Shown here in pieces: positions 1-36,248 of a stretch of 36,248 nucleotides of DNA. Under the pieces are notes generated by a model. The model saw nothing but the letters and a program-made list of their open reading frames with translations. It was not told where the DNA came from and did not search any database. The position numbers and the translations under genes were made by a program. The DNA lies in the NCBI GenBank assembly GCA_018263335.1, contig JADFCY010000002.1, positions 1-36,248 of the forward strand, read 5' to 3'. How positions within the stretch are numbered: position 1 is the first letter of the stretch; every line of letters begins with the position of its first letter. The stretch is from Methanolinea sp. Lineage in GTDB: Archaea > Halobacteriota > Methanomicrobia > Methanomicrobiales > Methanospirillaceae.

Positions 1-394
1 TTTTAACCGGGGTAATCTCGTATTTTGAAAATTCCTGATGTGTCCGACGATCTGATACAATTGCCAGGACCCTTTCTAAGAGGAACCATTTTGGGTCCTT
101 CCGATCAACTATCAATGGGGGATGCATTTCTTGATCAAATATGTATTCCCCTTCGAGTACGATCAATTTTACGGTTTGTTCTTGCTTATTTTCAAATTTC
201 GGGGTTTTTCAAAATGTACTTTTACTCGATGTCGGTGGATTTTTTTCAAATCGCTATTTGGATGATGTATTTTGTGTTTTTTGAACATGCCTAAAAGAGG
301 GGGCTAATGGGTTTTCTTACCTCTTAGCTTTTTCGGTCGAAACCAAGTGCGTAAGTCCTATAACTATAAAGTAGCCCGGGCTCTATCCCTGGAT
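1..394. other. AT-rich intergenic stretch, no gene recognised
   Basis: This stretch is visibly richer in A/T than the rest of the window, with many T-runs. The only sizeable open frame (25-294, TTG start, 89 codons) has low-complexity Phe/Tyr/Met-rich content, no ribosome binding site and no family resemblance, so it is not called. A 7-bp inverted repeat (66-72 with 93-99, AGGACCC/GGGTCCT) could form a hairpin with a 20-nt loop. No tRNA or CRISPR unit is seen. Confidence 0.5.
362..371 (+). promoter_or_regulatory. TATA box for the gene starting at 395
   Basis: The sequence AACTATAAAG is centred about 28 nt before the ATG at 395, the spacing expected for an archaeal TATA box driving a leaderless mRNA. 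This spacing is the main reason for preferring the ATG at 395 over the GTG at 347. Confidence 0.45.
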
Positions 395-805
395 ATGCAA
401 GACCGGGAGAAAGTTCCCACACACAGGGAGCTCGCAGGGATCGCGGAGCATCTCTTCGAGAAGGCCGACGAGGACGAGTCGCTCCTCGCCAGGGAGCTCG
501 ATTTGATTGATCCTGCAATCAGGCGGGAGCTGCTCCAGTCCGATTTCCTGAACGCCTACCAGGTCTATTATTATTTTTTCCGCGAGGCACCGGGGGACCT
601 TGAGAGAGAGAGGCTCATACTGCAGCCGGCATCGGCGCTGGTACAGGGCGTGATGATGGCGGAACTCGAACTCATGGAGATCATCTTCCGCCTAGAAGAC
701 GACAGGCCTGTGATAAGTGTCAGTGACGGCGAACAGTTTCTCGTGAATTACCGGGGAAAAGACGCTTACCGCAGGGCCCTTCGTTTTATCGACGATGCAC
801 TTTAG
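395..805 (+). CDS. Conserved-looking hypothetical protein, 136 aa
   Basis: I do not recognise this soluble, acidic, mostly helical protein. It has no signal peptide, membrane segment or metal motif. The middle is helical and Leu/Glu-rich, with an aromatic patch (QVYYYFF) near residue 60. The ATG at 395 is chosen because a TATA-like AACTATAAAG lies about 28 nt upstream, which fits a leaderless transcript. An in-frame GTG at 347 would add 16 residues but has no ribosome binding site and uses rarer codons. It is convergent with the response regulator at 873-1475. Codon use fits the GC-rich genome, so it is probably a real gene. Function unknown. Confidence 0.65.
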   Translation: MQDREKVPTHRELAGIAEHLFEKADEDESLLARELDLIDPAIRRELLQSDFLNAYQVYYYFFREAPGDLERERLILQPASALVQGVMMAELELMEIIFRLEDDRPVISVSDGEQFLVNYRGKDAYRRALRFIDDAL

Positions 806-872
806 CTAAAAGAAGAAAAGACACGGGTGGAGCGAGGGACGAGGCGGGAAGGCCTGCACAGGCCGCGCGCGC

Positions 873-1475
873 TCATTCGCCTGAACCCGGGATGCCGATC
901 ACCTGCTGGATGATCCGTTTCATCCTTGCGAGCTGGATCGCTTCGGGGGTCTCCTCCCTCTCCTTCACGCTGCCCGACTCCGGTCCAAGGAGCAAAAGAA
1001 ATGCCTCCTGCGCCTTGACTATCCGCGATAACCTGCAGTATTCCTCAAGGAAACTCCTCTCGGTTCCCCTCCTGGAGGCTTCGTGAACGATGCCGGAGAG
1101 GCGCTCCTGTTCGAGGAAGGCCTTTTGGATGCTCTCCTTGAGGCTGCGGAGATCGAAGGGTTTGAGTATGAACCCGTCAATGAGCGGGGCATACTTCCCG
1201 GCCTCCTCCTTCGTAGGATGCTTTGCGGTCAGCATGATGACACGGACCTTCTTCAAACCGGGCTTCTCCCGTATCCGCTCAAGGACTGTCCATCCGTCCA
1301 TTGGCGACATGACAATATCGAGGAGAATGAGACCTGGTTTCTCCCGTTCGAGGTAGGCAAGGCATTCTGCGCCGCTGTAGGCACCATGCACGATGTATCC
1401 CTCCATCTCCAGCACGGTCTCGAGAAAATCGACGATCCTCCTGTTATCGTCGACCACCAGTATCGTCCTGTCCAT
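873..1475 (-). CDS. Response regulator with REC domain and helical C-terminal tail
   Basis: The N-terminal ~120 residues form a CheY-like receiver domain: acidic pair D9/D10, phosphoacceptor D53 in LLDIVMSPMDGW, T83 and K105. The remaining ~80 residues are helical and contain no DNA-binding motif I recognise. This tail resembles the tail of the response regulator at 27869-28537 (LEEYCRLSR... versus LDEFRRLSR..., followed by a Leu-rich helix), so the two probably share an unnamed output or partner-binding domain. The ATG at 1475 follows an AGGGAC ribosome-binding-like stretch; a GTG at 1490 is an alternative. No histidine kinase lies next to it. A role in signal transduction is secure; the partner is unknown. 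Confidence 0.85.
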   Translation of the reverse strand: MDRTILVVDDNRRIVDFLETVLEMEGYIVHGAYSGAECLAYLEREKPGLILLDIVMSPMDGWTVLERIREKPGLKKVRVIMLTAKHPTKEEAGKYAPLIDGFILKPFDLRSLKESIQKAFLEQERLSGIVHEASRRGTERSFLEEYCRLSRIVKAQEAFLLLLGPESGSVKEREETPEAIQLARMKRIIQQVIGIPGSGE

Positions 1476-1609
1476 TGTCCCTGATACCACCCCTTCCGAG
1501 CGCGACCACTGTACCCTGTGTGCGGGTCTTTCCGGCAGGCATTATGGGTCCATTGGCAGCTTTCCTGTATCCGTATTTCAGAGACTGCTCCACGTAGTCT
1601 TTTTGATCC

Positions 1610-2320
1610 TCACCAGGGACCACCCGTCACCAGGTCACGATCCACCCTTGCCCTGACCAGGGGGGGCAGACTGCCAAAGGAGGCAGTCCACTCCCCCGAA
1701 ACGACATAGACACCGTCCACTTCCTCCCAGGGGACCCTGTCGATGATGCTCGTGTCATCCGGTGTGATGGTATTGCAGATGGCAGTCGCCCACGCATCCG
1801 CAAGTGCGGGATCTTGTGAGAAGACACAGACCGCATCAGCAGTCCCGAGGGAGAGGGAATGCCCGACTGTTGCAGAAGAGGTGCAGATTCCGAGGATCTC
1901 CTTTTGCGGAGGGATCTCAAATGCAAAACGGTCGCTGTATGGCGACCTTCCGGCATGAACCCCGACGCGGAGAACGCGGTCCGAGATCAGGGCGATGTCC
2001 CCCCCGTTGTCAATCACCCCGAGGGAGGCCCCTCTCGCGGCCATCGATTCCACTCCTGCCCATGCGATCGCCCCTGCCACCGCGGCCATGGGACCCACCC
2101 CTGCTGAGAGCGCCGCGGCAATCATCCTCCTTGCGACAAGGCAGTCAGATCGGCCAGCATATGGCTCCATGGTAGTCAGAAAGAACGGATCCTGGGCGAT
2201 GTGGTGTTCGAGTTCGTGGCGTGCCTGCATCAACCCTTCCCGGGCAGCCTCCACGTGGTTCTCGTCATCTGCAAGGATTGTGGCGATCGTCTCGCGGAAA
2301 TGGAACCGCCGCCTGATCAT
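1610..2320 (-). CDS. UPF0280 family protein (ApbE-like fold)
   Basis: This 236-aa protein matches the UPF0280/COG2122 family, which is widespread in methanogens and related to ApbE-type flavin-transferase or thiamine-biosynthesis-associated proteins. Seen features are a helical N-terminus, a Gly/Ala-rich segment (about residues 75-100: GPMAAVAGAIAWAG), the conserved core VIDNGGDIAL, and the segment ICTSSATVGHSLSLGTADAV typical of the family. The ATG at 2320 is chosen over an upstream TTG at 2329. It is soluble with no signal peptide. The molecular activity of UPF0280 members is not established, so any flavin-related role is inference. It is divergent from the 2H-phosphoesterase fusion gene. 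Confidence 0.88.
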   Translation of the reverse strand: MIRRRFHFRETIATILADDENHVEAAREGLMQARHELEHHIAQDPFFLTTMEPYAGRSDCLVARRMIAAALSAGVGPMAAVAGAIAWAGVESMAARGASLGVIDNGGDIALISDRVLRVGVHAGRSPYSDRFAFEIPPQKEILGICTSSATVGHSLSLGTADAVCVFSQDPALADAWATAICNTITPDDTSIIDRVPWEEVDGVYVVSGEWTASFGSLPPLVRARVDRDLVTGGPW

Positions 2321-2382
2321 AAGAGACAATTAGGTCCTCTCAATCTGAAAAAATGCCATGTTCGCTGCAATTGGAGCACGCA

Positions 2383-2392
2383 CTTATTTATA
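2383..2392 (+). promoter_or_regulatory. TATA box for the 2H/metallophosphoesterase gene
   Basis: CTTATTTATA lies about 38 nt before the ATG at 2426 in the divergent intergenic region. Transcription would start near 2413-2415, leaving a very short leader that includes the GGAGA ribosome binding site. Confidence 0.5.
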
Positions 2393-2425
2393 GGCACCCC
2401 CTCAAGCGATCTTCTGGAGAATCGC

Positions 2426-3718
2426 ATGGCGCACCAGAGTCCCTGCGGCCACCGCAGGCGGATGACCGGAGATCATCCTCCGCCAACATACCTGGTGACA
2501 GTGCAGGTGAACAACCGTTTCGCGAGGAAGTGCCTCGCGCGCCTGGCAGAAATGTTCACACTATCACGCAGCGAGCAGCATGACCCGCATATCACCCTTT
2601 TTGGCCCCTTCACGCTGAAGCGCTGCTGTGATCCGGAATCCCTGCTCCGACAAATTCTTCCGCTTTCCGGGGGGAATCCCCCGTCATGCACCGCAAGGCT
2701 CGACGATGCCCTGATTCTCCGGGGGAGGAGAGGGTTTGCGGCAGTTGTCAGGGCATTCCCTGACGAACAACTCTCCGGGATCGCGACACGAATCAGGGAA
2801 TGCCTCCTCCCCCACACCCGATCCTGCACCTGGATCGACCAGCTCCCGGGTCAGCGGATCTTTCACGTCAGCGTCGGGTTTGGGTTGCGCCATCAAAGGG
2901 CCAGGGAGATCCTCGACTTCCTCGAGACGATCCCTGCCGGCAGGCGAGGCCCAGATGGGATAGGTCGGCTCGGAGGGACAACCATAGAGTCTTTTCGCCT
3001 TGCAGTGATCCGGAGGGGGGCGCTCTGGAAGGTATTTGACTTCCCCACAGGCCGCTGGACAGGCCGCGCGGAGTTTTTCAGGGAAGACGCAGAAGAAAAG
3101 ACCCTGGAAGCGTTCCGGAAGAGGATGGGGTTCCAGCTCGATCGGCCACGCTTCTCCCCAGGAGATGCGGCATTCGTCATCTCCGACCTGCACCTCGGTC
3201 ACGAGAATATCGTCACCTATACTTCCCGTCCATTCCCGGACGCCGCAGCAATGGACGATGTGCTCATCCGCAACTGGAACTTCCGTGTAAAACCCACCGA
3301 CACGGTATATTTCCTGGGCGATCTTGCGCACGGGCGAAATGCCCGACGTGCTGCAGAGTACCTCTCCCTCCTTTCAGGGGTGATCCAATTCGTTCCCGGA
3401 AACCATGATACGGGGGTTGCGCACACCGGGGTGAGCATCGAGGTGTCCTGGAAGAGCCAGAGGTTCCTGATGGTGCACGACCCTGCTGACGCACCACCGG
3501 ATTACCCCGGTTTCGTGATCCACGGCCACCTGCACAACAACCAGCCCGATGAGTTCCCCTTCCTCAACATGGAGAAGAGGAGGGTGAACGTCACCGCAGA
3601 GGTGGTGGGATACGTGCCTCTCTCCCTCGATGAGCTGGTGGAGATCATCGGGGCGTCACCTGACGGTGCGCGGTTTGCGACACATGCCGATGCGCGCGCG
3701 GCACTCCGCCTCGCTTAA
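2426..3718 (+). CDS. Fusion of 2H (RNA-ligase/cyclic phosphodiesterase-like) domain with calcineurin-like metallophosphoesterase
   Basis: This 430-aa protein joins two phosphoester-active modules. Residues ~20-215 look like a 2H phosphoesterase (LigT / 2'-5' RNA ligase superfamily) with both catalytic signatures: H55-x-T57 in PHITLFGPF and H147-x-S149 in HVSVGFG. Residues ~248-400 form a metallophosphoesterase with D254-x-H256 (SDLHLGHEN), D299 (FLGDLAHG), G325-NHD, H351 and G367-H368 with H370. All metal-binding signatures appear intact in both halves. The ATG at 2426 has a GGAGA ribosome binding site five bases upstream; the longer open frame runs into the divergent gene. Processing of 2',3'-cyclic phosphate or related RNA or nucleotide ends in two steps is a reasonable inference but the substrate is unknown. 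Confidence 0.82.
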   Translation: MAHQSPCGHRRRMTGDHPPPTYLVTVQVNNRFARKCLARLAEMFTLSRSEQHDPHITLFGPFTLKRCCDPESLLRQILPLSGGNPPSCTARLDDALILRGRRGFAAVVRAFPDEQLSGIATRIRECLLPHTRSCTWIDQLPGQRIFHVSVGFGLRHQRAREILDFLETIPAGRRGPDGIGRLGGTTIESFRLAVIRRGALWKVFDFPTGRWTGRAEFFREDAEEKTLEAFRKRMGFQLDRPRFSPGDAAFVISDLHLGHENIVTYTSRPFPDAAAMDDVLIRNWNFRVKPTDTVYFLGDLAHGRNARRAAEYLSLLSGVIQFVPGNHDTGVAHTGVSIEVSWKSQRFLMVHDPADAPPDYPGFVIHGHLHNNQPDEFPFLNMEKRRVNVTAEVVGYVPLSLDELVEIIGASPDGARFATHADARAALRLA

Positions 3719-3777
3719 GCGTCTCCACCGGCAATCAGACTCATTACCGGGAAAAGATACACTCCTCCTTCGCAGTC

Positions 3778-4170
3778 TCAGATCTCAACCCTTCGTGAAA
3801 GGGCGCGATGAGGGCAGATCTCGATACACCTTCCACAGAGCACACAGCGTTTCGCATCCACGCGGAGGCGGAACTCTTCGTCAAAGGAGAAGACCTCCTG
3901 CGGGCATATGCTGATGCATGCGCCGCAGTCCACGCACTCGTTCTCGTCAAGGCTTATCTCCTCCTCGAGGATGCGGACCGAGGCGCCGAGATCCGCCAGC
4001 TTGTCCTTGACGACCCGGCAGGACTCATCGGGAATATCGATCAGGGCCTCCCCTTCCGATGAATCTATGATGGCCCGCTCCACATTCACGAGCACCCCCG
4101 TGTCCCGTACTACCTGGGCAATGATGGGCTTTTTTCCTTCCTTTCGCGAGAAGGTCACTAGGAGTTTCAT
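3778..4170 (-). CDS. NIL-domain ferredoxin of homocysteine synthesis (MA1822-like)
   Basis: The 130-aa protein has an N-terminal NIL domain (about residues 1-75) followed by two [4Fe-4S] motifs, CVDCGACISICP and CVLCGRCIEICP. It overlaps the preceding gene by 4 nt (ATGA), and its ATG at 4170 has a GGGAGGTG ribosome binding site, so it is translationally coupled to the DUF39 gene. In Methanosarcina acetivorans the equivalent pair MA1821/MA1822 is required for making homocysteine from aspartate semialdehyde and sulfide. The ferredoxin is presumed to supply electrons or bind a sulfur intermediate. Assignment is by domain architecture and neighbour. Confidence 0.9.
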   Translation of the reverse strand: MKLLVTFSRKEGKKPIIAQVVRDTGVLVNVERAIIDSSEGEALIDIPDESCRVVKDKLADLGASVRILEEEISLDENECVDCGACISICPQEVFSFDEEFRLRVDAKRCVLCGRCIEICPHRALSRRVEI

Positions 4171-5675
4171 TTCAGCCACCTCCCGCCAAAGAGCTTCCCA
4201 AGGTCCATCGCAGTAAGCATCCCCACCACGCGGAACTCCCCATCGACGACGGGGAGGGCGCTGATGTTGTGTTTCTCGAGTTTCCTTACCGCGATATCCA
4301 CCGGTTCGTCCGCGGTGGTGGTAATCACCCTGCGGCGCATGATGTCCCGCACATGGGATATCTTCTCGGGGTTCACCACGGCTTTTGATACGTCATACGT
4401 GGTGACGATTCCCACAAGGACCCCTTTCCCATTGATGACCGGGAGGTGGTTAGTCTCACCTTTCAGGAGTTTTTTCGCAGCGTCCCTTATTGGCTCATCC
4501 TCGGAGATGGTGATCACCCTGCGGTCCATGATCTCAAGCACCCTCGGCCCCTGTGCGGTCTCTCTCATCGGCCCCACTCTCTTGGAGGGATCGATCCTCC
4601 GTGTCGGCAGGCAGACCGGCATCTTCCCGGATTCGATCCACTTCTTCAGATCGGATGCGACCCTTCTCGCCCTGCGGAGGCTGGAGAGCGAAGAGATACG
4701 CACCTCCTCACCGTTGATCTCCAGGTGGCCTGATTTGAGCATTGCATAGTTCACCTTCCCAATGGACGGTCGGTCCCGCGAGGGAACCCCGTAATCGATG
4801 ATATCCACCCATATATCCTCGTCCCTCACCGCGGTGCTTCTCACCGTCTCGATATCGAGGATGGGAATGGGGATGCCGAGCCCCACGTACAGCGTCACGC
4901 CATAGCCTGTCATCGTCGCGGCCCTGATATACTCCGTGTCCATCTGTTTCATGTCGGCGGTGACCATAAGGGTCCCAAACCCCCCAGCAGGGGATGCCTG
5001 GGTACCCTCTCCGATAACCATCCCGGGAGCCCCGCCGAGGAGACAGGGCACCCCTGACCCTATGACCCTGAAATGGGGATCGTTCGAGATGGGATTGAGG
5101 AGCCCTGCCCCCGAGTAGGTCACGTTTCCGCATCCCGGAAGGAGCATTCCCATGTAGGTGTGAAGGACACGATCGGTGGAATTGCATGCCGCGTTGTACC
5201 GCTGGTACCCGTTCCTGGGGTTGCACATGATCGCCTGGTTGAGGTTCTCGAGGAGTAGGTCAGTGGTGATCGTCCGCCGGGGGTAGCAGTCCGTGCCGCG
5301 GGAGATGGCCCTGAGTTCCACGGCTTTTCCGGCGATGAAATCCTCTATGACATGGGCGCCCCCGTAATTCTCCTCCCTAGTGGTGGACTGCTGGGTTGCG
5401 CCGATGAACGCATCGACTGCAGCAAGCCCCGCGTATGCTTCAACATCGTTCAACCAGACCCGCTCCATCCGAATAGGGGGATCCGCATGCCCGAAGTTGA
5501 AAAAGCCCCCTGACGAGCACATGGCGCCGAATGTCCCGGTAGTCACCACGTCCACTTCGGCGAGGGCGCCTTCCTCGCCGAGCTCGGCAACGAGGGCAGG
5601 CATCTCTTCTGCGGTGACCACCCTGGCGTTCCCGTCGCGAATCCGCTCGTTGATCTGATGGATGGTCTTCTTCAT
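4167..5675 (-). CDS. Homocysteine biosynthesis protein, L-aspartate semialdehyde sulfurtransferase (DUF39/COG1900 with CBS domains)
   Basis: The 502-aa protein has the COG1900 domain (residues ~1-370) and two C-terminal CBS domains (~380-500: ITISEDEPIRDAAKKLL and ITTTADEPVDIAVRKLE). Cysteines at C53 (MCSSGGFFNFGH) and C130 (RGTDCYPRR) match the two conserved cysteines of Methanosarcina MA1821. Together with the downstream NIL-ferredoxin it converts aspartate semialdehyde plus sulfide to homocysteine, a methionine precursor, in methanogens lacking the usual O-acylhomoserine route. The CBS pair may sense adenosyl ligands such as SAM; that is inference. A TATA box (TATAAATA, 5697-5704 on the minus strand) lies about 26 nt upstream, so the mRNA is probably leaderless. 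Confidence 0.9.
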   Translation of the reverse strand: MKKTIHQINERIRDGNARVVTAEEMPALVAELGEEGALAEVDVVTTGTFGAMCSSGGFFNFGHADPPIRMERVWLNDVEAYAGLAAVDAFIGATQQSTTREENYGGAHVIEDFIAGKAVELRAISRGTDCYPRRTITTDLLLENLNQAIMCNPRNGYQRYNAACNSTDRVLHTYMGMLLPGCGNVTYSGAGLLNPISNDPHFRVIGSGVPCLLGGAPGMVIGEGTQASPAGGFGTLMVTADMKQMDTEYIRAATMTGYGVTLYVGLGIPIPILDIETVRSTAVRDEDIWVDIIDYGVPSRDRPSIGKVNYAMLKSGHLEINGEEVRISSLSSLRRARRVASDLKKWIESGKMPVCLPTRRIDPSKRVGPMRETAQGPRVLEIMDRRVITISEDEPIRDAAKKLLKGETNHLPVINGKGVLVGIVTTYDVSKAVVNPEKISHVRDIMRRRVITTTADEPVDIAVRKLEKHNISALPVVDGEFRVVGMLTAMDLGKLFGGRWLK

Positions 5676-5696
5676 ACTGCAATATTTTATAAAGAA

Positions 5697-5704
5697 TATT
5701 TATA
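5697..5704 (-). promoter_or_regulatory. TATA box for the DUF39 operon
   Basis: TATAAATA on the minus strand is centred about 26 nt before the ATG at 5675, fitting a leaderless transcript for the homocysteine gene pair. The divergent region 5676-5765 is strongly AT-rich. Confidence 0.5.
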
Positions 5705-5732
5705 GATGTTTCGTATTATCCACAGTAATAAA

Positions 5733-5742
5733 CTTTTAATAA
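5733..5742 (+). promoter_or_regulatory. TATA box for the Nif3-like gene
   Basis: CTTTTAATAA is centred about 28 nt before the ATG at 5766, supporting that ATG as the start rather than the upstream ATG at 5706, which lies before the box. Confidence 0.45.
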
Positions 5743-5765
5743 CCCCGCGAATCGATATACCCCTC

Positions 5766-6494
5766 ATGGAGATCGGGGAGTTCGTCCGTATCATGGAGGC
5801 GCTGGCACCGCCCGAACTTGCGGAGGAGTGGGATTCAGAGAAGATCGGCCTTGTAGTGGAGGGGACACCGGAGGTGGAAAAGATCTGCTGTGCGCTCGAT
5901 GCAACGCCTGAAACGGTTGGTCAGGCCGTCTCGCAGAGAGCTGACATGCTCGTGGTGCATCATACGCCCCTCTGGACTCCCGTGACCGCGTTTCGCGGGC
6001 CCCTCGCTTCACTGCTGCGAAAGGCAATCTCATCAGGAATGAACATTTACGTGATGCATACAAACTACGACCGCGCCCAGGGAGGTGTCAACGATGTCCT
6101 CGCAGAGATCCTCGGCTTGGAGAACATTCTCCCCCTTTCCCTTGGCCTTGTAGGAGAATGTGGGATTGGGATCCAGGAGATCGCAGACAGGCTGAACAGC
6201 CCGGTGCGGGCATGGAATGGCCCGCACCTGCCAGGGACGCTTGGCGTGGTGGGCGGCTCAGGATTCTCGAGAGAACTCATACGCGAAGCGGCAGACGCGG
6301 GGGCAGAATCCTTCCTCTCCGCGGAGTTGCGGCACTCGGTCGCCCGCAGCTCCCCCATTCCCCTCCTGGAAGCAACCCACTATGCCCTGGAAGCCCCTGC
6401 GATGAGATCGCTTGCGGAGAGGATGGGCTGGACCTATATCGAGGATATCCCGCAGCTGCAGACATGGACCCCGATGAGTTCTGGACACTGTTAA
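5766..6494 (+). CDS. Nif3-like dinuclear metal centre protein
   Basis: The 242-aa protein matches the NIF3/DUF34 family (COG0327; older annotation GTP cyclohydrolase I type 2). Visible signatures are the N-terminal EEWDSEKIGL (family WDNxGL-like), ALDAT, the metal-binding H65-H66 in VVHHTPLW, the motif HTNYDRAQGGVND, and a C-terminal AELRHSVA providing Glu/His ligands. It is short for the family, lacking the inserted PII-like domain of some bacterial members. The ATG at 5766 is preferred because a TATA box lies 28 nt upstream. The true function of the family is unsettled. Its 3' end overlaps the SWIM gene by 31 nt, suggesting coupling. Confidence 0.88.
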   Translation: MEIGEFVRIMEALAPPELAEEWDSEKIGLVVEGTPEVEKICCALDATPETVGQAVSQRADMLVVHHTPLWTPVTAFRGPLASLLRKAISSGMNIYVMHTNYDRAQGGVNDVLAEILGLENILPLSLGLVGECGIGIQEIADRLNSPVRAWNGPHLPGTLGVVGGSGFSRELIREAADAGAESFLSAELRHSVARSSPIPLLEATHYALEAPAMRSLAERMGWTYIEDIPQLQTWTPMSSGHC

Positions 6495-6787
6495 CGAAGG
6501 AAAAGTGCCTCTCCCCCGGGCTCCTCCACGAGTTCATCAGTATCTATGGTGACCGTGGCCAGAAAGCCCTCGACGCATACAGGAACGGGAAGGTTCAGAG
6601 ATACCAGGACTTTGTTGTCGTCGCCGGCAGTTCGAAGGAGTATATCGTCGAGGAAGACTTCTGCACCTGCCAGGACTTTCTGTTCCGGGGGAGGTGCTGC
6701 TGGCATCTCCTCGCGGCACGCCTCGCGGCAGCGTGCGGCGGATATGACGCACGCAACGAATGGTACCAGGAGAAGTGGCACCTCTGA
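6464..6787 (+). CDS. Small SWIM zinc-finger protein
   Basis: The 107-aa protein carries a SWIM-type zinc finger with C-x-C spaced from C-x-H: DFCTCQDFLFRGRCCWHLLAARLA. The N-terminal ~60 residues form a short helical/beta segment (YQDFVVVAGSSKEYIVEE) commonly found ahead of SWIM fingers. SWIM domains bind DNA or proteins; archaeal stand-alone versions (COG5431-like) are uncharacterised. The ATG at 6464 begins inside the Nif3-like gene, overlapping by 31 nt in another frame, which suggests co-transcription. A longer open frame upstream is a shadow of the Nif3-like gene. Confidence 0.75.
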   Translation: MDPDEFWTLLTKEKCLSPGLLHEFISIYGDRGQKALDAYRNGKVQRYQDFVVVAGSSKEYIVEEDFCTCQDFLFRGRCCWHLLAARLAAACGGYDARNEWYQEKWHL

Positions 6788-6849
6788 AGGAGAGGAATCC
6801 AACAATTTTTATCGTGAAAAACCGAATAAATTGAGAAGACGAGGGTTTT

Positions 6850-9591
6850 ATGCTCGAAGAGGAATACCAGCTTGAATATTTTAAGACCCACGGGCTCACC
6901 CGGAAGATATGCACCAGGTGCGGATCGGCGTTCTGGACAAGGAACCCCGACACCGATATCTGCGGTGATGCCCCCTGTGAAACGTACAATTTTATCGGGG
7001 CCCCGATCTTCAAGCGCCACACCGTTGACGAGATGAGAGAGGCATACCTCTCCTTCTTTGAGAAAAACGGCCATACCAGGATTAACCGCTATCCTGTCGC
7101 GGCACGCTGGCGTGACGATATTTACCTCACGATCGCCTCGATTGCCGATTTCCAGCCATGGGTAACCGGCGGGATCGTGCCTCCCCCCGCAAACCCGCTG
7201 ACCATCTCGCAGCCCTGTATCAGGTTAAACGACCTCGACTCGGTTGGCCGCTCGGGCAGGCACCTCACGCTCTTCGAGATGATGGCCCACCACGCCTTCA
7301 ACTCTGAAGGGGAGGAGATTTACTGGAAGGAGCGCACCGTCGAACTCTGCGAGCAGTTCCTCTCCTCTATTGGCGGTGATCTCTCCCGGGTGACGTACAA
7401 GGAGCATCCATGGATCGGCGGGGGAAACGCAGGCCCGAGCCTTGAAGTACTGATCGGTGGGCTTGAGGTCGCAACGCTGGTATTCATGAACCTCGGGAGG
7501 CAAAAGACCGGCAAACCCGGCATCGACCTGGCAGGAGAGCCCTACTATCCCATGTCCAACTGGATCGTGGACACGGGATACGGCCTGGAGCGGTTCGTAT
7601 GGGCCTCACGCGGGTCGCCCACCATCTACGATGCGGTCTTCCCAGAGATGGTCAGCAGGGTGATGGAGGCCGCGGGACTTGCCCATGCACTCGAGGATAA
7701 GGAGTACACCAAGATCCTCTCCCTGAACGCAAAGTTCGCCGGGGTGATGGACATCTCCGGGACCAACCTTTACCAGCTCCGAAAGAAAGTCGCCACCGCG
7801 ATCGACGTGCCCATCGAGCGCCTCGACAGGATGATCGCGCCCATCGAGAAAGTATACGCAATCGTCGATCATACCCGCTGCCTCGCCTACATGCTCGGCG
7901 ACTGCATCGTCCCCTCCAACGTGAGGGAGGGATACCTCGTCAGGCTGGTGCTTCGGAGGACGCTCCGGATGATGAACGACCTCGGGATAAAGGAACCCCT
8001 GGCAGATCTCATCGAGCAGCAGATGAGAATAGTGGGAACCTCGTCCTTTGAGCAGGACATCTTCATCGTGCGCGAGATCGTGGAGCGCGAGGTGGAGAAG
8101 AGCAATGCCACGATGGAGCGGGGCACCAAGATAGTCCAGAGGATCGCACGCACCTACAAGAACAGGCGCGAGAGGGTCCCGTTAAAAGAGGTGATCACCC
8201 TCTACGATTCGCACGGGATACCCCCCGAGATCGTGCGCGACGTGGCGCTCAAGGAGGGTGCGGTCGTGGACCTTCCAGACAACTTCTACTCCCTCATCGC
8301 CGACATGCATTCAGAATCCGGCGCCGTCGTTGAAGAAGACCCCTTCGCCCGTTACAGGGAACGGATCTCCGCGCTGCCGGCAACAAGGAAACTCTTCTAC
8401 GAGCAGCCCTGCGACATGGAGTTCGATGCGATGGTCATCGACTTTTTTGACGGGTACGTTGTGATGGACCAGACCCTTTTCTACCCCGAAGGGGGCGGCC
8501 AGCCCTCTGACAGTGGAATGCTGATGACCGCAGAGAACATGGTCAGGGTTGATGATGTCAGGAAAGTGGGTGACGTGATCGTGCATCACGTGGCAGGCGG
8601 TACTCTCCGGAGGGGAGACCGTGTCAAGGGGATCGTGGACGAGGAACGACGCTGGTCCCTCATGCGCCACCATACCGCAACGCACCTCCTTCTCCACGCC
8701 GCAAAGGAAGTGCTCGGCGCGCATATCCACCAGGCAGGGGCGCAGAAAGGCCTCGAGAGCTCCCGGCTCGACATCCGCCACTACACGCATATCACCCCTG
8801 AAGAGCTGAAGAAGATCGAGATCGCAGTGAACCGAATGGTCATGGCCGACCAGGTGGTCGACGTCAAGCACCTTGACCGGACACGTGCCGAGCAGCTCTA
8901 TGGGTTTGCGCTCTACCAGGGAGGGGTCCCGCCGGGGCGCGAGATCCGCATCGTGCAGGTCGGAGGAGATGTTGAAGCATGCGCAGGCACGCACTGCCGG
9001 AGTACCGGTGATATCGGTTTTGTCAAGATTATCAGGGTTGAACACATCCAGGACGGGATCGAACGCATCGAGTTTGCAGCAGGGCTGGCCGCCGTAGAAT
9101 ACGTGCACCGGATGGAATCCCTGATGGCCCAGGCCGCAGAGGTGCTCTCAGTCCAGTATGAGAACCTCCCTGCAACCGTCAGCCGGTTCTTCAATGAGTG
9201 GAAAGGCCAGAAGAAGGAGATCGAACGCCTCCGCCAGAGAATCGTGGACCTCGAGATGCAAAACCTCACCCCGGAAACGGTCAATGGCACCCTCCTTCTC
9301 GTGCGGCAGATCGATCTCTCCAGCAAGGAGCTCGCGGCAATCGGCGGGAGTGTCTCTGGAAAGGGCGGGGTCGCACTTCTCGCAAGCGGCTCCGACCCCG
9401 CAACTGTCCTCCTGATGTCGGGGACCGATAAGGTGAACGCCGGCGAGATCATCGGCCAGGTCTGCTCGCTCCTTGGGGGCAAGGGGGGAGGTTCAAGGAC
9501 CATGGCCCAGGGAGGCGGCCCCAACGTGCAGCAGGTCGACCTTGCCCTAAGGGTCGGAAGGGAGCGGATCATCGAGGCGCTGCGGGGCTAG
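6850..9591 (+). CDS. alaS: Alanyl-tRNA synthetase (archaeal type)
   Basis: The 913-aa protein is a full-length archaeal AlaRS. It begins with the archaeal zinc-ribbon-like segment (CTRCGSAFWT...CGDAPCETY), followed by the class II catalytic core (EMMAHHAFNSEGEE, GGGNAGPSLEVLIGG, GYGLERFVWA). The editing domain carries the HTATHLLLHA (HxxxH) and CAGTHC (CxxxH) zinc-binding motifs, and the C-terminal DHHA1 domain ends in GGKGGGSRTMAQGGG. It charges tRNA-Ala and clears mischarged Ser/Gly. The ATG at 6850 is preceded by AT-rich DNA with GAATAAATT about 23 nt upstream and CAATTTTTAT further up. The winged-helix membrane protein follows after 22 nt and may be co-transcribed. Confidence 0.97.
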   Translation: MLEEEYQLEYFKTHGLTRKICTRCGSAFWTRNPDTDICGDAPCETYNFIGAPIFKRHTVDEMREAYLSFFEKNGHTRINRYPVAARWRDDIYLTIASIADFQPWVTGGIVPPPANPLTISQPCIRLNDLDSVGRSGRHLTLFEMMAHHAFNSEGEEIYWKERTVELCEQFLSSIGGDLSRVTYKEHPWIGGGNAGPSLEVLIGGLEVATLVFMNLGRQKTGKPGIDLAGEPYYPMSNWIVDTGYGLERFVWASRGSPTIYDAVFPEMVSRVMEAAGLAHALEDKEYTKILSLNAKFAGVMDISGTNLYQLRKKVATAIDVPIERLDRMIAPIEKVYAIVDHTRCLAYMLGDCIVPSNVREGYLVRLVLRRTLRMMNDLGIKEPLADLIEQQMRIVGTSSFEQDIFIVREIVEREVEKSNATMERGTKIVQRIARTYKNRRERVPLKEVITLYDSHGIPPEIVRDVALKEGAVVDLPDNFYSLIADMHSESGAVVEEDPFARYRERISALPATRKLFYEQPCDMEFDAMVIDFFDGYVVMDQTLFYPEGGGQPSDSGMLMTAENMVRVDDVRKVGDVIVHHVAGGTLRRGDRVKGIVDEERRWSLMRHHTATHLLLHAAKEVLGAHIHQAGAQKGLESSRLDIRHYTHITPEELKKIEIAVNRMVMADQVVDVKHLDRTRAEQLYGFALYQGGVPPGREIRIVQVGGDVEACAGTHCRSTGDIGFVKIIRVEHIQDGIERIEFAAGLAAVEYVHRMESLMAQAAEVLSVQYENLPATVSRFFNEWKGQKKEIERLRQRIVDLEMQNLTPETVNGTLLLVRQIDLSSKELAAIGGSVSGKGGVALLASGSDPATVLLMSGTDKVNAGEIIGQVCSLLGGKGGGSRTMAQGGGPNVQQVDLALRVGRERIIEALRG

Positions 9592-9613
9592 CCGTGGCGG
9601 CAGGGTGGAGCAG

Positions 9614-10252
9614 ATGAGTACTCTTCACGACGATTCTGGTGAAAAGGGACCTGTGTTTCAGGCAGGAGAGGTAGTCGTGCTCCAGCCAGGCGACGAGCGG
9701 GCCCAGAAGATCGGCAAGGCGATCGCCAGCCAGTCGGCGAACGATATCCTGCACGCCCTCCAGGAAATGCCAAAGACCGCCGGAGACCTGGCATCGGCGC
9801 TTTCCATGCCCATGGGAACCGTGAAGTACCACCTTGAGAACCTCCTTGACGCAGGTCTCGTCGAAGTCCGCGAGACACGCTACAGCGTGAAGGGGAGGCA
9901 GATAAAAGTCTACGGCATCAAGGACCAGCTCCTCATCGTCGCACCGAAGGTCCAGAACATCAGGTCCATTCTCCTCAAATATGCGACTCTCTTTGGAATT
10001 ATCGTCCTTGCTTCCCTCGCGGGATACGCGATGCTGCCGATCATGACTGCCCCTGCGGGGTTGGGGGGAGAGGATGTCGCACGGTTCCAGGGCGAGAAAG
10101 CGGTTGGAGTGATGGCCGAGCCTGCACCTGCAGCCGGCGTCCTGCCGCAGGGGCCGGCTCCCGACCCGGTCCTTGCGTTCTTCCTTGGGGGATGCCTGGT
10201 CCTCTTAATTCTCCTCGTATACGAGGTCGCAGTGTGGAGAAAAAAGATATGA
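9614..10252 (+). CDS. Membrane-anchored winged-helix (ArsR-like) regulator
   Basis: The 212-aa protein has a winged helix-turn-helix domain at about residues 28-100 (SANDILHALQEMPKTAGDLA, then MPMGTVKYHLENLLDAGLVE and a wing). Two transmembrane segments follow: ~118-140 (LFGIIVLASLAGYAMLPIM) and ~183-205 (VLAFFLGGCLVLLILLVYEV), separated by a ~45-residue Gly/Pro/Ala-rich stretch probably outside the cell. It ends in positive residues (WRKKI). This suggests a DNA-binding regulator tied to the membrane. The ATG at 9614 has GGTGGAG upstream and is preferred to the GTG at 9605. Target genes are unknown; the inverted-repeat region just downstream is one possible place to look. Confidence 0.82.
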   Translation: MSTLHDDSGEKGPVFQAGEVVVLQPGDERAQKIGKAIASQSANDILHALQEMPKTAGDLASALSMPMGTVKYHLENLLDAGLVEVRETRYSVKGRQIKVYGIKDQLLIVAPKVQNIRSILLKYATLFGIIVLASLAGYAMLPIMTAPAGLGGEDVARFQGEKAVGVMAEPAPAAGVLPQGPAPDPVLAFFLGGCLVLLILLVYEVAVWRKKI

Positions 10253-10387
10253 GGTAGGAGCCGAAGAGAGCCAAATGCAGGAGAGAAGAAAAATCCGCTC
10301 TTCTTTCAAGGCCAAATGCCTCAATAAATGATGCCATTTTTCCTAACAAAATATTTTATGGATTTCGCCTCCTCTGCGGGGAATGCC

Positions 10388-10535
10388 CAGGGTGGAGCGG
10401 GAAGTGGCCTGGCGGCGAAGCACTAACGATGCATCCCAATCCGAAAGAGAGGGAATTCTTTAAAATGACCAGCCTGATCATCATATTCATGAAAAATTCC
10501 CTGCTTTTCAGGAGATGCTCCATCCGCTCCACCTG
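10388..10535. repeat. Nested inverted-repeat element, possible structured RNA or MITE-like relic
   Basis: The 335-nt gap 10253-10587 has no gene but contains nested inverted repeats. The outer pair GGTGGAGCGG (10391-10400) and CCGCTCCACC (10524-10533) is perfect over 10 bp and extends to CAGG/CCTG with one bulged G. The inner pair AGGGAATT (10450-10457) and AATTCCCT (10495-10502) is perfect over 8 bp and continues with TTT/AAA after one mismatch. Small hairpins fill the flanks (GCC-TGGC-GGC near 10406-10415; GGAG-ATG-CTCC at 10511-10521). GGGAATGC occurs just outside both ends (10379-10386, 10543-10550). Either a folded RNA or a mobile-element relic is possible. Confidence 0.45.
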
Positions 10536-10564
10536 CTGATGAGGGAATGCGAGGACTGGTCATT

Positions 10565-10572
10565 AAAAAAAA
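10565..10572 (-). terminator. Oligo-T terminator of the secreted-protein gene
   Basis: Eight consecutive T residues on the minus strand begin about 15 nt after the stop codon of the 10588-11385 gene, a typical archaeal oligo-T termination signal. Confidence 0.55.
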
Positions 10573-10587
10573 TCCGGCTATCCCTGA

Positions 10588-11385
10588 TCACTTCTTTTGC
10601 ATCCGACGTGCCAGCATTCCTGCAATGATCAGCGCTCCGCAGAACCCGGCAAGGGGTGCAGGCACGACAGTGGGGAGCGGCGTCTCCTCTGGGGGCTGGG
10701 TGATCACGGGGGATGCGATGGATGACTCCTCATGAGGGGTATCCACCATGAACTTTACCGTCGTCATGAATCCCCTGATATCATAGAAGTCCACGTAATA
10801 GTTGCCCCGCTCTGCGACCGGGATAGTCCTCGAGAAATATCCTTCATCCTTTCCTGTCCGGGTGGTGGTCCGGACATCCTGCGGGGGAAGCACCGCCCCC
10901 TGCGGCCCGCTGACTTTCAACGTGATCGTCGTGACTCCTGCCTTTGGGATATATCCCTCGATTCTGAGCGCTTCTCCCAGCACCTGATCTAGAGGGACAG
11001 TCAGCACAATCTCCCCTGATCGGTCCGTGATCCGGAAAACCTTTGTTGTGACCGAATCTGACCCGAGTTTTGAGCCGGGATCCGTCAGGAACGTTGCTTC
11101 TACCTTGTAGTCTCCCGAGAGCATACCGGATGTGGGAAAGGATTCCTGGAAAGATTTGGACTCATCAACGACGATTATCTTCCTTGCCACTTCCTCGGGA
11201 GTGGTTGGCTGCAGCCGGTAGATCACCAGGTCAAATACTGTCCCCACAGGAAAGGTGGTGGTCCCCGAGATCTCAAGCGGCGCACCTGCCCTGATCTCTG
11301 CAGGCGCGGATATTATGAGGACGTACGCCTGTGCGCTTCCGACCAGGAAGAGCAGGCAAAGGAGGAAAAAAACTGCCGATCTCAT
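10588..11385 (-). CDS. Secreted, membrane-anchored protein with beta-rich repeats
   Basis: The 265-aa protein starts with a signal peptide (MRSAVFFLLCLLFLVGSAQA) and ends in a Pro/Thr-rich linker (~220-240), a hydrophobic C-terminal anchor (APLAGFCGALIIAGMLA) and basic residues (RRMQKK). The body looks all-beta: an Ig-like segment (~25-115: ISAPAEIRAGAPLEISGTTT) and a second (~125-210: VPLDQVLGEALRIEGYIPKAG). This design is common for surface or adhesin-type proteins of Methanomicrobiales, with the C-terminus resembling archaeosortase-type sorting tails, although a clear PGF-type motif is not visible. The ATG at 11385 is chosen because a TATA-like AACTAATTATCC sits about 28 nt upstream; GTG at 11394 is an alternative. 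Specific function unknown. Confidence 0.8.
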   Translation of the reverse strand: MRSAVFFLLCLLFLVGSAQAYVLIISAPAEIRAGAPLEISGTTTFPVGTVFDLVIYRLQPTTPEEVARKIIVVDESKSFQESFPTSGMLSGDYKVEATFLTDPGSKLGSDSVTTKVFRITDRSGEIVLTVPLDQVLGEALRIEGYIPKAGVTTITLKVSGPQGAVLPPQDVRTTTRTGKDEGYFSRTIPVAERGNYYVDFYDIRGFMTTVKFMVDTPHEESSIASPVITQPPEETPLPTVVPAPLAGFCGALIIAGMLARRMQKK

Positions 11386-11408
11386 GTGATTCACTCAGTG
11401 GGCCGGGG

Positions 11409-11418
11409 ATAATTAGTT
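11409..11418 (-). promoter_or_regulatory. TATA box for the secreted-protein gene
   Basis: CTAATTATCC on the minus strand is centred about 28 nt before the ATG at 11385, fitting leaderless transcription. Confidence 0.4.
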
Positions 11419-11586
11419 TCTGTTCGGCAAAACACCGGGACAGGAATGAGAGAGAGACCCAAATGCAGATGGAATGGGTGCATCTCGGTCAGAAGAATAT
11501 TTTTTCGGGAAAAATTGGCCCGAATAGAGAACAATTTTTGATTTTATGAGAATATCGCTTCATTTTTCGGCCGCTTTCAGAATAAA

Positions 11587-11596
11587 CTATATAAAT
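11587..11596 (+). promoter_or_regulatory. TATA box for the small-protein operon
   Basis: CTATATAAAT is centred about 27 nt before the ATG at 11619, one of the clearest archaeal TATA boxes in the window. It predicts a leaderless mRNA for the first gene of the 11619-13661 operon. A 6-bp hairpin (TTCGGG 11504-11509 / CCCGAA 11519-11524) lies upstream. Confidence 0.6.
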
Positions 11597-11618
11597 TGTG
11601 AGCACAAGTTTCTGTCAT

Positions 11619-12113
11619 ATGGATTCTTTAAAACTGAAGATACAGGAACGCGCTTTTCCGAGCAGGGGACGCGCAAGGTTGCATGAGACGTACCTCAAGC
11701 AACTGGGCATAAAAGAAGGTGACGAGGTGGAGATCTCCTTCGAAGGTGCAGCAAAAACCGGCATCGTCACAGTCTTTGCTGACACCCTGGTCGAGGAGGG
11801 TCATATACGCCTCAGCCCCCAGGATATCGCTGCCATCGGAGCTGCCCCCGGGTCGACCGTGACAGTCAAGAAAAGGCCTCCCCTGGTCGAGAGGGTGAAG
11901 AAAGGGGCGGAAGATACCGCAGGGAAAGTCAAGGAAGGAGCTGGCCAGGCCGCAGAGAAGATTAAGGGGGGAGCACCGCAGGCCGCAGGAAAGGTCAAGG
12001 AAGGTGCCGGCCAGGCTGCGGAAATCGTCAAAGGAGGAGCGGCTGCTGCAAAAGGATCCATCGAGAAGGGCACCGAGTCGGTGAAGAAGAAACTGCAGGA
12101 TAAAGATCTGTAA
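11619..12113 (+). CDS. CDC48-N-like double-psi-barrel protein with LEA-like 11-residue repeats
   Basis: The 164-aa protein has two parts. Residues 1-86 resemble the N-terminal double-psi beta-barrel of CDC48/VAT-type ATPases (RGRARLHETYLKQLGIKEGD then GHIRLSPQDIAAIGAAPGST), but no ATPase domain follows. Residues 93-158 are six consecutive 11-residue repeats of the form [VI]-K-x-G-A-x-x-A-A-x-K, resembling group 3 late-embryogenesis-abundant proteins: disordered, helix-prone, Lys/Ala/Gly-rich. This suggests a stress-protective or scaffold role; the barrel may bind a protein partner. A strong TATA box sits 27 nt before the ATG, so the mRNA is probably leaderless. It leads an operon of small coiled-coil proteins of unknown function. 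Confidence 0.75.
   Translation: MDSLKLKIQERAFPSRGRARLHETYLKQLGIKEGDEVEISFEGAAKTGIVTVFADTLVEEGHIRLSPQDIAAIGAAPGSTVTVKKRPPLVERVKKGAEDTAGKVKEGAGQAAEKIKGGAPQAAGKVKEGAGQAAEIVKGGAAAAKGSIEKGTESVKKKLQDKDL
11895..12092 (+). repeat. Six tandem 33-bp units encoding 11-residue LEA-like repeats
   Basis: This part of the preceding gene is exactly 6 x 33 bp. Units two and four (11928-11960 and 11994-12026) are nearly identical in DNA and protein (VKEGAGQAAE-); the others have diverged. The pattern points to past tandem duplication within the gene. Confidence 0.75.
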
Positions 12114-12129
12114 ACAGGGGAGGCGATCG

Positions 12130-12513
12130 ATGACAGATATCTGGGTGACCTTCAACCAATCATTCCCCTTCCTCCTGATCATATTCGGCCTGGTCATCTT
12201 TTACTTCATCATCCGCGAGATCCGGATCATGTATACAAAGACCAGGATTGCAAAGCTCGACCTCGAGAAGGAGAAACTCCAGCTGATCAAGGCGGATCTC
12301 GAGCAGAAAGGCCACCCATTCTTTCGCGTCTCTCCTGCAAAGCAGGAAGAGCTCCGGAGCCTTGACGAGGAGAACACGATGCTTGAGACCGACATCTTTG
12401 CCCAGCAGAGTGCGGTGGAGAAACGGATCCAGAGGCTCGAGAGCAAGGTCAAGCTGACCAAGCTCGACCGCATGATCGAGAAGATAAAAAAAGAAGAGGA
12501 CCGACTGGGGTGA
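12130..12513 (+). CDS. Membrane-anchored coiled-coil protein
   Basis: The 127-aa protein has one N-terminal membrane helix (residues ~12-30, FPFLLIIFGLVIFYFII) followed by a long charged helical region with heptad-like Leu spacing (~40-125) that is probably a cytoplasmic coiled coil. The region KLDLEKEKLQLIKADLEQKG and later EKRIQRLESKVKLTKLDRMI illustrate this. The ATG at 12130 has a GGGGAGGCGATCG ribosome binding site and begins 16 nt after the LEA-like gene; the next gene starts 6 nt after its stop. I recognise no family. It may be a membrane anchor for the small paralogous proteins downstream, but this is inference from operon context. Confidence 0.72.
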   Translation: MTDIWVTFNQSFPFLLIIFGLVIFYFIIREIRIMYTKTRIAKLDLEKEKLQLIKADLEQKGHPFFRVSPAKQEELRSLDEENTMLETDIFAQQSAVEKRIQRLESKVKLTKLDRMIEKIKKEEDRLG

Positions 12514-12519
12514 TGATGC

Positions 12520-12828
12520 ATGAATGTCTATGAAACACCTGAGGCAACCACCGGGAAGCATTCCTTCATCGACTCGATAAAGGAGATCCCTGGCTATATC
12601 GACCAGAGACTCCCCACGATGGACAAGGACTTTGACCTTTACTTTGACCAGAACCTGCCAGCAATCATCGAAGAGTGGGGCCTTCTCAGCAGCGTCCATC
12701 TCACGCAGCTCGAACGGCGGCTCACGAGGGTCCACCAGCAGATAGATTACCTGGAGAAGGAGCGGACTGCGCTGGAAGGGAGAGCCGCCAGGCTTGAGAA
12801 AGAACTCAAAATACTGGAGGGATTATGA
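12520..12828 (+). CDS. Small protein with Y-x-D...I-E-E-W motif and coiled coil (paralogue 1)
   Basis: This 102-aa protein has an N-terminal region with two related turns, GYIDQRLPTMDKDF and LYFDQNLPAIIEEWGL, and a C-terminal coiled coil (~63-100: LERRLTRVHQQIDYLEKE). The second turn matches the motif shared with the next two genes (YIDRRMKYLIDEWNL and YLDRRFDAMIDEWSL). There is no signal peptide or membrane segment. Its stop overlaps the next start (ATGA, 12825-12828), showing translational coupling. No known family is recognised. The three paralogues are probably descended from one gene by duplication and may assemble together through their coiled coils. Confidence 0.7.
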   Translation: MNVYETPEATTGKHSFIDSIKEIPGYIDQRLPTMDKDFDLYFDQNLPAIIEEWGLLSSVHLTQLERRLTRVHQQIDYLEKERTALEGRAARLEKELKILEGL

Positions 12829-13046
12829 AGGGACTGGACTACATGGAGCGTTATATCGACCGCCGCATGAAGTATCTCATCGATGAATGGAACCTTGCCA
12901 CAAGAAACGACCTTGGTGACCTTTATGCGAGGCTCCATGCAATCGAGGACGAGGCGAGGAGATGCGCCGGATTCGAGGCAACCGCGTCTGCCAAGATGAC
13001 CGAACTTGAGAAGCGCCTCCTGCACCTGAAGGAAGTGATGAAATGA
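12825..13046 (+). CDS. Small protein with YIDRR...IDEW motif (paralogue 2)
   Basis: The 73-aa protein is almost only the shared module: the motif YIDRRMKYLIDEWNL at residues 10-24, then a helical segment that ends as a short coiled coil (MTELEKRLLHLKEVMK). It overlaps both neighbours by 4 nt (ATGA at each end), so its synthesis is coupled to them. There is no membrane segment. The tryptophan and the flanking acidic residues are conserved with the other two copies, suggesting a binding surface. Function unknown. Confidence 0.7.
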   Translation: MKGLDYMERYIDRRMKYLIDEWNLATRNDLGDLYARLHAIEDEARRCAGFEATASAKMTELEKRLLHLKEVMK

Positions 13047-13381
13047 CCGTCGTCGAAGCGCTTCTGATCCTCCTGCTTATCCTCCTTATCGCGTTCATCA
13101 TCTACTACTACTTCCGCGGTTCATCCGGCAAACTTGAGATATCCCGGCCGATGGAGAGCAGGATTGATGAATACCTCGACCGGCGTTTCGATGCAATGAT
13201 CGACGAATGGTCACTTATCCGGAAGCCCCAGGCGCAAAAGTTCAGGGACGAGAAGATTGCCGACATTTCCCAGGAAGAGAAGAGGATGGCCTCCCTGACC
13301 GGGTTCGAGAAAGAATTCGGGGAGAAGATGGCCAGCCTGGAGGAACGGCTTGAGACTCTGGAAAAGCAGGTCCTCAGATAG
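13043..13381 (+). CDS. Membrane-anchored protein with YLDRR...IDEW motif (paralogue 3)
   Basis: The 112-aa protein adds an N-terminal membrane helix (residues ~4-24, EALLILLLILLIAFIIYYYF) to the shared module: motif YLDRRFDAMIDEWSL at about 44-58, then a C-terminal coiled coil (FGEKMASLEERLETLEKQVL). The N-terminus is outside or short, so the motif and coil are likely cytoplasmic. The start overlaps the previous stop by 4 nt. The combination of one membrane-bound and two soluble paralogues suggests a hetero-oligomer at the membrane, possibly with the 12130-12513 product. This is inference; no function is known. Confidence 0.72.
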   Translation: MTVVEALLILLLILLIAFIIYYYFRGSSGKLEISRPMESRIDEYLDRRFDAMIDEWSLIRKPQAQKFRDEKIADISQEEKRMASLTGFEKEFGEKMASLEERLETLEKQVLR

Positions 13382-13412
13382 CGGGCGGCCCGAGAGAGAG
13401 AAGGGAGACCTG

Positions 13413-13661
13413 GTGTCCCGGCTCAAAAAGGACATCCCACGGATGAGGAACCCGGGAGAGCCCCCGGAGAAGGATCCGGCACACTTCTCGGGGTTCCTCT
13501 GCGACCTCTGCAACAGCCCGTTCGCTTACCATGAACTCAGGCAGTGTATCCTGTGCGGACGGTGGGCATGCCAGTCCTGCTGGACAGAGGAATTTTATGT
13601 GTGCAACTCATGCAATGGGATGATCACGCTGCATACCCTTTTGGGTAAAAGCACGAAATAA
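13413..13661 (+). CDS. Small zinc-binding protein (treble-clef/RING-like cysteines)
   Basis: The 82-aa protein carries four C-x-x-C pairs: CDLC, CILC, a CQSC near the middle and CNSC near the end, with intervening His/Tyr residues. The arrangement suggests two zinc sites of treble-clef, B-box or RING-like type. The GTG at 13413 is chosen because an AAGGGAG ribosome binding site lies just upstream; a longer frame from 13350 would overlap the previous gene without such a site. It is the last gene of the operon and is followed by an eight-T run at 13701. It might recruit a partner to the complex or bind nucleic acid; neither is shown. Confidence 0.68.
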   Translation: MSRLKKDIPRMRNPGEPPEKDPAHFSGFLCDLCNSPFAYHELRQCILCGRWACQSCWTEEFYVCNSCNGMITLHTLLGKSTK

Positions 13662-13700
13662 AGAACCGGCATGGAAACAGTCTCCCGATAATTTACCGGA

Positions 13701-13708
13701 TTTTTTTT
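13701..13708 (+). terminator. Oligo-T terminator of the small-protein operon
   Basis: Eight T residues in a row occur 40 nt after the zinc-protein stop codon. A GCCGCA/TGCGGC hairpin with a T-rich loop follows at 13733-13753 and may act as a second stop. Confidence 0.55.
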
Positions 13709-13798
13709 AGGGGCCGCGTGTATCATCCATAGGCCGCAGGGGTTTTTTGCGGCACAACCCCGATAGATTCATACACGGGGGATGCGCCATACTTGGTT

Positions 13799-14368
13799 AT
13801 GCCTGACACGGTAGTTGTGGTCACCGCATGCGACAGGGGGTGGGGTGCACTTCTTGTTCTCGGTCTCTTCTCGATCCTCTTTGGGGTCCTGATGCTCCTC
13901 TTCCCCGATCTCACGGCGATTGCGGTTGTGACGCTTATCGGGGTGCTCGTCATCATCCTCGGTGCCATTATGCTCCTCTCGTCCCTCTTTTTGCCTGCCG
14001 GGGATTCACGGTCAACTCTCCTCCTCTTTGGAGGCCTGGCAGGGCTGCTGATTGGAGTGGGAATGATCGTGTACCCCATCCTTGCGGGTGCCGTGGTGAC
14101 CGAGATCATCGGGGCGGTTATCTTTGTCATCGGCATGATGCAGATGCTCTTCGGTCTGGTCTTTGAGGGGGACAGAAGGAGAGCCCTCTATTTCATCTCG
14201 GGGATACTCTCCATCATATTCGCCCTGCTGATTATATTCTACCCCTTCATCGGCAGCCTTATCCTTTTTGGGTATCTCCTCGCCATCTACTTCCTTCTCC
14301 TGGGGATACTGATGGTGATCGCCGGATACCTGAGCCATGCATTCTGCAAGAGGTATGCAGAATCCTGA
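13799..14368 (+). CDS. HdeD-family (DUF308) membrane protein
   Basis: The 189-aa protein is almost entirely hydrophobic with about six membrane helices arranged as three similar hairpins, each with the DUF308 pattern of a Gly-rich helix, a Pro-containing turn and a second helix (LFGVLMLLFPDLTAIAVVTL; IGVGMIVYPILAGAVVTEII; IFALLIIFYPFIGSLILFGY). This matches the HdeD/DUF308 family; Escherichia coli HdeD is linked to acid resistance at high cell density, but the archaeal role is unknown. The ATG at 13799 is preferred to the TTG at 13793. It is convergent with the next gene. Confidence 0.85.
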   Translation: MPDTVVVVTACDRGWGALLVLGLFSILFGVLMLLFPDLTAIAVVTLIGVLVIILGAIMLLSSLFLPAGDSRSTLLLFGGLAGLLIGVGMIVYPILAGAVVTEIIGAVIFVIGMMQMLFGLVFEGDRRRALYFISGILSIIFALLIIFYPFIGSLILFGYLLAIYFLLLGILMVIAGYLSHAFCKRYAES

Positions 14369-14406
14369 TCCCATTCCCCGACTTTTTCCTTCAGGACCGG
14401 GATAAT

Positions 14407-15033
14407 TTATCCAGCCCTTTTGCTGGCGATCTTCCCGGACAGCAACAGAACAACGACCCCCGCTGCTCCCACCATGCCAAGGATGAACACGTCCTCAATA
14501 CTCTTGATATGCTGGGCAACGAAGATCACGAACGCCGCGGCGATCACAAAACCGATCGTGGTGAAGACCGCCGAAAGCCACCGGTTCCAGCCGAGTATCC
14601 ATGCAATGATGGGTGTCCCATAGAGACCAATTCCTGGTATCCAGGCAATAAGGGTGCACGAGACAGCCCCGTACTTCCGGATGGCGGGGTATTTCTCCAT
14701 CTTCTTTCCAACCTTCGCAATCCAGCGTGAGACCCGCTCTGACGTGAGTGCCAGGCTCTCGCACACTTCAAGTATTGCAAGGACTACGCCAAACGAGAAC
14801 GATGCCATGAGGGAGAGTATTGTTGCGGGAGAGAGGCCCAGTGGCCCTCCAAGCGGTGGTGCGGCCGCCTGGAGGATGAACGTGGAGGCAAGAAAACTGA
14901 GGATATGTGCTGCTGGTATATTAAGCACCATGCCCATCATGACCGGGACTGCGATCACGAAGAGAAAGAAGAAGATCAGCGCCTTAGAGAGTTCTTTTAG
15001 GACTTTGAGTGTCGAAAGGAACCTGGCGCGCAT
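14407..15033 (-). CDS. Small multidrug export family membrane protein (PF06695-like)
   Basis: The 208-aa protein has about five membrane helices and the family signature: a charged cytoplasmic stretch (KVGKKMEKYPAIRKYGAVSC) followed by a Pro/Gly hairpin (IAWIPGIGLYGTPIIAWILG). This fits the COG2426/PF06695 putative small multidrug export family, whose transport role is not demonstrated. A second member of the family is truncated at the end of the window (35708-36248). The ATG at 15033 has GGTGAT upstream. The adjacent minus-strand gene ends 147 nt upstream, with a stem-loop between. Confidence 0.78.
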   Translation of the reverse strand: MRARFLSTLKVLKELSKALIFFFLFVIAVPVMMGMVLNIPAAHILSFLASTFILQAAAPPLGGPLGLSPATILSLMASFSFGVVLAILEVCESLALTSERVSRWIAKVGKKMEKYPAIRKYGAVSCTLIAWIPGIGLYGTPIIAWILGWNRWLSAVFTTIGFVIAAAFVIFVAQHIKSIEDVFILGMVGAAGVVVLLLSGKIASKRAG

Positions 15034-15125
15034 ACTCAGACATCACCGGGAGCACTGTTATCTCTTTTCATGATCTGTTGCAGGGGCTTTTGGTCTTTCT
15101 ATTCCATGATGGAAAGGTTGCATCA

Positions 15126-15163
15126 ACCGGGCAGGTATGTCCCATTCCCCTCCAATGCCCGGT
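15126..15163. repeat. Intergenic stem-loop
   Basis: ACCGGGCA (15126-15133) and TGCCCGGT (15156-15163) form a perfect 8-bp inverted repeat around a 22-nt loop. It lies between two minus-strand membrane-protein genes and may act as a terminator or leader structure. No T-run follows on the minus strand, so the role is open. Confidence 0.4.
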
Positions 15164-15179
15164 ACCCTTTCTCCGGGGT

Positions 15180-16085
15180 TTAGGGATCCTTTCGCACCGC
15201 ACGCATCTTCTCCCGCAATCTCCATCCGCTTGATGCAAGGGCGATCCCAAGCAGGAATACCAGTATGCCGAAGGTCTCCATCAGCATTTCAAGCATCGTA
15301 TCAGGCACGATCAGTATGCCCGCTGCCAGAACAAATGAGAAGACTCCAATACCCAGCCTGCGGAAGAAACCTTCAGGCACTCTTCTTCTTCCTCGGGCCA
15401 CCCGGGAGAACGACATATAGGCACTCCCGAATGCCCATGACGCAAGAATCAGCAGGAGCAGTTGGATCCACACCTCCAGGTCGATGTCAAATGTCAAGAT
15501 GCCAAGGACCACGAGGGAGATCCCGATGAAAAAACTCCCCGGAGAGACCAGGGCACGCTCGGACAGGCTGATACCTCTCCTGGCAATGACCACCCCGAGC
15601 GCGATGATTCCCACCGGGAACAGCAGAGGGACGATTCCGCCGAGACTGTCCATGGGGTTTCCAAAGATCCATACGCCGATGAGTCCAAGGGCGCACCCGG
15701 CCAGGAGAAGCACCTGCCAGGTTCTCCTCTGCTCTTTTAATTCCATGTCAACGTACCCTCCGGGACCACGTCTTGCAGCGGCAACCAGGGTGATGAAGGT
15801 GTCTGCGATCATCAGGAGGAGGGGGGCGTCGTCAAGGAGATGGAGGACCGGGTGTACTTTCGGGTCATAACAGTCCAGGTGAACCTTCCACTCCGCCACG
15901 GTCTCGTGTGCGTGGTAGTGGCCTTTTCGGTAGCTCGCGATGGTCCCGGGGGTAGGGATATTGATCACAGACCGCTCCCACCCTCCATCAAGCGGCTCTG
16001 TGACCGATTCTTTCGGAACGGCAACCTCCCAAATCCCTTCTTCCAAAGGACCCAGGAGATCGTCAAGTCTTGTCACGTCAGTCAC
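15180..16085 (-). CDS. Membrane protein with soluble N-terminal domain and six helices
   Basis: The 301-aa protein has a soluble N-terminal domain of about 115 residues with a His-rich segment (GHYHAHETVAEWKVHLDCYD, then VHPVLHLL), followed by about six membrane helices. The last helices have the Gly-rich hairpin look of the HdeD/DUF308 proteins, for example the gene at 13799-14368. The N-terminal part is not recognised; the clustered His, Asp and Cys could bind metal but that is speculative. The GTG start at 16085 has GGTGA just before it; GTG at 16076 is a possible alternative. Function unknown. Confidence 0.7.
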   Translation of the reverse strand: MTDVTRLDDLLGPLEEGIWEVAVPKESVTEPLDGGWERSVINIPTPGTIASYRKGHYHAHETVAEWKVHLDCYDPKVHPVLHLLDDAPLLLMIADTFITLVAAARRGPGGYVDMELKEQRRTWQVLLLAGCALGLIGVWIFGNPMDSLGGIVPLLFPVGIIALGVVIARRGISLSERALVSPGSFFIGISLVVLGILTFDIDLEVWIQLLLLILASWAFGSAYMSFSRVARGRRRVPEGFFRRLGIGVFSFVLAAGILIVPDTMLEMLMETFGILVFLLGIALASSGWRLREKMRAVRKDP

Positions 16086-16295
16086 ATCACCGTGGGATGG
16101 AGCTGTGCATCAATATTGTGAAAATGGTCCACGCGAAGGTGAATGGAACTCCCGGAATTCATGATGAGCGGGAGACGGCGTTTTTGAGTGCTCCGGGGCT
16201 TTTCATATCGTCTCCGCTTCAGAGAACGCCTCTCCCCGCAGTTCACAACCCGGGCGACCGATAGATTAAGGTAGCAGACACTTGAGTATTCATGC

Positions 16296-16805
16296 ATGAA
16301 AAAGGCCTTCGCCTGCCTCATCGCAGGGGTGCTTGTCCTGGCGCTCTGCACCTGCGGGTGCAGCATCCTGGTCCACAATGGCGAAAACCCTGGCGGGGCA
16401 GGGCACCAACCGGGTTCTGCGGCGTCTGGTGAAGTGACCGGACTTGAGGGGATGACGTGGTACCTTCTCATATTCCACACGGCATCCGGCAGATCGGCCG
16501 AGGTCCTGCCAGGGACAGAGGTCACTGCCTCCTTCGGGAGCGACGGCATGGTCGGTGGTCTTGCCGGTTGCAACAGGTACAGGGTGTCCTTTGCAGAAAG
16601 AGAGGGGAGACTTTTTATCAGGGACCTTGCCGTCACCGAACTCTATTGCGGCTCGCCTTCGGGGATCATGAGCCAGGAGGCCATGTACCTGTCGTTCCTG
16701 CAGCGGACAGCAGGATACAGGATTGAGAACGGACTTCTCACCCTCACCAATGCAGAAGGCAACCCACTTCTTACCTTCAGCCCGGGAAAGCCACACTCCT
16801 CGTGA
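16296..16805 (+). CDS. META-domain lipoprotein (HslJ-like)
   Basis: The 169-aa protein begins with a lipoprotein-type signal (MKKAFACLIAGVLVLALCTC, then GCS) with several cysteines, then a short low-complexity linker (~28-48), then a META domain (~50-160). Family marks are TWYLL at the start, GGLAGCNRYRVSF, the cysteine pair (GCN and LYCG) typical of META proteins, and MSQEAMYLSFL. In bacteria HslJ-type proteins are heat-inducible and linked to novobiocin resistance. The archaeal role is unknown; it is probably anchored outside the cell. It is convergent with hisH. The 210-nt upstream gap shows only a weak TATA-like GATAGATTA. Confidence 0.82.
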   Translation: MKKAFACLIAGVLVLALCTCGCSILVHNGENPGGAGHQPGSAASGEVTGLEGMTWYLLIFHTASGRSAEVLPGTEVTASFGSDGMVGGLAGCNRYRVSFAEREGRLFIRDLAVTELYCGSPSGIMSQEAMYLSFLQRTAGYRIENGLLTLTNAEGNPLLTFSPGKPHSS

Positions 16806-16843
16806 TGCCAAGAAGAGGGGAGGTCACATTTCTTATCCCCGAT

Positions 16844-17452
16844 TCAGACCATCGCGATGAAGTTTCGAAGCATTCTCAAGCCCGCGGCTCCGCTCTTCTC
16901 TGGATGGAACTGCACCCCATAGACGCGGTCCTGGTTCCATATTGCGGATGAGAACGGGCAGATATACTCAGTCCCTGCAAGGGTGTGAGCGGTATCGGTA
17001 TCGGCGTAATACGAGTGGACGAAATACATGTATTCACCGGATGGTATGCCCTCAAAAAGCGGGTGTCCTGCCACTGGAAGGGTGAGCGTGTTCCACCCCA
17101 TGTGGGGAACCTTGTACCCCTCCCTCCTCGGAAACCTCCGCACCACCCCCGGGACCAGACCAAGACCACGGTGAACGCCGTGCTCCTCGCTCCAATCCAT
17201 CAGCATCTGCATTCCGAGGCATATGCCGAGAACGGGGACCGATGACGAACTGGCAATAAGGACCCTCTGCAGCGCTCCCAGTTGCTGCATCCCGTCCCTG
17301 AATGCACCCACCCCGGGGAGCACGATGCCCTCTGCGGATGATATCTCCTCTATGTCAGAAGAGATGAGAGGTCTTCCTCCCGACTTCTCGATCCCCCGCC
17401 TCACAGAACGCAAATTCCCAAGCCCATAATCAACAATTATAATCTTCTTCAC
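16844..17452 (-). CDS. hisH: Imidazole glycerol phosphate synthase, glutamine amidotransferase subunit
   Basis: This 202-aa class I glutamine amidotransferase supplies ammonia to HisF for the fifth step of histidine synthesis, which makes imidazole glycerol phosphate and AICAR. The catalytic triad is visible: C78 in LGICLGMQ, H183 and E185 in VQFHPEKSG. The N-terminal VDYGLGNLRSVRRGIEK and the PHMGWN loop are typical of HisH. The GTG at 17452 has GGGGTG upstream, and the gene overlaps the preceding PUA-PAPS-reductase gene by 23 nt, so the two are co-transcribed. No hisF is present in the window. Confidence 0.95.
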   Translation of the reverse strand: MKKIIIVDYGLGNLRSVRRGIEKSGGRPLISSDIEEISSAEGIVLPGVGAFRDGMQQLGALQRVLIASSSSVPVLGICLGMQMLMDWSEEHGVHRGLGLVPGVVRRFPRREGYKVPHMGWNTLTLPVAGHPLFEGIPSGEYMYFVHSYYADTDTAHTLAGTEYICPFSSAIWNQDRVYGVQFHPEKSGAAGLRMLRNFIAMV

Positions 17453-18839
17453 CAGGCACCCCCTTGATTCTCCAGCGGGCCTCTCCTGTCCATGAATCGG
17501 GGAGACCTTTCTCTCTCTGCCAGTCTTCCAGCCGGGCTCTCCACTCTTGCCAGAGAGCAGGGTGGCTCACTTCTATCTGCCGGAGGACTGCGATGTCGCT
17601 CGACGGGCACATGAAGCACCCGATCCGGTCTAGCCCCGTCTCATACAGCGGGTTGTAGGGTGCATTCTCCCTGAAGAGGTAGAGCCAGACCTGCAGTGCG
17701 GTCCAGTGGTGAATGGGCGCCGCAGAGAGCTGGCGTTTCAGGTGCGGGTTTCGCCAGACCCTCTTACTCGCCATCCGCCGATTCGACTCGTACTTTCTCT
17801 GGCCGATGAATGAGAGGCATTCGCCCCATTTCTCCCTGATCGCATCCTCCACCGGTCCAAGCTTTGCGGCACGGCAACACCACCTGAAATCGACTGCTGG
17901 AGGCCCATTTGTCTCAAATACCTTCCAGAATGCCTCCTTTCCACATGCCCGCACGATAGGGGCATCGAACGTGCGGGAGACCTCTTCGACATTTCGGCAC
18001 GTCTCGGGGAACTCAAGCCCCGTATCTGCAAAGAGGATAGGGACGAGCCCGAGCGCTTTCCTCGCGAGAAGGAGGGTTGCAAGGCTGTCCTTGCCACCCG
18101 AATACGACACGTTCACCGGCAGGGCGTTTCTGGCCGCGACATCCCTGATAAACGAGACTGCCTCTGCCTCGCGTTCTTCGAGAACACCTTCACAGGACCT
18201 CACCGCATCGTCCCATGTCGCCTCCCCCCTGGTGCAGATCGAGGGGAAGTTGCGCCTCGTCCGGACAACCGGGCCCCGCTCCATCCGTTCGGCATCGCGA
18301 GCGTCAACCTTGGCCCGTCCGACCGCGACAACATTCCCCTGTTCGTCGAGGACGAACACCTCGTCCCCACGGGTTACCGACGGCTCGATCTCCACGAGCC
18401 CGGGCGCGAGCACGCTTGCCCCTTCCCCCTGTATTGACGGAACAGCCCCATTGTCCACCACGACATATTTCCTCCGGGGAGAGAGGAAGACTGATGCCTG
18501 GGGGCGGGGGATCGCCTCCCACCTCGACTCGTCGGGGATGTACTTTATCGACCCTGCCACGCCCCCTCCGACGATTATCTCTTCCATCCGATCGGGATCG
18601 GGTACCTTGTTCAGGAGCGCGAGGTGCCCGGGGGGAATGAGTGGTTCGCCGAAGTGTTCCGAGTATATCCTGTTTACCAGCGAGACATCTGCGGGAAAGG
18701 CGGGTCTTGCGTCTCCCGGTGGGGTAAGTGTGACCTCTCTTGACCGTGAGCCGCATGACGAGCAGACCCTTGCAAGTGCGGGGGTGTGGCAGGTATCACA
18801 CCACCAGAGCATGCCCCTGCGGGGGGAAGGTGGGCGCAT
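17430..18839 (-). CDS. Zinc ribbon-PUA-PAPS-reductase-like fusion protein
   Basis: The 469-aa protein has three parts. Residues 14-29 form a zinc ribbon (C14, C17, C26, C29). Residues ~115-190 resemble a PUA RNA-binding domain (YVVVDNGAVPSI...GDEVFVLDEQGNVVAVGRAK). Residues ~235-440 are a PAPS-reductase/ATP-pyrophosphatase domain with the PP-loop SYSGGKDS (245-252), ADTGLEFPET, C321-C322 and the later C408/C411 pair, which could hold an Fe-S cluster. This architecture is known in methanogens and suggests sulfur or thiol transfer to RNA rather than sulfate assimilation, but this is not proven. A TATA-like ATTTATGGA about 29 nt before the ATG at 18839 supports that start. Confidence 0.85.
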   Translation of the reverse strand: MRPPSPRRGMLWWCDTCHTPALARVCSSCGSRSREVTLTPPGDARPAFPADVSLVNRIYSEHFGEPLIPPGHLALLNKVPDPDRMEEIIVGGGVAGSIKYIPDESRWEAIPRPQASVFLSPRRKYVVVDNGAVPSIQGEGASVLAPGLVEIEPSVTRGDEVFVLDEQGNVVAVGRAKVDARDAERMERGPVVRTRRNFPSICTRGEATWDDAVRSCEGVLEEREAEAVSFIRDVAARNALPVNVSYSGGKDSLATLLLARKALGLVPILFADTGLEFPETCRNVEEVSRTFDAPIVRACGKEAFWKVFETNGPPAVDFRWCCRAAKLGPVEDAIREKWGECLSFIGQRKYESNRRMASKRVWRNPHLKRQLSAAPIHHWTALQVWLYLFRENAPYNPLYETGLDRIGCFMCPSSDIAVLRQIEVSHPALWQEWRARLEDWQREKGLPDSWTGEARWRIKGVPGEEDYNC

Positions 18840-18863
18840 TGGAGGTACATTTTGCAGATATAT

Positions 18864-18872
18864 CCATAAATA
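18864..18872 (-). promoter_or_regulatory. TATA box for the PUA-PAPS-reductase/hisH operon
   Basis: ATTTATGGA on the minus strand is centred about 29 nt before the ATG at 18839, consistent with a leaderless transcript. Confidence 0.4.
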
Positions 18873-18935
18873 TCCACAGGTAGCTGCCTTCCCCGTCTAA
18901 GGATACCGCGGATATGGTATGATGCCGTGTGAATG

Positions 18936-18979
18936 ATTTAAATTCGTTTTTTACTCCAAAAAATCATTTAAATCGTTTT
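18936..18979 (+). promoter_or_regulatory. Direct repeats upstream of the mbh operon, putative operator
   Basis: ATTTAAATTCGTTTT (18936-18950) and ATTTAAATCGTTTT (18966-18979) are near-identical direct repeats spaced 30 bp apart, about three helical turns, so both face the same side of the DNA. They lie about 20 bp before the TATA-like box at 19000, a usual place for an archaeal activator site. The 330-nt gap 18840-19169 contains no gene. Confidence 0.4.
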
Positions 18980-18999
18980 GAAAATTTCATGAGACAACA

Positions 19000-19008
19000 T
19001 TATTTATC
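19000..19008 (+). promoter_or_regulatory. TATA box of the mbh operon
   Basis: TTATTTATC is the best TATA-like box ahead of mbhA. Transcription would start near 19028, giving a leader of about 140 nt that holds two AATTGATC direct repeats (19024-19031, 19038-19045) and the GGAGGT ribosome binding site of mbhA. Confidence 0.4.
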
Positions 19009-19169
19009 TTTCTTGATTTACATAATTGATCATGATAAATTGATCCCACCGGAAGAGTGACCGGATCTCCTCATCCCGGTTACTGTTTCCCAAAAATCAG
19101 GCATCCTGTGATACCCATGATGATTGGTGCATGTTTAGAATACCGGGGCAATGCCCGCAGGAGGTCTTG

Positions 19170-19697
19170 ATGATACCGTTCCTGCTCACGTTTCTCCTTG
19201 CTCTCCTGCTGTACCTTATCCTGACAGCCGGTAGCGGGAGCCTCCTGCTCTGGTCCCCCCAGGAACTGGTGGCAGGGATCGTGCTCTCACTCCTTGCCGC
19301 TGCGGTTGCAAAGAACCTCCTCTGCCGGTCGCACAACTTCCGGATGGCAAATCCACTCCGGCTGATCCTCATCCCCATATATATCCTCGGCCCGTTCCTG
19401 GTGGAGGTGACCCTGGCCAATCTCGACGTGGCATACCGGGTGATCACGGGGAAGATCCGCCCCGGCATCATCAGGGTGCATTCAGGGTTAAAGACCGATC
19501 TCGGTATCTTCATGCTCGCAAACTCAATCACCCTCACACCGGGGACGATCACGGTCGACATCGATGAAGAGAGCCACGACCTCTTTGTCCACAATATCAA
19601 TGTCCCTGAAGGGTGGGAAGCGAAAACCGAGGTCAAAGACAGCGAGCTCTTCTCCCTCGCTGACATCCCTGGCTGGATACGGAGGATTGCGGAATGA
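19170..19697 (+). CDS. mbhA: Mbh hydrogenase subunit A, MrpE-like antiporter subunit
   Basis: The 175-aa protein is a MnhE/MrpE-family membrane subunit: membrane helices in the first ~90 residues, then a soluble tail with the family pattern ANSITLTPGTITVDIDEE and HDLFVHNINVP. In Mbh-type complexes it belongs to the Na+/H+ antiporter module. The ATG at 19170 has a GGAGGT ribosome binding site (19158-19163); a longer frame from 19131 is not needed. It is the first of 14 genes whose order matches mbhA-N of Pyrococcus. It overlaps the next gene by 4 nt. Confidence 0.9.
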   Translation: MIPFLLTFLLALLLYLILTAGSGSLLLWSPQELVAGIVLSLLAAAVAKNLLCRSHNFRMANPLRLILIPIYILGPFLVEVTLANLDVAYRVITGKIRPGIIRVHSGLKTDLGIFMLANSITLTPGTITVDIDEESHDLFVHNINVPEGWEAKTEVKDSELFSLADIPGWIRRIAE

Positions 19698-19951
19698 TCG
19701 ACCCGTGGTATGTTGCCGCATTCCTCCTGGTCATCCTTGTCTGCCTCGCACTTGTGAGGCTGTTCCTTGGACCGACACCCGCAGACCGGGCGGTCGCGGT
19801 TGACACCGTCAACACCCTCTCGGTGGCCGTGTTGATCCTCCTTGGGGTGGCCTACCAGCAGATCATCTTCATCGACGTGGCAATTGTCTATGCTGTTCTC
19901 TCGTTTGTCAGCACGCTCTATATCGCGAAGTACCTGGGAGGGGAACTGTGA
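19694..19951 (+). CDS. mbhB: Mbh hydrogenase subunit B, MrpF-like
   Basis: The 85-aa protein has three membrane helices and the MrpF/MnhF signature LFLGPTPADRAVAVDTVNTL. In the complex it sits in the antiporter module beside subunits A and C. It overlaps both neighbours by 4 nt (ATGA junctions), so translation is coupled. The length is normal for the family. Confidence 0.9.
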   Translation: MIDPWYVAAFLLVILVCLALVRLFLGPTPADRAVAVDTVNTLSVAVLILLGVAYQQIIFIDVAIVYAVLSFVSTLYIAKYLGGEL

Positions 19952-20304
19952 TCGCAGATATCCTGGTCCTGGCATGCCTCTCTGTAGGGATCCTCTTCAA
20001 TACCCTGGGAATCGTGGGACTTCTCCGCTTCCCTGATGTATATACACGGATGCATGCCACGACAAAGATGACCACGTTCGGGTCAATGTTCACGGCTCTT
20101 GCGGTGATAATATTCGGGGCCGTGCAGTTCATTTCGACTGCTGACAGCCAGTACATGACGCTCTCCCTCCATACCCTTATCGCAGCGCTGGCGCTCGCGC
20201 TCACAAACGCAGTGGGATCCCATGCAATCGCACGGGGAGCCCACCGATCCGGGATAAAGCCTTCACCGGCAGTCGTTGACAGGCTCGAGGAGTGGTCACC
20301 ATGA
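19948..20304 (+). CDS. mbhC: Mbh hydrogenase subunit C, MrpG-like
   Basis: The 118-aa protein is a PhaG/MnhG/MrpG family member with three membrane helices and the typical LLRFPDVYTRMHATTKMTTFG segment around residues 28-48 (key residues RFPD, RMHA). It completes the small E-F-G part of the antiporter module. The C-terminus is a short charged tail. It overlaps the next gene by 4 nt (ATGA at 20301-20304). Confidence 0.9.
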   Translation: MIADILVLACLSVGILFNTLGIVGLLRFPDVYTRMHATTKMTTFGSMFTALAVIIFGAVQFISTADSQYMTLSLHTLIAALALALTNAVGSHAIARGAHRSGIKPSPAVVDRLEEWSP

Positions 20305-20555
20305 TCGAAGTGGCAATTCACACCCTGGTCATTGCCGGGCTGATCGCATCCGCCCTGATGGTATTTTACTTCCGCGACCTCCTTGCGGCGACGCTGGCCG
20401 CAGGGTTCTTCAGCTTTCTCATCTCGGTAGAGTTCTACATTTTGCAGGCACCGGACGTGGCGATCTCGCAGGCCGCAATCGGGGCAGGGCTCACCACGGC
20501 GATCTTCATCATCGCCATCCGGGCAACTTCAAGGTACGAGGGGGGCCAGCCATGA
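20301..20555 (+). CDS. mbhD: Mbh hydrogenase subunit D (DUF4040, MrpA C-terminal-like)
   Basis: The 84-aa protein has three membrane helices and the DUF4040 pattern (FRDLLAATLAAGFFSFLISV, then APDVAISQAAIGAGLTTAIF) that corresponds to part of the C-terminal region of MrpA. The ATG at 20301 gives an ATGA overlap with mbhC and is preferred to an upstream GTG at 20292. It overlaps mbhE by 4 nt. Confidence 0.88.
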   Translation: MIEVAIHTLVIAGLIASALMVFYFRDLLAATLAAGFFSFLISVEFYILQAPDVAISQAAIGAGLTTAIFIIAIRATSRYEGGQP

Positions 20556-20836
20556 AGAGGGGGCTGTCCGCAGTCATTTTCATCGTCCTTGCCGCAGGTC
20601 TCTGCGCCATCCCGGCATTCCTCACATTCGGAGAACCCGCAGAGTCCGGCATGGACCAGTACTTCATCGGGAATGGGCAGGCACAGGCTGCCACAAACAA
20701 CATCGTCACCTCTGTCGTCTTTGACTACAGGGGCTTTGATACCCTTGGCGAGTCGGTCATTCTCTTTGCCGCGGTCATCGGCGTCGGACTGATGTTCAGA
20801 TCGATGCGGGAGGAGGAAGAGCATGAGGATGAGTAA
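20552..20836 (+). CDS. mbhE: Mbh hydrogenase subunit E (MrpA/MrpB C-terminal-like)
   Basis: The 94-aa protein has an N-terminal hydrophobic helix (AVIFIVLAAGLCAIPAFL), a loop with the conserved NIVTSVVFDYRGFDTLGE, and a second helix (SVILFAAVIGVGLMF), ending in an acidic tail (EEEEHEDE). VFDYRGFDTLGE is the hallmark of MbhE-type subunits, equivalent to the end of MrpA. The ATG at 20552 gives a 4-nt overlap with mbhD; a longer frame upstream is a shadow. It overlaps mbhF by 14 nt. Confidence 0.88.
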   Translation: MKRGLSAVIFIVLAAGLCAIPAFLTFGEPAESGMDQYFIGNGQAQAATNNIVTSVVFDYRGFDTLGESVILFAAVIGVGLMFRSMREEEEHEDE

Positions 20837-21290
20837 GATCGTGCGGACGGGGGCCAACCTCCTCTATCCCTTCGTCCTCATATTCGGCCTCTACGTGATC
20901 ATGCACGGGCACCTCACCCCCGGCGGAGGTTTCCAGGGAGGGGCAGTGGTTGCGACCGGGGTGGCGCTCGTCATCGTCGCATACTCCTTCGAGGAGGTGA
21001 CTTCAATGATAAAGAAAGTGGGGATGAAAGCCAGGGAGTCGATCGGACTCCTCCTCTTCATCGGCGCAGGGGTTGCCGCGCTGGCCGCAGGCGCCCCGTT
21101 CTTCTCAAACATCCTTGCCAACAGCGGCCTCCTCTTCGGGCAGACCGTCCCTGCCGGTCCGAATCCCGGCGACCTGAACACCGCGGGAGTGATTCCCATC
21201 ATGAACGTCGCGGTGGGAATCGAGGTGTGGGGAGGCCTTGCCATCATCGTCCTTTACATGCTCTCAAGTATTCCAGAGGAGGGGTCCTGA
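20823..21290 (+). CDS. mbhF: Mbh hydrogenase subunit F, MrpB/MnhB-like
   Basis: The 155-aa protein is a MnhB/MrpB-domain subunit with four membrane helices and the signature HGHLTPGGGFQGGAVVATGV. It belongs to the antiporter module. The ATG at 20823 follows a GGGAGGAGGAAGA ribosome binding site located within the end of mbhE; ATG at 20829 is a close alternative. It is followed after 2 nt by mbhG. Confidence 0.9.
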   Translation: MRMSKIVRTGANLLYPFVLIFGLYVIMHGHLTPGGGFQGGAVVATGVALVIVAYSFEEVTSMIKKVGMKARESIGLLLFIGAGVAALAAGAPFFSNILANSGLLFGQTVPAGPNPGDLNTAGVIPIMNVAVGIEVWGGLAIIVLYMLSSIPEEGS

Positions 21291-21292
21291 CC

Positions 21293-21637
21293 ATGTTCTG
21301 GAACCTCCCGCTCATCGCGGTGGTCGCACTGATCCTCATTGCACTTGCAATTATCGTCTTCAAGAAGAACCTGATCAAGGTGTTCCTCGGGATCGTAATC
21401 CTGGAGTCCGCGGTAAACCTCTTTTTGATTACCCTCGGGTACCGGGAGGGCGGTATTGCACCGATCTACACAAACGCACCCCAGGCAACAATGGTGCTTC
21501 CCACGCCACAGGCACTCACCCTCACCTCTATCGTGATCGGGGTGGCGACGAGCGCCCTCCTCCTCTCGTTTGCAATCGTTATCTGGAAGAAGTACGGGAG
21601 CATCGACATCGACAGGATCAGGAGGCTCAGGGAATGA
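21293..21637 (+). CDS. mbhG: Mbh hydrogenase subunit G, MrpC/NuoK-like
   Basis: The 114-aa protein has three membrane helices and belongs to the MrpC/NuoK family; the second helix carries the conserved glutamate (LGIVILESAVNLFLITLG) expected on the ion path. The segment PQALTLTSIVIGVATSALLL is typical of MrpC. The ATG at 21293 begins 2 nt after mbhF; an upstream extension is a shadow. It overlaps mbhH by 4 nt. Confidence 0.9.
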   Translation: MFWNLPLIAVVALILIALAIIVFKKNLIKVFLGIVILESAVNLFLITLGYREGGIAPIYTNAPQATMVLPTPQALTLTSIVIGVATSALLLSFAIVIWKKYGSIDIDRIRRLRE

Positions 21638-23208
21638 TCCCGGCATTCATTGTTGAAAACTCCCCCGCCCTGATGATCATCGTCCCCCTTGTCGCGGCGT
21701 TTCTTTCGCCGTTCATCGGCCGCATCTCATCGACGGTCCGATCGATATGGGTGGGAGGGGCGATGGCTGTCACGTCCGCGATCGCACTCATCCTCGCGCT
21801 TGACGTGTATTCCGCCGGAACCAGGCTGTATGTCTTCGGTGCCTCCGCGGCATCCGCTGCAATCCCCCCCGATTCGGGTGGCATCCCCATACGGATCATC
21901 TTCGAGATCGACCCTATGAGCGCCCTGATGCTCGTGATCACTGCAATATCGGGGTTTTCGATCATCGTCTACTCCCTCTCGAGCGAGCGCTCTCACACCG
22001 GCCTTGAGAGCTACTACACCCTCTACCTGCTGATGATCACAGGGATACTCGGGATGGTCTCGACCGGCGATATCTTCAACTTCTTCGTCTTCCTCGAGAT
22101 CCTCTCCCTCGCATCCGCCGGGCTCATCGCATACCGGATCGATGGGGGGGTCGCGGTCGAGGCGGCCCTCAAGTACTTTGTTCTCAGCACGATCGGGGCC
22201 CTCGCGATACTCGTCGCGATCGGCATATACTACGGCCAGTACAACGCGCTGAACATGGCCATGATCGCCGCGAGGATGCAGTTCTCGGTCCTTGACCAGG
22301 TGGCCCTGGTCCTGATCATCGCCGCTCTCGCGATGAAGTGCGGGGCAGTACCGATGCACTTCTGGACCCCGGATGCCTACTCGATGGCACCTTCTTCCAT
22401 CACCGCACTCCTGGTGGTCGCAAGCCAGGCGAGTCTCTACGGCCTCTTCAGGACTGTCTTCACACTCTACAACGTCACCCTCAACGCCGCAACAGTCGGG
22501 TGGCTCCTCATCATCCTCGGCGTCCTCTCGATGGTGGTGGGGGTGACGATGGCGATCCCCCAGAAGAACGTGAAACGACTTATGGCCTACCATGCAGTCT
22601 CCCAGACAGGCTACATGCTTCTCGGGGTGGGAGTCGGCCTTGCGGTGCTCGGGAACCAGTCCCTTCTCGACGCATTCGGGTACATGGCCATGGAAGGAGG
22701 GATCTTCCACATCATCAACCATGCGATGTACAAGGGGCTCCTCTTCCTCACCGCGGGGGCGATTTTTCTCCGCCTGGGGACCTACAACCTGAACAGGATG
22801 GGAGGCCTCGGCCACTCGATGAAGTGGACGATGCTCTTTTTTGTGATTGGAGCACTGGCCATTGCCGGGATCCCACCCTTCAACGGGTTTGCGTCGAAAC
22901 TGATGATCTACGAGTCTGTCTTTGTCTTCAACCCGTTGCTTGCGGTGATCGCGATGGTGGTGAGTATCCTGACCCTCGCGTCGTTTGTCAAGGTCTTCCA
23001 TTCCATCTTCATGGGGCCCGCACTTCCCGAGTATGCGGAAGTGAAGGAAGCGCCGATGCCGATGCTCGCCGGGATGGGGATCCTCGCCGTCGTGGTAATA
23101 CTCTTTGGCCTCTTCCCGGGTATTGTCGTGGAGAGCCTGATTGCCCCTGCGGCCCATGCCCTGGTGGACCAGGGGGCCTATATCGGCGCGGTGCTGGGAG
23201 GTGCATGA
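21634..23208 (+). CDS. mbhH: Mbh hydrogenase subunit H, MrpD/NuoN-like antiporter subunit
   Basis: The 524-aa protein is the large proton- or sodium-translocating subunit, with about 14 membrane helices of the PF00361 family. Family marks are FNFFVFLEILSLASAGLIAY (conserved Glu on helix 5), ALAMKCGAVPMHFWTPDAYS (Lys and His of the channel), KNVKRLMAYHAVSQTGYMLL, and HIINHAMYKGLLFLTAGAIF. These charged residues form the membrane channel in related antiporters. The ATG at 21634 gives a 4-nt overlap with mbhG. The ion (Na+ or H+) cannot be read from sequence; in Pyrococcus Mbh the antiporter module exchanges Na+ for H+. Confidence 0.95.
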   Translation: MIPAFIVENSPALMIIVPLVAAFLSPFIGRISSTVRSIWVGGAMAVTSAIALILALDVYSAGTRLYVFGASAASAAIPPDSGGIPIRIIFEIDPMSALMLVITAISGFSIIVYSLSSERSHTGLESYYTLYLLMITGILGMVSTGDIFNFFVFLEILSLASAGLIAYRIDGGVAVEAALKYFVLSTIGALAILVAIGIYYGQYNALNMAMIAARMQFSVLDQVALVLIIAALAMKCGAVPMHFWTPDAYSMAPSSITALLVVASQASLYGLFRTVFTLYNVTLNAATVGWLLIILGVLSMVVGVTMAIPQKNVKRLMAYHAVSQTGYMLLGVGVGLAVLGNQSLLDAFGYMAMEGGIFHIINHAMYKGLLFLTAGAIFLRLGTYNLNRMGGLGHSMKWTMLFFVIGALAIAGIPPFNGFASKLMIYESVFVFNPLLAVIAMVVSILTLASFVKVFHSIFMGPALPEYAEVKEAPMPMLAGMGILAVVVILFGLFPGIVVESLIAPAAHALVDQGAYIGAVLGGA

Positions 23209-23212
23209 GACG

Positions 23213-23560
23213 ATGGATGCGACCTCAACGCTCCTGACCGGAGCTGGATACTGGAACCCGCTGGCATGGCTCCTCGGCCTCGTTGTCGCAATCATTCTCG
23301 CCTGGCTCATCTACTCGATGGGTGAGAAGGGGTACAAGCCCGGCACTGCGCAGGCAGAGCCCTTCATTTCAGGAAACAAGGAGCCTGAGAAGGGGATGGT
23401 CCATGTCAGGGCCGGGAACCTGTACTGGGGATACCTCGAGGCACTCAGGGGATATTACGACCGCCTGGTCCCCCTCCATTCGGGGAATCTCCACGACTAT
23501 ATCCTCTGGTATCTCGGTATCACCGCGCTCTTCCTCGTGCTGGTGGTGATCTTCTCATGA
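23213..23560 (+). CDS. mbhI: Mbh hydrogenase subunit I
   Basis: The 115-aa protein has one membrane helix near the N-terminus (~15-38) and one near the C-terminus (~95-115), with a loop containing EPFISGNKEPEKGMVHVRAG and a Tyr-rich stretch. The position between the MrpD-like and the small-subunit genes, and the size, match MbhI, which links the antiporter module to the hydrogenase module. The ATG at 23213 follows the mbhH stop by 4 nt. It overlaps mbhJ by 4 nt. Confidence 0.85.
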   Translation: MDATSTLLTGAGYWNPLAWLLGLVVAIILAWLIYSMGEKGYKPGTAQAEPFISGNKEPEKGMVHVRAGNLYWGYLEALRGYYDRLVPLHSGNLHDYILWYLGITALFLVLVVIFS

Positions 23561-23991
23561 GATTGAACTCCTCGTTCAACCGGTCCCTCTGGGTCTACCA
23601 CTTCAACTCGGGGTCCTGCAACGGCTGCGAGATCGAGATCGTGGCTGCCATCACTCCCCGGTATGACCCGGAGCGGTTTGGCATTAAACTGGTGGGAACC
23701 CCCCGCCATGCCGACGTGATGCTCGTCACCGGGCCGGTGGTTCACAAGATGAAGGACCGGTTGCTCAGGGTATACGCCCAGATGCCTGACCCAAAACTCG
23801 TGATGTGCATCGGTACCTGCGGGATCTCGGGGGGCGTGTTCTTTGACTCGTATAACCTGGAAGGGCCGGTTGACGAGGTCCTTCCCGTCGACGTCTACGT
23901 TCCGGGCTGCCCCCCCCGGCCCGAGGCGATCATCCACGGGGTGGTCACCGCCCTCGCAAAACTCGAAAGGCTCCAGGGGGAAAGAGCATGA
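23557..23991 (+). CDS. mbhJ: Mbh hydrogenase subunit J, small [4Fe-4S] subunit
   Basis: The 144-aa protein is the NuoB-like small hydrogenase subunit carrying the proximal [4Fe-4S] cluster. The cysteines are C21 and C24 (SGSCNGCEIE), C88 (CIGTC) and C118 (VPGCPPRPE). It has no Tat signal, as expected for a cytoplasm-facing energy-converting hydrogenase. It passes electrons between the ferredoxin-like subunit N and the nickel site in subunit L. It overlaps both neighbours by 4-5 nt. Confidence 0.94.
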   Translation: MRLNSSFNRSLWVYHFNSGSCNGCEIEIVAAITPRYDPERFGIKLVGTPRHADVMLVTGPVVHKMKDRLLRVYAQMPDPKLVMCIGTCGISGGVFFDSYNLEGPVDEVLPVDVYVPGCPPRPEAIIHGVVTALAKLERLQGERA

Positions 23992-24623
23992 CAGGATCTA
24001 TCATCTCACCACAACAGGTGATGGACCGGTTCACGGCACGTATCGGAAGCGGAATTCGGGAAGCCCGTATCAGTGAACGGCGCGAAGGGAAGAAGAAAAA
24101 TCCCCACTACACGATCTGGCTCGAGATCGACAAGGAACTGCTCAGGCCGGCCATCGAGATCCTGATGGAGATCCGATTCCCGCATCTTTCTGTTATTGGT
24201 GCAAATGATCTCGGCGATTCGATACGCCTCGTGTATATCTTCTCCATTCAGTACGGTGAGGTAAAGAGTGAATACATGGTGACCTTCGCGGTGACCCTTC
24301 CGAAGACCGATCTTACCATCCCAACGATATCGGATCTTATCCCCGGGGCGGTATTCGGCGAACGCGAAAAGCAAGAGTTTCTCGGGGTGAAGGTGGTAGG
24401 AATACCGGACAGCCGCCGCCTTTTCCTCCCCGAAGATTTCCCTGCAGGGGTGTATCCCTGGAGGAAGGATGAGACCGGGATACCTCCTGGAATGGTGAAG
24501 GATCTCTGGGCATCCAGGAGACCCGCGAACCGGCCGGCCCCAGTAGTGGAGATCAAAGAGGTCTCCGGGATCAATGCAGAACCAGCGAAAGAGAGTGGAC
24601 AGTCACCAAAGGAGGACAACTGA
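23988..24623 (+). CDS. mbhK: Mbh hydrogenase subunit K, NuoC-like
   Basis: The 211-aa protein is a NuoC/30-kDa-type subunit: the family box EREKQEFLGVKVVGIPDSRR followed by LFLPEDFPAGVYPWRKDE appears at about residues 124-162. It holds the hydrogenase module together and has no cofactor. The N-terminal ~55 residues and C-terminal ~40 residues are less conserved and charged. The ATG at 23988 overlaps the mbhJ stop; mbhL follows after 1 nt with its own ribosome binding site (GGAGG at 24611). Confidence 0.9.
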   Translation: MTGSIISPQQVMDRFTARIGSGIREARISERREGKKKNPHYTIWLEIDKELLRPAIEILMEIRFPHLSVIGANDLGDSIRLVYIFSIQYGEVKSEYMVTFAVTLPKTDLTIPTISDLIPGAVFGEREKQEFLGVKVVGIPDSRRLFLPEDFPAGVYPWRKDETGIPPGMVKDLWASRRPANRPAPVVEIKEVSGINAEPAKESGQSPKEDN

Positions 24624-24624
24624 C

Positions 24625-25854
24625 ATGGCCCCCGATGAGAAGAAGGCGCCATACACCGTGCAGATCGGACCGGTCCACCCTGCATTGAAGGAACCTGTGA
24701 TGTTCACCTTCGAGATGGAGGGGGAGCAGGTAAAAGCAGTCGACTTTGCTCCCGGGCAGACCCACAGGGGTATCGAATGGATGGGGATGCGCCGGAATCC
24801 TGTGCAGATTGTCCATCTCACGGATCGGATCTGCGGCATATGCGGGGTTGTCCATACCCTTTCATTTTCCCTCGCAGTCGAGCAGATCGCGGAGATCCAG
24901 GTCCCGGAACGGGCTGATTATATCAGGTCAATCCTTCACGAGTTCGAGCGTATCCAGTCCCACCTCCTGTGGGCTGGTGTCGCCGCTCACGAACTCGGTT
25001 TCGATTCGCTCCTGCACCTGACATGGAGGGTGCGCGAGCAGGCCATGGATGTGATAGAGAACCTGACGGGAAACCGTGTCAATTACGGGATCGTCCAGGT
25101 AGGAGGTGTGAGGAGGGACATCGCTCCCGAACAGCACCCGGCCATCGAGCAATGCCTGTCAGCATACGAAGGGCTTCTTGAAAAGCTCCTGAACCTTTTC
25201 CTGGACGACCGGACGATCGCCATGCGCTGCAGGGATTGCGGAATTCTGACGAGAAAGGATGCCATTGAATTATGTACCGTGGGGCCGACCGCGCGGGCGT
25301 CAGGAGTCAACGTCGACCTCAGGCAGGACTATCCATACGCTGCCTACGGAGATCTCGATGTCAGGGCCATCCTCCCTGAACAGCACATGGGGGAGACCCA
25401 CGGCGACGTCTTCGACAGGATCGTGGTAAGGTTGCTGGAGGTGGGCCAGTCCTGCCAGATAATCCGGCAGTGCCTCTCCGAGATGCCGGCAGGCCCAATC
25501 ACCGCTGAAGAGAAACTCGCGAAACTCCTTCTCATCTGCAAGAAGGCACAGGGCGAGGCCATCGGGAGAGTCGAGGCCCCAAGGGGCGAATGCCTCCATT
25601 ACGTCCGGATGGACGGGAAGGAATCTCCTACCGCGTGGAAGGTCAAGGCATCGTCATACAGCAATCTCATGTCATGGATACCCATGCTGATTGGAGAACA
25701 GATCGCAGACATTCCCATCATCGTTGCATCTATCGACCCCTGCCTCTCCTGCACTGACAGGGTTGCGGTGGTCAGGGAGGGGCAGCGGAGTATCCTCACA
25801 AAGGAATACCTCCACCGCCTCTCAGTGGAGAAGACAAGGAGGCTGCAGCGATGA
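24625..25854 (+). CDS. mbhL: Mbh [NiFe]-hydrogenase subunit L, catalytic large subunit
   Basis: The 409-aa protein holds the [NiFe] site. Both nickel motifs are present: C70-x-x-C73 in DRICGICGVVHT and C373-x-x-C376 in DPCLSCTDR. This separates it from the related Mbx/MBS sulfane-sulfur reductases and complex I NuoD, which lack the full set. About 30 residues follow the Arg three positions after C376; such tails are removed by a HycI-type protease in several group 4 hydrogenases, and a protease gene lies at 27374-27838. The ATG at 24625 has a GGAGG ribosome binding site; an upstream ATG at 24574 lies inside mbhK. It produces or consumes H2 with ferredoxin. Confidence 0.96.
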   Translation: MAPDEKKAPYTVQIGPVHPALKEPVMFTFEMEGEQVKAVDFAPGQTHRGIEWMGMRRNPVQIVHLTDRICGICGVVHTLSFSLAVEQIAEIQVPERADYIRSILHEFERIQSHLLWAGVAAHELGFDSLLHLTWRVREQAMDVIENLTGNRVNYGIVQVGGVRRDIAPEQHPAIEQCLSAYEGLLEKLLNLFLDDRTIAMRCRDCGILTRKDAIELCTVGPTARASGVNVDLRQDYPYAAYGDLDVRAILPEQHMGETHGDVFDRIVVRLLEVGQSCQIIRQCLSEMPAGPITAEEKLAKLLLICKKAQGEAIGRVEAPRGECLHYVRMDGKESPTAWKVKASSYSNLMSWIPMLIGEQIADIPIIVASIDPCLSCTDRVAVVREGQRSILTKEYLHRLSVEKTRRLQR

Positions 25855-26870
25855 CCCCGGCCGGAATTGCCGTCATCCTGGGCTGGTGCGTCTTTTTCTC
25901 GCTCTTTGCCATTGCAGGCGGGCTCTTCCTGCTCGGGGTTGACAGAAAGCTCGCCGCCCACATGCAGGCGAGGATAGGCCCGCCGATACGCCAGCCCTTC
26001 ATCGACGTCGCAAAGCTCCTCCAGAAAGAGAACGTGGTCCCTGCAAACGCCATTTCCAGCATCTTTCACGCCGCCCCGGTGATTGCGCTGGCATCGAGTA
26101 TCGTGATCCTCTTTTACCTGCCGGTGGGAAGCATCCTTCCGGTGCTCGGCATGTACGGAGACCTGGTGCTGGTGATGTACCTTTTGACAGTTCCCGCGCT
26201 CGCAATGGTCGCAGGGGGCTTTGCGTCCGGTTCACCGTATGCAACAGTGGGTGCACAGCGCGAGATGGTCACCATGATCGCATACGAGTTTCCGCTTGCG
26301 ATCGTCGTGATCGGGGTTGCATGGCGCATCGGGGCGGCCGGACTCGCCTCGCCGTTCGCACTCGCGACGATCGCGGCAACCCCGATTTGGACCGTTGTCG
26401 GGCCCATTGGGTTTATCGGGGCCTTCATTCTCCTCCTTGTGCTTGCTGTGGTCACCCCTGCCGAGCTCTCCCGCATCCCCTTCGACACCCAGGAGGCGGA
26501 GACCGAGCTTGCCGGCGGGTTGCTTGTGGAGTACTCGGGGAAGAACCTCGCCATGTTCTACCTCGCCCAGGGAGTAAAGACACTTGTCCTCGCGGCCGTG
26601 ATCGTTGCGATCTTCTTCCCGTGGAACCTCTCGGGATTCCTCGCGATGCCCCCGTGGCTGGCCATTCCCGCGGATCTCCTCTTCTTCCTCGTAAAGGCAA
26701 TCATCGTGCTCTTCTTTGCCGTCACCCTCGTCAGGGTGGGAATGGCGAGGTTCCGGATCACCCAGGTGGTCTCGATCTACTGGCGTTCCCTCTCGGTGAT
26801 CGGCCTCTTCGGCCTCATTCTCCTGATGGCCGATGCCGCACTTCCCGCGCTCGTGGGGGTGGGACTATGA
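25851..26870 (+). CDS. mbhM: Mbh hydrogenase subunit M, NuoH-like membrane anchor
   Basis: The 339-aa protein has about eight membrane helices and is the NuoH-type subunit that connects the hydrogenase to the ion-pumping membrane arm. Family features are DRKLAAHMQARIGPP near the N-terminus (with FIDVAKLLQKE following), SPYATVGAQREMVTMIAYEF, and the acidic loop RIPFDTQEAETELAGGLLVE. These residues form the quinone-like cavity and E-channel in relatives. It overlaps mbhL and mbhN by 4 nt. Confidence 0.95.
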   Translation: MTPAGIAVILGWCVFFSLFAIAGGLFLLGVDRKLAAHMQARIGPPIRQPFIDVAKLLQKENVVPANAISSIFHAAPVIALASSIVILFYLPVGSILPVLGMYGDLVLVMYLLTVPALAMVAGGFASGSPYATVGAQREMVTMIAYEFPLAIVVIGVAWRIGAAGLASPFALATIAATPIWTVVGPIGFIGAFILLLVLAVVTPAELSRIPFDTQEAETELAGGLLVEYSGKNLAMFYLAQGVKTLVLAAVIVAIFFPWNLSGFLAMPPWLAIPADLLFFLVKAIIVLFFAVTLVRVGMARFRITQVVSIYWRSLSVIGLFGLILLMADAALPALVGVGL

Positions 26871-27268
26871 GGCTTCTCCCGCTCATTCCCGAACTCGTCC
26901 GCCAGCTCTTCCGCGAGCCGGCAACGAACCGGTTCCCTGCCAAGTACCTCCCGCCCACGGTTACGGGGTTTTTACGTGACGTGGCTTCGGGGAAGACCCG
27001 ACTCATCCCGCCTGTCCCCACACCCCCGGAGTTCAGGGGCAAAATCGCCTACGCGCGTGATACCTGCATCGGGTGCGGCCTTTGCACAAAGATATGCCCA
27101 TCTCATGCCATCGAACTGCTGCCGACAAAAAAGGTACGCATCTGGGTCGACCAGTGCATCTTCTGCTCGCAGTGCACCAGCATCTGTCCCAAAAGCAGCC
27201 TCTCCATGAGCGCCGAGTTCCTCCTTGCAGACGAGGACAGGTACTCGGAGAACCTGATCGTGGAGTGA
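26867..27268 (+). CDS. mbhN: Mbh hydrogenase subunit N, 2[4Fe-4S] ferredoxin subunit
   Basis: The 133-aa NuoI-like protein has two [4Fe-4S] motifs, CIGCGLCTKICP and CIFCSQCTSICP, and accepts electrons from soluble ferredoxin. The N-terminal ~50 residues form the stretch that docks to the other subunits. The ATG at 26867 overlaps the mbhM stop by 4 nt; a long upstream frame is a shadow of mbhM. It ends the 14-gene operon; a T5 run follows 14 nt later. Confidence 0.94.
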   Translation: MRLLPLIPELVRQLFREPATNRFPAKYLPPTVTGFLRDVASGKTRLIPPVPTPPEFRGKIAYARDTCIGCGLCTKICPSHAIELLPTKKVRIWVDQCIFCSQCTSICPKSSLSMSAEFLLADEDRYSENLIVE

Positions 27269-27281
27269 AGGGAATTCTTCA

Positions 27282-27286
27282 TTTTT
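27282..27286 (+). terminator. Possible oligo-T terminator of the mbh operon
   Basis: Five consecutive T residues lie 14 nt after the mbhN stop codon in the 105-nt gap before the convergent protease gene. The run is short, so the call is tentative. Confidence 0.3.
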
Positions 27287-27373
27287 CATCAATCTCCGGA
27301 AGTGCCCGGGCTGTATTCATCCCGGCAGAGATACTGGGTCAAAGAGCAAGTGCGCGGAATACCCCACCTTTCC

Positions 27374-27838
27374 TCATGCTGACGCTTCCGGTTCTTCTCC
27401 CAGCACCGGGATTGCTCCAACCTCCCCCTTCTCGAGAACCCGGATGAGCCGGTCTGCGCCCTCCTGCACCTCGGGACTCAGGCCCTCCCCCGAATCCACC
27501 ACCTTCGGCTGGATCCCGATGAGGATGATCGCTCCGGCACTCTCCTCAACAAAACCGATGAAAAAGTCGAGCGGGAGCTGGTGAGTCACGATACCCACAT
27601 CCCTGATCCTCTCCTTCGGGATGACCATACACTCCCCGGGGTCAACGCCCATATCCGCAGCGTCTACCAGGACAAGGAGATCGGGATGGTGCCGCCTCAC
27701 AAGGCCTGTAAAGTTCTCAGGCGCGGTCCCGCAGTCTGCCGTCCTCCATCCCGGGGCGCAAAAACAGGAAGCGACGTAATTCCCGGCACCGTCATCCCTC
27801 CTGAGAGGGTTGCCGATGCCAAGGAGCATGTTCCTCAC
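27374..27838 (-). CDS. Hydrogenase maturation protease (HycI family)
   Basis: The 154-aa protein matches the HycI/HybD peptidase family that clips the C-terminus of [NiFe] hydrogenase large subunits after nickel insertion. Visible marks are the N-terminal GIGNPLRRDDGAGN (with the nickel-sensing Asp), LVLVDAADMGVDPGE (second acidic ligand) and THQLPLDFFIG (His ligand). The likely substrate is MbhL, which ends 1.5 kb away on the other strand. The GTG at 27838 has a near-perfect GGATGTGATC ribosome binding site; ATG at 27829 is an alternative. It follows the response regulator gene by 30 nt in the same direction and is probably the last gene of that operon. Confidence 0.9.
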   Translation of the reverse strand: MRNMLLGIGNPLRRDDGAGNYVASCFCAPGWRTADCGTAPENFTGLVRRHHPDLLVLVDAADMGVDPGECMVIPKERIRDVGIVTHQLPLDFFIGFVEESAGAIILIGIQPKVVDSGEGLSPEVQEGADRLIRVLEKGEVGAIPVLGEEPEASA

Positions 27839-27868
27839 ACGATCACATCCGTGACGGGGACATGGTTT

Positions 27869-28537
27869 TCAGGCCCCTTCTCTGCCGGGATCTCCCCCGC
27901 TCCCATCCCCCTTCAGGTTCATTCGGATCACCCTTCTGATCTCCTGGTGACGCTCCCTCATCGCGTTCTGTGCGTTCTCCATGCGCCCGATAGCCTCAAG
28001 AAGATCCCCCTTCCGGGGATCGTCTTCCGCACTCGTGCGAAACACGTTCCAGAGCAGAAGGAGAAGCCTCTGGTGTACCTCGATGTCCCTCGAGAGTCGC
28101 CGGAACTCGTCCAGGAGCCCGGCATCAACCCCCGAAATGCGGGCCCTATCCACCTCGTCCCCAATCTCAGACTCCTTTTTGAAATAACGCCGTATGACCC
28201 TGCAGAGATCTCTCCTGGTGATGGGCTTCTGGATATAGTCCTCGAACTGCGCGGTATGGGCCTGGACCTCCGCGGGATCGAGGCTCTTGGCAGTGATCAT
28301 CATCACCGGGATATCTGCAGTCCGCTTATCCTGCTTGATCCGGGAGAGCGTCTCCCACCCGTCCATGGGCTCCATGAGGATATCGAGGAATACGAGGTCG
28401 GGGTGCTTTTGCCGGATCACGGCAAGCGCCTCCTCGCCAGAGTGTGCCTCAATGGCCTCCAGGCCCTCATGCCTCACCATCCTTGCCAGGATATCAGTGA
28501 TGGCAGGGTTGTCGTCAACGATGAGGATCCGGTACAT
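27869..28537 (-). CDS. Response regulator with REC domain and helical C-terminal tail
   Basis: The 222-aa protein has a receiver domain (residues 1-118) with D8/D9, phosphoacceptor D52 (VFLDILMEPMDGW), T82 and K104. The C-terminal ~90 residues are helical, with LDEFRRLSRDIEVHQRLLLL recalling the tail of the response regulator at 873-1475. There is no DNA-binding domain and no kinase nearby. It overlaps the Roadblock gene upstream at the stop/start junction and precedes the hydrogenase protease gene, so its job may be to control a protein partner such as the Roadblock proteins. Confidence 0.87.
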   Translation of the reverse strand: MYRILIVDDNPAITDILARMVRHEGLEAIEAHSGEEALAVIRQKHPDLVFLDILMEPMDGWETLSRIKQDKRTADIPVMMITAKSLDPAEVQAHTAQFEDYIQKPITRRDLCRVIRRYFKKESEIGDEVDRARISGVDAGLLDEFRRLSRDIEVHQRLLLLLWNVFRTSAEDDPRKGDLLEAIGRMENAQNAMRERHQEIRRVIRMNLKGDGSGGDPGREGA

Positions 28538-29415
28538 CAGGCAACCTCCCTCCCCTCATCAGCCATGTCTGGGATCTCCTTCAGGATCTTCCGTATCTGG
28601 CCAAGATTGACTCCGGGGCTGGTGAGGATACAGAGATACTCATTGAAGTACGGGGCGACAATCACCTTCCCTGAAGGGATCTGCAGTGTCAGGTGGACGA
28701 ACGAGCCGGTACGCATCACGGAGCTGATCTCCCTTGCCGCATGAAGCATGTCCTCGGCTAGGACAACAAGGGAATCAAGTTCCATGTTTCCAATGGAGAG
28801 CACCGATTTTCCTCTCCCGAATATGGAGACCGCCTGGACTCCCGGGAGCCTGAGGATGCGGCCCAGGAGAAGGTAGGCGAGGTCCTCGAGATCGAGGCCG
28901 CTCGGGAGGACAACGGGGGCCTCTTCGGCGGCATCTTCGGTGCTCTCACCGGCAGCATCCCGGGATGGAAGGTTCCTCCTGGGAAGTGGGGGCACTCCCC
29001 CCGCACCGGGGGCATTCACAGAAGCCGGTTCCCCCTCCCTGGTGGTGTGTGGGGAGACGGAATCTGCTCTGCCCGGTTGGATCATCGGTATCGTGTCACT
29101 GCTCGGGCATATCGAGCCGGATTCCATCAGGTGGCGGGTGGCCTCCTCCATCTCCTCGCTTGTATACCGGTAGATGGAGAGGTCGACCACGGGAAAGGTG
29201 AGTATGTGACGATATGCGGCCTCTCCCTTGAGTTCGTCCTTCCCCCTGCGGAAGCTGCAGCCCATCGGACTGCCCTTCCGGACAAGGACATGCCCCTCCC
29301 CATCCGGCGCGTGCACCAGGATCATCCCCTGGAAGCGTGCCGCGTGGATGAGAATCCACTTGAACGGCGCCTGCATCTCCCCAACAAAAAACCCGGCGGG
29401 CAGAGATCCGGTCAT
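28537..29415 (-). CDS. Two-domain protein with C-terminal Roadblock/LC7-like domain
   Basis: The 292-aa protein has an N-terminal domain (~1-95) reminiscent of the DUF2226/DUF4388-type domain of archaeal signalling proteins (GMILVHAPDGEGHVLVRKGS). A low-complexity Pro/Glu/Ser linker (~100-175) follows, and then a Roadblock/LC7 domain (~178-285; GVQAVSIFGRGKSVLSIGN, LTLQIPSGKVIVAPYFNEYL). Roadblock domains bind small GTPases or other Roadblock proteins. It overlaps its upstream neighbour by 4 nt (29412-29415) and the next gene at its stop, so the three are coupled. Confidence is good for the C-terminal domain and low for the N-terminal one. Confidence 0.72.
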   Translation of the reverse strand: MTGSLPAGFFVGEMQAPFKWILIHAARFQGMILVHAPDGEGHVLVRKGSPMGCSFRRGKDELKGEAAYRHILTFPVVDLSIYRYTSEEMEEATRHLMESGSICPSSDTIPMIQPGRADSVSPHTTREGEPASVNAPGAGGVPPLPRRNLPSRDAAGESTEDAAEEAPVVLPSGLDLEDLAYLLLGRILRLPGVQAVSIFGRGKSVLSIGNMELDSLVVLAEDMLHAAREISSVMRTGSFVHLTLQIPSGKVIVAPYFNEYLCILTSPGVNLGQIRKILKEIPDMADEGREVA

Positions 29416-29759
29416 AGGAACGATGAGATGATATCCTGGTGCTTCTTCATTTCATAACTGACCTGGCCGACATTTGCCCCGACCTGGGTGATCACGACCA
29501 GGAAGTACCCGGACCGGAGGGGTACAGAGATCAATGCCAGGTCCCGGAACTCTACGAAGACCATCGAGATCTGCTCCTGGCCAAGGCGCGTGGCCATTGC
29601 CCTGGACTCGGCCATCACAAACGCCACCACCGCGGCAAGCTGCTCTCCTCGAATGTTCGATGCCCCCATCTCATCGGCGACCCGGCCCTCGGAGTCGATG
29701 ACGATCACCATCCTCACCCCTTCGAGTGAGAAGAGGTGCTGGAGTTCGTTCTTCAGCAT
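29412..29759 (-). CDS. Roadblock/LC7 domain protein
   Basis: The 115-aa protein is a single Roadblock/LC7 domain of the MglB/robl type: helix LKNELQHLF, strand VRMVIVIDSEGRVADEMG, helix with the conserved LAAVVAFVMAESRAMATRLG, and strands MVFVEFRDLALISVPLRSGY. Such proteins regulate MglA-type small GTPases in bacteria, but no GTPase gene lies in the window. It is coupled to the following Roadblock gene (ATGA overlap) and follows the HAMP gene by 36 nt. Confidence 0.85.
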   Translation of the reverse strand: MLKNELQHLFSLEGVRMVIVIDSEGRVADEMGASNIRGEQLAAVVAFVMAESRAMATRLGQEQISMVFVEFRDLALISVPLRSGYFLVVITQVGANVGQVSYEMKKHQDIISSFL

Positions 29760-29795
29760 CCGATCAGTTCCTCCCTTCCCTTGTTGGATGGGCGT

Positions 29796-30221
29796 TCACT
29801 CAGGCTCTTCCTTTGCAAGAGTATCCAGAATCCGGTAGGTATTGATCATACGGTTGAATGCGGCCACGAGTTCCCCGATCTCGTCATGTGACCTGATCTC
29901 CATCTCCCTGTCCGGCAGATATCCCCTGCTGATCCTCGTGGCGATGGAAGAGAGCTCTACGATTGGCCGGGTGATGCGAAACGCCACAAAGTAGCTCCAG
30001 AGGAGTACCAGGAGCACAGTGCCGATGGTGAGAAGGAGTACTGTTGCAGGGGTGCCAATCGTGGCCACTATGCTGGCAGTTCCTCCCATGGAGACGACCG
30101 AAAGGAGGAGGACCGGGATGACCGCGACAAAGATCATGCTCACCAGCACCTGGTAAAAGAGGGGGATTGATACGCTCTTTCTGGGCTGTATACCTTCACC
30201 TGCCCCCGGAGGCTGTGCCAT
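29796..30221 (-). CDS. HAMP-domain membrane protein without kinase or sensor domain
   Basis: The 141-aa protein has two membrane helices (about residues 22-46 and 56-82) followed by a HAMP domain (~83-135: FRITRPIVELSSIATRISRG, then DEIGELVAAFNRMI). The extracytoplasmic loop is very short, and no kinase, methyl-accepting or cyclase domain follows. It may send signals through a separate partner such as the Roadblock proteins downstream. The ATG at 30221 is preferred because a TATA-like GATTTAAAG lies about 28 nt upstream; a GTG at 30236 is possible. It is the first gene of the operon ending with the hydrogenase protease. Confidence 0.8.
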   Translation of the reverse strand: MAQPPGAGEGIQPRKSVSIPLFYQVLVSMIFVAVIPVLLLSVVSMGGTASIVATIGTPATVLLLTIGTVLLVLLWSYFVAFRITRPIVELSSIATRISRGYLPDREMEIRSHDEIGELVAAFNRMINTYRILDTLAKEEPE

Positions 30222-30244
30222 ACCTGAGTACTCCACTCCCGGCC

Positions 30245-30256
30245 CCTTTAAATCTT
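30245..30256 (-). promoter_or_regulatory. TATA box for the HAMP/Roadblock operon
   Basis: GATTTAAAG on the minus strand is centred about 28 nt before the ATG at 30221, consistent with a leaderless mRNA. Confidence 0.4.
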
Positions 30257-30375
30257 TTCTGCAGGGTGTGCCGGTCCTCCCTCAAGGGACGTCTGGCGAA
30301 GGAAAGGGAGTCCGTGAACCCCTGTCCCTCATACCTGAAAAAATACCTCTCGATGAAAAGCCCAATTGACGGCAT

Positions 30376-30391
30376 AAAAAGAGGATAAAAA
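30376..30391 (-). terminator. Possible oligo-T terminator of the sulfur gene set
   Basis: Two T5 runs on the minus strand occur about 85-100 nt after the last YeeE/YedE-type gene stop at 30475. The distance makes this tentative. The 253-nt gap 30222-30474 holds no gene. Confidence 0.35.
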
Positions 30392-30474
30392 GATTGTCCT
30401 GTATCTTTGGTTGATTTGAGATGCCTTCACATAAGACAGCTCTTCTGGTGAGAGGAAGCAAGAAGATCTCTCCA

Positions 30475-31032
30475 TCATACACCGAGTTCTGCGAGGACAG
30501 CGAGGATCCCAACGATGAAGATTGCGACCACGACGACCACCCACGCCGGACGGACACCCACCATCTCGGGGATTGTCTCCGCGGGAAATACTCCGAGGTT
30601 CAGGATCTTTTGCTCAAGGTATGGGAAGAGGCGGGCAAAGAGACCTGCACCAATCACGATCCCTGCCATTCCCACGGCTCCATCCAGTGCCCCCGACCCA
30701 AATGCTCCGGCTGCAGTCCCGGGACAGTACCCGAGAACGGCAAACCCGGCGCCAAAGATCAATCCCCCCACAACCGTGGAACCAATCGATCCCACTTTGC
30801 AGTGGAGGCGGACCAGCCCCTTTGCCTTCATCACATGGATCCCAATCATCCCCACGAGGATCGCCGAAAGCATCACCTTGACCACGGTGAAATCAGTAAG
30901 GAGGAGCTGGCCGATTATCACCCCATACTCTGTCACCCCACCCTTTTGCAGGAGAAAGCCAAATGCGATGCCGATGAGGAGCCCAAGCACAATCTGCACG
31001 CGTGCATTCGACCTGATCTTCTCTGGTTCCAT
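30475..31032 (-). CDS. YeeE/YedE-type sulfur transport half-protein
   Basis: The 185-aa membrane protein has about five helices and the YeeE/YedE (DUF395) signature with a key cysteine: GYCPGTAAGAFGSGALDG at about residue 102. YeeE imports thiosulfate in bacteria through conserved cysteines. Here the normal two-repeat protein is split between this gene and the next one upstream, which starts 3 nt before. Also present are HCKVGSIGSTVVGGLIFGAG and a strongly hydrophobic C-terminus. Transport of thiosulfate or a related sulfur species is the likely role. Confidence 0.85.
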   Translation of the reverse strand: MEPEKIRSNARVQIVLGLLIGIAFGFLLQKGGVTEYGVIIGQLLLTDFTVVKVMLSAILVGMIGIHVMKAKGLVRLHCKVGSIGSTVVGGLIFGAGFAVLGYCPGTAAGAFGSGALDGAVGMAGIVIGAGLFARLFPYLEQKILNLGVFPAETIPEMVGVRPAWVVVVVAIFIVGILAVLAELGV

Positions 31033-31035
31033 GGT

Positions 31036-31569
31036 TCAGCCCCCCGGAAGGAACGGGAACCCGAAGATCAGGCCGGCGACAAGGATCCCCCCCGCAAAGA
31101 AGCAGATCACCGCTACCCAGCTTGCAACCGAGAGCTGGAGGGTCCCGGATATGCCGTGTCCCGATGTGCAGCCGCCGGCCCACCGAGCCCCGAGCCCCAT
31201 CAGGATCCCTCCGATGAGCGCTACTGCAACCCGGAGAGGCGGATCCGCAGAGAAAGCTCCTGCAAAGAGGGGAGGGACAACAAACACCGAAAAAGTCCCT
31301 CCGAGCCAGGCAGAGAGAAACCCTCCGATTACAATACCAACAACGATCATCCACTGCCAGTCAACAGTGGGCGTAAACTTCCTGTAGTAAGGCATCGCCA
31401 CTGCTTTTTTCTTCGAGAGAGCCAATTCAAGCATCCCGGCAGTCTTCGCATATGCGGTTGATGCCCTGAGGGGGCGGTCAGAGAAGAAGAATGCCACCCA
31501 CACGAGCACTCCGATCCCCGCGCCGACGATGTAGGGCGACCAGCTCGCCATTGAAAGCCATGTGAACAT
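31036..31569 (-). CDS. YeeE/YedE-type sulfur transport half-protein
   Basis: The 177-aa membrane protein is the partner half of the transporter, with the signature ARWAGGCTSGHGISGTLQLS at about residue 134 containing the conserved cysteine. It has about five helices and starts with a short N-terminal helix (YIVGAGIGVLVWVAFFF). The ATG at 31569 has a GGAG ribosome binding site 8-12 nt upstream; a longer frame from 31692 overlaps the rhodanese gene. It lies 52 nt downstream of the persulfide-dioxygenase-like gene and 3 nt before the other half, so all are likely co-transcribed. Confidence 0.85.
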   Translation of the reverse strand: MFTWLSMASWSPYIVGAGIGVLVWVAFFFSDRPLRASTAYAKTAGMLELALSKKKAVAMPYYRKFTPTVDWQWMIVVGIVIGGFLSAWLGGTFSVFVVPPLFAGAFSADPPLRVAVALIGGILMGLGARWAGGCTSGHGISGTLQLSVASWVAVICFFAGGILVAGLIFGFPFLPGG

Positions 31570-31621
31570 GCACGGTCTCCGTTTCAGGGATGGTTTGGTT
31601 CTCCCGTGATAATATCTCCTC

Positions 31622-32989
31622 TCATGGCACAAAACCCGCCCGCTGGTACGCGAGGAAGCCACCCGCGAGGTTCGAGACCGTTTCAAAGCCATGCATCTTC
31701 AGGATGCTTGCCGCGATGCTCCCCCTCTGTCCCCCCTTGCACATGACGATGGTATGCCTGGCAGGGTCAAGCTCGGAATGCCGGGTCCTGAGGTCATGCC
31801 ATGGGATATGCACAGCCCCCACAGGATGGCCGGCCTCCCATTCCTCCCATGACCTGACATCAACAAGGACTGCCTCGCCTGAACTGACAAGGGAATGGGC
31901 CTCCCCTGCCGAGATCACCGGCACTCGGCTTATAGGGAGGTTCGATGACCCCCACGCAATCAATCCACCGTCGAGGAATGCCGGCACGCGGTCAAATCCG
32001 ACGCGCCGTAGCTGGAGGGCCGCCTCTTCCGCCTGGTCCCTTGACTCGACGACGAGGAGGATGTCCCTCTCTGGAGGGAGGATCCATCCGGCCTGCGTTG
32101 CGAAGTTTCCTGAGAGGTCGATGTGCCACGAACCAGGGATGTGTAATCCCGAGAATGCAGGGTAGCTCCGGACATCCAGAAGTACCGCATCATTCCTGCG
32201 GATCCACTCTGAGAAGGCTCTCGGATCGGCGGGTGAAGGTTTCGGAAGTGTTCCCATCAGGGCCGGTCCTGCCCGGTTTATCTCTGAACAGCGGGCGAAA
32301 TGATCGGGCGCAGCGGGCATGTCAGAGGTAAGGGCGCGGACGAACTCCCCCCGCTCACCAATCCGGAGGGCGTAATTGTATTTCTTCTCGTAGCCGACCG
32401 TGCTCGTCCTCTTCGCTGCCATCGACCTTCCGCAGAGCGAGCCCATTCCATGGGCGGGATACACCTCGCACTCATCGGGGAGGGTCATGATCTTGGTATG
32501 GAGGTTCTCGTAGAGAGCCGATGCGAGCTCCTCGGCTCTCCCGGGAAAAAGGTCAGGGCGGCCGACATCCCCGACAAAGAGAGTGTCGCCGCAGAAGAGG
32601 GCAACAGGGGTTTCGCCGCGGGATGTATCGGTCGCAATGTACGAGATATGCTCTGGAGTGTGGCCGGCCGTCTCAATTATCCTGAAATGGATATGCTCAA
32701 GCGGTAATTCGTCGCCTTCAACGAGTGCGGTATGGGGGAATTCACATTTACCGGATTTCGGCGCATATATCTCAGCGCCGGTGGCTTTGGCAAGGTCAAG
32801 ATGGCCGGATATGAAATCCGCGTGGAGGTGGGTCTCCAGGATATGCGTGATGCGAAGCCCCATCTCTCGTGCGGCAGACAGGTAGCGATCCACGTCGCGG
32901 GAAGGATCGACCACCGCACATGTCCTGCTTCCTGCGACGATGTAGGAACTGTGGGCTATGCCAGGGATGAAAAACTGCCTGATAATCAT
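31622..32989 (-). CDS. Persulfide-dioxygenase-like metallo-beta-lactamase with two rhodanese domains
   Basis: The 455-aa protein has an N-terminal metallo-beta-lactamase domain (~1-240) of the ETHE1/persulfide dioxygenase type: H54-x-H56-x-D58 with H63 (THLHADFISGH), H110 (AGHTPEH), D135 (CGDTLFVGDVGRPDL) and H180. Two rhodanese domains follow. The first (~250-345) has VVESRDQ in place of the active-site Cys loop and looks catalytically dead; the second (~350-455) has the active loop VMCKGGQRG. It would handle persulfides or polysulfide. It precedes the YeeE/YedE genes and follows the SLC13 permease by 14 nt, pointing to uptake and transfer of reduced sulfur. Confidence 0.9.
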   Translation of the reverse strand: MIIRQFFIPGIAHSSYIVAGSRTCAVVDPSRDVDRYLSAAREMGLRITHILETHLHADFISGHLDLAKATGAEIYAPKSGKCEFPHTALVEGDELPLEHIHFRIIETAGHTPEHISYIATDTSRGETPVALFCGDTLFVGDVGRPDLFPGRAEELASALYENLHTKIMTLPDECEVYPAHGMGSLCGRSMAAKRTSTVGYEKKYNYALRIGERGEFVRALTSDMPAAPDHFARCSEINRAGPALMGTLPKPSPADPRAFSEWIRRNDAVLLDVRSYPAFSGLHIPGSWHIDLSGNFATQAGWILPPERDILLVVESRDQAEEAALQLRRVGFDRVPAFLDGGLIAWGSSNLPISRVPVISAGEAHSLVSSGEAVLVDVRSWEEWEAGHPVGAVHIPWHDLRTRHSELDPARHTIVMCKGGQRGSIAASILKMHGFETVSNLAGGFLAYQRAGFVP

Positions 32990-33003
32990 TTACTCTCAGG
33001 GGT

Positions 33004-34782
33004 CTATGCGATAAGGAGATAGATGAGTGTTACTGCGATCCCGATGAAGATCACCGTCATGACACTCCCTGCCCTGATGAAGTCCCTCGTGGAATACCCT
33101 CCCGGGCCCATCAGGAGTGCATTGACCTGGTGGGTCGGGAGGATGAACGAGTTTGACGCACAGACCGCGACCAGGAGGGCAAGGGCGCGCGGGTCCACGC
33201 CGGTCCCGGCCCCGGCAATCATCACCAGCGGGACAAGCAGGACCGTCGCGGCTACATTGGAGATCACGAGGGAGAGCGCCGTCGCGAGAACTGCCACGGC
33301 AGACATGATCACGAGTGGATGCGCACCGCCGAGTCCCCCGATGAGGGCTCCCGCGATGAGGGCCGCCGCACCGGTCTTCTCCATTGCAATGCCGAGCGGT
33401 ATCAGGCCAGCGATCAGGGCGATTGTCTTCCATTCGATTGCCCGGTAGGCCTCGTCGATGGTCAGCACCCCCGATATGACCATCGCTGCCGCACCGGTGA
33501 GGAGGGCAAGCGAGAGGAGGACACCGGTCATGGTGAGGGCAAGTGACGCGGCGAATATCAGCACCGCGAGGTGCGCCATACCATGCCGCACCGCGTCACC
33601 CTCGGGATGGGTGAGGAGAAGGAGGTCCTTGTGCCCGGCGAGGAGGCGTAGCGTGTCCCATGCCCCGAACGCCACAATCACATCTCCTGCTGCAAGGGGC
33701 ATGTGCGAAAAGTCGGCGCGCGTCTCGGTCTCCCCCCTCTGGTGAACGATCGGCTCGATCGAGAACAACTGCCTGAACCCTACCTCTCGCATTGTCTTGC
33801 CGATGAGGGATGCCTTCGGCCTGACTATCAACTCCGCAAATCCATATCCTTCTCCATCGAGGATATCCTTGAACCTGCTCTCAGGCCCCGGGGGAATGCA
33901 GCCGGATTCCCTGATGAACTTTGAGAACCCCTCCTCCGGCCCGATGAAGGCGAGTTCCTGGCCTTCCGCCAAGCGCGTCGCACGCGAAGGTGCAACCGTG
34001 ATCTCCCGCAGGGACCGGATAGCGAGAAGGTCAAGGCCGTACCGAATCTTGAAAAACGCCTCCTCCCGTGTCTTTCCCACAAGGGGTGAGGAAGGAGTGA
34101 TGGTTGCAGTCCTGAGCGGATGATCTATCCCCCAGATCTCGGCAACACTCGTCTTTTTCACCTCCTCGTCCTTTCTCGGGAGAATGCGATCCCCTGCGAA
34201 TGCAAAGAGCAGCACCCCCGCAACAAGGAGGGGCACCCCTATTGGCGTGACCGCAAAGAGGGAGAATGGGGCTGCGTCGGACTGCCTGAGGAGATCATTC
34301 AGGACGATCAGGGGACTTGACCCGATCATCGTGATGCTCCCCCCGAGGATCGCGGCAAACCCCATCGGCATCATCAGGCGTGAAACGGGGATCCTGGTCT
34401 GTTTCCCAATCCTCCTCACTGCGGGCAGAAAGAGCGCCGCCGACCCGATGTTCTGAAGGACGGACGAGAGGAGACCTACCGTCACCGAAGTGGTGGCAAC
34501 GACCCGCTGATCGCTGGTCCCGGCATGGCGGATGATGGCATTGGCAATACGTGAGGTGACGCCCGTCCGCTCGATGCCATACCCGAGGATCATCACCGCG
34601 ACCATTGCGATGACCGCGTTTGACGCAAATCCAGAGAACGCCTCCACTGGGGAGATGAGGCCAAGCCAGGCCAGGGAGAGGCTCGCCATAATGGCGACCA
34701 TGTCTATCCTGACCCATTCGCCGACGAAGAGGATGATCGTGACTGCAAGGACTGCCCCCAGAAGGAGAATTCCGGTATCCAT
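33004..34782 (-). CDS. SLC13-family permease with two RCK_C (TrkA_C) domains
   Basis: The 592-aa protein has two blocks of membrane helices (~1-175 and ~400-592) split by a cytoplasmic part (~205-390) containing two TrkA_C/RCK_C domains (ITPSSPLVGKTREEAFFKIR and IVRPKASLIGKTMREVGFRQ). This is the common layout of DASS/SLC13-type anion transporters, which include sulfate and dicarboxylate carriers. The ATG at 34782 starts the first membrane helix; a longer frame upstream is not convincing. Sitting 14 nt before the persulfide-dioxygenase-like gene, it may import a sulfur oxyanion, but this is inferred from context only. Confidence 0.85.
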   Translation of the reverse strand: MDTGILLLGAVLAVTIILFVGEWVRIDMVAIMASLSLAWLGLISPVEAFSGFASNAVIAMVAVMILGYGIERTGVTSRIANAIIRHAGTSDQRVVATTSVTVGLLSSVLQNIGSAALFLPAVRRIGKQTRIPVSRLMMPMGFAAILGGSITMIGSSPLIVLNDLLRQSDAAPFSLFAVTPIGVPLLVAGVLLFAFAGDRILPRKDEEVKKTSVAEIWGIDHPLRTATITPSSPLVGKTREEAFFKIRYGLDLLAIRSLREITVAPSRATRLAEGQELAFIGPEEGFSKFIRESGCIPPGPESRFKDILDGEGYGFAELIVRPKASLIGKTMREVGFRQLFSIEPIVHQRGETETRADFSHMPLAAGDVIVAFGAWDTLRLLAGHKDLLLLTHPEGDAVRHGMAHLAVLIFAASLALTMTGVLLSLALLTGAAAMVISGVLTIDEAYRAIEWKTIALIAGLIPLGIAMEKTGAAALIAGALIGGLGGAHPLVIMSAVAVLATALSLVISNVAATVLLVPLVMIAGAGTGVDPRALALLVAVCASNSFILPTHQVNALLMGPGGYSTRDFIRAGSVMTVIFIGIAVTLIYLLIA

Positions 34783-34811
34783 GGCGTTATTAGGCAGATG
34801 TGGCAGAGAAG

Positions 34812-34819
34812 AAAAAAAA
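34812..34819 (-). terminator. Oligo-T terminator of the glpQ-like gene
   Basis: Eight T residues on the minus strand lie about 120 nt past the stop at 34941. Between them is the near-palindrome GGGGAAAAATTTCCCC (34838-34853), which can form a hairpin. Together they look like a transcription stop before the SLC13 gene. Confidence 0.45.
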
Positions 34820-34940
34820 GATTCCCCCATTTTCCACGGGGAAAAATTTCCCCAACGAATGGAGGATCCGGGAGGCGAGGCGGGGCCCTTGGGACCCGGT
34901 GGCGCCGAAGTGAACCAGGATTGCCCGCGCCTCCTGCATT

Positions 34941-35621
34941 TCAGATTGCGCCATCTCTCCATCTCCTGGCGCTGCATGGATCATCGGTGACAACCCCATC
35001 AACCCCGAGATCCCGTGCTTCCTCCCATTCATCTTCTCCATTCAGGGTCCAGGGGATCACGAGGATACCACGCCGTTGGGCATCAGTAACAAGTCCTCGA
35101 TCAAGGAGATCCCTCCTTGGCAGGATGGCCCGGATGTGTTTTCGGGCCGCCATGGACGAAACGTCAGCGAGAGGTTGCGAATAGACGAGACCGGTCTGTA
35201 TGCCGGAAAGGATCTCTATGACCATCTCGAGCGATGCACGGTGGAACGAGACTACCATGAGAGGGGAAGGTGCCTCCCTGTCCAGGACCCGGCAGACCTC
35301 AAGCTCGGATCCGGGCTCCTTTATCTCGACGAAGAGCCCGCATTCCCCCCTGATCTCCTCGCATATCTCTTTGAGGGAAGGGACATGCTCTCCCTCCCCC
35401 GCATCAAGGGCTGCAAGTTCGTCTGCGGTCAGGTCTGCTACGCGTCCGCTCCCGCTGGTGGTACGGTCCAGGGTCGGGTCATGCATGATGACCGGGACCC
35501 TGTCACGGGAGAGCCTTACATCCACCTCAACAAAATCCGCACACTCCATGCCTCTCCGTATTGCCTTGCAGGTATTCTCCGGGGCGAAAACCCTTGTGCC
35601 CCTGTGGCCCACAATGAACAT
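34941..35621 (-). CDS. Glycerophosphodiester phosphodiesterase family protein
   Basis: The 226-aa protein matches the GDPD family: GHRGTRVFAPENT (catalytic His and metal ligands), FVEVDVRLSRDRVPVIMHDP (Glu/Asp and second His), FVEIKEPG, and the closing WTLNGEDEWEEARDLGVDGVVTDDP. It hydrolyses glycerophosphodiesters to glycerol phosphate and an alcohol; the archaeal substrate is not known. It is cytoplasmic, lacking a signal peptide. The ATG at 35621 is chosen because a TATA-like TTATTTTA is centred about 30 nt upstream (35647-35655); a GTG at 35642 would add seven residues but starts next to the box. Confidence 0.92.
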   Translation of the reverse strand: MFIVGHRGTRVFAPENTCKAIRRGMECADFVEVDVRLSRDRVPVIMHDPTLDRTTSGSGRVADLTADELAALDAGEGEHVPSLKEICEEIRGECGLFVEIKEPGSELEVCRVLDREAPSPLMVVSFHRASLEMVIEILSGIQTGLVYSQPLADVSSMAARKHIRAILPRRDLLDRGLVTDAQRRGILVIPWTLNGEDEWEEARDLGVDGVVTDDPCSARRWRDGAI

Positions 35622-35646
35622 CAGTGGGGGATTTTTTTCCACTGGT

Positions 35647-35655
35647 TAAAATAAT
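35647..35655 (-). promoter_or_regulatory. TATA box for the GDPD gene
   Basis: ATTATTTTA on the minus strand is centred about 30 nt before the ATG at 35621. The divergent region with the last gene is AT-rich. Confidence 0.4.
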
Positions 35656-35707
35656 CGACGGGTCTGCCCCTCTTTCTCTCGTACAAATAGTGTAATGTAT
35701 TCGCGTG

Positions 35708-36248
35708 ATGACATGTCCTCAAGAAGAGCCTGGCGAATCCAGAGCGATCACACGTACCCCCTGCCGCATGCCCCTCCCCGTCCGCATACCGTATCTCGAC
35801 ATCTGCCCTTACAAAGAGGTCTCTCTCCCTGAGCGGGTCTTCCGCCTCGTTCTCCCTTTCCTCATTGGGGGAGCGTATTTCGGGATCTGCCTGCTCATGC
35901 TCCCCTATGAGAATGCGCTCCTCCTCGGCGGCCTGATGCTTGCATACGTCTTTCCCCCCGCGGGGAAAGAGAGTGTCATCCCTCTCGGGATTGCCATCGG
36001 GTTCCCGTGGTGGTTGATGGCATGGTCAATAGCGCTCATGGACATGCTGTCAGGGATATTCATGGCCCTGAACTGTGACCTTGCGCTCAAGATCCCTCTT
36101 CTCGGGAAATGGATACAGCATTTCATGGAGAGAGGCGGTGACTTTGTGAACAGGAGACCGTGGCTCGAGCGCTTTTACTTTGCCGGCGTGGCCCTCTTCG
36201 TGATGTTTCCGCTTCAGGGAAGCGGGGGGATCGGGGGAACTCTCGTGG
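35708..36248 (+). CDS. Small multidrug export family membrane protein, truncated by the window end
   Basis: The open frame runs off the end of the window at 36248, so only the first ~180 residues are seen. After a ~45-residue N-terminal part there are membrane helices (VFRLVLPFLIGGAYFGICLL; NALLLGGLMLAYVFPP; LMAWSIALMDMLSGIFMAL) and then a charged stretch and the PF06695-type hairpin start VMFPLQGSGGIGGTLV. It is a relative of the gene at 14407-15033. ATG at 35708 is chosen, with a weak TATA-like TACAAATAG about 22 nt upstream; ATG at 35768 is an equally plausible start. Function: putative small multidrug export protein, unproven. Confidence 0.7.
   Translation, partial: MTCPQEEPGESRAITRTPCRMPLPVRIPYLDICPYKEVSLPERVFRLVLPFLIGGAYFGICLLMLPYENALLLGGLMLAYVFPPAGKESVIPLGIAIGFPWWLMAWSIALMDMLSGIFMALNCDLALKIPLLGKWIQHFMERGGDFVNRRPWLERFYFAGVALFVMFPLQGSGGIGGTLV

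Follow-up and report, generated by a model that had tools for sequence, protein, structure and literature searches.

The six small genes that lie close-packed on the forward strand at positions 11619-13661 of the window (the whole 36,248-nucleotide stretch of Methanolinea sp. DNA that was analysed) raise the question of whether they constitute a single unit, and of what such a unit might do. The host genome is 2.03 Mb in size and 99% complete, and the named genomes nearest to it are MAGs of Methanolinea and Methanoregulaceae. All six open reading frames described in the initial annotation are present. The first, g1 (11619-12113), encodes the lead protein of 164 aa, in which a CDC48_N-type barrel is joined to a tail of 11-residue repeats. 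It is followed by g2 (12130-12513, 127 aa), by the three motif proteins g3 (12520-12828, 102 aa), g4 (12825-13046, 73 aa) and g5 (13043-13381, 112 aa), and by g6 (13350-13661, 103 aa), which encodes a predicted binuclear zinc finger. The TATA box noted earlier, TATATAAAT (11588-11596, forward strand), lies about 29 bases 5' of the g1 ATG, which suggests that the transcript is near-leaderless. Comparable elements are found in relatives: of 76 regions upstream of g1, 33 contain a strict TATA-like word between -50 and -18, as against 1 of 80 for g3 and 0 of 87 for g5.

The two ATGA overlaps described in the initial annotation are confirmed for g3/g4 and g4/g5, and the same -4 spacing is the commonest among relatives (51 and 60 loci, respectively). 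A third overlap, at 32 nt the longest of the cassette, joins g5 to g6, whose TTG start codon lies within g5, 6 bases after a Shine-Dalgarno-like GGAGG in the g5 3' end (13339-13343, forward strand). The g6 start codon is ATG or TTG in 74 of 76 loci, in most of which a GGAGG-like stretch precedes it within the LEE/LEA-R-L codons of g5, and the N-terminus M-x-L/F-W-K is common to the relatives. The recurrence of this N-terminus and the embedded GGAGG indicate that the true start of g6 is the TTG at 13350 and not a codon further downstream. A programmed frameshift fusing g5 to g6 was ruled out, since a stop lies just upstream in the g6 frame in several loci and a start codon follows the embedded GGAGG in nearly all. 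Translational coupling by the -4 overlaps and the embedded GGAGG counts in favour of the single scaffold proposed below.

To what extent the six genes are conserved as a set was assessed in loci taken around PF14445 matches, from named species genomes and from extra copies, all searched with a profile for each of the six families; 89 loci remained once recognised duplicates had been removed. The order 1-2-3-4-5-6 is identical in 69 of these 89 Methanomicrobiales loci. Nine others are cut by contig ends (four of them, one genome being represented twice, also lack g6), two have split genes, one is truncated to genes 1-4, and eight are five-gene loci without the RING-annotated g6, a figure that is an upper bound because some derive from one genome counted twice (e.g. 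L108 with L124, and L097 with L125). RING-less copies occur in genomes that also carry a six-gene copy (G222, G229, G126), and the existence of such second copies of genes 1-5 (L097, L105/L126, L108/L124, L109/L123) marks those five genes as the core. Instances of g2 number 81 among the examined loci. The split genes are found in two draft records, where frame breaks interrupt g2 and g6 (L084, 4051-5640) or g1 (L066, 3489-3998), through either assembly error or decay.

At the level of genomes, g5 and g6 (above cut-off) are each present in 90 of the 232 genomes of the class, and a comparison of the two genome lists shows 88 with both; g5 occurs without g6 in G183 and G220, and g6 without g5 in G132 and G133. 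The neighbourhood comparison suggested in the initial annotation thus finds the motif proteins not scattered but fixed in order and almost perfectly co-occurring. Furthermore, the flanking genes mostly differ from genus to genus, which argues that the cassette is held together by selection and not by general synteny. Cultured species that carry it include Methanospirillum stamsii, Methanogenium marinum and Methanogenium cariaci. Across 393 genomes of the phylum, the full g5 profile matched only in Methanomicrobiales, and in about 85,000 species genomes, scanned with a single peptide pattern that remote relatives could escape, matches came only from Methanomicrobiales or from records named just Euryarchaeota. 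Apparent occurrences of PF14445 elsewhere were rejected as weak partial matches (21-32 bits) that look like unrelated zinc fingers, and an origin in a virus or mobile element was likewise set aside, as viral contigs gave no relative. More than half of Methanomicrobiales lack the cassette, so that its function must be dispensable there.

These comparisons strongly support the view that the six genes would act as one unit. From conservation and paralogy we infer that their products form a complex, co-conservation being in itself no proof of one. The reading that we favour, with a probability of roughly 55%, is that the cassette specifies an uncharacterised, cytoplasmic, membrane-attached coiled-coil scaffold with a lead subunit that lies on the lipid surface and a zinc finger that recruits, perhaps serving in envelope maintenance.

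The lead protein begins with a double-psi beta-barrel of the Cdc48-Nn type (about residues 5-85). The window protein matches CDC48_N with E 5e-8 at 33.5 bits, slightly under the curated cut-off of 35.1; 27 of 30 g1 relatives match as well (best 3.5e-9), and PDB profile matches are to double-psi barrel proteins and Cdc48. The remainder of the protein (11883-12110, forward strand) is an amphipathic region in which identity at a lag of 11 residues reaches 27 of 70 positions, and at a lag of 22, 24 of 59, with the hydrophobic moment at its maximum, among the periods tried, at 3.667 residues per turn. Such 11/3 geometry is typical of helices on lipid surfaces, for example those of alpha-synuclein and the apolipoproteins, and g1 would accordingly rest on the membrane by this tail. 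The description of g1 as a CDC48-N-like barrel with LEA-type repeats therefore holds, sharpened to a double-psi barrel followed by an 11/3 amphipathic helix. The tail shares its 11-residue period and its moment maximum with LEA, apolipoprotein and alpha-synuclein repeats, but has no family match over a curated cut-off: CsbD reaches 15.9 bits against a cut-off of 40, leaving the periodicity as the only feature in common with the LEA/CsbD family. Apolipoprotein/ApoLp-III matches from g1 relatives are weak, compositionally biased and, for the Pfam models, under curated cut-offs, and alpha-synuclein and apolipoprotein are among the weak PDB matches. The likeness is probably convergent.

In 6 of the 30 g1 members, from several lineages, a TrkA_C domain is present at the C-terminus (up to 4e-12); loci L038, L039, L048 and L051 carry g1 genes with this addition. 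The domain is a possible ligand-binding site, and in the proposed scaffold the barrel, together with TrkA_C in those lineages, may be the docking or sensing part. The same domain invites a different reading, in which TrkA_C would be a nucleotide sensor and the coiled coils would control a channel, making the cassette a regulator of ion transport or osmotic balance. By translation reading, a chloride-channel-like gene lies near RING-less copies, which would suit such a role; its identity is putative, however, most g1 proteins have no TrkA_C, and the invariant core contains no channel, so that we consider a regulator of this kind unlikely.

The barrel itself raises the possibility of an adaptor to the archaeal Cdc48/VAT unfoldase, in a ubiquitin-free process resembling ERAD, with g1 mimicking the Cdc48 N domain and g6 reading clients. 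Residues 14-85 do resemble the Nn double-psi barrel of Cdc48/VAT, matching CDC48_N and solved double-psi barrel proteins, the cassette supplies membrane anchors, and in one RING-less copy (L121) an HtpX-like membrane protease gene, assigned by translation reading, lies just 3' (3766-4644). Unlike the Cdc48/VAT N domain, though, g1 has only the Nn half, without the Nc subdomain or an ATPase and joined instead to an amphipathic tail; the family search gave neither a CDC48_2 (Nc) nor an AAA match for it, and no AAA gene was recognised next to the cassette. Moreover, double-psi barrels are generic, and Molydop_binding, FeoA and MazE also match that of g1. An unfoldase adaptor hence seems distinctly improbable.

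The core of the proposed scaffold would be formed by g2-g5. A shared 15-residue motif followed by a coiled coil had been noted in g3, g4 and g5, and it is present in all three and conserved among their relatives. In g3 there are two adjacent motif-like 15-mers, a degenerate copy at residues 26-40 (YIDQRLPTMDKDFDL) and a good one at residues 41-55 (YFDQNLPAIIEEWGL; 12640-12684), the latter with E52 and W53 invariant over 60 sequences; a long coiled-coil helix follows. The motif is YIDRRMKYLIDEWNL in g4 (12852-12896), which is the minimal form, and YLDRRFDAMIDEWSL in g5 (13172-13216). Profile comparison with hhalign (probability 98%, E 1e-12 to 3e-15) places the three as true paralogues. The AF2 model of g3 has helices at residues 33-53 and 58-101 with a break after the motif; it is of moderate confidence (pLDDT 72, and below 50 for the N-terminal 30 residues), all structures were predicted as single chains, and a fold search with the g3 model gave no match.

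While g3 and g4 are soluble, g2 and g5 each possess a single N-terminal hydrophobic span, in agreement with the earlier assignment of membrane anchors to one motif protein and one other. Basic residues follow both spans, and the positive-inside rule thus predicts a cytoplasmic position for the coiled coils of g2 and g5. Coiled-coil matches of g2 are all sub-threshold, and the coiled-coil and amphipathic-repeat matches of the cassette proteins in general are compositionally biased. In our model, g2 and g5 would be single-span anchors with their coiled coils directed toward the cytoplasm, to which g3 and g4, as soluble paralogues of g5, would attach via the motif helix common to the paralogues and via the coiled coils to give a hetero-oligomer. 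That the last five proteins belong to no recognised family stands for g2-g5, which have no Pfam or NCBIfam entry, but not for g6.

The most frequent Pfam match of g3 is Phasin, a family of granule-surface proteins (34 of 60 members, best E 2e-5), which also speaks for the favoured scaffold, and PHA_granule_1 is matched by g4 in 3 of 21. Together with the amphipathic tail of g1, these weak matches could be read as a coat on a storage granule or lipid body, with phasin-like g3-g5 and perilipin-like g1. The g3 protein indeed shares with phasins (PF05597, TIGR01837) the arrangement of helix, break and coiled coil. However, among the matches listed the Phasin profile scores 15-17 bits against a cut-off of 28.8, two subunits cross the membrane in a manner that a granule monolayer would not accommodate, and class III PHA synthase is above cut-off in 1 of the 232 genomes of the class and absent from the host genome. 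On this last ground a PHA granule was dismissed, and a granule or lipid-body coat is very improbable. The sole full-length class III PHA synthase (G001:C2:140042-141073) belongs to a Methanomicrobiales genome without the cassette.

The zinc-binding cysteines reported for the last protein number eight (about 13500-13613) and are predicted to form a binuclear finger. The protein matches Pfam PF14445, Prok-RING_2, with E 1e-26 (92-93 bits against a cut-off of 22.4), as do all 73 aligned relatives; the entry spans the zinc finger alone. The ligand spacing, CX2C-X11-CX2C-X4-CX2C-X7-CX2C, is identical in 73 of 76 members. RING fingers have the spacing C3-X1-3-H/C4-X2-3-C5. The corresponding segment of g6 is C3-X2-C4-X4-C5, with X2 and X4 in 74 of 76, and thus departs from the RING pattern. 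Classical RING families had no match among the 73 g6 relatives searched, and FYVE_2 matched 29 and FYVE 10 of the 73, the window member being under the cut-off. In the Foldseek ranking of the AF2 model (pLDDT 84), endofin, EEA1, melanophilin, PHF23, Hrs and CARP2 come at the top, although the matches are non-significant (E of at least 0.28, probability up to 0.91). Since the treble clef is common to RING, FYVE and PHD fingers (PMC4506424), the border between RING and FYVE/PHD is not sharp. By ligand spacing, FYVE_2 matches and fold ranking, g6 nevertheless appears nearer to FYVE/PHD than to RING.

A RING-type E3 would make the cassette a membrane-bound module for ubiquitin-like conjugation, connected by the g1 barrel with an AAA unfoldase and with the proteasome. 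The Pfam match is above cut-off, though RING in name only, a hydrophobic residue (L53) lies between C51 and C54, and the g1 barrel is of the Cdc48-N type; the host genome also encodes one ThiF/E1-like and one JAB protein, both distant from the cassette. Such proteins are frequent in archaea and not diagnostic. The FYVE/PHD-like spacing and predicted fold, with no E2 found, make a ubiquitin ligase role of g6 unlikely; E2 (UQ_con) was detected in 0 of the 232 genomes of the class, a search in which no control genome matched either, no Ubl, E1, E2 or JAB gene was recognised within the cassette, and copies without g6 occur, all of which renders a conjugation module the least probable reading of the locus. 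The name "RING" on g6, and the ubiquitin role that it implies, deserve to be rechecked.

Within the membrane-attached scaffold, g6 as a FYVE/PHD-like finger would instead bring in a further partner, and may be absent from second copies. It resembles FYVE and Rab-effector (FYVE_2) fingers such as those of EEA1, endofin and melanophilin in its eight-cysteine spacing with CX2CG-X3-C and in its nearest predicted fold, and the cassette resembles the systems in which they act in having coiled-coil partners at membranes. It differs from them in that finger and coiled coils are separate polypeptides, in that the fold scores are below significance, and in that the basic RRHHCR phosphoinositide-binding motif of FYVE is absent, the g6 family consensus there being ELRQCxLCGRW. 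It is doubtful, but conceivable, that paralogous coiled-coil anchors, a lipid-surface protein of the alpha-synuclein/perilipin type and a FYVE-like finger together build one tether or coat, as an archaeal membrane-organising machine; if true, this would be a parallel to eukaryotic membrane tethers of coiled coils and FYVE fingers that arose within one methanogen order.

The zinc finger already has a Pfam entry and the barrel fold is familiar, but g2-g5, four of the six, belong to no Pfam or NCBIfam family, and yet the cassette is intact across divergent genera. We are aware of no characterised system that combines these parts. The cassette is a compact candidate for an archaeal membrane scaffold. 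A literature search yielded no paper on the six-gene cassette; a 2011 survey by Burroughs, Iyer and Aravind, which lay outside that search, is said to be the source of the Prok-RING families and may list this gene neighbourhood.

The likeliest task of such a scaffold would be to organise or protect the cell envelope. The suggestion in the initial annotation of a link to stress draws its evidence from neighbouring genes, found in a minority of loci: DUF308 in five genera, and HtpX-like and phosphoesterase genes in some. In the window, g7 (13793-14368, forward strand) encodes a DUF308 (HdeD-like) membrane protein (PF03729, E 7e-15) outside the invariant core, and DUF308 lies near the cassette in 18 deduplicated loci, with arrangements that vary; the host genome has three DUF308 genes in total. 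Calcineurin-like phosphoesterase genes are near the cassette in several lineages, a weaker signal than DUF308 because the host genome has eight of them; three RING-less copies lie 80-105 bases from a convergent gene of this type. On the other side of the cassette, a divergent putative secreted or membrane protein is encoded on the reverse strand (10588-11394) and is also a neighbour in near relatives and at one distant locus (L043). Further upstream, directly after alaS, a gene at 9605-10252 encodes a protein that is winged-helix-like at its N-terminus and contains two hydrophobic spans; the gene is syntenic in near relatives.
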